Assembly: GCF_016862795.1 (NCBI RefSeq)
Contig: NZ_BONQ01000129.1
Span: 124,001-188,000 of the forward strand
Source of the DNA: Dactylosporangium siamense
Lineage (GTDB): Bacteria; Actinomycetota; Actinomycetes; Mycobacteriales; Micromonosporaceae
Reading direction: 5' to 3'
DNA: 64,000 nucleotides
Shown here one piece after another: positions 1 to 64,000 of the stretch. The notes beneath the pieces were generated by a model, which was not told the origin of the DNA, did not search any database, and was given only the letters and a program-made list of their open reading frames with translations. Position 1 is the first letter of the stretch, and every line of letters begins with the position of its first letter. The translations under genes and the position numbers were made by a program.

Positions 1-216
1 CGTGCACAGGTCAACGGTCGGCAGCTCACGGAGCGGATCTACCTTCGTGATCAGCGGCCCGGCCAGCTCGTTGCTGTTGCAGTACGCGACGCCGATGTGA
101 GGGCGGAATGCCATCGCGTCGTTGGTCTGACCCGCGGAGGTCGCTGCGATCAGCCGTCGGTGCAGTTCGAGCACGGGTTCCCATGGCGAGACGGTGAGTC
201 GGACGGCGCCGGGCGA
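1..216 (-). pseudogene. 2'-5' RNA ligase/cyclic phosphodiesterase-like fragment (truncated)
   Basis: A minus-strand frame of about 72 codons runs off the left edge, so its C-terminus lies outside the window. It reads like the second half of a LigT/2H phosphoesterase-type protein: an amphipathic helix (PWEPVLELHRRLIAAT) followed by FRPHIGVAYCN, the position where this superfamily carries its second His motif (HxT/S; here H-I-G, so one position departs from the pattern). No start codon or N-terminal half is present. Similarity ends near 216, where the DNA changes to a 51-bp copy of an internal part of the metallo-hydrolase gene at 1496. The family assignment is by pattern only; the truncation is inferred from the missing first half. 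Confidence 0.45.
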
Positions 217-223
217 GCCTGCA

Positions 224-274
224 AGCTGCTGTCGGCGAACTTCTGGTGGTTGCGCGGCAGCGACCGGGACATCG
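224..274. repeat. 51-bp direct repeat, copy 1 (fragment of the metallo-hydrolase gene)
   Basis: These 51 bases are identical to 1566-1616, which lie inside the MBL-fold gene and encode its residues from about Leu-Leu-Ser-Ala-Asn to Asp-Arg-Asp. The bases immediately outside the match differ on both sides. In this copy the translated frame continues only into unrelated sequence, so it is a gene fragment and not a functional domain. Confidence 0.9.
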
Positions 275-357
275 GATCCAGCCGAGTTGGCGCGACCCCC
301 GACGGCCGGGCATGATCTTCGCGCAATAGAGGAAGACGTCAGGTCAAGGAGACGGTC

Positions 358-717
358 ATGGCAACCCGGAAGACCTCCATCACCGAGGTGCCCTACGACA
401 AACGCGGGAACCTGCTCTTCTACGTCGAAGGCTCGCGCGGCTACTCCTACCTCGACGACGATGCGTACGTCGTGCCGTACAGCATGCGACCCAACGTCGC
501 GTTCACCGCGACGCTGACCCTGGACTCCATGCGAACCGGGCGATCCGCCAAGTACCTGGTCTGGCGCGACACCGGCGGCCACCACTATCCGATGTTCATC
601 TCAGACCTCACGACGATGCTGCCCCTGGTCACAGTGAGCCGCGGCGTCGTGTCCGGCACCTGGATCGTGCGCAAGAAGGGGCAGAACTTCGGCATCGCGC
701 TCGACACCGGCAGTTGA
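358..717 (+). CDS. small hypothetical protein
   Basis: A 119-residue protein of unrecognised family. A clear Shine-Dalgarno-like AAGGAGA lies 5 bases before the ATG, which supports this start. The sequence is soluble-looking and rich in aromatic residues in short beta-like segments (LLFYVEGSRGYSYLDDD, KYLVWRDTGGHHYPMF), with no signal peptide and no membrane segment. It stands alone, with about 140 non-coding bases on each side. The region before it holds only the repeat fragment. Real coding is likely from the RBS and the codon usage; function is unknown. Confidence 0.65.
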   Translation: MATRKTSITEVPYDKRGNLLFYVEGSRGYSYLDDDAYVVPYSMRPNVAFTATLTLDSMRTGRSAKYLVWRDTGGHHYPMFISDLTTMLPLVTVSRGVVSGTWIVRKKGQNFGIALDTGS

Positions 718-859
718 GTCACGCACCGGCGCGCTTCCGCCGCCTGCTGCCTCAGCCGGCCCGCTGACGGCACAGGTTCGGCGTCCGGACATGCCACAAA
801 CAAGGCGGGCCCGCCCGTCTCTGGCCCGAAGGTCGGCCCGGCCGGCCAGGATGGTCGGC

Positions 860-1429
860 ATGAGCCTCGCAACCTCGCTGGAGCAGATCGAACAATGGTT
901 ACAGCAACACACACCCACGACCGCCGCGCTGCTCGCGCCGCCGGTGACCGCCGCCGAGATCGCCACGCTGGAAGAGGTCCTGGGGTTCCGGCTGCGGCCC
1001 GAGGTCGAGGCTCTGCTGCGCTGGCACAACGGCTCGACCGGATTCGACGGCGCGTTTCCGCTCGCCCCGGTGCACCGCATGCTCGACACGAGGCAGATCG
1101 CCGAGCGGTGGCGCACCATCAACGACGTCACGCGGGACTCTCGCGTCGAGTGGCCCGACCTCTGGCGGCCGACCTGGCTGCCGCTGACCACCGATGAAGG
1201 ACTTGCCAGTCTCATGGTCGACCACAGCCCCGGCGCCACCGGCGAGGTCTTCTACTGGGACCACGTGGACACGCGAAACCAGCAGGTCCCGCCGTGGCCG
1301 AACCTGGCAAGCGAGGTCGCCGACCTGGCCACCGCCCTGCTCACCGGTGGTCGGATGTCCGGCAGTGCCGCCCATCCCGGTCTGCGCCCGGTCGTCGCCC
1401 ACGACGGCGAACTCGGCTGGGACGACTGA
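860..1429 (+). CDS. SMI1/KNR4 (SUKH) family protein
   Basis: A roughly 189-residue protein with the SUKH pattern: an N-terminal helix, a PPVTAAEIATLEEVLGFRLRP segment (SUKH domains open with x-x-x-I-x-x-hE-x-x-hG-x-x-L/hP), then LLRWHNGS and a later FYWDHVD/LASEVADLATALL part. SUKH proteins in bacteria are mostly immunity proteins against secreted polymorphic toxins or regulators of peptidoglycan enzymes. The frame is open from 791, but residues before 860 are Arg/Pro-rich and look untranslated; ATG 851 or 860 fits the family start. No toxin gene is adjacent, so its partner is unknown. Confidence 0.7.
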   Translation: MSLATSLEQIEQWLQQHTPTTAALLAPPVTAAEIATLEEVLGFRLRPEVEALLRWHNGSTGFDGAFPLAPVHRMLDTRQIAERWRTINDVTRDSRVEWPDLWRPTWLPLTTDEGLASLMVDHSPGATGEVFYWDHVDTRNQQVPPWPNLASEVADLATALLTGGRMSGSAAHPGLRPVVAHDGELGWDD

Positions 1430-1495
1430 GCGGGTCGGGCGTGCCGTGGACTGCGAACACGTTGGGACGGTGCCCGCGCTGGCAGACTTGGGGGC

Positions 1496-2245
1496 ATGGT
1501 CGAGTGGTTTGCGCAGGCCCAGGTCGGTGCCGACGTCGTGCGGATCTCGGAGCCGCACGTCAACGAGCTGCTGTCGGCGAACTTCTGGTGGTTGCGCGGC
1601 AGCGACCGGGACATCGTGGTCGACGCCGGGCTCGGGGTCGTCGCCCTGCGGGACGCGATTCCGGGCCTGTTCGAGCGCGACCCGCTGGTCGTGCTCACCC
1701 ACGCGCACCTGGATCACGTCGGCGGGGCGCCCGAGTTCGGCGACCGGGCCGCCCACCCCGCCGAGGCAGGGCTCCTGGAGGCTGGTGTACCGGCGAGCCT
1801 GTACGGCGCGGAGCTCTACGACAAACTCGGGATCGACGCAGCCGGCGAACCAGTCCCGGAGCTCATGCTCGACGTCCTGCCCGATCCCGGCTACGACCCG
1901 GCCACCTACCGCATCGAGCCCATGACCGTGCACCGCACGCTCGACGACGGGGACCGGGTCGACCTGGGCGGGTGGGAGCTGACGGTGCTGCACCTGCCCG
2001 GCCACACCCCGGGCAGCATCGCGCTGCTGGAGGAGCGCACCGGGACCCTGTACTCCGGCGACATCATCTACGACGGTGGCCTGATCGACGACCTGCCGAA
2101 CTCCGACGTGACGGCGTACCGGCGAAGTATGCAGTTCCTCGCCGACCTCGACGTGTCCGTCGTGCACCCCGGCCACGGGCGCAGCTTCGACCGGACCCGT
2201 CTGCGTCGGCTGGCGGAAACCTACCTGCGCAGGACAGCCGGATGA
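1496..2245 (+). CDS. MBL-fold metallo-hydrolase
   Basis: A 249-residue metallo-beta-lactamase superfamily hydrolase. The metal-binding motif THAHLDHVGG lies at about residues 68-77. It is followed by LHLPGHTPGS, the acidic metal ligand in YSGDIIYD, and the C-terminal His in VVHPGHG, so the full dinuclear zinc site is present. No signal peptide is visible, suggesting a cytosolic enzyme. The substrate cannot be read from sequence; glyoxalase II-like or lactonase-like activity are options. Residues 24-40 are encoded by the 51-bp segment that is copied at 224-274. The gene is monocistronic and converges on a small membrane protein gene 24 bases downstream. Confidence 0.85.
   Translation: MVEWFAQAQVGADVVRISEPHVNELLSANFWWLRGSDRDIVVDAGLGVVALRDAIPGLFERDPLVVLTHAHLDHVGGAPEFGDRAAHPAEAGLLEAGVPASLYGAELYDKLGIDAAGEPVPELMLDVLPDPGYDPATYRIEPMTVHRTLDDGDRVDLGGWELTVLHLPGHTPGSIALLEERTGTLYSGDIIYDGGLIDDLPNSDVTAYRRSMQFLADLDVSVVHPGHGRSFDRTRLRRLAETYLRRTAG
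1566..1616. repeat. 51-bp direct repeat, copy 2 (inside the metallo-hydrolase gene)
   Basis: Source copy of the fragment found at 224-274. It is in frame in the metallo-hydrolase gene and the reading continues normally on both sides, so this is the parental copy. Confidence 0.9.
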
Positions 2246-2269
2246 CGGTCAGCCGGTGCAGGACGTCGA

Positions 2270-2560
2270 TCAGCCGCCGTACGTCACGTCCATGAAGCCG
2301 AGCAGGCCACCGACGACGACCACCATCATGACCACGCCGACCAACGCGACGAACCCACCCACGGTCCGGAAGAAGACGATCCGGTCGTGTTCGTCCATGG
2401 GGTGGGGCACGCGGTTACGCCCGACTCCTACCGCGCGGGCCGACCGCTCCGCACGCCGGGCGTAGATGACGGCGAATCCCCGGTAGTTCATGGCCAGCGC
2501 GCAGCCAACACCGAAGACGAGCAGCCCGAAACAGAACGCGACAACCGGCCCAATCCCCAT
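2270..2560 (-). CDS. small two-TM membrane protein
   Basis: About 96 residues from the ATG at 2560, chosen because the upstream frame is Pro/Arg-rich. Two hydrophobic segments are visible: VVAFCFGLLVFGVGCALAM near the N-terminus and GGFVALVGVVMMVVVVGGLL near the C-terminus. They are joined by a basic loop containing YARRAERSARAVGVGRNR. No catalytic motif is seen. It lies 24 bases from the convergent metallo-hydrolase gene and just downstream of the response-regulator gene on the same strand, so it may be a weak third member of that operon. Function is unknown. Confidence 0.55.
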   Translation of the reverse strand: MGIGPVVAFCFGLLVFGVGCALAMNYRGFAVIYARRAERSARAVGVGRNRVPHPMDEHDRIVFFRTVGGFVALVGVVMMVVVVGGLLGFMDVTYGG

Positions 2561-2586
2561 GCCCCCATGATGCACCAACGGGCCCG

Positions 2587-3249
2587 TTACGCGCCGGGGC
2601 GGACCAGGCCGCACTCGTAGGAGAAGATGACGGCCTGCACCCGGTCGCGGAGGCCGAGTTTCGTCAGGATGCGGCTGACGTGGCCCTTCACGGTGCCCTC
2701 GGTGAGGAACAGCCGGCCGGCGATCTCGGCGTTCGACAGCCCCCGCGCGATCAGCTCGAGCACCTCGCGTTCCCGGTCGGTCAGGACCCGCAGTTCGGCT
2801 TGGGTACGGGGGAGCGGATCGCCGGACGTGCCGATGTGCCGTTCGATGAGCCGGCGGGTGATCGGTGGCGCGACGATCGCGTCGCCCCTGGCCACCACGC
2901 GGATCGCGGACAGCAGGTCGGCGGCGAGGGCGTCCTTGAGCAGGAACCCGCTCGCGCCGGAGCGCAGCGCCGAATACACGTATTCATCCAGGTCGAACGT
3001 GGTGAGGATCAGGATGCGCGGCCCGTCCGGCAGTGCGGCCCGGATGCGGCGGGTCGCCTCGAGGCCGTCGACCTCGGGCATCCGGATGTCCATCAGGATC
3101 ACGTCGGGCGCGGCACCGACCGCCAGGGTGACGGCCGTGGCACCGTCGTCCGCCTCGCCGACGACGTCCATGTCGTCGGCGTTGTCGAGGATCATCCGCA
3201 GACCGGCCCGCAGCAGCGTCTGATCGTCGACCAGCAGCACCCGGATCAT
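2587..3249 (-). CDS. NarL/LuxR-type two-component response regulator
   Basis: A 220-residue response regulator. The receiver domain (residues 1-120) has the acidic pocket DD at 8-9, the phospho-acceptor Asp54 in ILMDIRMPEVDG and a conserved Lys in LLKDA. The C-terminal LuxR-type HTH has LTDREREVLELIARGLSNAEIA and TVKGHVSRILTKLGL. It overlaps the upstream histidine-kinase gene by four bases (ATGA), so the two are translationally coupled and are almost certainly cognate partners. Target genes are unknown; such regulators often act on neighbouring transport or stress genes. Confidence 0.93.
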   Translation of the reverse strand: MIRVLLVDDQTLLRAGLRMILDNADDMDVVGEADDGATAVTLAVGAAPDVILMDIRMPEVDGLEATRRIRAALPDGPRILILTTFDLDEYVYSALRSGASGFLLKDALAADLLSAIRVVARGDAIVAPPITRRLIERHIGTSGDPLPRTQAELRVLTDREREVLELIARGLSNAEIAGRLFLTEGTVKGHVSRILTKLGLRDRVQAVIFSYECGLVRPGA

Positions 3250-4364
3250 GCGGGCCCGTCCGGTTCGAGGGGGATGCGGGCCCGCACGACATATCCGCCG
3301 TCCGGCCCCGGCCCCGCGGTCACCGACCCGCCGAGCAGCGTCGCGCGTTCCCGCATGCCCCGCTGCCCGTTGCCGGTCCCCGCAGTAGCAGACCTGCCGT
3401 CGTCCACGGACGAGAGGACCAGCTCGGTGGCGCCGTAGGTCACCGAAACCCGGGCGCGGGCGCCGGGACCGGCGTGCTTCATGGTGTTCGTCAGCGCCTC
3501 CTGGATGATGCGGTACGCCGACACGTCCACCGCCGTCGGCACCGCCCGAGCGGCACCGTCGACGCGCAGTTCCACCGGGGTCCCGGCCCGCCGCACCCGG
3601 TCGACGAGGCGCGGCAGGTCCGCGAGGCCGGGCACCGGCGCGGCGTCCGCGACCTGATCGGGCGACGACAGCACCTGCCGCATGTCGGCCAGCGACGCGC
3701 GGCCGGTCGCCATGATGGTGTCCAGCGCGGCCAGGGTGTCGGCGGGCCGCTTCGCGAACGCCGCCGCGCCGCCCTGCGCCTGCATGACGATGACCGCGAG
3801 CCCGTGCGCGACCACGTCGTGCACCTCCCGGGCGATCCGGGCCCGCTCGGCGGCCACCGCGAGCGCGGCGGAGCGGGCCAGCTCATCGAGGTATGCCCGC
3901 CGGCTCCGCACGCCCCACCCGATCGCCCACGCGACGATCAGCAGCGCCCCGAGCACCGGGATCCCGGCCGTGCCCTCCTGCGGTTCGAGGGTCTGCCCAC
4001 CGGAGCCGAACGGCCCGGTGTACTGCCACCCGCCGCCGGTGCCGTACACGGACCGGGCCGTCGCCACGAGCAGACCGGCGCCGAGCAGCGGCAGGGACAC
4101 GCCGCGCCGCCGGTGCGCGGCGACCGTGTACAGGACCAACGGGAGCGCCAGGTCGGCCGGCGACACCGCGGCCGCGAGCAGGGCCACGGCGAACGCGGGG
4201 ATCGGCCACCTGCGACGCACCGCCACGGCCGCCGCGCACACCCCGCCCAGGATCCAGTTCGACGGGTCGTACCCCATCACAGCGACGACCAACAGCAGGA
4301 CGGCGAGGAAGGCGTCCTGGACGTCTGGTCTCCGGAAGGCAGTCTTCATACCAGGCAGCACCAT
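3246..4364 (-). CDS. sensor histidine kinase (HisKA_3 type)
   Basis: A 372-residue membrane histidine kinase. About four to five hydrophobic segments fill residues 18-150. The HisKA_3 dimerisation/phosphorylation helix follows, with His182 in REVHDVVAHGLAV, and then a HATPase_c domain with the N-box (QEALTNTMKHAG). The GTGNGQRGMRERA segment corresponds to the G-box. It forms an ATGA-overlapping operon with the response regulator at 2587. An alternative ATG lies at 4349; neither start has a strong ribosome-binding site. It is divergent from the esterase-like gene at 4466. The signal is unknown: it has no extracytoplasmic sensor domain, as in intramembrane-sensing kinases. Confidence 0.9.
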   Translation of the reverse strand: MVLPGMKTAFRRPDVQDAFLAVLLLVVAVMGYDPSNWILGGVCAAAVAVRRRWPIPAFAVALLAAAVSPADLALPLVLYTVAAHRRRGVSLPLLGAGLLVATARSVYGTGGGWQYTGPFGSGGQTLEPQEGTAGIPVLGALLIVAWAIGWGVRSRRAYLDELARSAALAVAAERARIAREVHDVVAHGLAVIVMQAQGGAAAFAKRPADTLAALDTIMATGRASLADMRQVLSSPDQVADAAPVPGLADLPRLVDRVRRAGTPVELRVDGAARAVPTAVDVSAYRIIQEALTNTMKHAGPGARARVSVTYGATELVLSSVDDGRSATAGTGNGQRGMRERATLLGGSVTAGPGPDGGYVVRARIPLEPDGPA

Positions 4365-4465
4365 AGGGCCTGGACGCGACCGCCCGGAACCCGTCGGAAG
4401 TCATGGTCCGGGACATGACCGCGGACAGGTGCGCGCCCGGCCCGCCCGCATCGACCCTGTGACGC

Positions 4466-5515
4466 ATGAAGAAAGCACTGGCCGTCCTGGCCGTGGCCTT
4501 GGCCTGCGCGGGAATCGTCGTCGTGCTCACCGGCCGGGCGCAGGGCCTGGAATGGACCAGGGTCGCGCTCGCGGGGGAGTGCCGCTGCGCGGACGGCAGC
4601 GAGTTCGCCGTCTGGGAACGGCGCGCCGACCTGGCCAAGGTCGTGCTCTTCCTCAACGGCGGCGGTGTCTGCTGGGACGCGACGACCTGCGCGTTGACCG
4701 GCGACCACGGCGAGAACGACTTCTACGACTGGAGCCTGCGGGGCACCGAACCAGAGAACCGCAGCGGCATGTTCGACGTCACCAGGTCCGACAACCCGTT
4801 CGCCGGATTCTCGTTCATCTACCTGAGCTCCTGCACGGGCGACGCCCATCTGGGCAACACGTCGCAGGTCTACTCGCCGACCCTCACCGTCGAGCATCGC
4901 GGCTTCGTCAACGGCACGGCGGCGCTCACCTACCTGGCCGCGCAGTATCCCGGCGCCGCGCAGGTGGTCGTCGTCGGCAAGACCGCCGGGTCGGTCGCCG
5001 CGCCGCTCTACGGCGGTCTCGTCGCCGACCGGCTTCCCAACGCGAAGGTCACCGTCCTCGGCGCCCAGTCCGGCGCGTGGCCGGACCACCCCGACTTCAA
5101 CACCGACATCCTCGGCGCCCGGTGGGGCGCCTACGCCGCCATGCCCGACTGGCCGAAGCAGGGTCTCGCCGTCCGGGACTGGGGCGTCCCCAAGTTCTGG
5201 ACCCGGGCCGCCGCGCACCACCCGGACCTGGTGCTCGCCCGGTTCGACTTCGCCTACGACCCGCACGCCACATCGGAGCTGACCAGGTGGTCCGACGGGG
5301 ACCTGCTCGCCACGATCGACCGCAACGAGGCGGCCATCGAGGCCACCGGGGTGCGCCTGCACAGCTACACCGCGCCCGGCGCCGACCACCAGATCTTCGA
5401 GCCGGACCGGTTCTACACCCTGAAGGTGAAGGGCATCCGGCTGGTCGACTGGATCACCGCGCTGGTCGACGGCAAGAAGCCCGCCGACGTCCACTGCGAC
5501 GCCTGCGCCGGTTAA
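4466..5515 (+). CDS. pectinacetylesterase-family alpha/beta hydrolase, secreted or membrane-anchored
   Basis: A 349-residue protein with an N-terminal signal/anchor helix (residues 3-22). Its fold resembles the pectinacetylesterase/NOTUM family: FLNGGGVCWD (residues 62-71, oxyanion loop), FIYLSSCTGDAHLGN, then VVVVGKTAGSVAAP, and a C-terminal GADHQIF with His308 as the likely catalytic His. Family members carry GxSAG at the nucleophile; here residues 171-175 are G-K-T-A-G, so Thr173 stands where Ser is expected, with a Ser at 176. Activity is therefore uncertain. Paired cysteines at 39/41 and 70/75 suggest an exported, disulfide-bearing protein. A TPR gene follows after 9 bases. Confidence 0.75.
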   Translation: MKKALAVLAVALACAGIVVVLTGRAQGLEWTRVALAGECRCADGSEFAVWERRADLAKVVLFLNGGGVCWDATTCALTGDHGENDFYDWSLRGTEPENRSGMFDVTRSDNPFAGFSFIYLSSCTGDAHLGNTSQVYSPTLTVEHRGFVNGTAALTYLAAQYPGAAQVVVVGKTAGSVAAPLYGGLVADRLPNAKVTVLGAQSGAWPDHPDFNTDILGARWGAYAAMPDWPKQGLAVRDWGVPKFWTRAAAHHPDLVLARFDFAYDPHATSELTRWSDGDLLATIDRNEAAIEATGVRLHSYTAPGADHQIFEPDRFYTLKVKGIRLVDWITALVDGKKPADVHCDACAG

Positions 5516-5524
5516 GGTGGGGCC

Positions 5525-6025
5525 GTGGGGCTGGCGGAGCGCATCGAGGCGACCTGGGCCGAGGCGGACCGCGACGCACCGGAGCCGACCCTGACCCGGT
5601 TCCGCGCGCTGCTCGACGAGCACCCGGACGACGTCGCCGCCCTCTATGCCCATGCCTGCGCCCTGGACTTCGCCGGTCACCCGGCCGAAGCCGCTCCAGC
5701 CTACGAGCGTGCCTTCGCCGCCGGCCTGACCGGAGCGGAGCTGAAGGCCGGGCTGTTGCAGTACGGCAGCACCCTGCGCAACCTCGGCCGCCTCGACGAG
5801 GCGACCTCGGCGCTGTTCGACGCGGACCGTCGCTTCCCCGGCGACGCCGCCGTCACCGTCTACCTCGCCCTCGCCCTGCTCAGCGCCGACCAGTCCGGCG
5901 AGGCCGTCCGGCGGCTGGTCGACCTGGCCCTCGACCGGATCGACGACCCGGGCCTGCGCCGCTACCAGTGGGCGCTGCGGCGCTACGCGGCGGCCCTCAC
6001 CGACGACGACGGACAGCATCCGTGA
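5525..6025 (+). CDS. tetratricopeptide-repeat protein
   Basis: A 166-residue, all-helical protein with a GTG start. TPR-like helix pairs can be read at ALYAHACALDFAGHPAEAAPAYERAFA (family pattern A-x-x-G...A...Y..A) and GSTLRNLGRLDEATSALFDADRRFP, followed by AVTVYLALALLSADQSGEAV. This matches the small TPR domain proteins common beside two-component genes in actinomycetes. The stop codon overlaps the GTG of the next histidine-kinase gene, which indicates an operon running from the TPR gene through the kinase and its regulator. It probably works as a protein-interaction scaffold; the partner is unknown. Confidence 0.75.
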   Translation: MGLAERIEATWAEADRDAPEPTLTRFRALLDEHPDDVAALYAHACALDFAGHPAEAAPAYERAFAAGLTGAELKAGLLQYGSTLRNLGRLDEATSALFDADRRFPGDAAVTVYLALALLSADQSGEAVRRLVDLALDRIDDPGLRRYQWALRRYAAALTDDDGQHP

Positions 6026-7095
6026 GGCTGCCCGCCGGTCGCGACGCCGTCACGGCTCTCGGCGCGGTGGCGGTCGCGGTCCTGCTCTCCGTGCAGGCGG
6101 GCACCTCGCAGGGCGACGCCCGGACCCTGGACGTCTGGGGTTACGCGCTCGTCGTCCTTGCGGCGGGTGTACTGGCATGGCGGCGCGCGGCCCCCGTCAC
6201 CGCTCTGGCCGTCAGCGTGGCGGCGAACGCCGCGTACCTGCTCGCCGGGTATCCGTACGGCCCGAGCCTGCTCTGCGTCGGCTGGGCGATGTTCGAGGTC
6301 GCGTGGCGCCGCCCGATCCGCCGGTCCGCACTCCTCGCTGCCGTGGCCGCCGTGACGTCGGTGGCCGCCGTGCTGCCCCGGCTCGTCGGCGAGCTGGACA
6401 TCCTCGCCCTCGGCCTGGTGCTGTGGGGTGCGTGCTGGCTGGCGGTGCCGTGGTCGCTGGGCGCGCTGCTGCACGTGCGGGCCGCCGCCCGGGCGGAGCT
6501 GCTGGCCCGGGTGGCCCTCGAGGAACGGGTCCGGATCTCCCGCGAGGTCCACGACGTCGCCGGCCACGGGTTCGCGGTGATCGCCATGCAGGCCGGCGTC
6601 GCCCTCGTCGTGCTCGACGAGCAGCCGGAGCAGGCCCGCGCGTCCCTGGAAGGCATCCGCGCCACGGCGACCGCCGCGCTCGGCGACCTGCGCCAGGTCC
6701 TCGACGAACGCCGGTCTGCGGTGGCCCCGGACCTGGCGGCGTTGGTGGCCCGGGCCAGGGCCGCCGGACTCCCGGTCGAGCTGACCAGCACCGCCGGTGA
6801 CCTGCCCGCCGCCGTGCAGGACATCGTCTACCAGGTGGTCCGCGAGTCCCTGACGAATGTCATCCGGCACGCCGGCCCGACCACCGCCGCCGTGGTCGTC
6901 GCCCGCGAACCGGGCGCCGTCACCGTCACCGTCACCGACCGCGGCACCGGCCCGGCGGACGTCGTGCCGGGGCGCGGACTGGCAGGGCTGCGTTCGCGGG
7001 TCGAGGCCGCCGGAGGATCGTTCACGGCGGCGGGACTCGAGGCAGGAGGCTTCGAAGTACACGCGAAACTCCCATTGAACGGAGAGCCCGCATGA
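6022..7095 (+). CDS. sensor histidine kinase (HisKA_3 type)
   Basis: A 357-residue kinase starting at GTG 6022, whose bases overlap the stop of the TPR gene. About five hydrophobic segments span residues 8-155. His177 in REVHDVAGHGFAV is the phospho-acceptor, the N-box is RESLTNVIRHAG, and the C-terminal VPGRGLAGLRSRVEAAGG is the ATP-lid glycine box. It overlaps the following response-regulator gene by ATGA. The pair is paralogous to the kinase/regulator pair at 2587-4364 and points the other way, so the two systems flank the esterase-like and TPR genes. Confidence 0.9.
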   Translation: MRLPAGRDAVTALGAVAVAVLLSVQAGTSQGDARTLDVWGYALVVLAAGVLAWRRAAPVTALAVSVAANAAYLLAGYPYGPSLLCVGWAMFEVAWRRPIRRSALLAAVAAVTSVAAVLPRLVGELDILALGLVLWGACWLAVPWSLGALLHVRAAARAELLARVALEERVRISREVHDVAGHGFAVIAMQAGVALVVLDEQPEQARASLEGIRATATAALGDLRQVLDERRSAVAPDLAALVARARAAGLPVELTSTAGDLPAAVQDIVYQVVRESLTNVIRHAGPTTAAVVVAREPGAVTVTVTDRGTGPADVVPGRGLAGLRSRVEAAGGSFTAAGLEAGGFEVHAKLPLNGEPA

Positions 7096-7754
7096 TCCGC
7101 GTCGCGCTCGCGGACGACCAGGCACTCGTCCGCATGGGCCTGCGGGTGCTGATCTCCCGCGAACCGGATCTGGCCCTCGTCGGCGAGGCAGCTGACGGCC
7201 ACGAAGCCCTCGCCCTCGTCCGCCGGACACACCCCGACGTGGTGCTGCTCGACATCCGGATGCCCGGCCCGGACGGGCTGCGGGTGCTGCGCGACATCAC
7301 CGGCGACCCGTCGCTGGCCGCCACCCACGTGGTCATCGTGACGACGTTCGAGACCGACGAATACGTCCTGGACGCGGTCCGCGACGGCGCCAGCGGCTTC
7401 GTGCTCAAGGACGCCGAGCCCGCCGACCTGGTCCGCGCGATCCGGGCCGCCGCCAACGGCGACGCGCTGCTGTCCCCGTCGGTGACCCGCCGCCTGGTCG
7501 AACTGGTCGGCCGGCGCGTCCCGGGCAGCAGCGCCGACGTGCCGGCCATGGACACGCTGACCGAGCGGGAACGGGAGATCGTCGCCTGGGTCGCGACCGG
7601 CCGCTCCAACGACGAGATCGCCGCCGAGCTGTTCATCAGCCCGGCGACGGTCCGCACCCACGTGGGCCGGGCGATGCTGAAGCTCAGCGCCCGGGACCGT
7701 GCCCAGCTGGTGGTGTTCGCGGTCCGGGCCGGCCTGACGATCCCGCGCGCCTGA
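7092..7754 (+). CDS. NarL/LuxR-type two-component response regulator
   Basis: A 220-residue regulator: receiver domain with DD at 8-9, phospho-acceptor Asp54 in VLLDIRMPGPDG, and Lys in VLKDAEP; then a LuxR HTH (LTEREREIVAWVATGRSNDEIA and VRTHVGRAMLKL). Its start overlaps the kinase gene stop, so it is the cognate output protein. The last 71 bases overlap the 3' end of a convergent membrane-protein gene. It has the same length and layout as the regulator at 2587, consistent with an old duplication. Confidence 0.93.
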   Translation: MIRVALADDQALVRMGLRVLISREPDLALVGEAADGHEALALVRRTHPDVVLLDIRMPGPDGLRVLRDITGDPSLAATHVVIVTTFETDEYVLDAVRDGASGFVLKDAEPADLVRAIRAAANGDALLSPSVTRRLVELVGRRVPGSSADVPAMDTLTEREREIVAWVATGRSNDEIAAELFISPATVRTHVGRAMLKLSARDRAQLVVFAVRAGLTIPRA

Positions 7755-8085
7755 CCGCCACCGACCCGGCGCCGATCGCGATCAGCACCCCGGCCAGCTG
7801 GATCGCCTGACCGGCGGCGACGCTCGCCCCGTGCTGCCCGGTGAGGTTCGGCCAGCCGGTCGGGCTGATCGCCCACCCGACGGCGACGAACAACCCGAGG
7901 AACACCCCGACGGCGGGCGCCCAACGCCACCGGGCCACGCTCACGAACACCGCACCCGCCAGGAGGATTACGACTCCCGGCGGCACGGCCACCGGGAACT
8001 CCACCCCCGCCGCCCACAACACCGCAATCCCGGCCGCCCCGAGGATGAGGCCACCGACCGTCACCGCCCGCGAAGTCATAGTCAT
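7684..8085 (-). CDS. small polytopic membrane protein
   Basis: About 133 residues from ATG 8085 (the upstream extension to 8193 is Arg/Pro-rich and less likely to be translated). Four hydrophobic segments are visible: VTVGGLILGAAGIAVLWAAG, PPGVVILLAGAVFVSVA, WAPAVGVFLGLFVAVGWAI and GQAIQLAGVLIAIGAGSVAV. A short polar tail rich in Gly, Pro and Arg follows. The 3' end overlaps the convergent response-regulator gene by 71 bases. No family is recognised; it resembles small DUF-type integral membrane proteins of actinomycetes. Confidence 0.55.
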   Translation of the reverse strand: MTMTSRAVTVGGLILGAAGIAVLWAAGVEFPVAVPPGVVILLAGAVFVSVARWRWAPAVGVFLGLFVAVGWAISPTGWPNLTGQHGASVAAGQAIQLAGVLIAIGAGSVAVRRAGSSGRPGPRTPPAGHGPGR

Positions 8086-8216
8086 GTACCGCAGCCTTGC
8101 CGCCGCGGCGCCCGGCCGCGTCCACGTGCGCGCTGATGCGCCGTACGAAGATCTACGTACTCCGGATTCGCCCGCAGGCGGATGTTCCTGCACCCCGAAT
8201 CCGCAACGCTGCAGGC

Positions 8217-8867
8217 ATGCGGAGACGAGCGGCCTGGGTCCTGCTGTTCGTGGCGATCATTTTCGGTCTGGTGCTCAGCTTCCCGTACCTGACCGGAGGC
8301 AGCCGCCTCGACGTGCCCGGCGGGCCCCACTACTGGGTGCTGGTCGCGCACGTCCTCACCGCGACGGTGGCGCTGATCGTCGGGCCCGCCCAGTTCATCG
8401 CCCGGATCCGGGCGCGTCGCCGGGTGCACCGGACGCTCGGCCGGATCTACCTCCTCGGCGGGGTGCTGCCGGCCGGGGTGACCGCGATCCCGGTGGCCCT
8501 GTGGTCGGGCCACCTGCTGACGCAGGTCAGCCTGACCACCGCGGCCGCGCTCTGGCTGGTGACGGGCGCACTCGCGTACCGTGCCGCCCGCCGCCGCGAC
8601 TTCGCCGCCCACCGGCGGTGGATGCTGCGCAACTACGCCCTGACGTTCCTGGCGGTGACGTCCCGCGTTCTCGTGCCGTTGCTGCTGCTGTCGCGGATCC
8701 CGTTCGGTGGGCCGGGCGTCGGCTCGATCGGCGAGGACGCCCCGTTGATGATCCCGATCGGTCAGACCCTTGGCTGGATCATCAACCTGGCCCTGGTCGA
8801 ACTCCTCATCCGCCGCCATCGGCTTTCGGGACGGCGGTCCGACACGAAGATGGGACGACAAGAGTGA
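8217..8867 (+). CDS. DUF2306 domain membrane protein
   Basis: A 216-residue integral membrane protein starting at ATG 8217, with five to six hydrophobic segments. It carries the DUF2306 hallmarks: HRTLGRIYLLGGVLPAG, FAAHRRWMLRNYALTFLAVTSR and GGPGVGSIGED. The conserved His residues in HRTLGR and HRRWM are typical of the family, whose biochemical role is unknown; distant relation to cytochrome b561-like proteins has been suggested. Its TGA overlaps the GTG of the following CPBP protease gene, so the two are coupled. A short similar DNA segment recurs at 9786-9810. Confidence 0.8.
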   Translation: MRRRAAWVLLFVAIIFGLVLSFPYLTGGSRLDVPGGPHYWVLVAHVLTATVALIVGPAQFIARIRARRRVHRTLGRIYLLGGVLPAGVTAIPVALWSGHLLTQVSLTTAAALWLVTGALAYRAARRRDFAAHRRWMLRNYALTFLAVTSRVLVPLLLLSRIPFGGPGVGSIGEDAPLMIPIGQTLGWIINLALVELLIRRHRLSGRRSDTKMGRQE

Positions 8868-9754
8868 ATGCCGACGTCCGGGTGTTTCTGGGGATCGTGT
8901 TCGGGCTGCCGTGGGTACTGTGGGTGTTCGAGCAGGTCACCGGCGTGCGGGTGCTCTTCTTCGCGGCGATGCTTTCGGTCGCGGTCGCGACCTGGGCAGC
9001 GGCCCGCTATGTGTGGCGGCCGGCGAACGTCGCCGAGGCGACCGCGTTGGTTCCGGTCCATCCGATCCGGCGGACGATCGGGTACTGCCTGCTCGCCTTC
9101 GTGCTGTTCATCGCGATGTCGGCGATGGCTGTCGCACTCAATGCGGTGACCGGGTTGTATCCGGCCGACCTGGACGGATTGTCGGCGCTGCGCGACGTCT
9201 ACGGCCCGGAGACCGTCGGTCAGGCCGGTGTCCCGTGGGAACTGATCGGGCAGGCTTTCGCCGCCAACCTGGCGCAGTTCGCGTTGATCCTGCCGCTGGC
9301 GTTCTGCGAAGAGTGGGGCTGGCGTGGCTATCTGCTGAACCGGCTTCGCGAGCGGATGGGCACGTGGCCCGCACTCGTCCTGATCGGCGTGATCTGCGGA
9401 GTGTGGCACCTGCCGTTCTACGTCGGGCCGTGGTTCTCAATGAGCGGGGGCGCGCTGCGCTCCCTGCTGCCGTTCACGATCTTCTGTGTGTTCTTCGTAA
9501 TGGTGCTCGGGTGGCTGCGGCTGGCCGCCGGGTCGATCTGGCCCGCGGTGGTAGGACACGCGGTCAACAACACCGTCGTCTTCGGGTTCGTGCAGGTCGT
9601 GGTCGCCGACAAAGCGGCCGAGCCGAGGATTGACGGCTGGTTGACGGGGCTCAGCGGCTGGCAGGGCTGGCTGATCATGCTGATCCCGGTCGCGGTGCTT
9701 GCCGCGCGTGCGCGAACGTCCCGGGAGGTTGCCGGTGCGGATCACCAGCGGTGA
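8864..9754 (+). CDS. CPBP-family intramembrane metalloprotease (ABI/CAAX-like)
   Basis: A 296-residue polytopic membrane protein starting at GTG 8864, overlapping the stop of the DUF2306 gene. It has the CPBP/CAAX-protease motifs: EEWGWRGYLL (glutamate pair and Arg), GVWHLPFY (conserved His) and a later VVGHAVNNTVVF (third motif with His and Asn). These residues line an intramembrane metalloprotease site. Bacterial members process membrane peptides or provide self-immunity to bacteriocins; nothing nearby points to a particular substrate. Co-translation with DUF2306 suggests a joint membrane function. Confidence 0.88.
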   Translation: MNADVRVFLGIVFGLPWVLWVFEQVTGVRVLFFAAMLSVAVATWAAARYVWRPANVAEATALVPVHPIRRTIGYCLLAFVLFIAMSAMAVALNAVTGLYPADLDGLSALRDVYGPETVGQAGVPWELIGQAFAANLAQFALILPLAFCEEWGWRGYLLNRLRERMGTWPALVLIGVICGVWHLPFYVGPWFSMSGGALRSLLPFTIFCVFFVMVLGWLRLAAGSIWPAVVGHAVNNTVVFGFVQVVVADKAAEPRIDGWLTGLSGWQGWLIMLIPVAVLAARARTSREVAGADHQR

Positions 9755-9864
9755 CGCGACCTCAGCCGGAATCGACGTCCGTGGCGGGCCGGGCGTCGGT
9801 TCGATCGGCGTATTGACGTCCACCCCCGTCGTCGGCAGGCTCGGAAGGAGCAGGACGCGGCACA

Positions 9865-12459
9865 GTGAAGGGAGCTTGGTGCGGTTCTTCATCAGCCACG
9901 GCGCGCACACCGCCGACGCCGCCCGCCCGCTTGGGCTCTGACTTGAGCGCCCCGATCATCGGCGGTCTCCCGGTGCGCTCCCGCAACTTCACCGGCCGCC
10001 ACGCCGTCCTCGCCCGGATGGAAGACGCGCTGCGCATCGGCAGCCGGGCGTCCATCCTCCCGCACACCCTGCACGGCATGGGTGGCGTGGGCAAGACCCA
10101 GGTCGTCGTCGAGTACGTCTACCGCCACCTCGACGAGTACGACATCGTCTGGTGGATTCCGGCCGAGCAGACCGCGACGGTGCTCCACTCGCTCGGCGAG
10201 CTGGCCCAGCGACTCGGCCTGCCCAGATCGGAGGACCTGCAGCGTGACGCCCGCACGGTGCTCGACGCGTTGGCCGACGAGCACCTGGCCTGGCTGCTCG
10301 TCTACGACAACGCCGATGATCCGGCCGTCTTGGACCAGTTCATTCCGTCCGTCGGTGGCCACGTCCTGATCACGAGCCGCAACCAGGATTGGGCATCGAT
10401 CGGCACGGCCATCGAGGTCGACGTCCTCGATCGGGCCGAAAGCATCGAACTGCTCCACAGGCGCACCCGCCGCAACAATGGCACCAACAGCTTCAGCGCG
10501 GCCGAGGCCGGCGAACTCGCCGAGAAGCTCGGCGACCTGCCGCTTGCCCTGGAACAGGCGGCGGCCTGGCTCACGGCGACCGCCATGCCGGTGCGGGAAT
10601 ACATCGAACTGCTCGACGGCCGAGTGGACCAGCTGTTGTCCGAGGGCAAACCCGCGAGCTATCCGCTGACGGTCGCCGCCTTCGTCGCGCTCGCCGCCGA
10701 GCGATTGCGGTCCGATACGCCCGCGACGGCGCAGCTGCTGGAACTGTTCGCCTTCCTCGGCAGCGAACCAGTCGCGGTCTCCCTCCTGCGGTCCGGTCAG
10801 CGGCCTGGGCTCACCGAGCCGCTCAGGTCCCTGCTGGGCGAGCTGATCCCGATGAACCGTGCGATCCGGGAGCTGAACCGGTATGGGCTGGTGAAGGTCG
10901 ACGCGAGCCAGCGCATCCAGGTCCACGGCCTGATCCGGCGGGTGATGCGAGACCAGATGACCCCGGAGACGAGCGAGGCAACACTGCGCAACGTGCGGCT
11001 GCTCCTGGCCGCCGCAAACCCCGGCGACCCCGACGAGATCGGTGATTTCGCCCGGCAGGCGGCCCTCGGCCCGCACATCGAGCCCGCCGACCTGATCAAC
11101 GCGGACGACATGCATGCGCGGCAGGTCGTCCTCGACCACATCCGCTACCTGTTCCTCATCGGTGACTACGAGAACAGCCGATATCTTGCGCAGCGGACAG
11201 CGCAGGCATGGAGCGCCGACGCCCGCCTCGGTCCGGACGACCCGCTGACGCTTCGGGCGCAGGCGCGCCTCGCCGAGGCCCGCCGGGCGCTGGGCGACAG
11301 CAGTGCGGCCGCGGAGCTCACCATCGACATCTTCAACCGGATGCGGGACAGCCCGACCCTCGGTCCTGGGCACGAATTCACGCTCATCACCGGCATCCAG
11401 ATCGGCCACGACCTGCGCATCTCCGGCCTGTACCACGAGGCGCTGCGGTTCGACCGGGAGTCCGTCGAGAGGTTCGTCGAGGTGTTCGGTCCGCGCGACC
11501 AGTACACGCTGCGCGCGATGGCCGGCCTGGCCACCGATCATCGCCTGGTCGGCGACTTCGCCGAGGCGCTGCGCATCGACCAGGAGATCGCCGACGCGCG
11601 GGCCGACATGGGCTCCGCCGGCTGGCGAACGCTGGTGGCGCAGCTGCAGGTCGCCCGTGACCTGCTCGACCTCGGCGCGTATCAGGACGGCCTGGACCTG
11701 GTCGAGCGCGGGCTACCGACGCTGCAGAACACCCTCGCTCCGCGCCACGGCGCCGTGCTGGCAGCGCGCTGCCTCCGGGGGGTACTGCTGCGCAAGACGG
11801 GACAATCGGCCGCCGCGTTCGACAGCCTGCGAGAGACCAGCGCGCTGACCACGCAACGTTTCGGGCCGTACCACGAGTACACCCTCGCCGCGCAGGTCAG
11901 CCTCGCCAACGCCCTGCGCCAACTCGGCGACGTCAACGTGGCCGGCGAGCAGATCGGCGAGGCCGTGGACCTGTACCGCAGCCACTACGGCACGCGGCAT
12001 CCGCTGACCCTCATCGCCGAGGTCAACGAGGCCGTCATCTACCGCGCGGCCGGTGATCCCGACCAGGCCAGGGCGATCGACGAGCGGTGCCGGGGCGATC
12101 TCGACCTCGTGCTGGGCCCGGACCACCCGGTGACCCTGTGCGCCGCCGCCGCCGTGGCGACCGACCTCGCCCTGGCCGGCGAGCACGCCGCCGCCCGCCA
12201 GTTGTCGGAAACGGCGTTCGACCGGTTCCGGATGGTCATGGGTGGCGGGCACGAGGCCAGGGCGGGCGGGGAGCACCCGGATGTGCTGCGTTTCAGGGTC
12301 AACCTGGCCAAGGACCTCGGCGACACCGAGCCGGCCGCGCGACTGATGGCCAACTCGCTCGACGGGCTCCGCCGCGCCCTCGGACCGTTCCACCCGGACG
12401 TGGCGGCGGCGGAGCGCGGCGACCGCCTCGAGATCGACCTCGAGCCGCCGACGACCTGA
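9865..12459 (+). CDS. NB-ARC/TPR signalling protein (FxSxx-COOH system TPR type)
   Basis: An 864-residue protein. After a short lead, RNFTGRHAVLARMEDAL opens an NB-ARC-like ATPase with Walker A GMGGVGKT (about residues 72-79), the VWWIPAEQ segment, and a Walker B region in LLVYDNADD. The C-terminal half (from about residue 430) is a long array of TPR repeats (e.g. GDYENSRYLAQRTAQAW, GLYHEALRFDRESVERF). The module order and the NFTGR...VWWIPAE signature match TPR proteins of FxSxx-COOH peptide systems. However, no radical-SAM enzyme or FxSxx peptide gene is adjacent, and the usual N-terminal TIR part is missing. GTG 9865 is the start, with GAAGGAG 15 bases upstream. Confidence 0.82.
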   Translation: MKGAWCGSSSATARTPPTPPARLGSDLSAPIIGGLPVRSRNFTGRHAVLARMEDALRIGSRASILPHTLHGMGGVGKTQVVVEYVYRHLDEYDIVWWIPAEQTATVLHSLGELAQRLGLPRSEDLQRDARTVLDALADEHLAWLLVYDNADDPAVLDQFIPSVGGHVLITSRNQDWASIGTAIEVDVLDRAESIELLHRRTRRNNGTNSFSAAEAGELAEKLGDLPLALEQAAAWLTATAMPVREYIELLDGRVDQLLSEGKPASYPLTVAAFVALAAERLRSDTPATAQLLELFAFLGSEPVAVSLLRSGQRPGLTEPLRSLLGELIPMNRAIRELNRYGLVKVDASQRIQVHGLIRRVMRDQMTPETSEATLRNVRLLLAAANPGDPDEIGDFARQAALGPHIEPADLINADDMHARQVVLDHIRYLFLIGDYENSRYLAQRTAQAWSADARLGPDDPLTLRAQARLAEARRALGDSSAAAELTIDIFNRMRDSPTLGPGHEFTLITGIQIGHDLRISGLYHEALRFDRESVERFVEVFGPRDQYTLRAMAGLATDHRLVGDFAEALRIDQEIADARADMGSAGWRTLVAQLQVARDLLDLGAYQDGLDLVERGLPTLQNTLAPRHGAVLAARCLRGVLLRKTGQSAAAFDSLRETSALTTQRFGPYHEYTLAAQVSLANALRQLGDVNVAGEQIGEAVDLYRSHYGTRHPLTLIAEVNEAVIYRAAGDPDQARAIDERCRGDLDLVLGPDHPVTLCAAAAVATDLALAGEHAAARQLSETAFDRFRMVMGGGHEARAGGEHPDVLRFRVNLAKDLGDTEPAARLMANSLDGLRRALGPFHPDVAAAERGDRLEIDLEPPTT

Positions 12460-12486
12460 CATCCCGACCTTGGCTACGCTCGGATC

Positions 12487-13641
12487 ATGCGAGACGTGGC
12501 CGCCGAAGCGCTGCACCTGCTGTCCGACCTCGTGGGCATCGACAGCGTCAACCCGGGCCTGGTTCCGGGCGCCGCGGGCGAGGCGGAGATCGTCGAGCAC
12601 CTCCGCGCACGGCTGCACAAATCGGGCTTCGCCACCACGGTGGTGACGGCACCCGGCCACGAGGATCGCCCCAGCCTGATAGCCGTACCGCCGGGACCGG
12701 CGCAGTGGCCGACGGTCGTGCTGAACGGCCACCTCGACACCGTGGGGGTGGCCGGGATGCCGGCGCCGTTCACGCCCCGGCGCGACGGGGACCGGCTCCA
12801 CGGCCGCGGCGCCGCGGACATGAAGGGCGGCGTCGCGGCGATCGTCGCCGCCGCGGAGTATCTGGTCGCGGCGAAGAAGGCACCGGTCCGCCCGGTGCTC
12901 GCGTTGGTGGCCGACGAGGAGGACGCGAGCCTGGGCAGCGAGGCCGTGATCGCCGCGCTCCCCGGGCTCGGGGTCCGGCCCGACGCGTGCCTGATCGCGG
13001 AGCCGACCGACCTCGCCCTGACCAGGTCGCTGCGCGGGTTCGCGGTTGTGCGGGTGACCTTCACGGGTCGCGCCGCGCACAGCTCGCAGGCGGACCTCGG
13101 CGTCAACGCCGTCACCCACCTCGGTCGGCTGCTGCACGCGGTCGACGAACACGCGGCTGCGGTACGGGCCGTCGGCGGCGACCTGATGGTGACGGTCGTA
13201 CGTGGCGGTGGGTCACCGTTCGTGGTGCCCGACCACGCCGAGTGCCTGGTCGAGCTGCGCACACCCGCGGGCCGGTCGAGCGCCGCGGCGCTGGACGAGG
13301 TGCGCGCCCTGCTCCAGCCTGACTGGGACGCCACCGCCGAACTGGTCGCCCACCGCGACGGCTGGCGGCTCGACGACGCGGGGCCGGCCGCCGACCTGTC
13401 CCGCCGGCTCGGCGACGCGCTCGGCACCGGACCGACCTTCGATGCGCCCTATTGGATGGAAGCACCGCTGTGGCAGCGGCTCTGCCCCACCCTGGTGTGC
13501 GGACCGTCCGGCGGTGGGCTGCACGCCGTCGACGAGTGGGTCGACCTGCGCCAGGTGCGGGCCCTTGCCGCCGCACTGACAACGGTCCTCCCCACCGCAC
13601 TGACAACGGTCCTTCCCGGCTGGCGGCCCGATGGCGACTGA
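12487..13641 (+). CDS. M20-family metallopeptidase/deacylase (ArgE/DapE-like)
   Basis: A 384-residue M20 hydrolase. The two-metal site is visible: NGHLDTVG (His plus catalytic Asp), GRGAADMKGG (bridging Asp), ADEEDAS (general-base Glu and metal Glu), AEPTDL, and a C-terminal GGGLHAVDEWV with the last metal His. The dimerisation domain includes GRAAHSSQADLGVNA. The C-terminus carries an 8-residue tandem duplication (ALTTVLP twice). Its end overlaps the next gene, a PLP decarboxylase, by 11 bases, so the two are translated together. N-acyl amino-acid or acetylornithine-type deacylation is plausible; the exact substrate is not readable. Confidence 0.85.
   Translation: MRDVAAEALHLLSDLVGIDSVNPGLVPGAAGEAEIVEHLRARLHKSGFATTVVTAPGHEDRPSLIAVPPGPAQWPTVVLNGHLDTVGVAGMPAPFTPRRDGDRLHGRGAADMKGGVAAIVAAAEYLVAAKKAPVRPVLALVADEEDASLGSEAVIAALPGLGVRPDACLIAEPTDLALTRSLRGFAVVRVTFTGRAAHSSQADLGVNAVTHLGRLLHAVDEHAAAVRAVGGDLMVTVVRGGGSPFVVPDHAECLVELRTPAGRSSAAALDEVRALLQPDWDATAELVAHRDGWRLDDAGPAADLSRRLGDALGTGPTFDAPYWMEAPLWQRLCPTLVCGPSGGGLHAVDEWVDLRQVRALAAALTTVLPTALTTVLPGWRPDGD
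13571..13618 (+). repeat. 24-bp tandem duplication in the M20 gene
   Basis: Two adjacent 24-bp units (13571-13594 and 13595-13618) match at 22 of 24 bases. The duplication is in frame and adds eight residues at the C-terminus of the M20 protein, repeating ALTTVLP. It is an in-frame slippage-type duplication in the tail beyond the last metal ligand, so it should not break the active site. Confidence 0.85.
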
Positions 13642-15049
13642 CCCGCGCGGGCTCCGCGGCGACGCGCCGCTGCTCGATGCCTGGCTGCGCTTCACCGAGC
13701 ACCCGCCGACACCGTTCACCATCCCCGGCCACAAGCAGCGCAGCGACCTCGTCGGCGACGTGGTCGCCGGTGACGTCCCGCTCTACGCCGGCCTCGACAC
13801 CATGAAACTCAGCGCCGGCGTCCTCACCGACGCCGAGGCCCGCGCGGCGCGGCTGTGGGGTGCCGACTTCTGCCGCTTCTCCACCGGCGGCGCGACCCAC
13901 GCCAACCAGGCCGTCGCCCTGGCGCTGGCCGGCGACGGCGACCGGGTCGTCGTGAGCCGCACCCTGCACCGTTCGCTCCTGCTCGGGCTCGTGCTCGCCG
14001 GCCTGACCCCCGTGTGGGTGCGCCCCGACGTCGACCCCGCCACCGGCCTCCCACTGGGCGTCGCACCCGCGACCGTCCGGCGTGCCCTGTCCGCCAACCC
14101 CGGCGTGCGGGCGGTGTTCGTCGGTGACCCGTCCTACGTCGGCACGGTCGGTGACATCGCCGGCCTGGCCGACGCGGCGCACGACTTCGGTGTGCCCCTG
14201 GTCGTCGACGCGGCGTGGGCCGCCCACTTCGGCTTCCATCCCGCGCTGCCCCGACACCCGCTCCAGCTCGGCGCCGACGTGATGGTGACCAGCGCCCACA
14301 AGACGCTGCCGGCCTGGAGCCAGGCGGCGCTCGTGCTGGCCCGCACCGACCGCGTCGACCCGGCCCGCCTCGACGCCGGGGTGGAGGCGACCGCGACCAC
14401 CAGCCCCGCGGGCGCCGTCCTCGCCAGCATCGACGCCGCCCGCGCACTGCTCGACCGCGACGGCCACGCCCTGCTCGGCGACGCCATCACCGCCACCCGA
14501 GAGGCGCGCGACCGGCTCCGCGGCATCGACGGCCTCACCGTCCTCGACGGCACCGCGGTCGACCCGCTCAAACTGACCCTGCTCCTGTTCGGCACCGGCG
14601 CCGACGGCAACCGCGTCGAGCAGGACCTCCTGGCCGCCGGCCTTCCGGTCGAGTCCGCCGATCGCGACGTCCTCGTCGCCGTCGTCTCGCTCGCCGACAC
14701 CCCGGACTCTCTTACCCGCCTGACCACGGCCCTGACCGACTCGATCCGGCGACACCGCGGCACACCACGACCGGTCATCGGCCCGGCCGCGTACCGGGTC
14801 GAACCGGTCGTCGCGATGCCACCGCGGCAGGCGTTCTTCGCCACCGCCGAGACGGTCCCGATCGACCGGGCCGTCGGACGGGTCTGCGCCGAGCTCATCG
14901 CACCGTACCCACCCGGCATCCCGGTCCTCGCCCCCGGCGAGCAGATCACCGCCGACGCCCTCGCCGCCCTCAACCACGCCCGCCTCGCCGGCGTCAGGAT
15001 CGCCTACGCCGCCGACCCGTCCCTCAACACCCTGCGGGTCACCACGTAG
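13631..15049 (+). CDS. Orn/Lys/Arg decarboxylase-family PLP enzyme (fold type I)
   Basis: A 472-residue PLP enzyme of the Orn/Lys/Arg decarboxylase major-domain family. FTIPGHKQR near the N-terminus is the family opening, FSTGGATHANQA contacts cofactor phosphate, VVDAAWAAHFGFH holds the Asp that pairs with the pyridine nitrogen, and VMVTSAHKTLPAWSQ carries the Schiff-base Lys224. Length fits the short, wingless actinobacterial members (about 470-490). The start overlaps the M20 deacylase gene by 11 bases. Together they could release an amino acid from an N-acyl precursor and decarboxylate it to a diamine or amine; that pathway is inference. Confidence 0.87.
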   Translation: MATDPRGLRGDAPLLDAWLRFTEHPPTPFTIPGHKQRSDLVGDVVAGDVPLYAGLDTMKLSAGVLTDAEARAARLWGADFCRFSTGGATHANQAVALALAGDGDRVVVSRTLHRSLLLGLVLAGLTPVWVRPDVDPATGLPLGVAPATVRRALSANPGVRAVFVGDPSYVGTVGDIAGLADAAHDFGVPLVVDAAWAAHFGFHPALPRHPLQLGADVMVTSAHKTLPAWSQAALVLARTDRVDPARLDAGVEATATTSPAGAVLASIDAARALLDRDGHALLGDAITATREARDRLRGIDGLTVLDGTAVDPLKLTLLLFGTGADGNRVEQDLLAAGLPVESADRDVLVAVVSLADTPDSLTRLTTALTDSIRRHRGTPRPVIGPAAYRVEPVVAMPPRQAFFATAETVPIDRAVGRVCAELIAPYPPGIPVLAPGEQITADALAALNHARLAGVRIAYAADPSLNTLRVTT

Positions 15050-15063
15050 CCGCCGCCCGTTCG

Positions 15064-15545
15064 GTGCTGGTGCGCTGGTACTCGCCGCCGGCCCTTCGGC
15101 TCTTCGTGGGGATCTGTTTCCTGGTGTTCGGCGCGATCGGCATGCTCGTCCTGATGGCGTCGGTTGTGCCGTCGTGGCAGGCGACGCACGGCGGTGGCCG
15201 GACCGGAACCCTCACGCTCACCGAGTTCAAGGGATGCAACCGGTTCGAGCCACCGAAGCAGCGGTGTGGGTGGTACGGCGACTTCGTCAGCGATGACGGC
15301 ACCGTCGTCGACAGCCGCCAGCGGTTGGTCGGAGGGCTGCCGAAGGGTGCGAAGGCCGGGGAGACGCTGCGCGCCCGGGACGTCGGGACCCCCGGGCAGA
15401 TCTACCAGCTCGACGACACCGAGAGCTTCGGGGAGACGGTCAATTCCTCGCCGGCCTCACGGGGGTGTTCGTCGTCGGTTTGGTGCTGAGCCGGCCATGG
15501 CGGCTCAGGCCATGGCTCAGGTCGAGGTCCAGCCGACCCACGTGA
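15064..15545 (+). pseudogene. two-TM membrane protein gene with a frameshift near 15441
   Basis: GTG 15064 opens a frame with one TM helix (LFVGICFLVFGAIGMLVLMAS). An extracytoplasmic domain of about 75 residues follows, with two cysteines (GCNRFEP, RCGWYGDF) that could form a disulfide. As read, the frame ends at 15489 in a polar tail (NSSPASRGCSSSVWC). The alternative frame from 15441 to 15545 instead encodes a perfect second TM helix (FLAGLTGVFVVGLVLSRPW) and a basic C-terminus, the layout expected for such proteins. A single lost base at about 15441 reconciles them. It is either a real frameshift or a base-call error. Function is unknown. Confidence 0.65.
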
Positions 15546-15561
15546 TCTCGCAGAACCGGCG

Positions 15562-15789
15562 TTACAGGAGTTTGTACGCCCACGTGACGGTGCACCATGT
15601 CCGCGGCGGCCGGACCCTCGAGCCGTCGAGGCGCTCGACCACCGGCTGGGTGCCCTCGAACCAGAGCTGCTCGCCGGCGCGGAGGAAGAGCGCGCGGTCG
15701 AGCGTGACCACGACGCAGCTGTCGTTGACCATGATCTCCCGGATCATCAGGGCCTTCGGAGCGGTGATCCGGTTGCCGAAGAGCTGCAT
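15562..15789 (-). CDS. small hypothetical protein
   Basis: A 75-residue protein from ATG 15789 (MQLFGNRITAPKALMIREIM), chosen over the upstream frame, which is Pro/Thr-rich and low in coding character. The protein alternates hydrophobic and polar residues (SCVVVTLDRALFLRAGEQLWF), suggesting a small beta-rich fold. Basic and aromatic residues dominate the C-terminus (RPPRTWCTVTWAYKLL). No family is recognised. It converges on the frameshifted membrane-protein gene, 16 bases away, and is divergent from the acyltransferase gene at 15901. Confidence 0.5.
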   Translation of the reverse strand: MQLFGNRITAPKALMIREIMVNDSCVVVTLDRALFLRAGEQLWFEGTQPVVERLDGSRVRPPRTWCTVTWAYKLL

Positions 15790-15900
15790 GCGCCGATGAT
15801 CGCACGGCGCGGCCGGCGGCGTTGCCGGCGTGGTGTTTGACGGAATCCGGTCCGTGCCAGCAGACTGGCGACGGCACACTGCTCGACAGCGAGGTGGTCG

Positions 15901-17679
15901 ATGTCATCGGACACCCCTGAGGTGGCCCAGCTGCTCGCCGACGACGGCTTCGCCGGACGGCTGGCCGAGCTGGCGGGTTCGCTCGGGCGGGACCGGGGCG
16001 AGGTGACCGCCGAGGCCGCCGGCTACCTGCGCGAGATGGGCGCGATGCACAGCGCGCAGGCGATGCGCACCTGGTCGAAGTTCACGACGTGGATGTTCCG
16101 CGCGCACGAGCTGCTCGTGGACGAGGAGGCCGCGCGCCGACTGCAGGGGCTGGACCAGAAGTACTCGCTGTTGTTCCTGTTCTCCCACCGGTCCTACCTG
16201 GACGGTGCGGCGGTGCCGGTGGCGTTGGAGCGGCACGGGCTCAGCCCGGCGTTCACGCTGGGCGGGGCCAACCTGAGCTTCTTTCCCGTCAACCATCTCG
16301 CGCGCCGCTCGGGGATCGTCTACATCCGCCGGTCGACGCAGGACCTGCCGGTCTACAGGCTGACGCTGCGCGCGTACATCGGCCAACTGATCCGCAACCG
16401 GCAGAACCTCAGCTGGTCCATCGAGGGTGGCCGGACCCGCACGGGCAAGCTGCGTCCGCCGACCTACGGCATCCTGCGCTACGTGGTGGACGCGATCGAC
16501 GCCGCCCCGGACACCGAGGCGCTCATCGTGCCGGTGTCCATCGTCTACGAGCAGCTGCACGAGGTCGGCGCGATGACCGCGGAGGCGCGCGGGGCGCGGA
16601 AACGGCCCGAGGACGTGCGCTGGCTGGTCAACTTCGCCCGGCTGCAGAAGCACCGGCTGGGCCGGGCATACCTGGACTTCGGTGAGCCCGTCCCGCTGCG
16701 CGAGCGGATGGCCGAGCTGCGCGACGACCAGCAGGGGCGGCACGTCGTCGAGCGGATCGCCCTGGACGCGTCGCACCGCATCAACCAGGCGACCCCGGTC
16801 ACCGTCACCGCCGTCGTCTGCCTCGCGATGCTGGCCGCCGACCGGGCGCTGACCCTGGACGGGGTGTTGCAGACCGTCGCGCCGATGGCGACCTACATCG
16901 CATCCCGGCGCTGGCCGGTGGCGGGGGCGGCGGACCTCACCGACCGGGACACGGTCGGCCGCACGCTGCGGGAGCTGGTCGCCTCGGGGGTGCTGACGAG
17001 CTACGACGGCGGCACCGAGCCGGTGTGGGTGATCGGCCCGGGTCAGCACCTGGTGGCCGCGTTCTACCGCAACACCGCGATCCACCTGCTGGTCGACCGG
17101 GCGATCGGGGAGCTGGCCCTGGTCGCCGCGGCCGAAGGCGGCCCGGACGGCCTGGAGACGGCGACCGGGGAGGCGCTGCGGCTGCGGGACCTGCTGAAGT
17201 TCGACTTCTTCTTCGCCAGTCGCCGCGCCTTCGCCGAGCAGATGGGGCTGGAGCTGGCCATCATCGAGCCGGGCGACGCCGACACGTTGCGCGAGTTCAC
17301 GCCGGACGACGCACGCCAGTGGCTGCAACAGGGCCGGCCGCTGGTCGCCCCGCTGGTGCTGCGGCCGTTCCTGGACGCCTACCACCTGGTGGCCGACCGG
17401 CTCGCCGCCTGGGAGGACGAGACGTTCGACGAGTCCCGGTTCCTCGACGAGTGCCTGCGCGTCGGCCGGCAGTGGGCGTTGCAGGGGCGGCTGGCCAGCG
17501 AGGAGTCGGTGTCGCTGGAGCTGTTCAAACCGGCGCTGCAGCTGGCCCGGCACCGCGGGCTCCTGGACGCGGGCACCCCAGAGGTGCGGCAGCGCCGGGC
17601 GGACTTCCACGACGAGCTGCGCGAGTCCGTCCGCCGGGCGACCGTGGTCGCCGAGCTGGTGCGTCAGCCGCCCGGATAA
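15901..17679 (+). CDS. plsB: glycerol-3-phosphate acyltransferase (PlsB-like)
   Basis: A 592-residue acyltransferase. The GPAT/DHAPAT block motifs are intact: block I FLFSHRSYLDG (catalytic His96 and Asp101), block II GIVYIRRST, block III EGGRTRTGK (about residue 174 on, glycerol-3-phosphate binding), and block IV LIVPVSIVYEQL. Such enzymes transfer acyl groups to sn-glycerol-3-phosphate at the inner membrane face to start phospholipid or triacylglycerol synthesis. It is shorter than E. coli PlsB (about 800 residues), as in other actinobacterial homologs, and the part after residue 320 is helical and less conserved. It is monocistronic and converges tightly on the anti-sigma-like gene. Confidence 0.87.
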   Translation: MSSDTPEVAQLLADDGFAGRLAELAGSLGRDRGEVTAEAAGYLREMGAMHSAQAMRTWSKFTTWMFRAHELLVDEEAARRLQGLDQKYSLLFLFSHRSYLDGAAVPVALERHGLSPAFTLGGANLSFFPVNHLARRSGIVYIRRSTQDLPVYRLTLRAYIGQLIRNRQNLSWSIEGGRTRTGKLRPPTYGILRYVVDAIDAAPDTEALIVPVSIVYEQLHEVGAMTAEARGARKRPEDVRWLVNFARLQKHRLGRAYLDFGEPVPLRERMAELRDDQQGRHVVERIALDASHRINQATPVTVTAVVCLAMLAADRALTLDGVLQTVAPMATYIASRRWPVAGAADLTDRDTVGRTLRELVASGVLTSYDGGTEPVWVIGPGQHLVAAFYRNTAIHLLVDRAIGELALVAAAEGGPDGLETATGEALRLRDLLKFDFFFASRRAFAEQMGLELAIIEPGDADTLREFTPDDARQWLQQGRPLVAPLVLRPFLDAYHLVADRLAAWEDETFDESRFLDECLRVGRQWALQGRLASEESVSLELFKPALQLARHRGLLDAGTPEVRQRRADFHDELRESVRRATVVAELVRQPPG

Positions 17680-17685
17680 CGGCGG

Positions 17686-19083
17686 TCATCCGACGACCCT
17701 GGTCCCCGGCGTGTCGCCCGGCAGCTGGCCCATGTCGGTGTCCAGGACGTGCAGGGGAGTGCTCGCGATCGTCACGCCGCCGGAGGTGTACGCGGTGACG
17801 ACGGCTGGGTTGCCCGGTGGGACGGTGGTCGTGCCGGCTCCGGACGCGTCCAGTGGCACCGGCGCGGGGGAGCTGCCACCGGCAGTGACGGTGACCGACG
17901 CGGCGCCCGGCGGTGCCACCACGACGACCTGGTCGGTCTGGGTGTCCTTGCCCTCGGCGCGCAGCCGCCACCCGATCGGCCGCTCGAAGGCGCCGGCGGC
18001 GGGCAGGAGCAGCCGCAGGTCGAACCGCAGCCAGTCGACGCCGCCGTGCATGGCGTACACGATGACACCACCACCGTGCGGTTGGACGCTCAGCAGGGCG
18101 GCGGGTTGGCCGTTGACGGTGCCGGTCCACAGCAGCCTGAGGGTCACGTCCTCGACCTCGAGGCGGCTGTCGTTCAGCGCCGTCGATGCGAACCTGAGGA
18201 ACCTGTCCCGGTCCAGGCCCGGCCCCCGCGCGTCGCGGGCAGCGGCGTCGAGCATCTCGGGGCTCGGATCCGTTCCGCTGCCGAAGCGGCCCGACCAGCC
18301 GCCGTCCAGGCCGCCCTCGAAGGAGACGGCGCCGTCGACGGTGATCCGGGTCGCGAGCCGCGGCGGTCCGCCGGCCGGCAGCTCGGCCACGGCCACGCCG
18401 CTGCCGTCGGCGGAGGTCGCGAGGAGCTTGCGGTCCACGGTGCCCGCCGCGGAGTACGTGGCGCCGCCGCTGATCGTCACCGTCGACCCCGGAGGTCCGA
18501 CGACGACCGCCACACCGCCACGGTCGGCCGAGCCGTGCAGCAGCGTCGCGACCGGAGTGTCCGCGTTCGTGTTCGAGTGCTGCTCCATCTGCTCGGGCGC
18601 GGCGCCGGTCGGTCCCGCGTACCAGACCAGCGTCCAGCTCCTGATCACCCCGAAGTGCAGCGGCACCAGGACCAGCGCGAGGCGCATGCCGGGGACGTCG
18701 CCGGCGTACACGACGCGGATCGTGCCCCGGTCACCGACCCGCCACCACCCCTCCGGGTCCTGCATGTCCTTGACCTGCCGCCGCAGCCCGTCCTGCCAGG
18801 CGACGTCACCGGCGAGGCCGCCTCTGGGCGGGCCCGCCGACAGCCGCGACGGGGCGGCGGCGACCGCGACGCCCGGCATCCAGCCCGGCAGCGGCACCAC
18901 GTTGCTCTGGATGCCGACCGCGACCAGGAGCAGCCCGGCGACGGCGGACCGGCGGATCCGGCGCTGCCGCCGGTGGCGGGTCTCCCGGGCGGCGAACCGC
19001 GGCCACGGGTCCTCCGCCGTGATGGCCTTGGCGGCCTCGTCGGTCAGGGCCGCGCGCAGAGCGGCCGCAACATGCTCGGTCAT
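17686..19083 (-). CDS. membrane partner of the ECF sigma factor (putative anti-sigma)
   Basis: A 465-residue protein starting at ATG 19083, which overlaps the stop of the sigma-factor gene (ATGA). The N-terminal 40 residues are cytosolic and charged, one TM helix follows (SAVAGLLLVAVGIQSNVV, about residues 46-63), and the rest is a large extracytoplasmic domain rich in Gly, Thr and Val with beta-type repeats. This layout and the coupling to a SigE-family ECF factor fit a regulator that holds or releases the sigma factor in response to an envelope signal. No zinc anti-sigma HxxxCxxC motif is seen, so the anti-sigma role is inferred from context. Confidence 0.75.
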   Translation of the reverse strand: MTEHVAAALRAALTDEAAKAITAEDPWPRFAARETRHRRQRRIRRSAVAGLLLVAVGIQSNVVPLPGWMPGVAVAAAPSRLSAGPPRGGLAGDVAWQDGLRRQVKDMQDPEGWWRVGDRGTIRVVYAGDVPGMRLALVLVPLHFGVIRSWTLVWYAGPTGAAPEQMEQHSNTNADTPVATLLHGSADRGGVAVVVGPPGSTVTISGGATYSAAGTVDRKLLATSADGSGVAVAELPAGGPPRLATRITVDGAVSFEGGLDGGWSGRFGSGTDPSPEMLDAAARDARGPGLDRDRFLRFASTALNDSRLEVEDVTLRLLWTGTVNGQPAALLSVQPHGGGVIVYAMHGGVDWLRFDLRLLLPAAGAFERPIGWRLRAEGKDTQTDQVVVVAPPGAASVTVTAGGSSPAPVPLDASGAGTTTVPPGNPAVVTAYTSGGVTIASTPLHVLDTDMGQLPGDTPGTRVVG

Positions 19084-19598
19084 GCCGTTTCTCCCTGCAG
19101 GCGGGCCGGGGCGTTCCCCGGGTACGGGTCGACGTGGTCGCGCAACCGGGCCAGTCCTCGCGACGCCTGGCTCTTCACCGACCCGGTCGAGCAGCCGAGC
19201 ACCTGGGCGATGTCGGCCTCGCTGAGGTCCTCGAAGTAGCGCAGCACGAGGATGGCCCGGGTCCGCGGGGGCAGCTTCCGCAACGCCACCAGCAGCTGCT
19301 GCCTGGTGTCCGCCCGGTCGTACTGGTCCGCCGCCGGCGCCGCGTCGGCCGCCAGCAACGGCACCTCGACGACCCTCCTGCGCCGCCGCCACGAGATCGC
19401 GGTGTTGACCATGGCCCGGCGCACGTAGATCTCAGGGGCGTCGGACCGCACGATCCGCCCCCACCGCCGGTGCGACTTCTCCAGCACCGACTGCACGAGA
19501 TCCTCGGCGGCGCCCCGGTCCCCGGTCAGCAGGTACGCGGTGCGGGTCAGCGGCTCCCACTGCGCCGTGACGAACGCCCGGAACCCGTCATCGTCCAT
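19080..19598 (-). CDS. SigE-family ECF RNA polymerase sigma factor
   Basis: A 172-residue ECF sigma factor. Region 2 holds YLLTGDRGAAEDLVQSVLEK and the promoter-melting segment around APEIYVRRAMVNTAISWRRRRR. Region 4 holds LPPRTRAILVLRYFEDLSEADIAQVLG and STGSVKSQASRGLARLR, the HTH that reads the -35 element. This matches the short SigE/SigM-type family common in Micromonosporaceae and Streptomyces. The downstream ATGA-overlapping gene encodes its membrane partner. Target promoters cannot be assigned from the window. Confidence 0.92.
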   Translation of the reverse strand: MDDDGFRAFVTAQWEPLTRTAYLLTGDRGAAEDLVQSVLEKSHRRWGRIVRSDAPEIYVRRAMVNTAISWRRRRRVVEVPLLAADAAPAADQYDRADTRQQLLVALRKLPPRTRAILVLRYFEDLSEADIAQVLGCSTGSVKSQASRGLARLRDHVDPYPGNAPARLQGETA

Positions 19599-19644
19599 GG
19601 AAGGTAAGACGCCTCCCGCGGCGAACAGGTTGAGCGTGCGTTTT

Positions 19645-21279
19645 TCAGGTGGCTTCTGCGCCGGTCAGCGCTTTGGGCTGGCGCCGTCGCTGCAACTCGT
19701 CGCGTTCGGCGTCCGGGATCGTCATCGACTCGGCCAGCACGGCGGCGAGCGCGTCCACCTGCGTACCGTCGATGTCGGCCGGGAACAGCCAGCGGATGTT
19801 CTCGTCGCGGGTGATGAGGTCGATCGCCAGACGCCCGTTCTTGTCCTGCGTGGTTGCCGCCCGGACGTAGCGCACCAGGTCGACCGGGATGTCCTGGCGG
19901 ATCTCGGCCTGCTCGAGGAACGCGTTCGTGCCGGTCGCGATGACGCGGCGATCCGTGACGACGACCAGCGTCCTGTCCTTGGATCCCCCCAGCATGTCCT
20001 TGGCCCCGCTGAAGATCGCCGAGATCGTCCCCGGTCCTTCGACCTGCTCCGGGAATCCGAGGACGCGGATGGTCTCGCCGTCGTCGAGGAACCAGCGCAG
20101 GATGCGCAGGTACGGCTCCAGCACCAGTGACTTCGGCGCGCAGACCACGTCCGGCGCCACGAGCGGCGGGGCCGGCGGATGCAGCGCGTCGGCGAGCGGC
20201 TCGATCGCCTCGAGCAGCCGGGCGGAGGTCTGGCGGGCCGCGGTCGAGTCCTTCCGCATCCCCGGCAGTGTCAGCGTGTCGCGTCCGGGGAGCTCGGCGA
20301 TGATGCGCAGCTCCCGGGTCAGCGCGTCGACGAGACTCGTCGTCTCGGCGAGCGCGGTGTCCAGCTCCTTGCCGGTGTGCCGCGCGATGGAGTCGACCAG
20401 CAGGGCCTCGCCCGCGTCATCGGCAGCGGCGGCTCTCGCCCGCGCGGCATGCAGCGCCTGATAACCGGTCCACGCCTTGACCGAGGACAGCAGGGCGTTC
20501 GCGTCGAACACGATCGCCTCGGCGTTCGACTCGAGATATTCGCGGCGGCCACGCGCGTCGAGCTGATGCAGCTGCCGGATGTGCGCGCCGACGTTCAACT
20601 GGTACAGGTCGACCTGCGTGCGCAGCTCCGTCTTCTTCCCCGCGACGGTGTCCCACAGCGACGTCGGGACCGACCCGACCTCGCGCGCCTGGTCGACCAC
20701 GTGATCGATGGTGGCGACGAGCGCCGTCAGCTCGGCCCACTGCCCGTGACGGATGGTCGTGAGCACCTGGCCGGTCATCGCGACGTTGGTCTTGACGAGG
20801 CCCGCCACCTCGTTCAACAGCATCTGCAGGGCGACCATGGCCAGCGCCGGCCCGATCGCAGCCGCGCTCTGCGCCGCGCTCACCCGGGACAACGGGATCC
20901 AGCGGGCCTGCCCGACGATCCGACCGGGCACCATCACCGCGCCGAGGTTCGCGCCGTCCTTGACGGCAAGCGTCGCGCCGGCTCTCAGCATGGCCTGGGT
21001 CGCGTCGCTGATCCGGTACAGCCCCTGCACGCTGGCGAACGCGTTGCCGAGGTTGCCGGTCACGGTCGCCGTGTTGCCGATCGAGGCGAGGAAGGCGGAG
21101 ATCTGCTCACGGTCACCGGCCGGCACGAGCCCGAAATCGATCAGGTCGAGCTGGAGCTCCGGCGGCACCTTGCCGAAGACCACGGCAATACCCGGGAGCA
21201 CCTCCGCCAGAACGGTCGCCGCCGGGTCGACGTCCGAGCCGTCCTCGTCAGGCTCGGCGATCTCCATCGCGTCCTGCAT
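19645..21279 (-). CDS. unrecognised helical protein with C-terminal PH-like domain
   Basis: A 544-residue protein from ATG 21279, preceded by a strong GAGGAG ribosome-binding site. Residues 1-300 are mostly helical. They include an alanine-rich hydrophobic stretch at roughly 135-160 (AAIGPALAMVALQMLLNEV) that could enter a membrane, then a long charged helical part. The last ~130 residues look like a bacterial PH-like domain (TLVVVTDRRVIATGT...EIRQDIPVDLVRYVR...IRWLFPAD). It is the last gene of the minus-strand caspase-STAND operon, 47 bases after the hydrolase gene, and may be its effector or membrane-docking component. No family name can be given with confidence. Confidence 0.7.
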   Translation of the reverse strand: MQDAMEIAEPDEDGSDVDPAATVLAEVLPGIAVVFGKVPPELQLDLIDFGLVPAGDREQISAFLASIGNTATVTGNLGNAFASVQGLYRISDATQAMLRAGATLAVKDGANLGAVMVPGRIVGQARWIPLSRVSAAQSAAAIGPALAMVALQMLLNEVAGLVKTNVAMTGQVLTTIRHGQWAELTALVATIDHVVDQAREVGSVPTSLWDTVAGKKTELRTQVDLYQLNVGAHIRQLHQLDARGRREYLESNAEAIVFDANALLSSVKAWTGYQALHAARARAAAADDAGEALLVDSIARHTGKELDTALAETTSLVDALTRELRIIAELPGRDTLTLPGMRKDSTAARQTSARLLEAIEPLADALHPPAPPLVAPDVVCAPKSLVLEPYLRILRWFLDDGETIRVLGFPEQVEGPGTISAIFSGAKDMLGGSKDRTLVVVTDRRVIATGTNAFLEQAEIRQDIPVDLVRYVRAATTQDKNGRLAIDLITRDENIRWLFPADIDGTQVDALAAVLAESMTIPDAERDELQRRRQPKALTGAEAT

Positions 21280-21326
21280 ACGATCTCCTCCCCGGCGTCG
21301 GCTGCCGAAGTGTACGGCCCACCGAT

Positions 21327-22130
21327 TCAGCCGCACGCGGCAATGGGTTCGCGAACCTTAGCGGATCGCAGGTAGTTGGTGGCGCGGTGGAAGTCGAACG
21401 CGTGGATCGCGGTCGTGATGTCGGCTTCGACGCCGGCGAAGCTCTGGCCGAGCCCATGCCGCGGAATGGCCACGACGTCCCCTGGGTCGGCGATGTTGAG
21501 CCAGCGGCGCACCCTGGGTGGACGGCGGTGCCCGCCGTCGCGGACGACCAGCCGGTCGTGGACCACGCTGGGCATGGCGAGCGGCGAGCCGATGGTGATG
21601 AACAGGTCGATCGGGTGGCCGTCGCGCCGCCACAATGCTTCGTACGCCACGACCGAGCCCAACGAATGGGCGACGACGACACGGGGTTGATGCTGATCGA
21701 CGAGATCGGCGACGCCGGTCACGATGGCGTCCCGCCGCTCCGCGTCGGTGAAGTAGCGGTGGAGCTCGCGAAAGAACCGCTCGACGAACATCTGGGTCAG
21801 CCGCTGGTCCAGGCCGTACGTGGTGGCCACCCAGCTCACGACGGCGCGGATCGGTGCGGTGACCATGCCCTGCGGGGTCCGGTCCGGCCAGCCGAGCTCC
21901 CGCGCCCAGGCGTAGATGTCCGGCTCCAGTTCGGAGTCCGGCTCGTCGGCGCCGCCCTGAGCGACGCGCGACGGTCGGAGACGGTGCGCGTAGTACGCCA
22001 TGACCGTCTTGGCCGGAATGTCGCCGAGGGCTGCGGTCCACCATCCGGCGATGGTGGCCGCGGCCTGGTCCGGGTCGACGCCCGGCTGGTGGTTGCCCAC
22101 CCCGTGGACGCCGAGGATGGTCATGCTCAT
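21327..22130 (-). CDS. alpha/beta serine hydrolase (lipase/esterase-like)
   Basis: A 267-residue alpha/beta hydrolase starting at ATG 22130, overlapping the stop of the caspase-STAND gene by ATGA. The N-terminal MTILGVHGVGNHQ is the oxyanion-loop HG motif, and VVVAHSLGSVVAYEAL carries the nucleophile Ser156 in an A-H-S-L-G elbow. WLNIADPGDVVAIPRHG supplies the likely acid. No signal peptide is seen, so it should act in the cytosol. Tight coupling to the caspase-STAND-WD40 gene suggests a companion enzyme, possibly a lipid- or ester-hydrolysing effector activated by the same system; that role is inference. Confidence 0.8.
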   Translation of the reverse strand: MSMTILGVHGVGNHQPGVDPDQAAATIAGWWTAALGDIPAKTVMAYYAHRLRPSRVAQGGADEPDSELEPDIYAWARELGWPDRTPQGMVTAPIRAVVSWVATTYGLDQRLTQMFVERFFRELHRYFTDAERRDAIVTGVADLVDQHQPRVVVAHSLGSVVAYEALWRRDGHPIDLFITIGSPLAMPSVVHDRLVVRDGGHRRPPRVRRWLNIADPGDVVAIPRHGLGQSFAGVEADITTAIHAFDFHRATNYLRSAKVREPIAACG

Positions 22131-25100
22131 TCGCGCTGCTCCTTCGTGAACAGGGCGACCTCGTTGCCGTACGCCACGACGATGTCGCCGGTGTCGGTCG
22201 CGGTGACGGCCCGCACCTGGTGCGGCAGCGAGAACACGTTGGCCGGTCCGGGCCGGTCCAGATGGTAGGTCCACAGTCCGTTGTCGCCGATCACCGCGAC
22301 GGGCCGACCGGCCAGCGTGGTGCTCGCGACCGCGTAGATCGCCGATTTGTGCTGTGCCACGACACGGACCTCCCGCATCTGGTCCGGCCGGATGTCCCAG
22401 AGCCGGGCCGTTCCGTCGGTGCCGCCGCTGAGGATCATCTGCCGACCGTTGATGACCACGCCGGCGAGCGCGTTCACCACGCCTCGGTGGCCGGTGAGCG
22501 GCTCGCCGATCTGGCTGCGGGTGGCAATGTCCCAGAGCCGGACTGTGCCGTCGTCGCTGCCGGAGACGACGATCGGCCCGTCCGGGAGTTCGACGCACAA
22601 CAGGGCGTGAATCCAGCTTCTATGACCGCGCAGCGACGAGCCGGCGAGGCGAAGGGTGGCCAGATCCAAGATTCCGATCGTGTCGCCGACTGCGGCAGCA
22701 ACCAGCGTCCGCCCGCTGTGGTGAACACAGGTCACCGCGCGCACCAGTCCGCCGATGCCCGCCAGCTGTCCGGTCATCACACCGGACTGGAGGTCCCACA
22801 CCCGTAAAGAGTTGTCCTCCGAGCCCGTGACGAGGACTGGCTTGCCTTCGAACCGGGTGCTGGTCATCGCCCGGACGGTTGAGTCGTGGTCCGGGAGCAA
22901 ATCACCCACCGGGAGACCGATGTCCAGGCTCCACCGGTGAATCCTTCGGTCTACGCCGGCTGTGACGGCCGTCCCTGCGTCCGGCCCGGGGACGACGGCG
23001 ACGGCACGCAGCGGACGCTCATGTCCCACGCGGACCGACTGGTCCGTCTCGGTCGGCGATGTACTCCACAGACGCACGGTCCGGTCACCGGCACTGACCG
23101 CGATGGGGAATCCGTCGAGCTGTGCCGCCGCCACCGCCGAAACTGCGCCGACGTGGCCCGTCATCGCCGCGGTGATCTGCTTTCCTGCCGCCACGTCCCA
23201 CAGCCGGACCGCGTAGCTGTCGCCGGTGATGGCGACCGGAACTCCGTCGAGATAGGTGTACGCCAGACACTCGAGTGAGCCCCTATGGCCGGTTCCCGCC
23301 GGCCCGGTCGGCCGGTTGTCATGGAGATCCCACATCCATACCCGGTCGTGGCTGCAGCAGATGACGACCTGCCGACCGTTGAGTTCGGCACAGGTGATGT
23401 CCTTGACCTCATCAATATCGAACTCGTCGCCGATCCGGCTGCACGTGCGCAAATCCCATTTGCTGATCGTCCCTTGCGAAGTTTGGCGGCCTTCTGATGC
23501 CACCACCGCGATGGGTACGCCGGCCAACGTCAGACAGCTGATCGCCGTGACGATGCGCGCGTCGTTGCCGAGTCGCAGGTCGGTTCGCTCTCGACTGCGG
23601 ATGTCCCAGACCACGGCAGCGCCGCGATAGCCGACGACCAGCACCGGACGCCCCTGGACCTGGGCCAGCGCGATGCACGGCGATCGGTAGTACGACGTGG
23701 CGTTCACTTCGATGAGCGGCCGTCCATCGGTCAGGTCGTGGATGACGACCAGTCCCGCTGTGCCGCTCGCGACCGCAACCGGCCGACCGTCAACGTGTCC
23801 GCAGACCAACCGGCCGATGCTCGGTATGCTCACTTGTATCGAGGACACGAGTTGCGCGGTGCGCATGTCCCACACTCTGATCCAGCCGCTGTCCGTCCCG
23901 GCCACGGCCACCGGATGGCCCTCCACTTGCGCGACATCCACGCTCGTCACGACCCCGTCGGGGTTCGTGAACACCGCGCGGGCCGCCGGGGACACCTCGC
24001 TGCCGGTCGACCACTGCGGCCACCACACAGGCCGCGGCAGGTTGGCGACCCTGCTCAGCCGGCGAGCGAGTTGCGGCTGACCGTAGCGCACGGCGTTGAT
24101 CGCTTGGGCGTCGCGCCACGACGCCGCGCGCTCGGGCGACGCGCCCCACCGAGCCGATTCGCGGGTGACGGCGGCGACGGATGCGGCGCGAGCGGTCCGG
24201 GCGGAGTTGAACAGCGGCTCCAGCTCCGTGGGTCCCTGGTCCAGGAGCTCGTCGAGCCGGCCCGCGTCGACGGCGTGGCGAGCCAGGTGCCGGCGCACGT
24301 AAGGCTCGGCCGCGTCCCACCGCCGGGCGCCGGACTCGTCCTGCGGCGCGCCGACCAGCAACCGGTCGACCAGCGCGTCGAGAGAGTCGTCGTCCCGCCG
24401 CAGTTGATCGATGAGGCCCTGGTGGAAGATCCGGTACAGCGTCGTGCCGTCGTCGTCCGGGCTCGACCGCAGATAGAACCGGACCTGCTTCAGCACGACG
24501 TCGAACTCGCCGGCGGTCAGGTGGTCGACCTGCTCTGCCGAGTCGGTGTAGATCGGGGCGAGCCGGCGGATCACGCTGGCCGGCATGCCCGCGCCCTGGG
24601 CGTGCGCGATGGCGACCAGGACCGGGCGCAGCCACGGCTCGTCCGTCCGGTCGGACAGGTCCATCTCCAGCATTTCCGGGACGCCGCGCGGGACCCGGGC
24701 CGCGACCGCGGCGATGCCGGCCTGGCCGATGCCGTCGGGATGGTGCTGCACGAGCCAGTTGGCGAACATCGCGGCCGACAGGAACTCACCGCCCCGGTCC
24801 CGGTCCGCATCGGTCAGCGCGGCGGCGACGTGCTGCGCCAGCTCCCGCCGCAGCGCGCGGACCTGGTTCGAGCCGTACGCGGGCGCGAACGCCAGGACGT
24901 CGTCGAGGTAGACCGCCAGGTCCGTCCGGAGCTCGTCGATCGGGATCCGGTCCAGATCGAGGAGCCCGTCGCTGTCGGCGGCCAGATCGCGCAGCGGCGC
25001 GAACTGGTCCCAGGGCCGCATGCCCACCAGCAGCCGGCAGCCCTGGCGGCCATCGGGCCGGCGGCTCCGCGCGAGCGGCAGGAGCAGGTCCTCGATGATC

Positions 25101-26371
25101 CCCAGCTGGCCCACGGCCTCATCCAGCGCGTCCACGACGATCAGCGGGGCGGCCGCTCGCCGCAGGACCGCGTCGACGGCGTCCGGGGCCGTGGTCACCG
25201 ATGCCGACAGGCCGAGCTGGCGGACCAGCGAGGCCACCGTCTCGGCGACGGTCCGTTCTCGCAGATGGATCGCCGCCATGTCGGCGACGCGGTGCGGCGC
25301 GAGCTCGCCGAGGTGCTCCCACAGCGGCCGAGTCTCCTCCCGCAGGTGACCGTGCCCGGCGCAGACCACGATGCCGAGCAGCGCCGACTTGCCGGAGCCG
25401 GGGCCGCCGGTCACGACACAGATCGAGCCCGTTCCGCCGGCCAGCCAGCGGTTCAGGTGCAGCAGCTGGTTGCTGCGGCCGGTGAAGCAACCGGCGGAGA
25501 TCCGGTCGTCGACGGCTCGCAGGCCCGATGCCCGGTCGAGGAAGTGCGCCGGGTCCAGCGCCACGTCGAGGTCCAGGAACGGCAGCGCGGCACGGTCCGC
25601 GTTGCGTCGTGCCGGGCTCAGCGATCCGGCCAGCGGCGGGCGGCGGTTCGGGAAGAACGGCGGTGACGGGCTGCCGTCCACCGGCGTGCTGCAGACCGTC
25701 TGAGCGGCACCGCCCAGCCGGGCCACCTCGCGACGGATGTGCTCCACAACATGCCCGAACGGCACGTAATCCTGGGCCGGATAGAAGTCGATCTCGCCGT
25801 CGCCGATCTGCTGCAGCACCCGGCCCGCGGCGACGCTGAAGATGCCGTCATAGGCGAGCCCTTCGCCCGACGTTGCCGCGATCACCCAGGCACGCGTTCC
25901 TTGGCCGGCGGCCCGCAACCACTCGAGCCGCGCCGCCGCACCCGCGTGGCAGGTGTCCACCAGGAACAGCGTCGTCGGCCGGGGCTTGTGCGGGAAGTCC
26001 TCGATGGCCGCGACCCATCCCGCTACATTGGTCGATTCCTCGTACTCGCCGTCGGGACCGATGACGTACACGCCGCTGGCCGCCAGATGGCCGTGACTGA
26101 CGACGTACACGACGAGGACGTCGGCGGCTGCTCCGCCGGTGATGGCGGCCCGCACCTGGCCGCCGACCGCGTTCGAATCCGGCAGGGCTTCCGGCGCGAC
26201 GACATCGCAGTCGTAGCCGAGCCTCGCCAGTGATCGGGCGACGTCCCGCGTCCGGATATGCGCGAACGGCAGCGCCGGCAAAGCGTTTGCGGGCGGCTCG
26301 CCCTCATAACGGCCGAAGTCGGCCAGGCCGATGCACAAAGCGCGGCGGCCTGATCCGCGATGGCCGCCCAT
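22127..26371 (-). CDS. caspase-like peptidase - STAND NTPase - WD40 repeat protein
   Basis: A 1,414-residue modular protein. Residues 10-235 form a C14 caspase-like peptidase with the catalytic dyad His93 (YVVSHGH) and Cys141 (FLVDTCHAG). From about 295 a STAND/NACHT-type NTPase follows: GGPGSGKS at 322-329 (Walker A) and LIVVDALDEA at 410-419 (Walker B), then helical winged-helix-like regions to about 780. The C-terminal ~610 residues hold about 14 WD40 blades (e.g. SGSDDGTVRLWDI, SGGTDGTARLWDI), enough for two seven-bladed propellers that would sense a ligand. In known relatives, ligand binding drives NTP-dependent oligomerisation that activates the protease. It is coupled to the serine hydrolase downstream and lies 175 bases from the vWA gene upstream. 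Confidence 0.9.
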   Translation of the reverse strand: MGGHRGSGRRALCIGLADFGRYEGEPPANALPALPFAHIRTRDVARSLARLGYDCDVVAPEALPDSNAVGGQVRAAITGGAAADVLVVYVVSHGHLAASGVYVIGPDGEYEESTNVAGWVAAIEDFPHKPRPTTLFLVDTCHAGAAARLEWLRAAGQGTRAWVIAATSGEGLAYDGIFSVAAGRVLQQIGDGEIDFYPAQDYVPFGHVVEHIRREVARLGGAAQTVCSTPVDGSPSPPFFPNRRPPLAGSLSPARRNADRAALPFLDLDVALDPAHFLDRASGLRAVDDRISAGCFTGRSNQLLHLNRWLAGGTGSICVVTGGPGSGKSALLGIVVCAGHGHLREETRPLWEHLGELAPHRVADMAAIHLRERTVAETVASLVRQLGLSASVTTAPDAVDAVLRRAAAPLIVVDALDEAVGQLGIIEDLLLPLARSRRPDGRQGCRLLVGMRPWDQFAPLRDLAADSDGLLDLDRIPIDELRTDLAVYLDDVLAFAPAYGSNQVRALRRELAQHVAAALTDADRDRGGEFLSAAMFANWLVQHHPDGIGQAGIAAVAARVPRGVPEMLEMDLSDRTDEPWLRPVLVAIAHAQGAGMPASVIRRLAPIYTDSAEQVDHLTAGEFDVVLKQVRFYLRSSPDDDGTTLYRIFHQGLIDQLRRDDDSLDALVDRLLVGAPQDESGARRWDAAEPYVRRHLARHAVDAGRLDELLDQGPTELEPLFNSARTARAASVAAVTRESARWGASPERAASWRDAQAINAVRYGQPQLARRLSRVANLPRPVWWPQWSTGSEVSPAARAVFTNPDGVVTSVDVAQVEGHPVAVAGTDSGWIRVWDMRTAQLVSSIQVSIPSIGRLVCGHVDGRPVAVASGTAGLVVIHDLTDGRPLIEVNATSYYRSPCIALAQVQGRPVLVVGYRGAAVVWDIRSRERTDLRLGNDARIVTAISCLTLAGVPIAVVASEGRQTSQGTISKWDLRTCSRIGDEFDIDEVKDITCAELNGRQVVICCSHDRVWMWDLHDNRPTGPAGTGHRGSLECLAYTYLDGVPVAITGDSYAVRLWDVAAGKQITAAMTGHVGAVSAVAAAQLDGFPIAVSAGDRTVRLWSTSPTETDQSVRVGHERPLRAVAVVPGPDAGTAVTAGVDRRIHRWSLDIGLPVGDLLPDHDSTVRAMTSTRFEGKPVLVTGSEDNSLRVWDLQSGVMTGQLAGIGGLVRAVTCVHHSGRTLVAAAVGDTIGILDLATLRLAGSSLRGHRSWIHALLCVELPDGPIVVSGSDDGTVRLWDIATRSQIGEPLTGHRGVVNALAGVVINGRQMILSGGTDGTARLWDIRPDQMREVRVVAQHKSAIYAVASTTLAGRPVAVIGDNGLWTYHLDRPGPANVFSLPHQVRAVTATDTGDIVVAYGNEVALFTKEQRE

Positions 26372-26546
26372 GGGAAGCGAAGCCCACCTCTCGCCGGACG
26401 CGTACTCGGACGGACATTCGCACAGCGATCAAACACCGGTCAACGGGCTGCCGGGGATTCCATCCCTTCAGGCGAACGGGTCGCCGAATCGGATGCGCCA
26501 ATGTCGGATGATCGGAACGAAGTTCCGGATGTCACCCTGGGATCGT

Positions 26547-28829
26547 TCAGACGGTGGAGGTGCCACGCAGGAGACCACTGCGGACCCGGCCGAACTCGCT
26601 CATGCTGTGGATCATGTACTGGCCGCCGCTGTCACTGGTCATCTGTACCCGGCCGAGGTTCCCCGCCAGGGACAGGAACTTCGTCAGCGTCACCTGATCG
26701 TCGCGGAACTGCGGCAGCGGAACCGTCCGGTGCACCATCCGCAGACTGTCGATGTGCCGTTGGATGCGCGTCGTTGCCGTCGCGCGGTCGCTGGCGTGCA
26801 GGTCGTCGAGCGCGGCGAAGGTCACCTCGCTCGTCCAGAGACCGATGCCGTGTGCCAGCACCGTCTCGGCGGTGAGCGAACCGCTGCCGGACAGCTGCAG
26901 CGACCGGCGGACCGGCTCGTGCGCCACGGTGTCGGCGTACTGGACGGTGGCGTCGCCGAACGACGCGTCGCCGCCCGGCGGGATCTGGACCTCGAGCACG
27001 ACCCAGTACGTCTCGCCGAACGCCAGGTCGGGTGCGAAGATGCGCACTCCGCCCTCGGTGTCGATGAGATGCTGGACCGGGCTGACGCCGTAGCGGTCAC
27101 GGGCCCGTTCCCGCAGGTCGTCGGCGTCGCGCAGGATCGCCTGACGGGCGGCGGGTTCGTCGACGAGATCGTGGCCGTAGACCCGCCACAGCGTGACGTC
27201 GGGGTCCAGGTCGATGCGCAGCTGGATGTTCATCGCGGCGAGCAGGTCCCGCCGCTGCAGGTCCTCGTCGAGGCTGAGGCGCACGTCCATCGGATCCGTC
27301 ACGAACGTCGAGTGCCCGCCGGCGAGCCCGGCGAGCGCATCCAGTTCCCCCATCCGCGCGTCCGTGCCGAACCCGAAGCACGACAGCGTCACGTCGCCGC
27401 GAAGCTGCCCGGCGGCGTTGTGCCGGATGTTGATCCAGTTCGACTCGCCCGAGTTGGGCTCCCCGTCGGAGAACAGGTACACGCAGCTGACCGCGCCGTG
27501 GCCGCCGTCGTCGTGATGCCGGCGGATCTCGGCGATGCCGTACTGCAGGCCCAGGTTCAGGTCGGTGCCCCCGCTCGCGCGCATCCCGCCGACCCGCGCC
27601 GCGAAGTCCTCCTCGGAGAGCAGCCGCCGAGGGGTGGCCGGCAGCACGGTGGCCGCGCTGGTGGAGAACGTCACGATGCCGAGGATGTCGTCCGGGCGCA
27701 GCTTGCGGTACAGCTCCCGCACCGCCATCTTGACCATGTCCAGCTTCTGCCCGCCCATCGACGCGCTGACGTCGACGACGAACACGAAGTTCACCGGCAA
27801 CTGCTCCTGCAGCCCTCGGCCGGCCGGCGGCTCGTCGCCGGCCCGCAGCGCGATCTCCACGAAGTGCGTGCTGGCCGGCTCGGCCTTGGCGTCCCCGGCG
27901 ACCGGCGTGGCCCCGTAACTGACGGAGAGCGCCTGCCCGGGCAGCGGCAGCGGTACGCCGCCGTCGTCGCTGACGAAGTCGTCGAAGCGGACCTGCGTCT
28001 GCTCGATGAGCACGCCGTTGTTGATGAGGTCGCGAATGCTCACCGTCGACCGCGTGCCGAACGCGTTGTTCCGCCGCACGAACAGCCCGTCGTGCGGCAA
28101 CGGCCCGCTCCGCGGCTCCCGCATCGGCTCCCAGCTCGGCGCCGCCGACTGGGCCTGCCTGGAGCCAACCGCCATCTGGTTGCCCCAGATCCGATCGGCC
28201 GGACCAGGTGCGATGCGCAGCGGCTGCGGGCTGACTGCCCGGCGGTCGTACACCGGCGGAGGAGCCATAGGCAGCGGCGGAGGCGGCGGAGGATCCACGG
28301 GCGGCAGAGACGGCGGAGGAGCCATGGGCGGCGGTGGAGCGATCCTGTGCAGCCGCCGTTGCCGGGGCGGACTCGGCGGGAGCAGGTCAATATCCGCGTC
28401 GTCGGGGTCGGGTATCGCCGTGAGTAGCGCGGGTGGAAGGCCCGGCGGCACGGGGAGGCTGTCGCCCAGCAGCCGCTGGCGCACCTCGTTGGCCGAGAGC
28501 TTGCCGAACGGGACCAGCAGGTGCGAGCCCGCGTTGACCCAACTGCGGAGGATCAGCCGCAGCTGGTCGGGCACCACCGTAACCAGCGGATCGAAGTAGA
28601 CCACGACGGCCGGGAACGGTTGACCTCCGAACACATACGACACCCTGTCGGCCTCCATCCAACGTGGGTCGGACACGTCAAGTGCCACCACCCGCGAGAT
28701 GGTCACGCCGGCGACGGCGGCGCGGTCGTTGCACATCGCCAGGGCGGCGTCAGATCCGGGGCTGCCTGCCCGGCCGGACAGCACGAGCAGGGCGAGCGCG
28801 GATTGGTCATCGGACACGGGATCAACCAT
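26547..28829 (-). CDS. von Willebrand factor A domain protein with N-terminal Rossmann-like and proline-rich regions
   Basis: A 760-residue protein from ATG 28829. Residues 8-120 form an alternating alpha/beta region (ALALLVLSG...VVYFDPLVTVVP...HLLVPFGK) of unknown family. Residues 150-200 are a proline-rich linker with several PPPP runs. A vWA domain follows, with the MIDAS motif DVSASM (Asp353, Ser355, Ser357), GGTDLN and FSDGEPNSGE. The C-terminal ~200 residues are beta-rich then helical. vWA proteins in conflict operons commonly present or gate partner NTPases. It overlaps the upstream membrane-protein gene by 8 bases and precedes the caspase-STAND gene, so it belongs to the same operon. 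Confidence 0.85.
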   Translation of the reverse strand: MVDPVSDDQSALALLVLSGRAGSPGSDAALAMCNDRAAVAGVTISRVVALDVSDPRWMEADRVSYVFGGQPFPAVVVYFDPLVTVVPDQLRLILRSWVNAGSHLLVPFGKLSANEVRQRLLGDSLPVPPGLPPALLTAIPDPDDADIDLLPPSPPRQRRLHRIAPPPPMAPPPSLPPVDPPPPPPLPMAPPPVYDRRAVSPQPLRIAPGPADRIWGNQMAVGSRQAQSAAPSWEPMREPRSGPLPHDGLFVRRNNAFGTRSTVSIRDLINNGVLIEQTQVRFDDFVSDDGGVPLPLPGQALSVSYGATPVAGDAKAEPASTHFVEIALRAGDEPPAGRGLQEQLPVNFVFVVDVSASMGGQKLDMVKMAVRELYRKLRPDDILGIVTFSTSAATVLPATPRRLLSEEDFAARVGGMRASGGTDLNLGLQYGIAEIRRHHDDGGHGAVSCVYLFSDGEPNSGESNWINIRHNAAGQLRGDVTLSCFGFGTDARMGELDALAGLAGGHSTFVTDPMDVRLSLDEDLQRRDLLAAMNIQLRIDLDPDVTLWRVYGHDLVDEPAARQAILRDADDLRERARDRYGVSPVQHLIDTEGGVRIFAPDLAFGETYWVVLEVQIPPGGDASFGDATVQYADTVAHEPVRRSLQLSGSGSLTAETVLAHGIGLWTSEVTFAALDDLHASDRATATTRIQRHIDSLRMVHRTVPLPQFRDDQVTLTKFLSLAGNLGRVQMTSDSGGQYMIHSMSEFGRVRSGLLRGTSTV

Positions 28830-29592
28830 CCTGAGCGGTCGGAACCGGGAGCCGGAGCTCGGCCGGGAGCGGGCAGCGGGCGTCGATCTCGGCGGCGGTG
28901 GTCACGCCGGGACGGAACAGGCCGGAGGCGGTCACGAGGTCCAGCCAGCTGTCGAGCCGGCCATCGACACCGCGCAAGGATTCGGCCAGGCGCTTGGCGC
29001 GGGTACGATCGCCCCGGCCCGGGCTCAGCAGCAGCAGGCGGACCTTCAGCGCACTGGCGGCGACGTGGTGCGGCTCGCGTTTCAGTGCCTCGTCGGCGTA
29101 CGCGAGCGCGACCGGCAGATTGTCCCGGGCCGCCGCGATCCGGGCCCGCCAGTACCACACCGGTGGCTCGTCGTGGCCGGCGCTGAACAGACGGCCAAGG
29201 TCCTGCTCGGCGGCGTCGAGGGCACCCCGATCGATCAACCGCTCCAGGTCGTCCGCACGTGGGACGACGGCCGGCGCGGCGCGCCCCTCGCGCTGCGGCC
29301 CGATCAGCACCAGCACAACGACGGTGAAGCAGAGCAACAGGCCGATGAGGATCAGGAACGTGACCGGGCCGGCGTTGGGCACCAGGCCGGCGAAGACGCC
29401 GGCGACGGCGATGGCGAACGTCAGCACCACGACCGCGATGAGCAGCGTGGTGGCCTGGGTCGCGGACAGCGTCCGAAACGCGCGGCGCTGCAGGAACTGC
29501 CGGACGAAGTCACGGTAGATGAGCAGCAGCGCCCCGAACCCGATCCCTGCAAGGCCGGCGACCGAGCCGACTACCCGCAGCAACTCCGTCAT
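28822..29592 (-). CDS. membrane protein with cytosolic TPR-like domain, first gene of the caspase-STAND operon
   Basis: A 256-residue protein from ATG 29592, with GGGAG five bases upstream. Three hydrophobic helices lie at about 7-25, 48-70 and 76-97 (e.g. TTLLIAVVVLTFAIAVAGVF). They are followed by a cytosolic helical part with TPR-like repeats (PPVWYWRARIAAARDNLPVALAYADEAL and the AASALKVRLLLLSPGRGDRTRAKRL region). It ends 8 bases inside the vWA gene. As the only clear integral membrane protein of the operon it may anchor the complex or sense envelope state. Start sites further upstream in the same frame run through Arg-rich non-coding sequence. Confidence 0.75.
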   Translation of the reverse strand: MTELLRVVGSVAGLAGIGFGALLLIYRDFVRQFLQRRAFRTLSATQATTLLIAVVVLTFAIAVAGVFAGLVPNAGPVTFLILIGLLLCFTVVVLVLIGPQREGRAAPAVVPRADDLERLIDRGALDAAEQDLGRLFSAGHDEPPVWYWRARIAAARDNLPVALAYADEALKREPHHVAASALKVRLLLLSPGRGDRTRAKRLAESLRGVDGRLDSWLDLVTASGLFRPGVTTAAEIDARCPLPAELRLPVPTAQDG

Positions 29593-29672
29593 GCGTCTCC
29601 CATCCGGGCAGGAGTACCACCGGCATTCATCCATCCACACCGGGCGTCGAAGTGACACCAGGTGTTCGGACG

Positions 29673-29804
29673 ATGCCGTTCCGTGGATCATCCGAACCGT
29701 CGGCGTACACGCTGTGGTCCGCCCGAACGATCGACGCGTACTTCCTCCTCGGCGGCGTCCTCTACGGCGCGGCGGTCTGGTACGCCGGACAGCGGGAAAC
29801 CTAA
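29673..29804 (+). CDS. candidate 43-residue single-TM peptide
   Basis: A short frame starting at ATG 29673, with AGGTG eight bases upstream. It encodes a polar N-terminus (MPFRGSSEPSAYTLW) and one hydrophobic helix (AYFLLGGVLYGAAVWYAG), ending QRET. Such N-out or N-in single-pass miniproteins are easily missed. It is transcribed away from the caspase-STAND operon (80 bases from that operon's first ATG), and its TAA overlaps the convergent helical-protein gene by 4 bases. Codon choice is strongly GC at third positions, as in real genes here. Whether it is made is not shown by sequence alone. Confidence 0.42.
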   Translation: MPFRGSSEPSAYTLWSARTIDAYFLLGGVLYGAAVWYAGQRET

Positions 29805-30319
29805 CTACGCAGTGCGCGGAGCATGCCGTGGCGGCGCAGGGCAAAGGCGAGACGGCGGGCGTGGCGGTGGCGTACCAACAGGACCGCGGCGGCACGGATC
29901 AACGCCCAACGCCGCCCCTGGAACTGGTTCTCGGCCACCTTCCAGATGACCGCGCGCAGCGGCGCGGACTCGAGGGCGGCGCGCAGTTCGGTGCGGACCT
30001 CCGGGTCGTCCAGCGCGGCACGGATCGACCGGGCCAGGTCCGGGCGGTCGGCCATGCCGCCGGTGATGCCCGCCGCGAGGTGGTGCCGCACGTCGTCGTC
30101 CTCGACGAGCAGCAGCGTCGCCCGCCGGATCTCCGCCGTGTCCAGGGCCGAACGGAGCAGGTCCATGGCCCGCAGTTCGACCTCGTGGTCGTGGTCCTCG
30201 ACGGAGAGCGCGGCGAGCAGGCGGGTCACCTCGTCGAGGTCGATGAGCTGCCGCAGACCGGCCCGAAACTCGGGCCGGTCCCAGGCGTAGAGCAGCGCCT
30301 TGACGAAGTGACGATCCAC
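29801..30319 (-). CDS. helical hypothetical protein
   Basis: A 172-residue, highly charged, all-helical protein (FVKALLYAWDRPEFRAGLRQL, ELRAMDLLRSALDTAEIRRATLLLVEDDDVRHHLAAGI). The regular spacing of helices is compatible with a small HEAT/ARM-like or alpha-solenoid fold. The basic C-terminus (RHRHARRLAFALRRHGMLRAL) could bind nucleic acid or membrane. No family is recognised. It lies upstream of the caspase-STAND operon on the same strand, with a 208-base gap containing the small TM peptide on the other strand, so it is probably separately transcribed. Confidence 0.6.
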   Translation of the reverse strand: MDRHFVKALLYAWDRPEFRAGLRQLIDLDEVTRLLAALSVEDHDHEVELRAMDLLRSALDTAEIRRATLLLVEDDDVRHHLAAGITGGMADRPDLARSIRAALDDPEVRTELRAALESAPLRAVIWKVAENQFQGRRWALIRAAAVLLVRHRHARRLAFALRRHGMLRALRS

Positions 30320-30343
30320 GCCACCTGATACCCGCGGACGGGT

Positions 30344-30928
30344 TCAGTCATGCAGCGTCGGTCGGTAGATGAGCTCCTGGGTACGGCCGTCGAGCGTCCG
30401 GCTCTCGAGCAGTTCGAGGTCGAAGTCGGCCGCTCCGCCGAAGATCGGGTCGGTGCCGGTCCGGCCGCTGATCACCGGGAAGATGGTGACCTGGACGCGG
30501 TCGACCAGGCCGGCGGCCATCAACGCGCGGTTCAGCTGGAGGCTGCCGTGCGAGCGCAGCGGCACCGTCGACTCCTTCTTGAGGCGGGCGACGATGTCGA
30601 CGGCGTCGCCGCTGGCGAGGGTCGCGTCCGGCCAGTCGAGGGGCCCGCGCAGCGTGGAGGAGATCACCGTGGTCGGCATGGTCTTCATCCGGGCGTTGAT
30701 CGGGTCGCTCAACGGCGACTCCTCGGAGGCCGGCCCGAGGAAGTGCACGAACTCCCGGAACGTGTCGGCCCCGATGACCAGCCGCTGCTCCTCGTTGAAC
30801 TGGGCGAGGCGGCGGTCGAGGAACTCGGGCCCCTGCTTACCCCAGTAGCCGCCCCAGTCGCCGTTGCTGTCGTAGGAGCCGAAGCCGTCGAGGGTACAGA
30901 AGACATCGAAGGTATAGGTGACAGTCAT
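30344..30928 (-). CDS. dihydrofolate reductase-family (RibD C-terminal-like) protein
   Basis: A 194-residue protein of the RibD_C/DHFR-like family: TFDVFCTLDGFGSYDSNGDW at the N-terminus, RLVIGADTFREF (NADPH-binding strand), PTTVISSTLRGPLDWPDATL, and a C-terminal GSLQLNRALMAAGLVDRVQVTIFPVISG. These proteins reduce pterin- or pyrimidine-like substrates with NADPH; members outside the riboflavin operon have no assigned substrate. Length is normal for the family. It ends 24 bases from the helical-protein gene and starts about 105 bases downstream of the acetyltransferase gene, separated from it by a hairpin at 31009-31026. Confidence 0.85.
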   Translation of the reverse strand: MTVTYTFDVFCTLDGFGSYDSNGDWGGYWGKQGPEFLDRRLAQFNEEQRLVIGADTFREFVHFLGPASEESPLSDPINARMKTMPTTVISSTLRGPLDWPDATLASGDAVDIVARLKKESTVPLRSHGSLQLNRALMAAGLVDRVQVTIFPVISGRTGTDPIFGGAADFDLELLESRTLDGRTQELIYRPTLHD

Positions 30929-31008
30929 GATGTGCTCCTCCGCGGGTATGGGTGCCCGTTGTGGGCGACTCTCACCTCAACTACGAACAGCACGACCCCG
31001 ATCCGACA

Positions 31009-31026
31009 ACCACGTGCACTCGTGGT
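31009..31026 (-). terminator. hairpin 3' of the acetyltransferase gene
   Basis: ACCACG (31009-31014) and CGTGGT (31021-31026) form a perfect 6-bp stem with a 6-base loop, starting 8 bases after the stop of the minus-strand acetyltransferase gene. There is no U-tract, as is common for actinomycete terminators. The assignment rests on position and symmetry. Confidence 0.4.
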
Positions 31027-31033
31027 CGCCTGC

Positions 31034-31477
31034 TCACGATCGCCCTGGTATCGCACGGCGGTAGAGCCCAGGGCCTTCCTGGACGAACCCGAGTCGCTCG
31101 TAGGTGCCGTTCGCCACCGGCAGCGCCGGCTTGGAGACAAGCTGGACGCTGTCGGCACCGCCCACCCCCGCGCGCCGGATGGCTTCCTCGACCAGGGCGA
31201 CCGCAGCCGCCTGACCCTCCTGGTCCTGTTCGGCCACGACGTCGTCGATGCGGGCCGTGACGCCGCGGAGAGCTTGGTACACCGCAGCCGTGAGCGTCGC
31301 GCGGATGACGCCATCGTTCCGGGCGACCAGCAGCTGATACGCGTGCGATTCGACCATCCTGGCCAGCACCTCCGGTTTCAGCGGGCTCGGCCGGCTCGAC
31401 AGGCGCGGCTCATACCGGCAGAACGCGTCGACCACGTCGGGAGTACACCTGTCTACGAGCTCCACGACGAAGGTCAC
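31034..31477 (-). CDS. GNAT-like acetyltransferase domain protein
   Basis: About 147 residues from GTG 31477 (MTFVVELVDRC), preferred because the upstream frame overlaps the MFS gene region and is Arg-rich. It resembles a GNAT fold: HAYQLLVARNDGVIRATLTAA (strands 2-3), ARIDDVVAEQDQEGQAAAVALVEEAIRRA in the place of the acetyl-CoA-binding motif A (canonical V-V-x-x-x-x-R-x-x-G-x-G/A-x; here D-Q-E-G-Q-A-A, so the pyrophosphate loop is degenerate), and NGTYERLGFVQEG, the typical YERLGF motif near the C-terminus. Substrate is unknown. Confidence 0.65.
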   Translation of the reverse strand: MTFVVELVDRCTPDVVDAFCRYEPRLSSRPSPLKPEVLARMVESHAYQLLVARNDGVIRATLTAAVYQALRGVTARIDDVVAEQDQEGQAAAVALVEEAIRRAGVGGADSVQLVSKPALPVANGTYERLGFVQEGPGLYRRAIPGRS

Positions 31478-31547
31478 GGGAGTTACCGTACGTCCGTCGT
31501 CATCCTCACCCGCGGGCACGGACCTGCAGCCGGCGTCGGTGGTCGAC

Positions 31548-32987
31548 CTACGAACGGCGCGATCCCGATCCGACCACCGTGGCCGACCTGGTTGCAACGG
31601 GTTGACGTGCCCGGAGGCCGAAGGCGGTCACTGCCACGGCTGCCACCGTCGCGGCCAGCGGGACCCACAACGCCACCCGCACCGCGGCGAGCCCCGGGTC
31701 GCCGGTGAAGGCGCCGGATCCGCCGTCCAGGGCGGCCACGCTCACCGCCGTCACCGCGGACAGGCCGAGCGCCGTGCCGAACTGTAGGGCCGTGTACAGC
31801 AGGCCGGCGGCGAGGCCGTGCTCGTCCTCGTCGACGTCGTCGGTGGCGGCCATGGTCAGCGGCCCGTAGGCCAGCGAGAAGCCCAACCCGAGCAGGATCA
31901 GCGTGGGAAGCATCATCGCGTACGTCCAGTCGAGGCCGACCGGCAGGAACGCGGCGTACGCGAGCGCCGCCGACACCAGGCCGCCGAACAGGACCCGCAC
32001 GTTGCCGAACCGCTCGACGAGTCTGGGTGTCAGGGTCGGCGCGAGCACCGTGTCGAGCGCGACGACCAGCAGCGCGAGACCGGTCTGCAGGGTCGTCCAG
32101 CCGCGCAGTTCCTGCAGGTACAGCGTCATCAGGAACTGAAACCCGGCGAATGCCGCCAGAAACAGCAGGGCGACGAGGTTCGCCCGCACCAGGGGAGCCG
32201 ACCGCAGGACGCCCAGGCGCACCAGCGGTGCCGCCGACCGCCGCTCGACCGTGATGAACGTCAGCAGCGACGCGAGCGCGGCCGCGAACACGGCCACCGT
32301 CACGGCCGTGCCGTCGCCGGGGCGCTCGAGGCGGATCACGCCGTAGACGGTCAGGAGCATCGCGGCGGTGCTGGACACCGCGCCGGCAAGGTCGAAGCGC
32401 ATCCATCGGAACGCGACGGCGTCGCCGTTGTGCTCCTTCAGCAGGGGTACGGCTGCCATCAGGGTCAGCGCGGCCACGATGACCGGTGCGAAGAAGACCC
32501 ACCGCCAGCCGATCGACGTGAGCAGCCCCCCGGCGACCAGGCCGAGGGAGAACCCGCCGGCCGCCGCACCGGCGTAGACGCCGAGCGCCTTCGTCCGTTG
32601 CGGCCCGGCCGGGAAGTTGCTGGTGATCAGCGCCAGGCCGGCCGGTGTCATGAACGCCGCCGCGACCCCGGTGACGAACCGGGCCAGCAGCAGCATCCAG
32701 CCGGTGGTCGCCACGCCGCCGATCCCGGAGAAGAGCAGGAAGACGACCAGCCAGAGCAGGAACATGCGCCGGTGGCCGAGCAGGTCGGCGGCCCGCCCGC
32801 CGAGCAGCATGAAGCCGCCGTAGCCGAGGACGTAGGCGCTGACCACGCCGCTGAGTGCCCCCGTCGACAGCCCGAGGTCGGCCCGGATCTCCGGCAGCGC
32901 GATGTTGACCATCGCAACGTCGATGCCTTCGAGGAAGATCGCGCCGCACAACACGAACAGCACGCCCCACGCGCGCGGTGTGAACAT
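31548..32987 (-). CDS. MFS drug-resistance transporter (EmrB/QacA type, DHA2)
   Basis: A 479-residue, 14-TM transporter from ATG 32987, preceded by a good AGGAGG site about nine bases upstream. Landmarks: EGIDVAMVNIALPEIRADLG (motif D1 of DHA2 proteins), GGRAADLLGHRRMF (motif A loop), LLLARFVTGVAAAFMTPAGLALI (motif B with Arg) and GLVAGGLLTSIGWRWVFFAP (motif C, proton-antiport). It exports hydrophobic compounds or antibiotics using the proton gradient. It is divergent from an HxlR-family regulator, 89 bases away, which probably controls it through the inverted repeat between them. Confidence 0.92.
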   Translation of the reverse strand: MFTPRAWGVLFVLCGAIFLEGIDVAMVNIALPEIRADLGLSTGALSGVVSAYVLGYGGFMLLGGRAADLLGHRRMFLLWLVVFLLFSGIGGVATTGWMLLLARFVTGVAAAFMTPAGLALITSNFPAGPQRTKALGVYAGAAAGGFSLGLVAGGLLTSIGWRWVFFAPVIVAALTLMAAVPLLKEHNGDAVAFRWMRFDLAGAVSSTAAMLLTVYGVIRLERPGDGTAVTVAVFAAALASLLTFITVERRSAAPLVRLGVLRSAPLVRANLVALLFLAAFAGFQFLMTLYLQELRGWTTLQTGLALLVVALDTVLAPTLTPRLVERFGNVRVLFGGLVSAALAYAAFLPVGLDWTYAMMLPTLILLGLGFSLAYGPLTMAATDDVDEDEHGLAAGLLYTALQFGTALGLSAVTAVSVAALDGGSGAFTGDPGLAAVRVALWVPLAATVAAVAVTAFGLRARQPVATRSATVVGSGSRRS

Positions 32988-33006
32988 CAGGAATTCCCCT
33001 CCTACC

Positions 33007-33035
33007 GAACCGGTATCCGCGAGGCCTGCCGGTTC
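33007..33035. promoter_or_regulatory. inverted repeat between MFS and HxlR genes (putative operator)
   Basis: GAACCGG (33007-33013) and CCGGTTC (33029-33035) form a 7-bp inverted repeat with a 15-base spacer, inside the 89-bp divergent intergenic region and just upstream of the MFS ribosome-binding site. A dimeric winged-helix repressor such as HxlR would fit it. No clear -10/-35 pair was identified. Confidence 0.35.
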
Positions 33036-33076
33036 CTTCTTGTAACTAACGGCATCGTTGGGCACCATCGGGAGGT

Positions 33077-33568
33077 ATGGAAGAAGGCACTTCCCAGTCA
33101 CCCGGTTACTGCCGGGATACCGAGGACTACGACGTCCGCCAGTGGGACACCAGGGAGGACTGCGAGGTCCGGCAGATCCTCGACCGGATCGCCGACAAGT
33201 GGTCACTGCTCGTGATCGCCCTGCTCGACCGGCGCAGCCTGCGCTTCACCGAGCTGCGTCGCGCGGTCGACGGGGTCAGCCAGCGCATGCTCGCGCGCAC
33301 CCTGCGCCAGTTGGAACGCGACGGCCTGGTGCACCGCACGGTCCACGCCGTCGTCCCACCGCGGGTCGACTACGAGCTGACGCCGCTCGGCGCGACCCTG
33401 CACGCAACGATCCGCGCGCTCGTCGACTGGACCGAGGGGCACCAGAACGAGATCGCGGCCGCCCGCGCGGCGTACGACATCCGCGAAGCCGAAGAACGCA
33501 AAGCCCAGGAACAGGAGACAGCCCGCCGCGACGCCATCGCCCGCGACGTCCTCGCCGGCCGCCGCTGA
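33077..33568 (+). CDS. HxlR-family winged-helix transcriptional regulator
   Basis: A 163-residue HxlR regulator: EDCEVRQILDRIADKWSLLVI opens the domain (family pattern C-P/x-x...I-G-x-K-W), RRSLRFTELRRAVDGVSQRMLARTLRQLERDGLVHRTVH is the winged helix-turn-helix, and VDYELTPLGATL is the wing. The extra C-terminal ~40 residues are a charged helix. HxlR proteins are dimeric and respond to reactive electrophiles or small molecules, often repressing a divergent transporter, which is the arrangement here with the MFS gene. An upstream GGGAGG lies near the ATG. Confidence 0.9.
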   Translation: MEEGTSQSPGYCRDTEDYDVRQWDTREDCEVRQILDRIADKWSLLVIALLDRRSLRFTELRRAVDGVSQRMLARTLRQLERDGLVHRTVHAVVPPRVDYELTPLGATLHATIRALVDWTEGHQNEIAAARAAYDIREAEERKAQEQETARRDAIARDVLAGRR

Positions 33569-33616
33569 ACTGAGGGACTGCAGCAGACGCTGCTCGATCC
33601 AACCCGCTTCTCGATC

Positions 33617-33901
33617 GTGTCCTTGTTGGCGGCCACCGATTGGGCCGAGTTCGGCTTCGTCCGCGACACCGTCGGGCTGTCCGACTCGGCTCTGTCCAAG
33701 CAGGTCACGACGCTTGCCAACCTGGAGTTCGTCGAGGTCGACAAGGGCTACGTCGGCAAGCGTCCGCGCACCTGGATCCGGCTGAGCACCACCGGCCGCT
33801 CCGCACTGGGCGGTCACATCACCGCGTTGCAGCACATCGCCGCCACCGCGGCCGAGCACGGCATCGCCCACCGCGTCGAGCGGGGCCCAGCAACAGCGTG
33901 A
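33617..33901 (+). CDS. winged-helix DNA-binding protein (MarR/ArsR-like), N-terminus uncertain
   Basis: About 94 residues from GTG 33617. DTVGLSDSALSKQVTTLANLEFVEVDKGYVGKRPRTWIRLSTTGRSAL is a standard winged HTH, as in transcriptional regulators that copy one-domain ArsR/HTH_34 proteins. The frame is open upstream and encodes LQQTLLDPTRFSIVSLLAATDWAEF, the normal first helices of such proteins, but it contains no ATG or GTG before the HxlR stop at 33566. Either a CTG codon is used or the 5' end was lost when it came to lie behind hxlR. It may be co-transcribed with hxlR. Confidence 0.65.
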   Translation: MSLLAATDWAEFGFVRDTVGLSDSALSKQVTTLANLEFVEVDKGYVGKRPRTWIRLSTTGRSALGGHITALQHIAATAAEHGIAHRVERGPATA

Positions 33902-33927
33902 GGCGGTCGAGGCAGCCCCCGTCGAGG

Positions 33928-34374
33928 TCAGCCGCGGATCAGCAGCCAACGCAGGAACGTCCAGAGGCTGTCCGCGGTGATGGACTCGATGCTGCCTGGG
34001 TCGGACATCGTGTCGACGAAGGCGACCTGACCGGCAAGGTCTCCGCGGGTCAGGAGCACGTAGACGTTGCCGCAGCCGTCGCCGGCCACGGGGAGCCAGC
34101 CGAGATCCCGCCACTGCGGGAACGGCGCCACGCGTTCGGCGATGTCGAGGAACGGCTGGTCGGGTCGGGCGCCGTACACGCCGCCGGCGCAGATCGCCTC
34201 GCCTTTGCATACCCGTAGCCAGTCGGTGAGCACCGCGGGCAGCGGACCGCCGAGGCGCCGCTGCAGGTCGGCGAGTTCCCGGTCGCCGGCACCGCCCGGA
34301 AACGCCTGCTCAGGTGCTCGTTGCGCCTGCGGCAGCAGCCGCAGCACCTCCCGTCGGGCCTCCCGGTCATCCAC
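33928..34374 (-). CDS. SMI1/KNR4 (SUKH) family protein
   Basis: A 148-residue protein with GTG start. GAGDRELADLQRRLGGPLPAVLTDWLRVCKG is the SUKH opening, followed by FLDIAERVAPFPQWRDLGWLPVAGDGCGNVYVLL (the G-D-G-x-G-N/D signature) and the C-terminal SITADSLWTFLRWLLI helix. SUKH proteins often neutralise nuclease or deaminase toxins. It begins six bases after the end of the next gene upstream, so the group 33928-37279 may be one transcript. No toxin is adjacent. Confidence 0.85.
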   Translation of the reverse strand: MDDREARREVLRLLPQAQRAPEQAFPGGAGDRELADLQRRLGGPLPAVLTDWLRVCKGEAICAGGVYGARPDQPFLDIAERVAPFPQWRDLGWLPVAGDGCGNVYVLLTRGDLAGQVAFVDTMSDPGSIESITADSLWTFLRWLLIRG

Positions 34375-34380
34375 CGGCCA

Positions 34381-34872
34381 TCAGTTCCAGTTCGTCGCGG
34401 TGCAGGTCGTGATCCGGCAGTCCTCGCAGAGGCACAGGCTGCGCCAGCCGTGGCCGTGCTCGCGGATGGTGTGCTTCACCGTCGTGACGTGGAACATCAA
34501 CCGGTCGCACGAGCGGCAGTGCGGGTTCGGGTAGAGGCCGATCGCCGGGCCGCCGGCCACGCCGAAGACGTCAGGTGTCGACAGGACGTGGCCGTTGGCG
34601 TAGACGAGCTCGTCGTCGTACGGCCGGAGCACCACAGCAGCGGTCATACCCGAGACGTCCGGTTCGTCGTCATCGGGCGGCCGGTCGTAGGTGACGCGCT
34701 CGTCGTGCCAGCGGCCGTCCGGGTCGGTCGCCGCCGACAACACCCAGCCCACGGAGCCTTTCGGGCCCGCGAGGTGTACCCGCTCCGCCGGCCAGACCGG
34801 CATTGCGGGGACGTCTGCGAGCCGGAGTGAGAGGTAGTGCCACACGACGGCGGTTGCCGATGGGTGCCGCAC
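34381..34872 (-). CDS. hypothetical protein with C-terminal Cys-rich (zinc-ribbon-like) region
   Basis: At least 163 residues from GTG 34872. The C-terminus holds paired cysteines (PHCRSCDRL and LCLCEDCRITTC) likely to bind zinc. A different frame from ATG 34964 encodes MPIKANSGG...DVAALVELLG, which would join naturally to AEYVRHPSATAVVWHYLSL if one G were restored in the GGG run near 34883. So the gene may begin at 34964 and be frameshifted or misread. The family is not recognised with confidence. It sits between two SUKH-related genes on the same strand. Confidence 0.6.
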   Translation of the reverse strand: MRHPSATAVVWHYLSLRLADVPAMPVWPAERVHLAGPKGSVGWVLSAATDPDGRWHDERVTYDRPPDDDEPDVSGMTAAVVLRPYDDELVYANGHVLSTPDVFGVAGGPAIGLYPNPHCRSCDRLMFHVTTVKHTIREHGHGWRSLCLCEDCRITTCTATNWN

Positions 34873-34908
34873 GTACTCCGCCCGAGCAGCTCCACCAGCG
34901 CCGCGACG

Positions 34909-36111
34909 TCACCCGCCGTTTCGGCCGGGAGCGCTGAGCCGCCGGAGTTGGCCTTGATCGGCATCCGCGGAATGTACCAAGAGGTCCAGCGGGATCGGCT
35001 CGCGATGGAAGGTGAGCCGGGCTTCCGGGCCGGTTCGGTGCCGCCGCAGCACCTGCTGGATCAGCGCGACGCCGGCCTCGACGCTGTCGACGACGCCGAT
35101 GCTGATGGTCATGGCCTGCCCGCCTCCGGGCGCCGGCGTCGAGCCACTCGTCTCCGCCCAGCCGAGGTCGGCCTCGCGCAGCGTCCGGTGCAGGTCGACG
35201 CGCACCGCATAGGCATGGCCTCCCACGGGAAGTTCGAGCCGGAGCCGGTGCAGCCGGGAGTCGCGCAGCGGGCTGACGCCGAAGCGTGCCGCGACGAGGG
35301 ACCCGCGCGGCAGCCCGGCACGCTCCTCGTCGATCCAGCACTGCTCGGCCGGACCGCTCGCGGCGGGCAGGTCACCGGTCGCGAGCGTGGTTTCGGCGGC
35401 GGTCAGCAGGTCCCGCCAGGCAGCGAACGGAAACTCGCCATCCGGTCGGCGCAGGGTGTACAGGTAGCGGTCCACGTCGACCGAGTCGTCCTGGTCGACG
35501 GTCCAGGTCCCGGCCTCCTGGCGCCATGCCACGCCGCTGTGCCGCCCGTCGACCCGGTGCAGCCAGGCCCGGGTGCGGGGCCACCACACCGCGACCGGCA
35601 CCGGCGGGCCGAAGTCGATGGGCAGTGTCGGTGTCATCGGGTCGGTCTCCACGCGGGGCGGGGGTGGCGACCCGAACGCGGCGTCCATCAACGGCGTGAT
35701 CGCGTCCAGGTCGTCGCCGTGGTCGAGCACGACGAACCGCGCGGCGAGGGCCAGGACCGGGCCGGGATGCCGCAGCGTGGGGTCGACGACGGCGGCGGCG
35801 CGGGCGATCAGGTCGAGCTCGGTCCAGCGCAGCGCGTCGGGATGCCAGTGTGCCTGGTCGTCCCAGCCGAGCTCCAACGTCGACGCGCTGTCCGGGGTGC
35901 GCATCCCCAAGCGGACGATGCCGAACCCGGTGTCGAAGTCGAGCACGAGCGCGTAGCCGCCACCGACCGGGAACACCGCGCCCAACGGCACGACCTCGAC
36001 GTCGGGCTCCTCGTCTTCGTCGGCTGCGTCGTCGGCGCCGACGTCGAAGCAGTAGGCCCGCCAGAAGTCCGGGTCCTCCAGGCGGGTTCGCAGCTCGGTC
36101 GGTAGCGGCAT
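34909..36111 (-). CDS. hypothetical protein in SUKH neighbourhood
   Basis: A 400-residue protein from ATG 36111 (MPLPTELRTRLEDPDFWRAY). The frame is open further upstream, but there it lies inside the next gene, so the ATG is preferred. The N-terminal 130 residues are acidic (DVGADDAADEDEEPDVEVVPLG), then beta-rich (GGYALVLDFDTGFGIVRLG). The middle resembles immunity-protein-like folds (VAWRQEAGTWTVDQDDSVDVDRYLYTL), and a basic/polar tail follows. No family name can be assigned. Both neighbours on the same strand are of immunity or SUKH type, suggesting a role in toxin defence or sensing, by context only. Confidence 0.6.
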   Translation of the reverse strand: MPLPTELRTRLEDPDFWRAYCFDVGADDAADEDEEPDVEVVPLGAVFPVGGGYALVLDFDTGFGIVRLGMRTPDSASTLELGWDDQAHWHPDALRWTELDLIARAAAVVDPTLRHPGPVLALAARFVVLDHGDDLDAITPLMDAAFGSPPPPRVETDPMTPTLPIDFGPPVPVAVWWPRTRAWLHRVDGRHSGVAWRQEAGTWTVDQDDSVDVDRYLYTLRRPDGEFPFAAWRDLLTAAETTLATGDLPAASGPAEQCWIDEERAGLPRGSLVAARFGVSPLRDSRLHRLRLELPVGGHAYAVRVDLHRTLREADLGWAETSGSTPAPGGGQAMTISIGVVDSVEAGVALIQQVLRRHRTGPEARLTFHREPIPLDLLVHSADADQGQLRRLSAPGRNGG

Positions 36112-36166
36112 CAGGCTGGACCGGCCTGGGCGTCGGTCCCGGGTTCCTCCGCCTGAGGCTCCTTCA

Positions 36167-37279
36167 TCACTGGTGACCGCCTTTCGGGGTGGTGGCGATC
36201 CAGGCGGCCCGCTGCGGGGTGACGAGCGGACCCAGCACCGGATCGGTGAGCAGTTCCAACGGCGTGATGCGCAGCGGGTCGTCGCTGTGCCACCGAGGCA
36301 CCGCCTCGGCCAGGATCGCCCATGCCGACTCGGGGTCGCCCCGGCGCACCAGGTCGCGGGCCCGGTCGAACTCGGGCGGCTCCGGCGGGACCACCGCGTC
36401 CCCGGCGTCCCCGAGTGCCTCGTCGACCATCCGCCGGGCCCAGGCGCCGGACTCGCGCTGCAGGAACAGCGGCGCGAGCTCAGCCCGTACCCGACCGGCA
36501 CCGACCGCCTCGATGACGTGCGGGTGCGCGAGCACGTCGTTGCGGATCCTGTGCTGCACATCGGGCCGCAGGAACGCGGCGACCACGACAGCCAGGTACT
36601 GGCCCGCTCCGGAACCCTTGCGCGCCGCCGCCTCGAACAGCTCGCCCGCCGCCTCGGCCTCGCCCAGCAGCGCCATCCGCCGCCCCTCGGCGACGAGCGC
36701 GGCCGCACCGTCGGGCTCGACCGCCCGTCCCTCGCGGGCGTTGAGCTCCTCGAACGACTCCCGCTCGGCCGCGACCAGGTCGGCGAACGAGTCGTACCGG
36801 TCGCCGAGACCCGGATACCACGAGGCCCAGACGTGCGCCGCCCACTCGCCGTCGCCGTCGACGTCCGAGGGGTCGAGCAGCCAGTAGCAGGCGTCCGCGT
36901 CGGCGGACACCAGCAACGCCCGCGCCATCAGCTCGTCGTCCTCGTCACCCACGGCGCACATGTCGGGCTCGAGGTCTCGCAGCCACCCGACGTCGGCAGT
37001 GGTCCGCATCGTCCACACGAACGGCCCCGGCTCGAGCCACCCGTCGGACGCCGCGAGAAACGCCCGGTACCCCGGCGGGAGCGTCACCCCGAGCCGCGCC
37101 TCGACAGCGGCGAGCGCGTCCTCGCCCGCCCCGGCGAACCCGAGCCACCCACCGGCCCGCCGCTCCTCCCCGAGCCCTTCCAGCCGCTCGGGGTCGGCGA
37201 CGCGGAGGAAGTCTGCGCTGTAACCGGCAAGGTACGCCCGCCATTGCTCGGCCGTGCGGGGCCGCTCGATCGAGGTCAC
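36167..37279 (-). CDS. SMI1/KNR4 (SUKH) domain protein, extended
   Basis: About 370 residues from GTG 37279. Residues 50-190 form a SUKH domain: AGEDALAAVEARLGVTLPPGYRAFLAASDGW, then WLRDLEPDM and WLLDPSDVDGDGEWAAHVWASWYPG, ending DSFADLVAAERESFEEL. The remaining ~190 residues are helical (PDGAAALVAEGRRMALLGEAEAAGELFEAAARKGSGAGQYLAVVVAAFL), a tail architecture seen in long SUKH proteins of actinomycetes. It would be the first gene of the four-gene minus-strand group ending at 33928. It is divergent from the methyltransferase gene with only 32 bases between starts. Confidence 0.82.
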   Translation of the reverse strand: MTSIERPRTAEQWRAYLAGYSADFLRVADPERLEGLGEERRAGGWLGFAGAGEDALAAVEARLGVTLPPGYRAFLAASDGWLEPGPFVWTMRTTADVGWLRDLEPDMCAVGDEDDELMARALLVSADADACYWLLDPSDVDGDGEWAAHVWASWYPGLGDRYDSFADLVAAERESFEELNAREGRAVEPDGAAALVAEGRRMALLGEAEAAGELFEAAARKGSGAGQYLAVVVAAFLRPDVQHRIRNDVLAHPHVIEAVGAGRVRAELAPLFLQRESGAWARRMVDEALGDAGDAVVPPEPPEFDRARDLVRRGDPESAWAILAEAVPRWHSDDPLRITPLELLTDPVLGPLVTPQRAAWIATTPKGGHQ

Positions 37280-37311
37280 GCCGTACCCTACGACGTAGGG
37301 GAGGCGTCGCG

Positions 37312-38046
37312 GTGGCGAGTGTCTACGACAGCGAGCGGCTCGCGGCCGCGTACGCGTTCGACCGGCCGCCGGTCCACCAGCACATCCTGCGAGCAGCCCG
37401 CCTCGACCGCCCCGCCCACCGGGCGCTCGACGTCGGATGCGGGGCGGGCCTGTCCACCGCCGCGCTGGCATCGGTTGCCCAGCACGTGATCGGGCTGGAG
37501 CCCGTCCCGGCGATGCTCGCCCACAGCGGGACCGTCGCGCCGCGGGCCCGGTTCGTCGTCGGCACGGCCGAGCAGCTGCCGTTCGGGACGGGCGTGTTCG
37601 ACCTGGTCACGGCGGCGGGCTCGCTCAACTACGCCGACCTCCCGCCGGCGCTGCGCGAGATAGCGCGGGTGCTGGCACCCGGCGGGACATTCCTGCTGTA
37701 CGACTTCTCCGAGGGCCGGCGCTCGGCGAGCGGCGACGCGCTGGCGGACTGGTTCGCCGCCTTCGAGCAGCGGTTCCCCTGGCCCGCCGGCTGGCGGCCG
37801 CTCGACCCGCGCGAGTTGCCCCTGGCTGCCTGCGGACTGCGCCTGCTGGACCACACCGGGATCGAGCTCCACCTGCCGACGACCTTCGAGGACTATCTGC
37901 GGTACACCGTCAGCGGCGTCAACGTCGACAGCGCCGTGGAGGCCCGTGACTGGTGCCGGGACACGCTGGCCCCGCTCTTCGCGGCCGGCGACCTGACCGT
38001 CGTCGTCCCGGGATACGTCGCAACGCTGAGCCACGCACCGGTCTGA
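37312..38046 (+). CDS. class I SAM-dependent methyltransferase
   Basis: A 244-residue methyltransferase with a GTG start. The SAM-binding core is clear: RALDVGCGAGLSTAAL (motif I, G-x-G-x-G), VIGLEPVPAML (motif II acidic residue), FVVGTAEQLPFGTGVFDLVTAAGSLNYADL (motifs III-IV) and LREIARVLAPGGTFLLYDF (motif VI), the usual UbiE/COQ5-like Methyltransf_11 layout. The acceptor substrate cannot be inferred from the active-site region or neighbours. It lies divergent from a SUKH gene and upstream of a DUF4241 gene. Confidence 0.9.
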   Translation: MASVYDSERLAAAYAFDRPPVHQHILRAARLDRPAHRALDVGCGAGLSTAALASVAQHVIGLEPVPAMLAHSGTVAPRARFVVGTAEQLPFGTGVFDLVTAAGSLNYADLPPALREIARVLAPGGTFLLYDFSEGRRSASGDALADWFAAFEQRFPWPAGWRPLDPRELPLAACGLRLLDHTGIELHLPTTFEDYLRYTVSGVNVDSAVEARDWCRDTLAPLFAAGDLTVVVPGYVATLSHAPV

Positions 38047-38079
38047 CCTCAGTCGATCTTCCGCCGGTACGCTGTCCGC

Positions 38080-38718
38080 GTGCCGTACGTGCCGGATCTG
38101 CGTGTGTTGCTGACCGCTGGGTACCGCGTGGAGCGTGACGGGATCGCCTATGTCGTCGAGCCCGTCGATCTCGGTGCGGTGGTCCTGCCGACCGGCCGGG
38201 TCGTGGGCTGCGACCCGCTGATCCCGCACACGACGCCGTTCGTCGAGGAGGTGGCGCCGGGCCGCTACGCGTTGAGGGCCTGGGTTGCGGTGGTGCGCCG
38301 GGACGGCACCGAGGATCGCCGGATCGCCGCGCTGCAACTGGTGGTGGCGGACGCGCCGACCGCGTCGTGGACCATGGCGCTGCTGCCGGGTCAGGATCCG
38401 GCCTCGCTCGGCGACGACGACTTCTTCGGTTACGCGGTCGGCGCCGGTACTGCGACGCTGGCCGACCAGGTCGCGATCGACGCGGTGAACGAATGGGACT
38501 ACGACCAGCTGGACGAGGCGTTCATCCCGGCGCAGGTCCCGGAGGACCCGATCGAAGCCGTCGTTGCCGCGGTCGTCGACGAGCCGACCGGTGCCAACGT
38601 GTACGTCGTCGGTGCCGGGTGGGGTGACGGCAGGTACGCGACCTACGTCGGCCGCACGGACGACGGGCGGATCACGGCGTTCGTCACGGACTTCCGCGTG
38701 GTGCCGCCCCCACCCTGA
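38080..38718 (+). CDS. DUF4241 domain protein
   Basis: A 212-residue protein with GTG start. It follows the DUF4241 pattern: VVLPTGRVVGCDPLI (sG.i.a.DPl), PFVEEVAPGRYALRAWVAVV (V.PG.Y.V), then RIAALQLVVADAPTASWTMAL (A..v.....v..W..A), GVDSG-like YAVGAGTATLADQVA (here GAGTATLAD), and a C-terminal GWGDGRYATYVGRTDDGRITAFVTDF (GDG.Y....G.D..G......DF). The family is cytosolic and often found among bacterial toxin-immunity genes, but its activity is unknown. It is transcribed 33 bases after the methyltransferase gene. Confidence 0.75.
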   Translation: MPYVPDLRVLLTAGYRVERDGIAYVVEPVDLGAVVLPTGRVVGCDPLIPHTTPFVEEVAPGRYALRAWVAVVRRDGTEDRRIAALQLVVADAPTASWTMALLPGQDPASLGDDDFFGYAVGAGTATLADQVAIDAVNEWDYDQLDEAFIPAQVPEDPIEAVVAAVVDEPTGANVYVVGAGWGDGRYATYVGRTDDGRITAFVTDFRVVPPPP

Positions 38719-38727
38719 CGGGCGTCT

Positions 38728-38749
38728 CGCCGGCAGCCGGTGTCCGGCG
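38728..38749 (+). terminator. hairpin 3' of the DUF4241 gene
   Basis: CGCCGG (38728-38733) pairs with CCGGCG (38744-38749), leaving a 10-base loop, shortly after the DUF4241 stop and before the PstS-like gene. It is a weak terminator candidate; the rest of the 110-base gap holds GC-rich short repeats (the motif GCGCGATCCCG occurs in tandem with one offset base) and the ribosome-binding site of the next gene. Confidence 0.3.
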
Positions 38750-38828
38750 TTCGCCGGGCGTTCGCCGCCGGGGCGCGATCCCGACGCGCGATCCCGGTCC
38801 AATCCCTTCTGAGGTGGAGGGGGACCAC

Positions 38829-40547
38829 ATGGGTCGCAGGCGGCTGGTTACAGGTGTCGTGACGATGGTGCTGGTGGCGGCGGGCGGCGCGGCGAGCCCA
38901 CCGGCGTGGGCCGCGAACCACGCCCGCATCCAGGCAACGGGCTCCTCGTGGGCCGCGAACGGGATCAACCAGTGGGTCGCCGACAGCGCCCGGCAGGGGC
39001 TTCAGGTCGACTACACGGCGACCGGCTCGTCGACGGGGCGCAAGGACTTCGCGGCGGCCGCGGTGGACTTCGCGGTCAGCGACATCCCGTTCCAGGGCAC
39101 CGATCCGGTGACCGGTCAGATTGACTCGAGCCAGGGCCGGCCCTTCGCGTACCTGCCGATCGTGGCGGGCGGCACGTCGTTGCCGTACCAGATCCGCGTC
39201 AACGGCACGCTGGTGCGCGACCTGCGGCTCTCCGGACGGACCCTCGCCAAGATCTTCACGAACCAGATCACCAACTGGAACGACCCCGCCGTCACCGCCG
39301 ACAACGGCGGTCGGGTGCTGCCGTCGCTGGACATCATCCCGGTCGTGCACGCGGAGGGCTCCGGCGCGACGTGGCAGCTCACGGCGTACCTGGCCGGTCA
39401 GTTCCCGGCGGACTGGAGCGCGTTCTCCGGCCTGTCGCGGGCGACCTCGTACTTCCCGCCGGTCCAGGGCCGGATGATCGCCCGGAACGGCTCGGACGGC
39501 GTGATGAACGCCGTCAGCGCCGCCTCCAGCAACGGCGCGATCGGCTACGACGAGTACTCCTACGCCCTGGCCGCGAACTACCCCGTCGCGAACCTGCAGA
39601 ACGCGGCCGGCCAGTTCACCGCGCCGACGGACGACAACGTCACGGCCGCGCTGACCCGCGCCACGATCGATGTCGACCCCAGCTCGCCCACCTACCTCAC
39701 GGCCAACCTGAGCCAGGTCTACACCGCGCCGGACCCACGGGCGTACCCACTGTCGTCGTACTCGTACGCGATCATCCCGACCGGCACCAACAACCAGGAC
39801 AGCCGGATGAACACCAGTAAGCGTCAGACGCTCGCCGACTTCCTGGCGTACGGGCTCTGCGACGGCCAGCGCACCCTGGATGTGCAGGGCTACGCGCACC
39901 TGCCGGAGAACCTGGTGCGGGCCGGATTCGACCAGATCCGCCGGCTCCGGGACGCCGATCCGGCGGTCGACCTGGCCAGCGCCACGTCCTGCCCGGTCAC
40001 GGCCGGAGTGCTCATCAACGGGGACAACCAGACGGCCCCCTACCAGGGCGCGGTCGCGCTGCAGGTGGCCGGTGGCACCGCCGTGCACCTGCTGCAGACC
40101 GATCCCGGTGCGCCCGGTGGCCACCCCGCGCAGGCCACCGACCCGACCGGACACCGCCACGCCTGGGTGTTCACCGGCAACCTCACCGGCATCGCCGTCT
40201 CCGACACCCGACCCGACCAGCCCGGCTGGACACTCACCGGCCAGGCAACCGACTTCGTCGCCGGCGCGACCACCGTCTCCGGCGCCAACCTCGGCTGGAT
40301 ACCCGAACTCGTCACCTCCACGAGCGACGCCGAAGGCACCCCCGCCGCCGGACCCGTCGTCATCCCACGCATGCAGGTGGCCACCAGCAACGGACTCGCC
40401 GATCCCGGCAACACCCTCGCCAGCGCCCCCGCCGGCAGCGGCCTGGGCACCCAGAACGTGTCGGCGGCGATGGCGCTGTGGATCCCGGACACCGCCCCGA
40501 CCGGCACCTACACCAGCACACTCACGCTCACGCTGATCAGCCCGTAA
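38829..40547 (+). CDS. secreted PstS-like phosphate-binding protein with C-terminal extension
   Basis: About 572 residues from ATG 38829, with a strong GGAGGGGG site upstream. An N-terminal Sec signal (RRRLVTGVVTMVLVAAGGAASPPAWA-A) precedes a PBP-like domain: ATGSSWAANGINQW, VDYTATGSSTGRKDF (phosphate-loop TGSxxG), DFAVSDIPF, LRLSGRTLAKIFTNQITNWNDP, and VVHAEGSGATWQLTAYL. These are PstS landmarks. Residues beyond ~400 form an extra Thr/Pro-rich, beta-type domain unusual for PstS. No pstC, pstA, pstB or phoU gene is nearby, so it is an orphan binding protein, possibly a phosphate scavenger or surface protein. Confidence 0.82.
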   Translation: MGRRRLVTGVVTMVLVAAGGAASPPAWAANHARIQATGSSWAANGINQWVADSARQGLQVDYTATGSSTGRKDFAAAAVDFAVSDIPFQGTDPVTGQIDSSQGRPFAYLPIVAGGTSLPYQIRVNGTLVRDLRLSGRTLAKIFTNQITNWNDPAVTADNGGRVLPSLDIIPVVHAEGSGATWQLTAYLAGQFPADWSAFSGLSRATSYFPPVQGRMIARNGSDGVMNAVSAASSNGAIGYDEYSYALAANYPVANLQNAAGQFTAPTDDNVTAALTRATIDVDPSSPTYLTANLSQVYTAPDPRAYPLSSYSYAIIPTGTNNQDSRMNTSKRQTLADFLAYGLCDGQRTLDVQGYAHLPENLVRAGFDQIRRLRDADPAVDLASATSCPVTAGVLINGDNQTAPYQGAVALQVAGGTAVHLLQTDPGAPGGHPAQATDPTGHRHAWVFTGNLTGIAVSDTRPDQPGWTLTGQATDFVAGATTVSGANLGWIPELVTSTSDAEGTPAAGPVVIPRMQVATSNGLADPGNTLASAPAGSGLGTQNVSAAMALWIPDTAPTGTYTSTLTLTLISP

Positions 40548-40595
40548 CGCTCACCTGGTTGCCTTGCGGGAAGCCGGCCGCGATACTCCGTGATC

Positions 40596-41189
40596 ATGAC
40601 CGCACCGCTCCCTGGGCCGCAACGGCGAGGCCCGCGCGCAGGCCTCATCATCGGCATCATCGGCCTGGTCGCGGTGCTGTGCACCGGCGTGGCCGGGGTC
40701 GTGGCCGTCTACGTGTTCCGTGACAGCCTGCCCGGGATTGCCGCGCAGGGCGACTACAGCCAGCCGAAGGACGTCTGCGCCCTGATCATCGGCGACATGG
40801 GTGAGCAGGCCGGCCCGGTCAGCGGCAGGCAACAGCTGGGATACACCTGCACCATCTCGCTCGCGGGCGAGCTGGGCGAGAACGAACTCCGGGTGTTCGT
40901 CGCCGTCGAGGACGCCGTGGAGCTGTACAACAGAGCGGGTGCGGACTTCGGCAACCGGGACGGCTTCGTCGGCGACGTCATCGCCGATCTCGGCGACGCG
41001 GCGTTCTTCACCCGGCGGCTCCTGGAGGGCGGCGGCCTGGTGGATGCGAAGCTCGCCTGCGTCACCGGCAACCTCTACGTCGAGCTGCGCTTCCACGCCA
41101 TGTCCAAGCGGGCCTGGAGCTCCGACGACGTGCGGGCAAGACTCACCGCAGCCGTCCACGAGATCATGCGATCGGCACCGCGCGGGTAG
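40596..41189 (+). CDS. single-pass membrane protein, unknown function
   Basis: A 197-residue protein from ATG 40596. A short Pro/Arg-rich cytosolic lead is followed by one TM helix (GLIIGIIGLVAVLCTGVAGVVAVYVF), then an extracytoplasmic domain of ~145 residues with cysteines (DVCALIIGD, YTCTISLAGELGENELRVFV, LACVTGNLYVELRF) that may pair. It resembles small secreted-domain proteins that precede DUF3352 genes in actinomycetes. No catalytic motif is seen. The DUF3352 gene starts about 33 bases downstream on the same strand. Confidence 0.7.
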   Translation: MTAPLPGPQRRGPRAGLIIGIIGLVAVLCTGVAGVVAVYVFRDSLPGIAAQGDYSQPKDVCALIIGDMGEQAGPVSGRQQLGYTCTISLAGELGENELRVFVAVEDAVELYNRAGADFGNRDGFVGDVIADLGDAAFFTRRLLEGGGLVDAKLACVTGNLYVELRFHAMSKRAWSSDDVRARLTAAVHEIMRSAPRG

Positions 41190-41222
41190 TCCGGGAGCAC
41201 CTGGATCAACAGCCCCGCTACG

Positions 41223-43049
41223 ATGCGCGCGTCCACATCTAGCGGGGGTTCGTCTTTGTCCGAGCACAGCGAGACTGCATCGTCCACCGAGAGCGACCGG
41301 GGTGCCGATCCTGAGGTCAGGGTCGACCGTCCGTCCGCGGTCTCTGCTCCTTCCGAGCCGTCGGGTCCCGCCGCGCGGCCCGATGCCGTCGAGCCGGCCG
41401 CGCCGGTGGCCGAGAGCGACCCGGTCGGTGAGGTAGAGGCCGCCGTCGCGAGCGATCCGGTCGCCCTCGCTGGAGTGGGCACCGAGCAGCCGTTGAGCCT
41501 GGCCACGGTGGATGGTTCGCGGCGCCGTCGCCGTACCGCAGCGGTGGTTGCCGCCGTCATGGTCCTCGCCGCTTTCGCTGGCGGCGGTGCCTTCGCGGCG
41601 ACCCAGAACTGGGAGAAGCCGTCCGGGATGCTGCCGGAGCAGGTGGTGCCCGCCGACGTGGCGTCGTTCGCACGGTTCGACCTGCGGCCGGGCGTGCAGC
41701 AGCGGCTGGCGTTCGACGGCCTGCTGGGCAAGGCGTCCGGCGCCCGCAACTCCTTCACCGGCGTCCAGCGGGCCCTGCTTGCCGGGTCCGGTGCGTCGAT
41801 CACCCTCGACGAGGCCGCCCCCTGGCTCGGCGACCGTTTCGGGATCGCGCGCTGGACGTCCCCCTCCGGTCCCGCGACGCTCCTCGTCACGCTGCTGAAG
41901 GACAAGGACAAGGCCCTCTCCACCGTGCGCGCGAAGGGCCCCGACGCGGCCGGCATCGTCATCCGTGACGACTACGCGCTGATCGCGTTCGCCGGGAAGG
42001 GGTCCCAGGCTGTCGCCGATGCGGCCGCGAAGGCCCCGTCCCTCGCGGCGGACCCGGTGTTCGCCGGTGCCCGCGCCGGTATGCCCGAGGACCTGCCGGT
42101 GCTCGGGTGGTTCGACTTCGGTCGCGACGTGCGTTCCTACGGACTCGACGCCGACGACGTCGGCCTGCCCCGGCTCTTCAACGACCCGAAGCATCCGCTG
42201 CCCGCCGCCAACGGCCGGCTCCTCGTCGGCGCCCGCGCGGAGGGCGGCGGCATCGAGGTGCGGGGCCGCCTCATCGGCGCGCACGACCTGCCGTACTTCG
42301 CCGCCGGGCCCCCCGCCGCGGCCGGCCGCCTCGGTCAGCTGCCCGCCGGCGTGACCGCAGCGGGCGTCGTGCCCGGCAACCTCGGCTACCTCGGCGCCAA
42401 CCCGACGTGGATCCTGTTTCCCGCTGCGGTCTCCTCGATGCAAGGCCTGCTCGACGGGGCCGGCCTGCCGCCGCTGCCCAGCGACGCGGAGTCCATCGGC
42501 ACGGCCTCAATGGTCCCCGGTTACGGCACCATCTACACGGGCTACCTGGGCGACATGCGCGGCCTCCTGAACGTGAGTGACGGCCCTGCCATCGAGGCCC
42601 ACGAGGCCCAGCGCAACCTCGACGCGGTCGCCCAGGCCGCCGCCGGCGCGAAGTCCGTCGCCTACGCCACCGCCGGTCCTCAGCCGAGTATCTCGAACGC
42701 CTTCATGGACCCGCCGGGCATGCTCGTCGACTTCGAGCTCGCCGACGCCGCCGCGGCGGCACAGACCCAGTCCGCCACCGCCAAGCTTGCCGCGTGGTCC
42801 CACGTCACGGTCACCGCTCGCGACGCCCACGTCGTCATGCGGACCGGGCCGTTCGCCGGCAGCGCGACGGGCGTCCTCGCCGACGACCCGCTGTTCCGCA
42901 CCGCGATGACCGGCGCGGACCCGCAGGCGACGGCCGCGCTCTTCCACGTCGGCGGCGAGGCGTTCGGGATCCCGCTCAAGGCGTTCGGGCTGAGCACGAC
43001 ACCCGACGGCGCGGACACGGTGATGGTGGCCCGGCTCGTCATCGGCTGA
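41223..43049 (+). CDS. DUF3352 domain membrane protein
   Basis: A 608-residue protein. The N-terminal ~95 residues are disordered (Pro/Ala/Glu-rich), one TM helix follows (RRRRRTAAVVAAVMVLAAFAGGG, about 97-120), and then a large extracytoplasmic DUF3352 domain begins at MLPEQVVPADVASFARFDLRPGVQQRL. Repeats of the form VPADV..F....D.R.G, LLDKDK (here LLKDKDKALSTVRAKG) and a later VPGNLGYLGANPTWILFPAA support the family. Function is unknown; members are envelope-exposed. TTG 41256 (SEHSET) is an alternative start. It probably forms an operon with the preceding membrane-protein gene. Confidence 0.82.
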   Translation: MRASTSSGGSSLSEHSETASSTESDRGADPEVRVDRPSAVSAPSEPSGPAARPDAVEPAAPVAESDPVGEVEAAVASDPVALAGVGTEQPLSLATVDGSRRRRRTAAVVAAVMVLAAFAGGGAFAATQNWEKPSGMLPEQVVPADVASFARFDLRPGVQQRLAFDGLLGKASGARNSFTGVQRALLAGSGASITLDEAAPWLGDRFGIARWTSPSGPATLLVTLLKDKDKALSTVRAKGPDAAGIVIRDDYALIAFAGKGSQAVADAAAKAPSLAADPVFAGARAGMPEDLPVLGWFDFGRDVRSYGLDADDVGLPRLFNDPKHPLPAANGRLLVGARAEGGGIEVRGRLIGAHDLPYFAAGPPAAAGRLGQLPAGVTAAGVVPGNLGYLGANPTWILFPAAVSSMQGLLDGAGLPPLPSDAESIGTASMVPGYGTIYTGYLGDMRGLLNVSDGPAIEAHEAQRNLDAVAQAAAGAKSVAYATAGPQPSISNAFMDPPGMLVDFELADAAAAAQTQSATAKLAAWSHVTVTARDAHVVMRTGPFAGSATGVLADDPLFRTAMTGADPQATAALFHVGGEAFGIPLKAFGLSTTPDGADTVMVARLVIG

Positions 43050-43057
43050 CGCGCGAC

Positions 43058-43074
43058 TGTCCGGGCCTCGGACA
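43058..43074. terminator. hairpin between convergent genes (DUF3352 and amidohydrolase)
   Basis: TGTCCG (43058-43063) and CGGACA (43069-43074) form a 6-bp stem with a 5-base loop in the 37-base space between two convergent genes, so it can serve both strands. There is no U-tract. Confidence 0.45.
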
Positions 43075-43086
43075 TGGAGTTGGTCG

Positions 43087-44199
43087 CTACGACTGTCTGG
43101 CCAGGCGGGCAGGGGTGTGCTCGACGCCGCCGCACCAGACGCGGCTGATCGACCGGATGGCGCGGATGTCCTGCAGCGGGTCGCCGTCGACGAGGACCAG
43201 GTCGGCCCGGCGGCCGGGCGCGACGGCGCCCCGGTCGGTGAGGCCGAAGCGTTCGGCGGGCAGGACCGTCGCGGCGCGCAGCGCGTCGAGGTTGCTGAGA
43301 CCAGCGTCGACGAGCAGCTCCAGCTCGTGGTGCAGGGAGTCGCCGAAGCTGAAGTTCCCCGCGGACTCGACGTCGGTGTTGGTGTCGGTGCCGGCCAGGA
43401 TCGCTACACCGGCCCGGTACGCCGCCGCGACGCTCGCCCGCGCGTTGTCGTAACTCGCGCCGGGCGTCGCCCACTGCGCCAGCATCTGCGCGGGCGTCGA
43501 CGTCGCCGTCAGCGCCTCCATCATGGTGAGCGTGGGGATCAGCGTCCGGCCCGCGGCCGCCATCCGGTCCGCCGCGGCGTCGTCCAGTGGCCGGTCCAGC
43601 GGCGTGTGGGTGAGCGCGTCGACCCCGGCCGCCTGCGCCACCTCCGCGGCCTCGTAGGACAACGCGTGTGCCACGACGAGCCGCCCGAGCCTGTGCGCGG
43701 TGGCGACGAGCGCGTCGACGGTGGCCCGGTCGGGGCCTGGCCCGGGCAGATTGATCAGAATCTTCAGGTAGTTGGAGCCCTCGGCGAACCGTTCGGTCAC
43801 GAACCGCTCCGCTTCGCCGGCGGAACGGATCAGGCCGCGCCGGCCGATCTCCGGGATGTGCGAGTGGACGCTGCCCGGAGCGAGCGCGGCGGTGCCGGCG
43901 CTGCGGATGTCGGTGAGCCCCCGGACCGCGCGCAACGAGTCGATGAACTCCGGCGGGGCGCTGGCCATGTCCAGGGCGGTGGTCACCCCGAAGCGCACCA
44001 GCCGTTCGAGCGCGGACCGCCCGTTGAGGTGCAGGTGGGCATCGGTCAGCCCGGGCAGGAGCACCGCCCCCGCGCCGTCGACGACGGCCGTGACCCCCTC
44101 GGGGTCGGATCCGATGCGGTCGCCGTCGAGCAACACCGTGCCGGGCCGGAGAAGTTGCCTGCCGTCGAACACGCGGACGTTACGCAGTGCAGTCCTCAT
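43087..44199 (-). CDS. amidohydrolase-family metal-dependent hydrolase
   Basis: A 370-residue amidohydrolase from ATG 44199. Landmarks: LLPGLTDAHLHLNGRS (metal-binding HxH), NYLKILINLPG (carboxylated or coordinating Lys), VVAHALSYEAAEVAQAAGVDALTHTPLDR (two metal His), and AGTDTNTD (catalytic Asp). The N- and C-terminal strands (TALRNVRVFDGRQLL, APGRRADLVLVDGDPL) form the small beta-sandwich typical of imidazolonepropionase/prolidase-like members. Substrate is unknown: could be a dipeptide, hydantoin or lactone. It converges on the DUF3352 gene. Confidence 0.88.
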   Translation of the reverse strand: MRTALRNVRVFDGRQLLRPGTVLLDGDRIGSDPEGVTAVVDGAGAVLLPGLTDAHLHLNGRSALERLVRFGVTTALDMASAPPEFIDSLRAVRGLTDIRSAGTAALAPGSVHSHIPEIGRRGLIRSAGEAERFVTERFAEGSNYLKILINLPGPGPDRATVDALVATAHRLGRLVVAHALSYEAAEVAQAAGVDALTHTPLDRPLDDAAADRMAAAGRTLIPTLTMMEALTATSTPAQMLAQWATPGASYDNARASVAAAYRAGVAILAGTDTNTDVESAGNFSFGDSLHHELELLVDAGLSNLDALRAATVLPAERFGLTDRGAVAPGRRADLVLVDGDPLQDIRAIRSISRVWCGGVEHTPARLARQS

Positions 44200-44331
44200 A
44201 CGCCTGCAACTGCCCACTTCCGCACCGATGAACACCCCGTCGGCGCAGGAACTGCGACGACGCCTCAGGGCAGATCGCCACACCGCGTTCCGGCGCCATC
44301 CCAGGTGCGGTGCCGGCGACCTGCCCGCCGG

Positions 44332-45459
44332 TCAGGGGAGCACCGTCCCAGAGCGTGCGGCTGCCGCGCGGAGGAGGACCGCACCGCCGGGGACGAGCTC
44401 GCTCAGCGCCGCCCGGACATCGCTGCCGAACCAGACGGGCGGGGCGGCCGGCCCGAAGCAGTGCCGTGCGATCAGATCCAGCAGCGCACGCTGGGCCGGG
44501 CTGGCAGGCTGCGGGGGCGGGAAGCCGTCCGGGAACGCCTTCGCGCGCAGCCGCGTGCCCCAGTCGCCGTAGTACGTGCCGTCGGGCGGGACGGCCAGGA
44601 GCACGTCCAGGGCCGCGACCAGTTCGTCAAGCGTCGCCCGGTCAACGGCCGCGGGCAGCAGCTTGAACGGGAAGAGCCGCCCGAAGTGCGGGAAGACCTG
44701 CTGGCACCACGCGGCATCAGGGGGTGTCGACAGCACCTCGAGTATTGCCCGGGTGCCGTCGGGATCGGCCGCGAGCGCGGGTGAGAGCGCGGCAGCCGCC
44801 CGCACCACAGCATCCTGATCGTGGCGCAGGACCCGCGTGGTGTCATACCCCCACGAGGTGAGGGTCATGACCGCCAGCACCCGGGTGCGCCGGTCGGAGC
44901 GGGCCAGACCATGGTCACGCAGCCACGCCGCCACGTCAGGTCGGTGGTGTACGAGCTCTGGCGCGTCCAGGAGACAGGGGAGCGTGCCCAGCGCCGCGGA
45001 GACAACCGCTGGATCGGGATCTGTGCGCATTGCCCAGGCGGCGCGGTAGACATCGGGACGGGCAGCGCGGCACGCGGCAACGTCCGCAGCGTCGCCCGCC
45101 TCGAACCCGTCCGCCGCAGCTTCCATGACCGAGGTCAACCAGTCCAGCAACGCGGCCCGCAGCGGGACCGTGCCGGCGCCGCTGCCCGGGTCGGTCGACA
45201 CCGCAAGAAGCGTGCGTGGGTCTTCGAGCACCGCAAGCACGAAGTCCACCGCAGGCGGTGTCGCACTGTAGATCGTGTCCTGATGGTGAACGAGCTGGTA
45301 GAGGTCCCGGAGGGCATCGGCTCGGCGTGCGGCGTCGTCGCTCAGCAAGGCTGAAAGGATCTCTGGCACCTCCGGCGTCACGCCGCACGCATGCTCGACC
45401 GCCGACCAGTCGGTCTGGGCCAGAGCGTCCTCGTGTCGCACCGAAGGAGTATGAGTCAT
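44332..45459 (-). CDS. HEAT-repeat-like hypothetical protein
   Basis: A 375-residue helical protein. Repeating units resemble HEAT motifs: VPEILSALLSDDAARRADALRDLYQLVHHQ, PAVVSAALGTLPCLLDAPELV, TRVLAVMTLTSWGYDTTRVLRHDQDAVVRAAAALSPALAADP and GTRAILEVLSTP. Proteins of this type in actinomycetes are annotated as hypothetical or found near immunity genes. The C-terminus (QPASPAQRALLDLIARHCFGP) is helical. No enzyme motif is visible. A strong palindrome separates its start from the 3' end of the hexosaminidase gene. A role as scaffold is inference. Confidence 0.7.
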   Translation of the reverse strand: MTHTPSVRHEDALAQTDWSAVEHACGVTPEVPEILSALLSDDAARRADALRDLYQLVHHQDTIYSATPPAVDFVLAVLEDPRTLLAVSTDPGSGAGTVPLRAALLDWLTSVMEAAADGFEAGDAADVAACRAARPDVYRAAWAMRTDPDPAVVSAALGTLPCLLDAPELVHHRPDVAAWLRDHGLARSDRRTRVLAVMTLTSWGYDTTRVLRHDQDAVVRAAAALSPALAADPDGTRAILEVLSTPPDAAWCQQVFPHFGRLFPFKLLPAAVDRATLDELVAALDVLLAVPPDGTYYGDWGTRLRAKAFPDGFPPPQPASPAQRALLDLIARHCFGPAAPPVWFGSDVRAALSELVPGGAVLLRAAAARSGTVLP

Positions 45460-45523
45460 CTACGCCGGCGGGCGCGCGGTCCTGCCCCTCGTCTGATCAC
45501 GCGGTCAGCGACCGGACGCACCG

Positions 45524-45553
45524 GAGGCCGGCGGCATGCATGCCGCCGGCCTC
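45524..45553 (-). terminator. perfect 30-bp palindrome, terminator of the hexosaminidase gene
   Basis: GAGGCCGGCGGCATG (45524-45538) is followed directly by its reverse complement (45539-45553), giving a 15-bp GC-rich stem. It lies 20 bases after the stop of the minus-strand GH20 gene and could also act on the other strand. Confidence 0.7.
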
Positions 45554-45572
45554 GAGGTGCTTGCGACGGACG

Positions 45573-47981
45573 TTACCGGTTGAACCGGAACCAGTTGAGG
45601 TTGGCGAAGTCGGTGCCCGCGGTGCCGGTGAAGGTGAGGTACACCGTGTGGACGCCGGTGGCCGCGCCGGTCAGGTTGGTGGTGGTGCTGGTCCAGGCCT
45701 GCCAGCCGCCGGTGGAGGTGACCGGGACGCTGGCGATGATCGGGCCGGTGGTGGAGTCCAGGCGGTACTGGATGGTGCCGCTGGACGCGCCCGAGGCCAC
45801 CCGCGTGGTCACCGACACCGCGGTCGGGGTGCCGAAGTCGACGCCCGCGTAGCCGAGCCAGTCGCCGGGCGTGATGTAGCCGACGTTCTGGCCGCCGCCG
45901 GTGTCGGTGGTGGTCTCGGTCTGGGTGCCGGACTGGCTGCTGAAGCTCTCCGCCTGCCGGACGCTGTACGCGTTGGGCAGTCCGGCTCCGGCGGTGAACT
46001 GCAGCCAGTTGAGGTTGACGAAGTCGGTGCCCGCGGTGCCGGTGAAGGTGAGGTACAGCCGGTGCACGCCGGTGGCCGCGCCGGTCAGGTTGGTCGTGGT
46101 GCTGGTCCAGGTCTGCCAGCCGCCGGTGGAGGTGACCGGGACGCTGGCGATGATCGGGCCGGTGGCGGAGTCCAGGCGGTACTGGATGGTGCCGCTGGAC
46201 GCGCCGGAGGCCACCCGGGTCGTGACCGAGGCCGGCGACGCCGTGCCGAAGTCGAGGTCGTAGGCGAGCGTGTCACCGGGCGTGATGTAGCCGACGCTCT
46301 GGCCGCCGCCGGTGTCGGTGGTGGTCTCGGTCTGCGTCCCGGTCTGGGCGTTGTAGCTCTCGGCCTGGATCTGGGTGTACGCGCTGCGGGTCGGCTGCGA
46401 CGTGCTCCACGGGACCTGCGGCGAGGCGTAGAAGTTGATCCCCTGCACCGTCCACCGTGGACCCTGCGCGCCGAGCCGCACCTTGAACGTGTCCCAGTTG
46501 CGCGCCGACTGCGGCGACCACGCCAGCTCGGCGAGCGCCGGCAGGCGCGGGAACGCCATGAACTCGATGTCGGCCTGCGTGGTGACCGTCTCGGTCCACA
46601 GCGGCGCCTCGACGCCGATGATCGCACTGGCCGGCACCCCGGAGAGGTAGGCGCCCGGGTCCCAGTTGTAGGCGGTCTGCACCTCGATCAGGCCGGCCCA
46701 CGTGTTGCCGATCGGGGTCGAGTTGGTGTACTTCATGTCGATGTAGGCCTTGTTCGCCGGCGACAGCAGGATCTTGTCGCCCTTGCTCACCGCCGCGACC
46801 AGGTCCGCGTCCGATGTGGACGTTCCCCAGTACTGCGCGACCCGGTTCGCCGTGTGGTTGGCCTGCCCGAGCTGGTGCCAGCCGATGACGGTCTTGCCGG
46901 CCGCGCCGACGAACGGCTGCACGCGGTTCATGAACGTGGCGTAGTCCGCCGCCGGTGTGCTCGACGCCTCGTCGCCGCCGATGTGCAGGTACGGCCCGGG
47001 GGTGAGGGCGGCGAGCTCGTTGAGCACCTGCTGCACGAAGGTGTACGTGACCTCCTTGCTGACGCACAGCGAGCTGAAGCCGACGCTGGTGCCGGTGTAC
47101 AGCGGCGGGGCGGTGTTGTTGCAGTTGAGCTGCGCGTAGGAGGCGAGCGCGGCGTTGGTGTGCCCGGGCATGTCGATCTCGGGCACGATGGTGATCTGCC
47201 GCGACGCCGCGTAGGCGACCAGGTCGGAGTACTGCGCCTTGGTGTAGTACCCGCCCGCGCCGCCGCCCACCTGCGTGCTGCCGCCGATGGTGGTCAGCTG
47301 CGGCCAGGCGTCGATGACGATGCGCCAACCCTGGTCGTCGGACAGGTGTAGGTGCAGGGTATTGATCTTGTATTGTGCGATGTCGTCGATGTACCGCTTC
47401 ACCACTGCGGGGGCGAAGAAGTGCCGCGACACGTCGAGCATCGCGCCGCGGTACCCATATCGCGGGTAGTCGACGATCCGGCCGCCGGTGACCGTCCACG
47501 GTCCACTCTGGACGGTCTTCGCCTCGATCGTCACCGGTAGCAGCTGCCGCAGCGTCTGCACGCCGTGGAACAGCCCGGCCGCGGTCTGCGCGCGGAGCGT
47601 GACGGCGGCGGCGGTCACGTCGAGCTGGTAGCCCTCGGCGCCCACGCTCGGGTCGGCGCCGGACAGCAGCAGCGCGATGCCGCTCGTCGGCGTGCCGGTC
47701 GTGGTGGAGACCGGCAGCGCGTAGCCGGTCGACGGGCGGAGGATGCCGGCGAGGTAGTCGCCGACGTCGGTGGCGCCGGCCGCGGTCTGGATCGCGGCGC
47801 TCGACGGCAGCGTGTAGGTCACACCGGCGGCGGGCTGCGCCGACACCGGTGCGGGTACGACGTCGGAGAGGCTCACCGCGGCGCTGGCGGGGGAGGCCCC
47901 CAGGAGCCAGGCGGTGCCGGTGGCGGCGATCGCGACGGCCACCGCGGACGCGAGCGGCAGGTTGCGCGGGGAACGGTGCAC
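45573..47981 (-). CDS. secreted GH20 beta-N-acetylhexosaminidase with two C-terminal carbohydrate-binding modules
   Basis: An 802-residue secreted enzyme with GTG start. The signal peptide ends near ALLGASPASAA. A GH20b-type domain (about 36-165) precedes the GH20 TIM barrel: RGAMLDVSRHFF, NTLHLHLSDDQGWRI, EIDMPGHTNAAL and the catalytic pair Asp337-Glu338 in LHIGGDEAS. Residues ~535-800 hold two CBM6/35-like beta-sandwich modules in tandem, each opening with IQAESYNAQTGTQ or RQAESFSSQSGTQ. The enzyme removes terminal GlcNAc/GalNAc from chitooligosaccharides or glycans outside the cell. The two CBM coding regions are nearly identical in DNA. Promoter and terminator are recognisable, and the gene is monocistronic. 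Confidence 0.93.
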   Translation of the reverse strand: MHRSPRNLPLASAVAVAIAATGTAWLLGASPASAAVSLSDVVPAPVSAQPAAGVTYTLPSSAAIQTAAGATDVGDYLAGILRPSTGYALPVSTTTGTPTSGIALLLSGADPSVGAEGYQLDVTAAAVTLRAQTAAGLFHGVQTLRQLLPVTIEAKTVQSGPWTVTGGRIVDYPRYGYRGAMLDVSRHFFAPAVVKRYIDDIAQYKINTLHLHLSDDQGWRIVIDAWPQLTTIGGSTQVGGGAGGYYTKAQYSDLVAYAASRQITIVPEIDMPGHTNAALASYAQLNCNNTAPPLYTGTSVGFSSLCVSKEVTYTFVQQVLNELAALTPGPYLHIGGDEASSTPAADYATFMNRVQPFVGAAGKTVIGWHQLGQANHTANRVAQYWGTSTSDADLVAAVSKGDKILLSPANKAYIDMKYTNSTPIGNTWAGLIEVQTAYNWDPGAYLSGVPASAIIGVEAPLWTETVTTQADIEFMAFPRLPALAELAWSPQSARNWDTFKVRLGAQGPRWTVQGINFYASPQVPWSTSQPTRSAYTQIQAESYNAQTGTQTETTTDTGGGQSVGYITPGDTLAYDLDFGTASPASVTTRVASGASSGTIQYRLDSATGPIIASVPVTSTGGWQTWTSTTTNLTGAATGVHRLYLTFTGTAGTDFVNLNWLQFTAGAGLPNAYSVRQAESFSSQSGTQTETTTDTGGGQNVGYITPGDWLGYAGVDFGTPTAVSVTTRVASGASSGTIQYRLDSTTGPIIASVPVTSTGGWQAWTSTTTNLTGAATGVHTVYLTFTGTAGTDFANLNWFRFNR
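45588..45957 (-). repeat. CBM-coding repeat, distal copy
   Basis: DNA-level repeat with the copy at 46002-46371, offset exactly 414 bp (138 codons). Long stretches are identical, e.g. the run beginning AAGTCGGTGCCCGCGGTGCC. It encodes the last carbohydrate-binding module of the hexosaminidase. Confidence 0.85.
46002..46371 (-). repeat. CBM-coding repeat, proximal copy
   Basis: Partner of the repeat at 45588-45957 in the same gene, encoding the first carbohydrate-binding module. High identity including third codon positions indicates recent duplication or gene conversion. Confidence 0.85.
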
Positions 47982-47994
47982 GGCATCCTCCAGC

Positions 47995-48010
47995 GAAACT
48001 GTTAAGTTTC
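47995..48010. promoter_or_regulatory. palindromic operator in the hexosaminidase leader
   Basis: GAAACT (47995-48000) and AGTTTC (48005-48010) are perfect inverted repeats around GTTA. The element lies between the promoter at 48027-48055 and the ribosome-binding site, just after the expected transcription start. A repressor bound here would block transcription; the protein is unknown, and a sugar-responsive regulator is a reasonable guess for a chitin-type hydrolase. Confidence 0.5.
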
Positions 48011-48026
48011 CTGCTAGTTTGACGGC

Positions 48027-48055
48027 ACGCTATGTCCCACGCGGGAAAGTGTCAA
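48027..48055 (-). promoter_or_regulatory. sigma-70-type promoter of the GH20 hexosaminidase gene
   Basis: On the minus strand TTGACA (48050-48055) is separated by 17 bases from TAGCGT (48027-48032), an excellent housekeeping-type -35/-10 pair for an actinomycete. Transcription would start near 48020, giving a leader of about 40 bases with the palindrome at 47995-48010 and GGAGG before the GTG. The -35 box overlaps the stop of the upstream acetyltransferase gene. Confidence 0.7.
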
Positions 48056-48648
48056 GGGAGTCGGCTCGTTCCGGGCTCCAGGCGTTCGGACAGGCGGGCC
48101 TTCGTCGCCGGCCAGTCGTCCTGGCGGATCGTGTACCGGAGCAGGCTCGGCTCGGCGGTCTCCGGTTCGGGGCTGATCAGGGTGGCGCCGATCCGCGTGA
48201 TCGCCGCGCGCGAGCGGAGGTTCCCCGAACCGATGCGCCAGACGACGGCTTCATAGCCGAGCGTGTCGAAGGCGTAGGTCATCGTCAGGAGCTTGGTTTC
48301 GGTGTTCGCCGCGGTACGCCACCACGCGCGGCCGAACCAGGTCCCGCCGATCTCGATACTGCCGTCGGCGCCGTGCCAGCTGTGCAGATTCGTGATGCCG
48401 ATCGCCGCACCCGCCGCACGGCCCACGACGGCGAACGCGACCCGCTTCCCGTCGGCGACGTCCTTGAGGCGGCCGGCAACGATGTCGTGCAGGTCCGATT
48501 CGGTGCGGGGAGTCGGCGCGCTCAGCCAGCGCCAGACCTCGTCGTCGCGGCCGCCCGCCGCGAACAGGTCCGGGACATGGGACCGGGTGAGGGGCTCGAG
48601 GCGGACGAAACGGCCTTCGAGGACCGTCAATGCAGGGGTCAACGGCAT
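48052..48648 (-). CDS. GNAT N-acetyltransferase (RimJ/RimL-like)
   Basis: About 198 residues from ATG 48648 (an earlier ATG at 48678 overlaps the VOC gene's stop by ATGA and is also possible). LEGRFVRLEPLTRSHVPDLFAAGG opens the RimJ/RimL-type fold, followed by FAVVGRAAGAAIGITNLHSWHGADGSIEIGGTWFGRAWWRTAANTETKLLTMTYAFDTLGYEAVVWRIGSGNLRSRAAITRIGA. This carries the G-x-x-x-x-x-G-x-G/A-type CoA loop in degenerate form and the N-x-R-S motif (NLRSRAAI). Such enzymes acetylate protein N-termini, amino sugars or antibiotics. It is translationally coupled to the VOC gene upstream. Confidence 0.85.
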   Translation of the reverse strand: MPLTPALTVLEGRFVRLEPLTRSHVPDLFAAGGRDDEVWRWLSAPTPRTESDLHDIVAGRLKDVADGKRVAFAVVGRAAGAAIGITNLHSWHGADGSIEIGGTWFGRAWWRTAANTETKLLTMTYAFDTLGYEAVVWRIGSGNLRSRAAITRIGATLISPEPETAEPSLLRYTIRQDDWPATKARLSERLEPGTSRLP

Positions 48649-48674
48649 GGCTGGGACGCTACCGGTCGGGGCCG

Positions 48675-49115
48675 TCAACCGATGCGTTGCGCGAGGGAGA
48701 CGATGATGCCTTCCGGGCCGCGGACGTAGGCCATCTTCCAGGCGTTCTCGTACTGGCCGATGGCGCCGACCAGGTCGTAGCCGACGGCGCCGACGGCGTC
48801 GACGGCCGCCTGCAGATCGGCGACCTCGAATGCGACGTTGCGAATGCCGAGCTCGTTGGCCATCGCCCCGGGGGATCCGGGGAGGTGCTCCGGTCGCGCG
48901 AAGCTGGACAGTTCGATGGCGGTGCCGCCGTCGGGCGACCTCAGCATCGCGATCTCGGTGCGTGAGCCGGAGATGCCGATGACGGTGTCGAGGAACTCGC
49001 CCTCGATGAACATTCGCCCCTCGACCTCGAGACCCAGCGTGACGAAGAAGTCGATGACGGAGTCAAGGTCGGCGACGGTGATGCCGACGTGGTCGAAGCG
49101 CTGGATGTGGGACAC
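48675..49115 (-). CDS. VOC-superfamily protein (glyoxalase/dioxygenase-like)
   Basis: A 146-residue VOC protein with paired beta-alpha-beta-beta-beta modules: RFDHVGITVADLDSVIDFFVTLGLEVEGR (metal His in DHVGI), GTAIELSSFARPE (Glu), RNVAFEVADLQAAVDAV and ENAWKMAYVRGPEGIIVSLAQ (Glu near the end). The H/E/H-or-E set suggests a metal-dependent lyase, isomerase or resistance protein; substrate not readable. ATGA overlap with the acetyltransferase gene downstream implies co-translation, and the FAD oxidoreductase gene ends just upstream on the same strand, so three genes may form one transcript. Confidence 0.88.
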   Translation of the reverse strand: MSHIQRFDHVGITVADLDSVIDFFVTLGLEVEGRMFIEGEFLDTVIGISGSRTEIAMLRSPDGGTAIELSSFARPEHLPGSPGAMANELGIRNVAFEVADLQAAVDAVGAVGYDLVGAIGQYENAWKMAYVRGPEGIIVSLAQRIG

Positions 49116-49121
49116 GGCCCA

Positions 49122-50771
49122 TCATGTCACGTCGAGTCCGGCGAGATAGGCATGGACCGCGGACACCACCACGGATCCCTCTCCCACCGCCGACGCCACG
49201 CGTTTGACGGAATCGGCGCGCACGTCGCCGACGGCGAACAGGCCGGGCACCGAGGTCGCGTAGCCGTCACGGGTCATCACGAAGCCCTTGTCATCCAGTT
49301 CGACTCCCGCGTCCGGGAGGGCGGTCGTGCAGGGTTCCGCACCGATCAGGATGAACACGGCGGCCGCGTCGAGGTGCACGTCACGGTCCTGGGCGTGGTC
49401 GCGCCAGGTCACGCCGGTGAGCCGGTCGGTGCCGTGCACCGCGGACAGCTCGGACCGCGAGTGGATGGTGACGCGTTCGTGGTGAGCGAGGCGCTGGAGG
49501 AGGTAGTTGGACATGGTGCTGCTCGGGTCCTCGCGGCGGATCAGGACGTGCACATGACCCGCCTGCCGGGCGAGGAACAGGGCCGCCTGGCCCGCCGAGT
49601 TCGCCCCGCCGACCACCACGGCGTTGCGCCCGGCCACCAGCGGAGCCTCGAGCTGACCTGCCGAGTAGTACACGCCGCGCCCTTCCAGGTCGGCAATGCC
49701 GGGCAGGCCCAGGCGCCGGTAGCGCACACCGCTGGCGACGACCACGGCCGAGGCCAGGACGTCGAGCTCGTCGTCGAGCCGGACGCGGAACCCGCCCCCG
49801 GCCTCGCGCGCCACAGCGGTGACCGCACGGGGTGCGGCCAACCTGGTGCCAAACTTGACCGCCTGCAACATCGCCAGCCGCGCGAGCTCCATCCCGGACA
49901 CACCGCTGGGAAAGCCGAGGTAGTTCTCGATCCGCGACGAGCTGCCCGCCTGCCCGCCGATCGCGACGTCCTCGACGACGACGACGTCCAACCCTTCCGA
50001 GGCGCCGTACACGGCCGCGGCCAACCCCGCCGGGCCGGCGCCCACCACCAGCACATCGCAATGCGACCCGTCGGACACGCTCCACAGGTCGATCCCCAGC
50101 GCGGCCGCCAGGTCCCGGGTGGTCGGGGCGGTCAACACCCGCAGATCTCCCGTGACGACGGCCGCACCCGCCGCGGGCAGATCGCAGGTCGCCGCAAGCT
50201 CCGCCCACGCCCCCGCGTCGCGGCGCAGCACGGTGCGGTACGGGATCTGGTTGCGCTCCGCGAACTCCCGAAGCCGGTGCAGGTCCCGGTCGTCGTCCCC
50301 GGCCAGCACCAGACCGCCCTCGCCCAACCGCGTGAGGAGCCCCCGCCGCGCGTCCAGCGCCGCGAGCAGGACGTCGCCGACCTCCCCGGACATCTCCAGC
50401 AGCCGGCGCAGTTCGCCGACCGGGACGCGCAGCAACGTGGTCCCTTCCCTGGCGATGCCGGGCAGGAACGCGCGCTGTCCCATCAACATGCCCAGCTCGC
50501 CGACGAAGTCACCCTCCTCGACCACGAAGACGACCCGGGCGTCCCGACGGTCCACGAGCAGCACCGCGCCGGTCAGCACCAGGTGCAGGTCGTAGGGGTC
50601 GCCGGCCTCCCACAGGACCTCGCCCGTGCCCGGATGCAGCACCTCACCAGCCGATCGCAGCAGGCCCACCACGTGCTCGCTGAGCACCGGCCACGCCACG
50701 GCCTCGTCACCGTGCCTGTGCCGGGACGAGTAGATGGTCCGCTGATCCGGCACGGGCGTCGTCGAGGTCAC
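49122..50771 (-). CDS. cyclic nucleotide-binding domain - FAD-dependent oxidoreductase (thioredoxin reductase-like)
   Basis: About 549 residues from GTG 50771 (the frame is open to 50801). Residues 25-145 form a cyclic-nucleotide-binding domain (EVLWEAGDPYDLHLVLTGAVLLVD...FVGELGMLMGQRAF). After a thioredoxin-like linker part, the TrxR-like core begins with CDVLVVGAGPAGLAAAVYGASEGLDVVVVED (FAD GxGxxG), RIENYLGFPSGVSGMEL, AVVVGGANSAGQAALFLA (NAD(P) site) and GLFAVGDVRADSVKRVASAVGEGSV. The redox-active CxxC of true thioredoxin reductases is absent. It may be a ferredoxin/flavin-type reductase regulated by a nucleotide; partner unknown. Confidence 0.87.
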   Translation of the reverse strand: MTSTTPVPDQRTIYSSRHRHGDEAVAWPVLSEHVVGLLRSAGEVLHPGTGEVLWEAGDPYDLHLVLTGAVLLVDRRDARVVFVVEEGDFVGELGMLMGQRAFLPGIAREGTTLLRVPVGELRRLLEMSGEVGDVLLAALDARRGLLTRLGEGGLVLAGDDDRDLHRLREFAERNQIPYRTVLRRDAGAWAELAATCDLPAAGAAVVTGDLRVLTAPTTRDLAAALGIDLWSVSDGSHCDVLVVGAGPAGLAAAVYGASEGLDVVVVEDVAIGGQAGSSSRIENYLGFPSGVSGMELARLAMLQAVKFGTRLAAPRAVTAVAREAGGGFRVRLDDELDVLASAVVVASGVRYRRLGLPGIADLEGRGVYYSAGQLEAPLVAGRNAVVVGGANSAGQAALFLARQAGHVHVLIRREDPSSTMSNYLLQRLAHHERVTIHSRSELSAVHGTDRLTGVTWRDHAQDRDVHLDAAAVFILIGAEPCTTALPDAGVELDDKGFVMTRDGYATSVPGLFAVGDVRADSVKRVASAVGEGSVVVSAVHAYLAGLDVT

Positions 50772-50811
50772 CCCGGAATGGTAATGCCGCCCTACATGCA
50801 CCGGTCGCGGT

Positions 50812-51360
50812 TCAGAGCTTGCCGGCGACGAGCCGGACCCGGTGACCCAGCCGGCGGCCGATACCGGCGATGAAGTCGTCGCGCAGCGGCGGCCAGTTCC
50901 AGAAGGTCAGGCCCAGATCGGCGAAGGCCCAGGCAGCGTCCGGCCAATGCCAGTCATTGATCGCGATGGTACGGCCGCAGTGCCGGCAGGCCGTGTCGCT
51001 CGGGCGCTGGGCGTACCAGGCGTTGATCGCCTCGAAGAACGCGGCGCCGAGCGGCTCGTCTTTGTCGCAGTGTGGGCAGCCGACCTCGCCGGAGCCCTGG
51101 ATCGGGTGGACCACCGTCCGGCCCGACCAGGCGTGCAGGCCGTTGGTGGCGAGGGAGGGCAGCCCGTGGTCGGCGCCGTCGAACGCCTCCGTGCAGCGCG
51201 GGCCGGGCGGATGACCCTCGTCCGCGCTCAGCACGCAGTCGGTGCGCTCGGCGCTCACGATGCCCTCGGCCACCAGCCACGCCACGAGGCCATCGGCCAG
51301 GTGGGGCGCCTCCGCCGCGGTGGCATCGAGGTCCGCGATCGTCTGAAACCAGTCACCCAC
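50812..51360 (-). CDS. hypothetical protein with zinc-ribbon-like CxxC pairs
   Basis: A 182-residue soluble protein. Two CxxC pairs (GCPHCDKDEP and ACRHCGRTIAINDW) in the middle can bind one zinc ion as a treble-clef or ribbon. A conserved-looking aromatic tail follows (WHWPDAAWAFADLGLTFWNWPPLRDDFIAGIGRRLGHRVRLV). Proteins of this outline are widespread in Streptomyces and relatives with no known role. It lies 10 bases before the end of the oxidoreductase operon region on the same strand and is divergent from the secreted protein at 51429. Confidence 0.65.
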   Translation of the reverse strand: MGDWFQTIADLDATAAEAPHLADGLVAWLVAEGIVSAERTDCVLSADEGHPPGPRCTEAFDGADHGLPSLATNGLHAWSGRTVVHPIQGSGEVGCPHCDKDEPLGAAFFEAINAWYAQRPSDTACRHCGRTIAINDWHWPDAAWAFADLGLTFWNWPPLRDDFIAGIGRRLGHRVRLVAGKL

Positions 51361-51428
51361 CTCGCGGAGCGTATCGGCCCGGCCACGTGCGTGCAGACCG
51401 CCGCGGCGGCGGGAGGTATGTTCCGCGC

Positions 51429-52145
51429 GTGAAGATGAAGATCGCGATCGGTGTGGCCGTGGCCCTCGTGCTGTCGTGTTGCGGTTTCGCGCTGTACCGC
51501 CGCATCGTCCCGACGCATCACGCGTCCGGCGAGAAGGGCTGCGTCGCGACCGTGCCCAACGCCGACGAGCTGGCGTCCTCGCGGTGCACCGTTGAGCACC
51601 AGGCCGAGATCGTCGACTTCTTCTATCCCGAAGGTGCCGAGGCGGGCTGCCACCGGTCGGCGGAGGAGTTCCTCGGCGGGCCGCTCGCGGACGCCCGGAT
51701 CGAGCTGCGCCTGCTCAACTACGTGCGGAAGGACTTCACCTCGATGGCGTGCGCACTGATCGTCGTCAGTGACTCCGACGGCACCGACGCGCCGCACACC
51801 GGAAGCCTGCAGGGCACGATGAGCGGGGACCGGCCGATGGCGATCACCTGCGGCCGTTACGCCGATGGCGTCCTGAAGTACCTGACCTGCGCCGAGCCCC
51901 ACTCGGCGGAGTACGTCGGGTCCACCGTCGACGGCGGCGATCACGACACCAGCTGCCAGCGGGCGGCCGCGACCTATCTCGGGCTGAGCGCTGAGGAGTT
52001 CGCGACCCGCGAGGAGCTGCGGTCGCACTGGCTGACCACGCCGCGCGACGGTGAGCGGACCGGGTGTGTCGTGGCGGCGGCATCCGGCAAGGACGTCCTG
52101 ACCGGCTCGGTCAAGGGCCTCCGGACCGGACCGCTCCCAGGCTGA
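51429..52145 (+). CDS. septum-formation-family-like secreted (lipo)protein
   Basis: A 238-residue protein from GTG 51429 (ATG 51435 alternative), with GGGAGG 12 bases upstream. The N-terminal helix KIAIGVAVALVLSCC ends in VLSC, a lipobox, so a lipoprotein is possible. The extracytoplasmic part contains two similar Cys/His units (SSRCTVEHQAEIVDFFYPEGAEAGCHRSAEEFLG and LTCAEPHSAEYVGSTVDGG...SCQRAAATYLG), matching the septum-formation family pattern C..pH..Ev.......C...a..yl. Disulfides are likely. The family's role in division is not well defined. It is monocistronic. Confidence 0.68.
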   Translation: MKMKIAIGVAVALVLSCCGFALYRRIVPTHHASGEKGCVATVPNADELASSRCTVEHQAEIVDFFYPEGAEAGCHRSAEEFLGGPLADARIELRLLNYVRKDFTSMACALIVVSDSDGTDAPHTGSLQGTMSGDRPMAITCGRYADGVLKYLTCAEPHSAEYVGSTVDGGDHDTSCQRAAATYLGLSAEEFATREELRSHWLTTPRDGERTGCVVAAASGKDVLTGSVKGLRTGPLPG

Positions 52146-52239
52146 GGCGCGTCTCCATGGGCCGCGGCCTGGTGCGTTCGCATGATCGGCTCAGCCGGGT
52201 GGCCGGGGATGCCGATCCCGGGGTCCGTATGCTCTCCCC

Positions 52240-53244
52240 GTGTTCGGACGTCTCTTCAGGCGCGGTCCAGCGCCCGTCATGCCGGTGCTCGACCGCGACT
52301 GGGCGCTCGACGATCTCGAGCTCCGCTCGGTGCGTGACCGCGCGGTCGCCGGCGACTGGGCCGCAGCCCGCGACGGCGTCGCCGCGGCCGGCACCGACTG
52401 GGAGCGTCGCGGGCACCGGATCTGGGCGCTGGCCGAGGCCGCGCCGGCCAACGCCGGTGAGTGGCTCGACGCGTGGCTGTCGGCGACACCGGACGACCCC
52501 ATCGCGGTGACCGTGCACGCCGCCGCGCTCGGCGAGCGGGCCGGCAAGGCGCGAGGCACCGCACCGGCCGCGCGGACGTCGCAGGAACAGTTCCGCTCGT
52601 TCGCGGAGCTGTCCACGCAGACCTGGGCCGAGGCGGAACGCGCGCTCGCGCTCGCGCCCGACGACCCGGTGCCGTGCAACATCCTGTTGATCGCGATGTT
52701 CGGCGACGCCGGTCGCCGTGGTGCATTCCGCGAGATTCTGGCCGAGGCAAGGCGGCGTGAAAGGTACTCCTTCGAGGTCAACATGACCGCGGTGACGTTT
52801 CACTGCGAGAAGTGGTACGGCTCCCACGACGCGATGTTCGCCGCCGCCAGGGAGACGGCGTCCGAGGCCCCGGCCGGAACCGGTGTCACGATGCTGCCGC
52901 TGCTCGCCCATCTCGAGTACGCGATGCGGGAGTACTCCTGGGGCAAGGTCAGCGCGCGCGGGCTGGTCGACTGCCAGAACTACTTCCGGCGCCCCGACGT
53001 CCAGCGCGAACTCGATGCGTGCGTGACGAAGTGGCGTTCGCCCGGCCCACCCACCCATGCAAAGGCGCTCACGTGCGAGAACTGGCTCGCGCTCGCCTAC
53101 GCCCTGTCCGGCCGTCGCGACGACTGCAAGGCCGTGTTCGATCGCATCGGTCCACACGTCGACTCGTACACCTGGTCGTACTTCTACGGCAACGTCGTCG
53201 GCGGATTCAGGGTGAACTGGGCGTGGGCCAACCGCGTCCGCTGA
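52240..53244 (+). CDS. TPR-like hypothetical protein
   Basis: A 334-residue helical protein with GTG start. Residues 30-190 hold TPR-like helix pairs (DRAVAGDWAAARDGVAAAGTDWERRGHRIWALAEA, TQTWAEAERALALAPDDPVPCNILLIAMFG), and the part from 240 on has another (ENWLALAYALSGRRDDCKAVFDRIGPHVD). No catalytic motif is seen. It resembles actinomycete proteins of unknown function encoded near immunity genes, which is the case here (Imm26-like gene follows on the other strand). A hairpin lies directly after its stop. Confidence 0.65.
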   Translation: MFGRLFRRGPAPVMPVLDRDWALDDLELRSVRDRAVAGDWAAARDGVAAAGTDWERRGHRIWALAEAAPANAGEWLDAWLSATPDDPIAVTVHAAALGERAGKARGTAPAARTSQEQFRSFAELSTQTWAEAERALALAPDDPVPCNILLIAMFGDAGRRGAFREILAEARRRERYSFEVNMTAVTFHCEKWYGSHDAMFAAARETASEAPAGTGVTMLPLLAHLEYAMREYSWGKVSARGLVDCQNYFRRPDVQRELDACVTKWRSPGPPTHAKALTCENWLALAYALSGRRDDCKAVFDRIGPHVDSYTWSYFYGNVVGGFRVNWAWANRVR

Positions 53245-53270
53245 CCGGGCGCGGAAAGACCAGTGCCCGG
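53245..53270 (+). terminator. hairpin 3' of the TPR-like gene
   Basis: CCGGGC (53245-53250) and GCCCGG (53265-53270) form a 6-bp stem with a 14-base loop directly after the stop codon. It would separate this gene from the convergent immunity-gene cluster. Confidence 0.45.
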
Positions 53271-53341
53271 CACAGCCGGCAAACGTCGTCCTCGTTCCGC
53301 TGCGTCAGCCTCCGCGACGTCCGGATGACAGTGCGTTGCCG

Positions 53342-53800
53342 CTACAGCGTCACTTTCAACGACTCGACGAAGAGGTTGGGCCGTTCGTCATAATGGTCTG
53401 ACAGCCGCGATTCGACGTGATCCGCAGACCACACTGCGTATCGCTCCAGGCCGATGCATTGCTCTCTCGGCACCATGAGCCGAGTGCTCTGGCCGGGCTC
53501 GACGATCGAGCACGCCCCGCTCCCGATGTCCTGCATGAACACCGGGGGGATTGCCGGAAGTGCTGTTTCCGGAAGTCGCCGCAGCGCACGGCCCCAGTGG
53601 CCAGAAGAGTATGCCGATCGCATCACGGCGACGACGAACAACGGTTCGCCCGCGCAGACGTCCTCGATCTCGGCAGGATCAGGCTCGCCGCGACATGCAT
53701 AGAAAGCAAGGTACGGTGACCGTGCCGTCATGACTGCCAAGGCGCGGTGCTCGCCAGCGGGCACCAGGAAGACCGATCCCGGCGAGAACCTCACCGCCAC
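53342..53800 (-). CDS. immunity-protein-26-like protein
   Basis: A 152-residue protein. FSPGSVFLVPAGEHRALAVMTARSPYLAFYACRG resembles the opening of Imm26-type proteins (G-d-v-f-a-i-P-l..g.yA.g.v), followed by FVVAVMRSAYSSGHWGRALRRLPETALP and a beta-rich end (QCIGLERYAVWSADHVESRL). Imm26-like proteins neutralise secreted toxins. It is the first of three immunity-type genes in a row on the minus strand and ends at a non-coding gap before the TPR-like gene. No toxin gene is in the window. The assignment is by pattern and neighbours. Confidence 0.55.
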   Translation of the reverse strand: MAVRFSPGSVFLVPAGEHRALAVMTARSPYLAFYACRGEPDPAEIEDVCAGEPLFVVAVMRSAYSSGHWGRALRRLPETALPAIPPVFMQDIGSGACSIVEPGQSTRLMVPREQCIGLERYAVWSADHVESRLSDHYDERPNLFVESLKVTL

Positions 53801-53837
53801 AGAAGTCCCTCCGTTCTGTCTGTCCGCTCGCAGGAAG

Positions 53838-54302
53838 TCAGCCTAGACCTGCGATCTCCTGCCGTAGCAGCGCCGCCTGCTCGTCGCGGTCGCACAGCAG
53901 CAGCACCTTGAACGGGATGCCATTGCTGTCCGGCCGGCCGAGCGGGCTCGCCCAGTGACGAACGGCCTCAGACAGGATTCGGAACAGCGTGTGCCGATCC
54001 TCGGCACTGCTCGACAGCAACTCACGCGCGTTCTCGACCACGATCAGGTACCCGTCCGCGGGCAACCAGTGCAGATCGCTGAGGCAGTCGTGCAACGCGT
54101 TCCAGTTCCAGCCGAAGTAGCCGGGAAAGAGGAGCGCGTCGGAGAATTCGTAGAGGGCATGGTCCGCATCCGCCATCCTCGCTCCGTCGAGCCGGGCAAC
54201 GACGAACCTGCCCGTGGCCGGTAGCACAGCGGCGAGTTCCACCAGGGCACTGCGAGAGCAGACCGCGAGCTGGTCAGTGGAGCCGCTCCACCAGTTGTTC
54301 AT
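53838..54302 (-). CDS. barstar-family protein
   Basis: A 154-residue protein with the barstar core: ADADHALYEFSDALLFPGYFGWNWNALHDCLSDLHWLPADGYLIVVENARELL. The FPxYFGxNWxALxDxLxDL motif is the family hallmark and contacts the active site of barnase-like ribonucleases. The N- and C-terminal parts (about 35 and 50 residues) are extra compared with the 90-residue B. amyloliquefaciens protein. It is expected to bind and inhibit a secreted or intracellular RNase toxin; no barnase gene is in the window. It lies between the Imm26-like and SUKH genes on the same strand. Confidence 0.9.
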   Translation of the reverse strand: MNNWWSGSTDQLAVCSRSALVELAAVLPATGRFVVARLDGARMADADHALYEFSDALLFPGYFGWNWNALHDCLSDLHWLPADGYLIVVENARELLSSSAEDRHTLFRILSEAVRHWASPLGRPDSNGIPFKVLLLCDRDEQAALLRQEIAGLG

Positions 54303-54326
54303 CAGTCAGCCTCGTCGGTGGCTTGG

Positions 54327-54412
54327 TCGGTGAGTATGGGACCCGTTTGTCACTGATCTCGGGTCCCACCGGCCCACAGCCGGATTGTGTGTTCGTCAGT
54401 TTTGGGCCCACA
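54327..54412 (+). repeat. orphan IS21-type end: three 23-bp repeats
   Basis: Within the 192-bp gap between the barstar and SUKH genes lie three copies of a 23-bp element (core AGT-x-x-GGGACCC-ACC): 54327-54344 (partial), 54348-54370 and 54390-54412. The same element occurs twice before istA (55219-55241, 55260-55282) and inverted twice after istB (62090-62112, 62135-62157). This pattern is typical of multiple terminal repeats of IS21-family elements, so this looks like a second left end with no transposase gene next to it. Confidence 0.6.
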
Positions 54413-54494
54413 GTGGTTCTGGTTGCGGTCGGTACAGCGAAGTCCACGGAGAGGTGTGGCCCGGCGCCTGGGACGGTGACACGACCGTTGCGCT

Positions 54495-55076
54495 TCAGAG
54501 GTCGGTAATGCTGCCGTCATCGGCGAACGCCATGACTGCGTTGAGCAGCTTGTCCAGGAACTTGTCAAGACTCTCGGCAACCATCGTGACGCCGACGTGA
54601 GAGGTGTCGTAGGACGCGCCCGTGTCGTACGAGTAGCACCCACCCGCGTCGTCGTAGGCGCATTCGCGCAGTCGATAGACGGTGCCGATGTCTCCCAGAG
54701 TGATGGCGTAGAGCGCTCCTCCGCCGTCGCTGCCGAAGACGACGATGTCGACGTCCTCGTCGAACGGTGCGCCGATGCGATCTGGAAGCCCGTCATGGTG
54801 ATACAGGACGCCGAGGATGTATCCCGGATCGAACATGAAGTATCCGTTGGCGATGTCCGGCAACGAAACCGCACCCACCAACCTGCACACCGCGACGAGT
54901 GCATCGGGTATCCATGGCATGCGTGACCGGAGCTCGGCGAGTTCCGCCTCCGAGGCCGGCGGGCCGACGTCGTGGGCGCCAGGCTCAAACGGAAAGGTCG
55001 ACACGATGTCACGCACCGCTCGCGTGGTGGCTGCTTCGATCGACGCTCCCCAGGCGATCAGCCGCTGTTCGTCCAC
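54495..55076 (-). CDS. SMI1/KNR4 (SUKH) immunity-type protein
   Basis: A 193-residue SUKH protein: PPASEAELAELRSRMPWIPDALVAVCRLVGAVSLPD opens the domain, then YFMFDPGYILGVLYHHDGLPDRI, VDIVVFGSDGGGALYAITLGDIGTVYRL (the G-S/D-x-G-G-x-x-Y signature) and the C-terminal VAESLDKFLDKLLNAVMAF helix. It is the upstream member of the immunity-gene row 53342-55076. It is flanked on both sides by 23-bp IS21-type repeats (54327-54412 and 55219-55282), so it could have travelled as cargo of the IS element; that is inference. Confidence 0.85.
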   Translation of the reverse strand: MDEQRLIAWGASIEAATTRAVRDIVSTFPFEPGAHDVGPPASEAELAELRSRMPWIPDALVAVCRLVGAVSLPDIANGYFMFDPGYILGVLYHHDGLPDRIGAPFDEDVDIVVFGSDGGGALYAITLGDIGTVYRLRECAYDDAGGCYSYDTGASYDTSHVGVTMVAESLDKFLDKLLNAVMAFADDGSITDL

Positions 55077-55218
55077 AATTGTGTCCTTCGGTTATTCGCG
55101 GCCGCGACGACGTGCGCGGTGCCTGCTGAACTCTTCGGCGATTGTGCCAGGCGATCATGATTGCCGGGCTGCGTTTGTTGATGGAGCTGTAGCTCGCCGC
55201 GGTGCTTGACCTGGGGTT

Positions 55219-55282
55219 TGTCGGTCAGTCGGGGGACCACCCGTTCGGGTGGATTTCGATGTTCGCGAGTTCCGGACCCACC
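55219..55282 (+). repeat. IS21-family left end: two 23-bp terminal repeats
   Basis: Copies at 55219-55241 and 55260-55282 of the 23-bp element described for 54327-54412. They precede istA by about 45 bases, the expected place of IS21 transposase-binding sites. The remaining 142 bases between the SUKH start and this end hold no recognisable gene. Confidence 0.65.
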
Positions 55283-55325
55283 TGCGCCGGTGGGAGCATC
55301 GGCTGGTCTGGACGGGAGCCTGCCG

Positions 55326-56950
55326 ATGGCGGCGATGTCGAAGGTCGACCTGTTCGCGGCGATCCGACGGGACTCGCGGGCCGGCATGTCCGTGCGGGCG
55401 TTGGCTCGTCAGTATCGGGTCAGCCGCCGCACGGTGCGTTCGGCGCTGCAGTCGGCGTGGCCGCAGCCGCGCAAGCCGCTGCCGCCGCGGCCGTCGAAGC
55501 TGGATGAGTTCAAGCCGATCATCGACGGCATCCTCCGCGCGGACCTGGACGCGCCCCGCAAGCAGCGGCACACCGTGAAACGGATCTACGACCGGCTGAT
55601 CGCCGAGCACGGCATGCTCGACGTGTCCTACGCGGTGGTCCGCGCCTACGTCGCGGACCGCAAACCGAAGATCCGCGCCGAGGCCGGTCGAGGACCGGTC
55701 GACGTGTTCTTCCCGCAGACGCACCGGCCGGGCGCTGAGGCGGAGGTCGACTTCGGAGAGGTCGCCGTCAACCTGCGCGGCGAGCTGGTGACCTGCATGC
55801 TCGTCGCGCTTCGGCTCTCCTTCTCCGGCAAGGCTGTCCATCGGATCTTCATCTCAGGTGGTCAGGAGGCGTTCCTGGAGGGTCACGTCCACGCGTTCAC
55901 CACCCTCGGCGGGGTCCCAACCGGAAAGATCCGCTACGACAACCTCCGGGCGGCGGTCGCCCAGGTCCTCGGGTTCGCGCGGCAGCGGGTCGAAACCGCC
56001 CGCTGGACGGCGTTCCGATCCCACTTCGGCATCGATGCCTTCTACTGCCAGCCGGGCCTGCAAGGCGCCCACGAGAAGGGCGGGGTCGAGGGCCAGATCG
56101 GCTGGTTCCGCCGCAACCACCTCGTCCCCGTCCCCGAAGTCGACTCGCTGGACCAGCTCAACGTCATGGTCGACGCCTGGGACACCGCCGATGACGCCCG
56201 CCGCATCAGCACCCGCGCCCACACCGTCGGGGAACTGTTCGCGATCGAACGGCCGCTGCTGGTGGGTTGCCGGAGGAGTCGTTCGAGACCGGCACCTGGC
56301 TCGGCCCGCGCGTCGACCGCTACAGCCAGGTCACCGTCCGCACGAACCGGTACTCAGCGCCGGTGCGGCTGGTCGGCCGACAGGTCCGCGTCCACCTGCA
56401 TGCTTCGCACCTGGTCGTCTATGACGGGCGTGTAGAGGTCGCCCGGCACGAACGGTTGATGGCCAAGAGCGGTAGCCGTCTCGACCTCGATCACTACCTG
56501 GAAGGCCTGCTCCGCAAACCCGGCGCACTGCCCGGCTCCACCGCGCTGGAACAGGCCCGCGCCGCGGGCAAGTTCACCCCGGTCCACGACGCCTGGTGGG
56601 CAGCGGTCCGCAAAGCCCACGGCGACGCCGCCGGCACCCGCGCCCTGATCGAGGTCCTGCTCCTGCACCGGCACATGCCCCACGAGCACGTCGTCGCAGG
56701 CCTGGCCGCAGCGCTGCGCGCCGGCGCGCTCACCGCCGACGCGGTCGCGTTGCAGGCGCGCAAGTTCGCCGAGACCGACGACCACCCAACCGCCACCGAC
56801 CAACCGGCCCGGCCGACCGACAACGTCGTCTCCCTCACCCAGCGCCGGCTCGCCCAACTGCCGGCCGACACCCGGCCGCTGCCCACCGTCACCGCATACG
56901 ACCAGCTGCTCCGCATCCGTCGCCGCACCGCAGAAGGGACCAGGCCATGA
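55326..56950 (+). pseudogene. istA: IS21-family transposase IstA, frameshifted near 56267
   Basis: ATG 55326 opens IstA: an N-terminal HTH (VRALARQYRVSRRTVRSAL), then the DDE catalytic core with AEVDFGEV (first Asp), KIRYDNLRAAV (second Asp) and HEKGGVEGQIGWFRR (Glu), and the C-terminal beta-barrel (VDRYSQVTVRTNRYSAPVRL). The first frame runs into a wrong tail after ...IERPLLVG at about 56265, while the correct continuation (LPEESFETGTW...) is in another frame to 56950. One missing T in the GGTT run at 56267-56268 explains both. The C-terminal frame ends 4 bases into istB (ATGA). Together the pieces give a normal-length IstA of about 540 residues. Confidence 0.88.
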
Positions 56951-57471
56951 CTCGCCACCGAGGACTCACCGAGCAGGCCGCCGACGCGGCGATCGACTCC
57001 GCCTGCCGGCTGCTGCGCCTGCCGACCATCCGCGGCCAGTTCCCCGAACTCGCCGAGGCCGCCGCCCGCAGCCAGATGACCTACCGCGGGTTCCTCGCCG
57101 AACTGCTCATGGCCGAGTACGACGACCGGGCCCGGCGCCGGTCTGAACGCCGGATCAAAGCCGCCGCGTTCCCGCGGGACAAGAGTTTGCGCGCGTTCGA
57201 CTTCGACGCCAACAGCACCGTCGACCCCGCCATAATCCACACACTCGCCACCTGCGACTGGGTCAAGAAGGGCATGCCGCTCTGCCTGATCGGCGACTCC
57301 GGCACCGGCAAAAGCCATCTCCTCATCGCGTTGGGCACCGAAGCCGCGATGGCCGGCTACCGGGTTCGCTACGTCCTGGCGACGAAGCTTGTCAACGAGC
57401 TCGTCGAGGCAGCTGACGACAAGATGCTCGCCAAGACGATCGCCCGATACGGCCGCGTCGATCTGCTTTGC

Positions 57472-57477
57472 ATCGAC
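57472..57477 (+). repeat. 6-bp target duplication (ATCGAC), left copy
   Basis: ATCGAC here and at 61370-61375 flank the inserted RIT element. In istB it occurs once (codons Ile176-Asp177), so the second copy was produced on insertion. Confidence 0.75.
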
Positions 57478-57504
57478 CTATGCCGAGACCGCGATTATGC
57501 CGAG
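57478..57504. repeat. RIT left inverted repeat
   Basis: 27-bp repeat with CTATGCCGAG at its outer end and TATGCCGAG at its inner end; inverted partner at 61317-61343 with two mismatches. Confidence 0.8.
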
Positions 57505-57543
57505 GGTCTCCGTGAGTTGGTTGGCCCGATGGCGGGTTGAGGT

Positions 57544-58020
57544 TCAGTCGTCGGCATAGTCGGGGGTCATGTCGTATTCGTCGACGTCCAGGACCGCTCC
57601 GGTGGCCTGGAGGAAGTCGAGAACCTCACGGTCGAGATGCCAACCGAACAAGTTTGGAGTCTCACCGGCGGCATCGTTGCGATCGTGCTGCTCGGCCTCC
57701 TGGTCGTTGAAGTAGCGCACGACCTCCAGGACGGCGCCGGATCCTTCGCTCTCGGTGTCCAAGCGGCTGGCCAGAGCGGCGATCGCCGCGGTGTGTGGCA
57801 CGAGTCGTTCGATGATGCGGGCGACCTGCTCGTCAACGCATAGCCCCGGTTCGCGGCAGACGATCTTCCAGCAGTGTCGGGCCGGGATGACCCTGGGTTC
57901 GGTGAAGCGGCTGCCGCGGACGGTGGTTTCGTCGGGCTCGAGTCCGAGGATGGCTGCCATCTCGGTCGCCGAGGTGTTGCGGCTGAACAGCGCGAAGTAG
58001 GCGTACTGGTTGACGTTCAC
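57544..58020 (-). CDS. DUF4279 domain protein, RIT cargo
   Basis: A 158-residue protein from GTG 58020. It matches the DUF4279 outline: YAYFALFSRNTSATEMAAILGLEPDETTVRGSR (family opening Y-a-y-f.i....s..eIt..Lgl.Pd....G), then HCWKIVCREPGLCVDEQVARIIERLVPHTAAIAALASRLDTESEG, and a C-terminal HLDREVLDFLQATGAVLDVDEYD. DUF4279 proteins are frequent in polymorphic-toxin and immunity loci, so a defensive role is plausible. It lies inside the RIT element, in the same direction as the recombinases, 72 bases after ritC. RIT elements are usually described as carrying recombinases only, so this cargo is unusual. Confidence 0.78.
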   Translation of the reverse strand: MNVNQYAYFALFSRNTSATEMAAILGLEPDETTVRGSRFTEPRVIPARHCWKIVCREPGLCVDEQVARIIERLVPHTAAIAALASRLDTESEGSGAVLEVVRYFNDQEAEQHDRNDAAGETPNLFGWHLDREVLDFLQATGAVLDVDEYDMTPDYADD

Positions 58021-58092
58021 CGGTGAAGAATAGAAGTCGTCCTGGCTGCGGGCGTGCGCATTATTTGACTGAGCTGGTGTACCTGGTCCTGG

Positions 58093-59082
58093 TCATAGTC
58101 CGTCGAGGAATGCGAGGGTCGTGTCGGAAGGGCGGTAACGGCCGGGCCTTGCGGTCAGGGGCGTGGTCAGGGCCAGCGCCTGCTCTTTAGTGGACATGTC
58201 GGCGTGGACGTAGGCATCGGTGGAGCGGATGCTGGCGTGGCCGAGCCAGAGCGCGATGACGGTGGTGTCGACGCCTGCCTGGAGCAGCGACATCGCGCAG
58301 CTGTGCCGCAGGACGTGTGGGTGGATGTCCTTGTCGCGCAGAGACGGGCAGCTTTTCGCGGCGGTCTTGGTGTGGGTGTTCAGGCGTTGGGCGACTGCGT
58401 CGCGGCTGAGGCGACGGCCGGTGCGGGTGGGAAACAGCGGGTCGGCAGGGTGTCCGGCGCGCTCGTTCATCCAGGACTTGAGGATGGCTTGAACCGGGCC
58501 GCTGAGCGGGACGGCGCGCTGCTTGCGGCCTTTGCCTTCGCAGCGGACCGCGGCGCCGTCGCCCAGGCTGATGTCGGCGCAGTTGAGGCTGGTGAGTTCG
58601 GAGACGCGCAGGCCGGTCTGGACCGCTAGGGCGATGAGGGTCTTGTCACGTCGTCCTTCCCAGCGGTTCGGGTCCGGCGCCGCGAGCAGGGCATCGACCT
58701 CGGTTTCGGTCAGGAAGGTGATGATCCGCTTGTCGAACCGCTTGGGCGGAATGTCCAGGACACGCTGGATGATCAGGGCGTGCTCGGGATGTTGAAGCGC
58801 GGCGTAGGAGAACAGTGACCGGATCGCGGTTAGCCGGACGTTGCGGGTTCTGGTGCCGTTGCCGCGCTCGTCCTCCAGATGGTTCAGGAACGCCGACACG
58901 GTGTCCGCATCGAGGTCGTTCCAATCCAGGTTCGCGGGCGGGGTGCCGGTGCGCTGTTGGATGAAGACCAGCAGCAGGCGCAGCGCGTCTCGGTAAGCTG
59001 CGACGGTGCGCGGGCTGGCCTGGCGCTGCCGGGCCAGCCGGTCGGTGAAGAACGCTTGCAGCGTGGCCGCGATCAGCGTCAT
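58093..59082 (-). CDS. ritC: RIT tyrosine recombinase RitC
   Basis: A 329-residue tyrosine recombinase from ATG 59082, which overlaps the ritB stop (ATGA). An N-terminal SAM-like core-binding domain (ATLQAFFTDRLARQRQASPRTVAAYRDALRLLLVFI) is followed by the catalytic domain: Arg in VQTGLRVSELTSL, His-x-x-Arg in HPHVLRHSCAMSL, His in WLGHASIRSTDAYVHAD, and Tyr in the same segment. The R-HxxR-H-Y set is complete. It is the third gene of the trio. The three recombinases probably act together on the CTATGCCGAG-type end repeats. Confidence 0.92.
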   Translation of the reverse strand: MTLIAATLQAFFTDRLARQRQASPRTVAAYRDALRLLLVFIQQRTGTPPANLDWNDLDADTVSAFLNHLEDERGNGTRTRNVRLTAIRSLFSYAALQHPEHALIIQRVLDIPPKRFDKRIITFLTETEVDALLAAPDPNRWEGRRDKTLIALAVQTGLRVSELTSLNCADISLGDGAAVRCEGKGRKQRAVPLSGPVQAILKSWMNERAGHPADPLFPTRTGRRLSRDAVAQRLNTHTKTAAKSCPSLRDKDIHPHVLRHSCAMSLLQAGVDTTVIALWLGHASIRSTDAYVHADMSTKEQALALTTPLTARPGRYRPSDTTLAFLDGL

Positions 59083-60008
59083 GAGCGGGCCGCCTTTCCG
59101 ATGCCTTCGCGGCGGGCCGCCGCCAGCGCGAGCAGTTCGGGCGCTGCGGACAGGTACCAAGTAGGTGTGGGCCGGTTCGCGGTGCCCCAGATAGGTCGAC
59201 AGCGACGGGATCTTGGCCTGGACGTTGTCCTCGGTGCGATACCAGTGCAGCAGGGTCCGGATGGCGAAGGAATGTCGCAAGTCGTGCAGCCGCGGCGGGT
59301 GCGGTGCTTCGGCGCCGATGCCGGCGGCGGTGACCAGTTGCCGGAACGTGGCGCTGACAACGGCATAGATCACCCGCCGACGCGTGCGGGAGATGAAGAA
59401 CGCGGGATCCTTGGGCCGCGGTGCCGTCGCGCAGCGCAACGTGTCGTATTCGCGTAGCGCCCGCACGACACTGTCGTGCAGCGGAACCAGCCGGGACTTG
59501 CCGAACTTCGATTCGCGGATCAGTAACACGCCTTGCGCCCAGTCGACGTCGTCGCAGTCGAGGCTGATCGCCTCGCCGATGCGCAAGCCGGAGGCGGCCA
59601 GCAGACCGAGCAGGTCCGGTAGGTCGCCGCCCGAAACGGCGGCTGGATGGCGTCGGATGCCGTGAGCAGCGCGGTGATGTCGGCGTCGGAGTAGAGGAAC
59701 GGCGGGCGCCAGCGCTGCCGGTGTGGCACCAGGCCCATTGGTGGGATCTCGGTGTCCGAATCGATGCCGCTCAGATAGTGGGCGAAGCCACGGACCGCGG
59801 TGATCCGTCGCGGGCTGACGGTCGTGACCACCTCGTCTTCGCGGAGCCGGACCCAAGCCAACGCGGCCTGGATCGTCACCGTGGTCTGGCCACGTTCGTC
59901 CAGGAACGAGACGAAGTCCGGCAGCAGCCAGGCCGCCTCCGCCATCTGGTGTCCCAAGGAACGACGAAGCCGCAGATAGTCCTCGAGATGCTCGCGCAGC
60001 CCGTTCAT
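59079..60008 (-). pseudogene. ritB: RIT tyrosine recombinase RitB with two frameshifts
   Basis: ATG 60008 (overlapping ritA stop) starts MNGLREHLEDYLRLRRSLGHQMAEAAWLLPDFVSFL. Near 59613 the frame is lost in a GG run: the correct continuation LLGLLAASGLRIGEAISLD (catalytic Arg) is in another frame, with RLHDLRHSFAIRTL (HxxR) and STYLGHREPAHTY. Near 59159 an extra A (T on the coding strand) shifts the frame again; WYLSAAPELLALAAARREGIGKAARS then finishes the protein with its catalytic Tyr and stops at 59079. One deletion and one insertion would restore a recombinase of about 309 residues. Either the gene is decaying or both are base-call errors. Confidence 0.87.
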
Positions 60009-61207
60009 GCGGCCGCCCCGGGCCAAGGCCGGGCGACCTGCCGCAGCGCAGCGAAATCGACCTTCGCATAGAGCGCGGTCGTGGCCAGGTCCTGGTGCCG
60101 CAGCACCTGACCGATCGCGGTCAGCCCAGCGCCTTGACGCAGCATCTGCTCGGCCAGGGCGTGCCGCAACCGGTGCGGCCCCACCCGGGTCAGCCGGGCT
60201 CGAAGACAGGCCCGCTTGACGACGTCGCTCACCAGATCCGCCCGGATCGGTGCGCGGGGAGCTCGACAGGTCAGGAACAGATGGCGGTCATCGAGCTGGG
60301 GCCGGGCGCCGGACAGGTAGGCGACCACCGCCTCGCCGGCCTCGACCGGCAGCGGCAGCCGGTCCTCGCGCCGACCCTTGCCCCGGACGAAGATCTCACC
60401 GCAACGCCAGTCAACATCGTCGAGCAGCAGCCGTGCTACCTCGATCGACCGCAGCCCCAGCCGGGCCACCAGCATCAGGATCGCGTAGTCGCGGACCTCG
60501 ACCGCAGTTTCGCGCGGGCACCGATCCAGCAGCAGTTGAACGTCGGCCGCCGGCATCGTCGGCGGCACCGAGGCCAGCCGCCAACCGCCGACCGGCGGAA
60601 CCGCCCCGCCCAGTTTCGTCGGAGTGGCTCCGCTCAGGTGAAGGAACCGCATCAGTGATCGAAGCTCGGCCACCCGGCCCTTCGCGGAGCCGGACGAGAC
60701 GTGCCTGCACTCGCGCAGCAGGAACGCGTTGAGGTCCGCTCCGGTCAACTGCTCCGGCGCGACTCGGCCGCCGACCACCGCATGGTCGGTCAGGAATCGA
60801 CGAGCCGTGTTCTCGTAACGCAGCATCGTGGATGCCGAAAGGCCGCGTTCCCGGTCCATCCAGCGGCGATATCGAGCCAGCAAGACGTCCAACGGCCCAA
60901 CCGCGACCTGCGCCTCGGGCACGACGCCCCGATCCCGCAGAAACGTCAACAACGGTAGCCAGCCCCGGACTCCGGCCAGCTGTCGACGACCAGCTCGTCG
61001 CTGGTCCACCAGAAACGCAGTCAGCCGATCCTCGCTCAGATCGGTGACCTCAAGCCCTTCCCGGCTCAGCCATTGCCCCACCAGGCCGAGGTCCTTGAGC
61101 ATGTTCCTGACCGTCAGGGGCGTATAGCCGCGCTGCGCCAGCCACTCCCGATAGCCCTCGACCTGCCCAGCCAATGCGCCAGCCTTCCGGCGCGGACTCC
61201 CTGTCAT
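60005..61207 (-). CDS. ritA: RIT tyrosine recombinase RitA
   Basis: A 400-residue recombinase from ATG 61207, preceded by GAGAGGGGG (a longer frame to 61246 exists). A long N-terminal core-binding region (VEGYREWLAQRGYTPLTVRNMLKDLGLVGQWLS and RYRRWMDRERGLSASTMLRYENTARRFL) leads to the catalytic domain: Arg in ARLGLRSIEVARLLLDDVDW, HxxR in GPHRLRHALAEQML, and VLRHQDLATTALYAKVDFAALRQV with the final His and Tyr. It is intact. Its stop overlaps the ritB start, as in other RIT trios. Transcription would begin in the right terminal region, which is dense in CTATGCCGA repeats. Confidence 0.92.
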   Translation of the reverse strand: MTGSPRRKAGALAGQVEGYREWLAQRGYTPLTVRNMLKDLGLVGQWLSREGLEVTDLSEDRLTAFLVDQRRAGRRQLAGVRGWLPLLTFLRDRGVVPEAQVAVGPLDVLLARYRRWMDRERGLSASTMLRYENTARRFLTDHAVVGGRVAPEQLTGADLNAFLLRECRHVSSGSAKGRVAELRSLMRFLHLSGATPTKLGGAVPPVGGWRLASVPPTMPAADVQLLLDRCPRETAVEVRDYAILMLVARLGLRSIEVARLLLDDVDWRCGEIFVRGKGRREDRLPLPVEAGEAVVAYLSGARPQLDDRHLFLTCRAPRAPIRADLVSDVVKRACLRARLTRVGPHRLRHALAEQMLRQGAGLTAIGQVLRHQDLATTALYAKVDFAALRQVARPWPGAAA

Positions 61208-61316
61208 CGTCGCCCCCTCTCGCAGGGAGCGTGTGCTCCCTTCCAATCAGGGCTGTGCCCACTTATAGAACTATGCCGATGTCAACACGCCGCCTTCACC
61301 CGATCGAGGACGACAG

Positions 61317-61343
61317 CTCGGCATAGTCGCGATCTCGGCATAG
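61317..61343. repeat. RIT right inverted repeat
   Basis: Inverted partner of 57478-57504 (25 of 27 bases). A further single CTATGCCGA copy lies inside at 61271-61279. Confidence 0.8.
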
Positions 61344-61375
61344 GTCGATCTATGCCGACATCCTCATAGATCGAC
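61336..61375. other. composite palindrome at the RIT right junction (att-like)
   Basis: CGGCATAG (61336-61343), spacer GTCGAT (61344-61349) and CTATGCCG (61350-61357) form one perfect inverted repeat with a 6-bp centre. Overlapping it, GTCGATCTATG (61344-61354) and CATAGATCGAC (61365-61375) form an 11-bp inverted repeat around a 10-base spacer. The centre GTCGAT is the reverse complement of the flanking target duplication ATCGAC. Arms of this size around a 6-8 bp centre are the usual architecture of tyrosine-recombinase crossover sites. Confidence 0.7.
61370..61375 (+). repeat. 6-bp target duplication (ATCGAC), right copy
   Basis: Right copy of the duplication described at 57472-57477; followed directly by the GAACTCGG that resumes istB. 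Confidence 0.75.
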
Positions 61376-61626
61376 GAACTCGGCTACATGGAACTGGACA
61401 AACGCGGCGCTGAACTGCTCTTCCAGGTCCTCACCGAACGCGAGGAGAAGGCGTCCGTCGCGATCGCGTCCAACGAGGCGTTCTCCGGTTGGACCAAGAC
61501 GTTCACCGACCCCCGGCTCTGCGCCGCGATCGTCGACCGGCTCACCTTCGGCGGCAACATCATCGAGACCGGCACCGACTCCTACCGCCTCGCCCAAACC
61601 CGCAACCAACTCGCCGGCTCGAACCC

Positions 61627-62070
61627 ATGACCCGAGCGCCCGCGGACGTCATGATCGTCTACGTCCTCACCGAACCCGTCGACGACTTCACCGCGCTCAC
61701 GCCGCTGCCCGACTGGATCAGCGCCGACCCCGTCCCGCACACCCACTGGGCGCTGCAAGCCATCCTTGCCCTCGCCGACGCCGCCGACTACGTCCACTGG
61801 GACGGCGACATGCGCCACCTCCCGTCCGGCGGCGCCGTCATCGCACCACCCGACACCCACCCATACCTCGTCATCAAGCGGGACAACAACGGCACCACCT
61901 TCGTGGTCAGCGACGCCGAGATCCCCGGACTCACTGACACCGTCGAACGCTCCACGCGCACCGAACGTCGTCCGATCGGAACCTGGACCCACCCGACCAG
62001 CCGGGACATCCCGACGCTGCTGCAGCCGACCCATCCGAACCTCGCCGCAGGCCCCGCCCCACCGTTCTGA
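61627..62070 (+). CDS. third IS21-associated gene, unknown function
   Basis: A 147-residue protein starting at ATG 61627, overlapping the istB stop by ATGA, so it should be translated with istB. The sequence (VMIVYVLTEPVDDFTALTPLPDWISADPVPHTHWALQAILALADAADYVHWDGDMRHLP) has an alternating hydrophobic N-terminus and a helical middle; the C-terminus is Pro/Arg-rich. No family is recognised. Inverted IS21-end repeats follow within 20 bases of its stop, so it lies inside the element. It could be a helper or a captured host gene. Confidence 0.6.
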   Translation: MTRAPADVMIVYVLTEPVDDFTALTPLPDWISADPVPHTHWALQAILALADAADYVHWDGDMRHLPSGGAVIAPPDTHPYLVIKRDNNGTTFVVSDAEIPGLTDTVERSTRTERRPIGTWTHPTSRDIPTLLQPTHPNLAAGPAPPF

Positions 62071-62089
62071 TCAATCCGGCACAGACCAA

Positions 62090-62157
62090 GGTGGGTCCCG
62101 AACTCACCAACAACGATCAAGCGAAAGCGGCCAAGCCGGGCCCCGAAGTCACGCACA
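62090..62157 (-). repeat. IS21-family right end: two inverted 23-bp terminal repeats
   Basis: Copies at 62090-62112 and 62135-62157 are the inverted form of the 23-bp repeats before istA (core GGGTCCCGAAcTCAC and GGGCCCCGAAgTCAC). A degenerate third copy (GGGCCCAATCTC) follows, at the point where the ISL3-type element begins. Confidence 0.65.
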
Positions 62158-62172
62158 TCCGGGCCCAATCTC

Positions 62173-63796
62173 GGCTCTGTCGCGAACTGTGTGATGGATG
62201 CTGGACGATGAATTGTTGCCCGGGTGCGCGATGCCGTCAGACAGCTGCTTCCCCATCTGGACGGCATTGAGATCGACGAGGTCGTGGACGCTGGCCCCGA
62301 GTTGGTCCTCGTGGGACGGGTCCGTAGCGGTCAGGCCGTTTGTCAGGCGTGTGGGGTGTCGTCGTCTCGGGTGCATTCGCGGTATCGCCGGACGTTGGCG
62401 GATGTTTCCGGTCGCCGGCCGGTCGACGCGGATCGTGTTGTGGGTGCGCCGGTTCTTCTGCGACAACGCGGTGTGTGAGGCGCAGACGTTTGCCGAACAG
62501 ATCGATGGGTTGACTCGGCGGTGGTCGCGGGTCAGTGATGGGCTGCGACAGATGCTGACCACGGTCGGGCTCGCGCTGGCCGGGCGGGCTGGGGCGAGGA
62601 TGGCTGCAGCGTTGGGTATGCCGGCCAGCCGTCACCGTCTGCTCCGTCTGGTCCGGGCTTTGCCCGATCCTGTAGTGGGTGAGGTGGCGGTGCTCGGGGT
62701 CGATGATTTCGCGGTGAGGCGTGGCCATCACTACGGCACCGTGCTGATCGACTGTGAGACGCACCGGGTTGTCGACCTGCTGCTCGGTCGCGACGCCGGC
62801 CCGTTGACCGCCTGGTTGCAGCAGCATCCGGCGCCCCGGGTGATCTGCCGGGACCGGGCCAGCGCATATGCCGAGGCCGCACGCACCAGCGCGCCAGAAG
62901 CCGTCCAGGTCGCTGATCGGTTCCACCTGTGGCAGAACCTGGCTGCCGCGGTGGAACGCTGCGCGGCTCAGCACAAAGCCTGCCTCGACGAGTCCGACGA
63001 GTCCGACGAAGTTCCTGCCGAGCAGCCCAGGCCCGCTGCGGTAGCCGCGCCCACCGGGGCGATGGCCGAACGCCGCCGTGCCCACCACGCTCTCGTGCAT
63101 GAACTGCTGGCGCAAGGCGCCGGGTTCCGGCAGATCGCCCGTCATCTGGGCTGGAGTCACCACACCGTGTCGCGATACGCCCACGCCGCAACGTGGCAGG
63201 AGATGATGGTCGGTCAGAAGGTCCGGCCGAGTCTCGTTGACTCGTTCAAGCCCTACCTGATCCGGCGGATTAACGAGGGCTGCCTCAAGGCCACCACATT
63301 GCACCGTGAGATCCGCGCTCAGGGCTTTGCCGGCAGCTACGCGATCCTGCGCAAGTTCGTCGAGCAGTACCGCAGCAAACCCGACCTGACATCGGCGCGC
63401 CGCCCACCCTCGGTGCGGCAGGTGACCGGATGGATCTGCCGCCGACCCGACGACCTGGCCGACCGCGACACCGTCCAACTGCAGGCGATCCTCCAGCGAT
63501 GCCCGTTACTGCGCGCCGCCGCCGAGCTGGTGCGTTGGTTCGCCGACATGCTCACCCACCTGCGTGGTCAGCAGCTCACCGCCTGGATCGCCGCAGCCGA
63601 AACGGCGGCATTGCCCGGCATCACGAAGTTCGCCACCGGCCTGACCGCCGACCTGGACGCCGTGACCGCCGGCCTCACCCTGCCCTTCAGCTCCGGCCCG
63701 GTCGAGGGCAACGTCAACCGCATCAAGATGATCAAACGGCAGATGTACGGGCGCGCAGGCTTCGATCTGCTACGTAAACGAGTTCTGCTGGCATAA
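62173..63796 (+). mobile_element. ISL3-family element, right end not identified
   Basis: GGCTCTGTCGCGAACTGTG at 62173 is a typical ISL3-type left terminus, adjacent to the IS21 right end. The transposase gene follows. No inverted copy of this terminus is found after the transposase stop, where unrelated sequence and a new gene start within 75 bases. The right end is therefore deleted or strongly diverged. Confidence 0.6.
62224..63796 (+). pseudogene. ISL3-family transposase with a frameshift near 62410
   Basis: GTG 62224 begins VRDAVRQLLPHLDGIEIDEVVDAGPELVLVGRVRSGQAVCQACG, the normal ISL3 N-terminus with a zinc-ribbon Cys pair. Near 62410 an extra G (CCGG run) shifts the frame; the correct continuation VAGRSTRIVLWVRRFFCDN is in the next frame, which stays open to 63796. 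The catalytic core is intact: AVLGVDDFAVRRGHHYGTVLID (first Asp), VICRDRASAYAEAA (second Asp), and SSGPVEGNVNRIKMIKRQMYGRAGF (Glu). With one base removed the protein is about 523 residues, normal for the family. As read, the gene is not translatable from its proper start. Confidence 0.88.
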
Positions 63797-63870
63797 TCCC
63801 ACACCAAGCGGCAGCGCCTCCCGGGCAGGGCCCCCGTCGATGCCGGCGTCCTCCGGTGTAGGAACTGCTT

Positions 63871-64000
63871 GTGGACATCACGTCGTTCGACATGCGCTGG
63901 GAAATCGGCGGTTCCGGCTGGGCCACGCTGACCTGGATCGCCGACGATGACGCCTTAAAGGTGATCACTTCCTACACCGGCCACGGGTTACGAAGTCTGC
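63871..64000 (+). CDS. start of a hypothetical protein running off the right edge
   Basis: GTG 63871 with AGGAA about 7 bases upstream opens a frame to the window end: VDITSFDMRWEIGGSGWATLTWIADDDALKVITSYTGHGLRSL. The composition is soluble and aromatic-rich, and codon use is weaker in GC bias than its neighbours. Only 43 residues are visible, and no family is recognised. It lies 75 bases after the ISL3 transposase stop. Confidence 0.55.
   Translation, partial: MDITSFDMRWEIGGSGWATLTWIADDDALKVITSYTGHGLRSL

What the first reader, a model, noticed from the sequence alone, without database searches (positions are those of the whole stretch)
57472..61630. RIT element sits inside istB and its removal restores the gene exactly
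Seen: three overlapping tyrosine recombinase genes, inverted end repeats (25 of 27 bases), and flanking ATCGAC copies. Joining 57477 to 61376 rebuilds Walker B LLCIDELGY and a 261-residue IstB in frame. This fixes the insertion point to the base and gives a 6-bp duplication, useful because RIT targets and mechanism are poorly defined.
Basis: partly seen in the sequence, partly recalled or inferred. Interest (0 to 1): 0.68.

Follow-up and report, generated by a model that had tools for sequence, protein, structure and literature searches.

The report
RIT element with portable palindromic end
A three-recombinase mobile element sits inside a transposon gene, and comparison with relatives suggests that such elements insert without duplicating their target, bringing their own 6-base mimic of it on a small palindrome.

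Summary
A RIT (recombinase-in-trio) element interrupts istB of an IS21-family element; joining 57477 to 61376 restores a 261-residue IstB. The "6-bp duplication" is not the best reading. At the ritA end, between inverted repeat and host, lie a hexamer (GTCGAT), a 20-bp palindrome P (61350-61369) and a second hexamer (ATCGAC). Of 75 elements with both flanks (window included), 62 carry such a palindrome exactly 6 bp outside an arm; control positions do so in 0.9%. One-sided P lies on the ritA side in 28 and the ritC side in 32, even between elements 99.4% alike. In one genome five unoccupied IS701 copies, identical at 198-200 of 200 flank bases, hold only the arm-side hexamer, so the P-side hexamer came with the element. 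Two more elements agree, two lean that way, one is mixed, one contrary, and two distant comparisons fit the P side. Targets identified are mainly mobile-element genes. The likely mechanism resembles SE/Tn554 elements: a circle integrates through one of two core sites sharing P; this is inferred. The window's ritB and istA look frameshifted, so this copy is probably not autonomous.

The parts
56947..57477 (+). 5' part of istB (IS21 helper ATPase), ending in the hexamer of the Walker B codons
   Evidence: Pfam IstB_IS21 E=2.6e-36; in frame with 61376-61630
57472..57477 (+). hexA ATCGAC: host|arm hexamer; by comparison with empty sites of relatives, the target's own hexamer
57478..57505 (+). left arm: outer half-site CTATGCCGAG (57478-57487) and inner half-site TTATGCCGAG (57495-57504)
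57544..58020 (-). passenger gene, DUF4279 domain protein, 158 aa
   Evidence: Pfam DUF4279 E=8.4e-20
58093..59082 (-). ritC, tyrosine recombinase, open
   Evidence: Phage_integrase E=2.1e-38 for 58096-59079
59079..60008 (-). ritB, tyrosine recombinase, carries two single-base frameshifts relative to relatives (extent from the overlaps with ritA and ritC)
60005..61246 (-). ritA, tyrosine recombinase (start codon uncertain), overlaps ritB by 4 bp (ATGA)
   Evidence: Phage_integrase E=2.8e-27; overlap seen
61316..61343 (+). right arm: inner half-site CTCGGCATAG (61317-61326), outer half-site CTCGGCATAG (61334-61343)
61344..61349 (+). hexB GTCGAT, spacer between arm and P (reverse complement of hexC here)
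61350..61369 (+). P, 20-bp imperfect palindrome of two arm-like half-sites (7 of 10 complementary)
61370..61375 (+). hexC ATCGAC, P|host hexamer; element-borne by comparison with relatives
61376..61630 (+). 3' part of istB
   Evidence: Pfam IstB_IS21 E=1.1e-17 for 61388-61627
55206..56435 (+). istA of the host IS21-family element; its frame ends early and another frame (56267-56950) is open downstream, which suggests a frameshift (the downstream frame has no NCBIfam hit)
   Evidence: NCBIfam transpos_IS21 E=7.8e-65

Best explanation
This is a RIT element in which the mobile unit is larger and less symmetric than its inverted repeats suggest. Shown by sequence: both ends carry a 28-bp arm with two 10-bp half-sites. 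At one end only, the arm is followed by a 6-bp spacer, a 20-bp palindrome P made of two more arm-like half-sites, and a second hexamer. The outer half-site of the arm, the spacer and the first half of P form what looks like a normal tyrosine-recombinase core site (two inverted half-sites, 6-bp spacer). Shown for three relatives: the target's own hexamer stays next to the bare arm, and the hexamer outside P is brought by the element. Insertion there adds the element without duplicating the target; it looks like a 6-bp duplication only when donor and target hexamers coincide, as in the window. Inferred: the element moves as a circle whose joint is arm-hexamer-P-hexamer-arm, i.e. two core sites sharing P. 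Strand exchange at one of them with a target hexamer leaves P on that side of the target, so the body ends up in either orientation (an in-place inversion between the arms would give the same result). Inferred: the hexamers at P are inherited from earlier sites and help to choose a matching target, which is why related elements return to similar codons (Walker B of IstB, catalytic-motif codons of IS701, ISL3, IS256, IS481 and others).
For: P lies exactly 6 bp outside an arm in 60 of 75 elements with both flanks (arms chosen from repeat and motif, without P), 62 after two were re-registered by hand; for all 60 the best 20-bp palindrome is at offset 6; control positions score that well in 0.9%. 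P half-sites match the better of the element's own arms at 7.94 of 10 bases, target flanks match at 2.5, null 2.5. One-sided P: 28 on the ritA side, 32 on the ritC side, two degenerate P included. Of ten pairs at 90% identity or more, five are opposite (L144/L146 at 99.4% among them), three agree, two involve L008 without P. Empty sites: L147, five same-genome IS701 copies with GCGGCC = arm side, while the P side is CGTGCC; L005, two istB copies ATCGAC = arm side, P side CTGGAC; L011, two IS701 copies CTCGAC = arm side, P side GTCGAT; L009 and L053 lean the same way. These empty sites lack P. Within an element hexA and hexC share 5.27 of 6 bases; between elements 2.47.
Against: L010: two empty istB copies match the P-side hexamer, not the arm side, and in the 14 other listed rows the match also stops before hexA. 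L145: three copies in a related genome match the arm side, but a 96-99% copy in its own genome matches the P side. L017: a 73/87% copy in its own genome carries the P-side hexamer; L148: a 71/63% copy does too. Eleven of 75 elements have no P and seem to carry arm-side target halves at both ends; four have P at both ends; these need a further event. A pattern search for the predicted solitary P between two right-hand target halves found 0 in 15 genomes or records. In 36 of 64 elements hexA equals hexC, which a true duplication would also give. No circle, joint or enzyme activity was observed. The window copy has a broken ritB and a P at the threshold (7 of 10).
Confidence: 0.66

Rival explanations
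1. A true 6-bp target-site duplication: the target hexamer is copied to both sides on insertion, and differing hexamers in relatives are later mutations.
For: Window hexamers are identical; hexA equals hexC in 36 of 64 elements.
Against: L147: hexC differs from hexA at three of six bases although the two 200-bp flanks are 198-200 and 200 of 200 identical to the five empty copies, so recent mutation is unlikely. In 11 of 64 elements hexC differs from hexA yet equals the reverse complement of hexB, which points to an element origin.
Confidence: 0.06
2. Tn916-like conservative integration: the two 6-bp overlaps form heteroduplexes, and replication or repair assigns target and donor hexamers to either side without bias.
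For: L010, one copy for L145 and the distant copies for L017 and L148 fit the opposite assignment; hexA equal to hexC could be repair.
Against: The three closest or clearest cases (L147, L005, L011) and two leaning ones put the target hexamer on the arm side; the sample is small.
Confidence: 0.26
3. P is not part of the element but a pre-existing palindromic hotspot beside which RITs insert.
For: Four elements have P at both ends.
Against: Empty sites of L147, L005, L011, L009, L010, L145 and L053 run straight from left to right target half without P.
Confidence: 0.02
4. Body orientation relative to P is changed by in-place inversion between the two arms, not by integration through either core site (compatible with the best explanation in other respects).
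For: Arms are inverted repeats and arm-hexB-P looks like an intact core site; hexB = reverse complement of hexA, with hexC different, in four of 64 elements could be the trace of such an inversion.
Against: Not separable from alternative-junction integration with these data.
Confidence: 0.4

Closest known systems
RIT (recombinase-in-trio) elements (PMC3414803, passages read; PMC2864759, one passage read; Ricker et al. 2013 not held)
   Same: Three adjacent overlapping tyrosine recombinase genes in the order A-B-C, about 3.5 kb, inverted repeats, insertion in transposon genes. PMC3414803 reports a 28-9 bp inverted repeat and an 'overlapping palindromic sequence' and sequence variation at the ends.
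   Different: The passages read do not give the fixed arm-6-P20-6 register, its occurrence on either side, the element-borne hexamer or empty sites. The window copy also carries a DUF4279 passenger.
Strand-biased circularizing elements (SEs) (PMC10214605, passages read)
   Same: Imperfect inverted ends, 6-bp spacer, target hexamer kept at one border and a donor hexamer ('fingerprint') placed at the other.
   Different: SEs have intA-tfp-intB-srap, not a RIT trio, and no 20-bp palindrome is described in the passages read. That paper's table marks target specificity, empty site and movement of RITs as not tested.
Tn554 family (through passages of PMC10214605 and PMC3414803; primary papers not read)
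   Same: Tyrosine recombinases; the title of a cited paper says that transposition makes no target duplication; 6-bp footprint carried from the donor site.
   Different: TnpA/B/C genes; no P palindrome known to me (recalled).
GInts (PMC5385486, search listing only; also described in passages of PMC10214605)
   Same: Islands with several integrases and a defined recombination module.
   Different: Four-gene module ginABCD; not compared in sequence here.

Membership tests
RIT element | Three adjacent tyrosine recombinase genes, same strand, A-B-C with short overlaps | tested here: met
   ritA and ritC hit Phage_integrase; ritB aligns with RitB of relatives but is frameshifted; ATGA overlap ritA/ritB
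RIT element | Inverted repeats at the ends, element about 3.5 kb | tested here: met
   31 of 33 bases; body 3866 bp with a passenger; many relatives 3.3-3.4 kb
RIT element | RitA with two core-binding domains, RitC with extra C-terminal helix (PMC8138268, passage read) | not tested
   no structure was predicted
SE-like hexamer rule (mechanism, not membership) | Target hexamer at one fixed border, donor hexamer at the other | tested here: inconclusive
   Seven elements with empty sites of about 85% identity or more: arm side = target in 3 clear and 2 leaning, 1 mixed, 1 contrary; two more distant comparisons (L017, L148) fit the P side
SE (membership) | intA, tfp, intB, srap genes | tested here: inconclusive
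   gene content is a recombinase trio plus one DUF4279 gene; no profile of Tfp or Srap was run
Tn554 family (membership) | TnpA/TnpB of unequal size plus TnpC | tested here: inconclusive
   gene content as above; no profile of TnpC was run
Element with a target-site duplication | Target bases duplicated on insertion | tested here: inconclusive
   not decidable in the window, where both hexamers are equal; contradicted in L147, L005, L011

The most novel reading that the evidence does not exclude
RITs move with a portable 32-bp double attachment cassette, two back-to-back core sites sharing one 20-bp palindrome. Its two hexamers record earlier targets and act as a short sequence guide, sending each lineage back to codons of catalytic motifs in other mobile elements. 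The body can sit in either orientation while the cassette always faces the same side of the target.
Probability: 0.4. Interest if true: 0.78.

Novelty: new member of a known kind. Interest (0 to 1): 0.6.

Why it matters
How RITs choose targets and move is listed as not tested in a 2023 comparison of tyrosine-recombinase transposons (PMC10214605, passages read). A fixed end register, base-exact empty sites in the same genome (L147) and a hexamer rule make predictions that one outward PCR can test. They also bear on how RIT boundaries and 'target duplications' should be annotated, and show RITs as frequent insertions in transposon genes at codons those genes can hardly change.

Tried and rejected
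Empty istB in the window's own genome: none; besides the locus itself only stretches of 67 and 50 bp matched. A second full copy of the RIT in that genome: none, only short matches. Solitary P pattern: 0 in 15 genomes or records, none in the loci held; the pattern covers only IstB/IS701-type targets. pHG1 of Cupriavidus necator, a classical RIT locus, is a maze of partial copies and my arm search found no clean ends, although arm-like motifs stand 17 bp apart at L175:23217/23234 and 32784/32801; so the proteobacterial type RIT was not confirmed to have P. Some non-actinobacterial loci do (e.g. L084 Desulfocapsa, L091 Acidobacteria). Guessing the target hexamer from protein consensus was dropped: it would have been wrong for L147. 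Empties sought for L138, L149, L148 and L017: no close copy; L138's nearest (CGGCAC) fits both hexamers equally, L149's contiguous one (GGGTAA) fits neither, L148's and L017's fit the P side. For L145, more distant copies carry CGTGCC (one) and CTTGCC (two). Longest joined frame as target gene: unreliable in GC-rich DNA, replaced by profile scans. L144/L146 were re-registered by hand, and the sides of L010 and L080 (palindrome scores 5 and 6) were set by hand. Empty-site copies read: 2 of 40 records for L005, both others for L011, 2 of 4 others for L009, 2 of 24 for L010. 145 of 160 candidate target frames were scanned.
Full report
Check of the observation. The window holds an IS21-family istB cut after ATCGAC at 57472-57477 and resumed at 61376. 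Joining 57477 to 61376 gives 261 residues with LLCIDELGYMEL, and both halves match Pfam IstB_IS21. The inverted repeat is 31 of 33 bases, 57472-57504 against the reverse complement of 61317-61349, with 16 or fewer at any other start tried. ritA and ritC are open and match Phage_integrase. ritB is not intact: it carries two single-base frameshifts relative to seven relatives. The upstream istA frame also ends early, with another frame open downstream. Relatives with intact trios exist (L007). Whether these are assembly errors or decay is not decided here.

End structure. The right end is not a plain repeat plus target copy. Reading outward it is inner half-site, outer half-site CTCGGCATAG, GTCGAT (hexB), CTATGCCGACATCCTCATAG (P), ATCGAC (hexC), then istB. 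The left end is istB, ATCGAC (hexA), CTATGCCGAG and an inner repeat. So 3898 bp, 57478-61375, were added to istB.

Relatives. RitC-guided searches gave 80 loci in named genomes (capped list), 18 of 300 genomes of the same family and 12 of 396 of the phylum, the own genome counted in both; plasmid relatives came from blastn. The family is probably Micromonosporaceae, because duplicates of two named Micromonospora contigs turned up in it (inference). Of 120 loci examined for ends (89, 31), 91 had an arm pair found from repeat and motif alone, without using P; 86 were distinct and 75 had 32 bp or more of flank on both sides. In 60 of these 75 a palindrome scoring 7 or more of 10 stands exactly 6 bp outside an arm, and for all 60 that is the best offset between 0 and 15; control positions in the flanks reach 7 in 0.9% of cases. 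Two elements whose arms had been mis-registered bring this to 62, and two more have a degenerate P. Four have P on both sides, so 60 of these 64 are one-sided: 28 on the ritA side and 32 on the ritC side. P half-sites match the better of the element's own outer arms at 7.94 of 10 bases, inner repeats at 8.64 (arms were partly chosen for that), target flanks at 2.5 and the null at 2.5. P thus looks made of recombinase half-sites, and arm-hexB-P looks like a standard core site.

Orientation. Of the ten element pairs at 90% identity or more, five have P at opposite ends of the body, including L144/L146 at 99.4%; three agree and two involve L008, which has no P. In the IstB-type rows the host after hexC begins with GA of the next codon (34 of 64 elements of all target types begin with GA). 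P therefore seems to face a fixed side of the target while the body may face either way.

Hexamers. In 60 elements hexA and hexC agree at 5.27 of 6 positions on average and the reverse complement of hexB with hexC at 5.17, against 2.47 for hexA and hexC of different elements; part of this reflects shared target families. Across 64 elements hexA equals hexC in 36 (in 18 of these all three agree) and differs in 28; of the 28, hexB is the reverse complement of hexC in 11, of hexA in 4 and of neither in 13.

Empty sites. L147: its genome has five other IS701 copies, 198-200 and 200 of 200 identical on the two flanks, contiguous, all with GCGGCC, which is hexA; hexC is CGTGCC; a 92-94% copy in another genome also has GCGGCC. 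L005: two istB copies (93-94% on the arm-side flank, 89-93% on the other) carry ATCGAC = hexA; hexC is CTGGAC. L011: two IS701 copies carry CTCGAC = hexA; hexC is GTCGAT (one copy has a small deletion nearby). L009: the one usable copy has ATCGAT, nearer hexA (5 of 6) than hexC (4 of 6); the other copy fetched proved occupied. L010 is contrary: two copies carry GTCGAT = hexC, not hexA ATTGAT (all). L053: an 86-87% copy has CGTGCA, nearer hexA. L145: three copies in a related genome carry hexA and a close copy in its own genome carries hexC. Two distant copies fit the P side: L017 (73/87%) and L148 (71/63%) (all). The model would let such copies be earlier donors, but they also fit the opposite assignment; because of them I put the best explanation at 0.66 rather than the 0.72 I had first written. 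None of the seven elements' empty sites contains P. For the window, plasmid istB relatives have ATCGAC (L173, which diverges soon after the site) or ATTGAC (L174, about 80% identical).

Targets. Candidate frames of the arm-side half of 56 of the 64 elements were scanned together (145 of 160 frames; eight elements had no frame of 60 aa). NCBIfam hits include IS21 IstB in 17 frames, IS256 in 7, IS701 in 5, IS481 and IS21 transposase in 3 each, and integron integrase, group II intron reverse transcriptase, IS5 and ISNCY in 2 each (families overlap, so these do not add up). Single scans of 30 frames from 27 elements gave mobile-element genes for 16: IS701 (L007), ISL3 (L009), IS481 (L012), IS21 transposase (L014), IS256 (L051, L053, L058, L144), group II RT (L066), an XisF-like recombinase (L069), tyrosine recombinase or integron integrase (L084, L091), IS5 (L087, L149), IS66 (L161) and IS1634 (L164); other genes for 4: hsdM (L134), a methyltransferase (L138), a histidine kinase (L052) and an ATPase (L153); no hit for 7. 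That the join often falls in catalytic-motif codons (Walker B IDE, IS701 VDETGF, RHxFAxHL of tyrosine recombinases) is read from the peptides with motif names recalled by me.

Mechanism. The sequence shows an asymmetric mobile unit with two potential core sites sharing P. Empty sites show that the P-side hexamer can be element-borne. The rest is inference: a circle with joint arm-hexamer-P-hexamer-arm, exchange at either core site, and hexamers inherited from earlier targets. In the SE system as described in PMC10214605 (passages read) the target hexamer stays at one border and a donor hexamer marks the other; RITs resemble this, with P added. Eleven P-less elements have flanks that resemble each other next to both arms (5 to 12 of the last 12 bases alike; about 3 expected for random bases), i.e. 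apparently arm-side target halves at both ends, and two of the four elements with P at both ends clearly have right-hand halves on both sides (L020, L037). This suits ends that exchange independently, or ordinary recombination between two RIT copies.

Literature. Searches for 'RIT element', 'recombinase in trio', 'recombinases in trio' and related terms led to five papers that name RITs: passages of four were read, the fifth (PMC5385486) only as a listing. PMC3414803 notes the inverted repeat, an overlapping palindromic sequence and insertions in a transposase gene and in radC. Ricker et al. 2013 was not held, so part of this may already be in print there.

Verdict. The 6-bp duplication is better read as a target hexamer plus an element-borne copy. 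The element is a member of a known kind; the end architecture and hexamer evidence make its mechanism testable.

Noticed in passing
window 57544-58020; L016, L017, L020, L029, L015, L005: The space between ritC and the arm holds different single genes in related elements: DUF4279 in the window, a GNAT acetyltransferase in L016, an unrelated shared 132-175 aa protein in L015/L017/L020/L029 (weak sulfotransferase-like hit in three of the four), another without hit in L005. It looks like a passenger slot.
   Followed up: partly
L051:2301-10378: An 8.1-kb element contains further recombinase genes on the opposite strand on both sides of its inner trio, which looks like one RIT nested in another.
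   Followed up: no
L032, L040, L049, L050, L077, L081, L083, L089, L094, L008, L151: Eleven elements without P seem to have arm-side target halves at both ends, in several cases from two different copies of the same gene family; L008 and L083 have identical inverted flanks, which may be assembly artefacts.
   Followed up: partly
L020, L037, L047, L062: P is present at both ends; in L020 and L037 both hosts are right-hand target halves.
   Followed up: no
window 55206-56950: istA of the host IS21-family element appears frameshifted as well as istB interrupted.
   Followed up: partly
window 62198-63796: An ISL3-family transposase, 532 aa, lies next to the interrupted istB; an ISL3 gene is a RIT target in L009.
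   Followed up: no
L066, L084, L091: RITs sit in a group II intron reverse transcriptase gene and in tyrosine recombinase or integron integrase genes.
   Followed up: no
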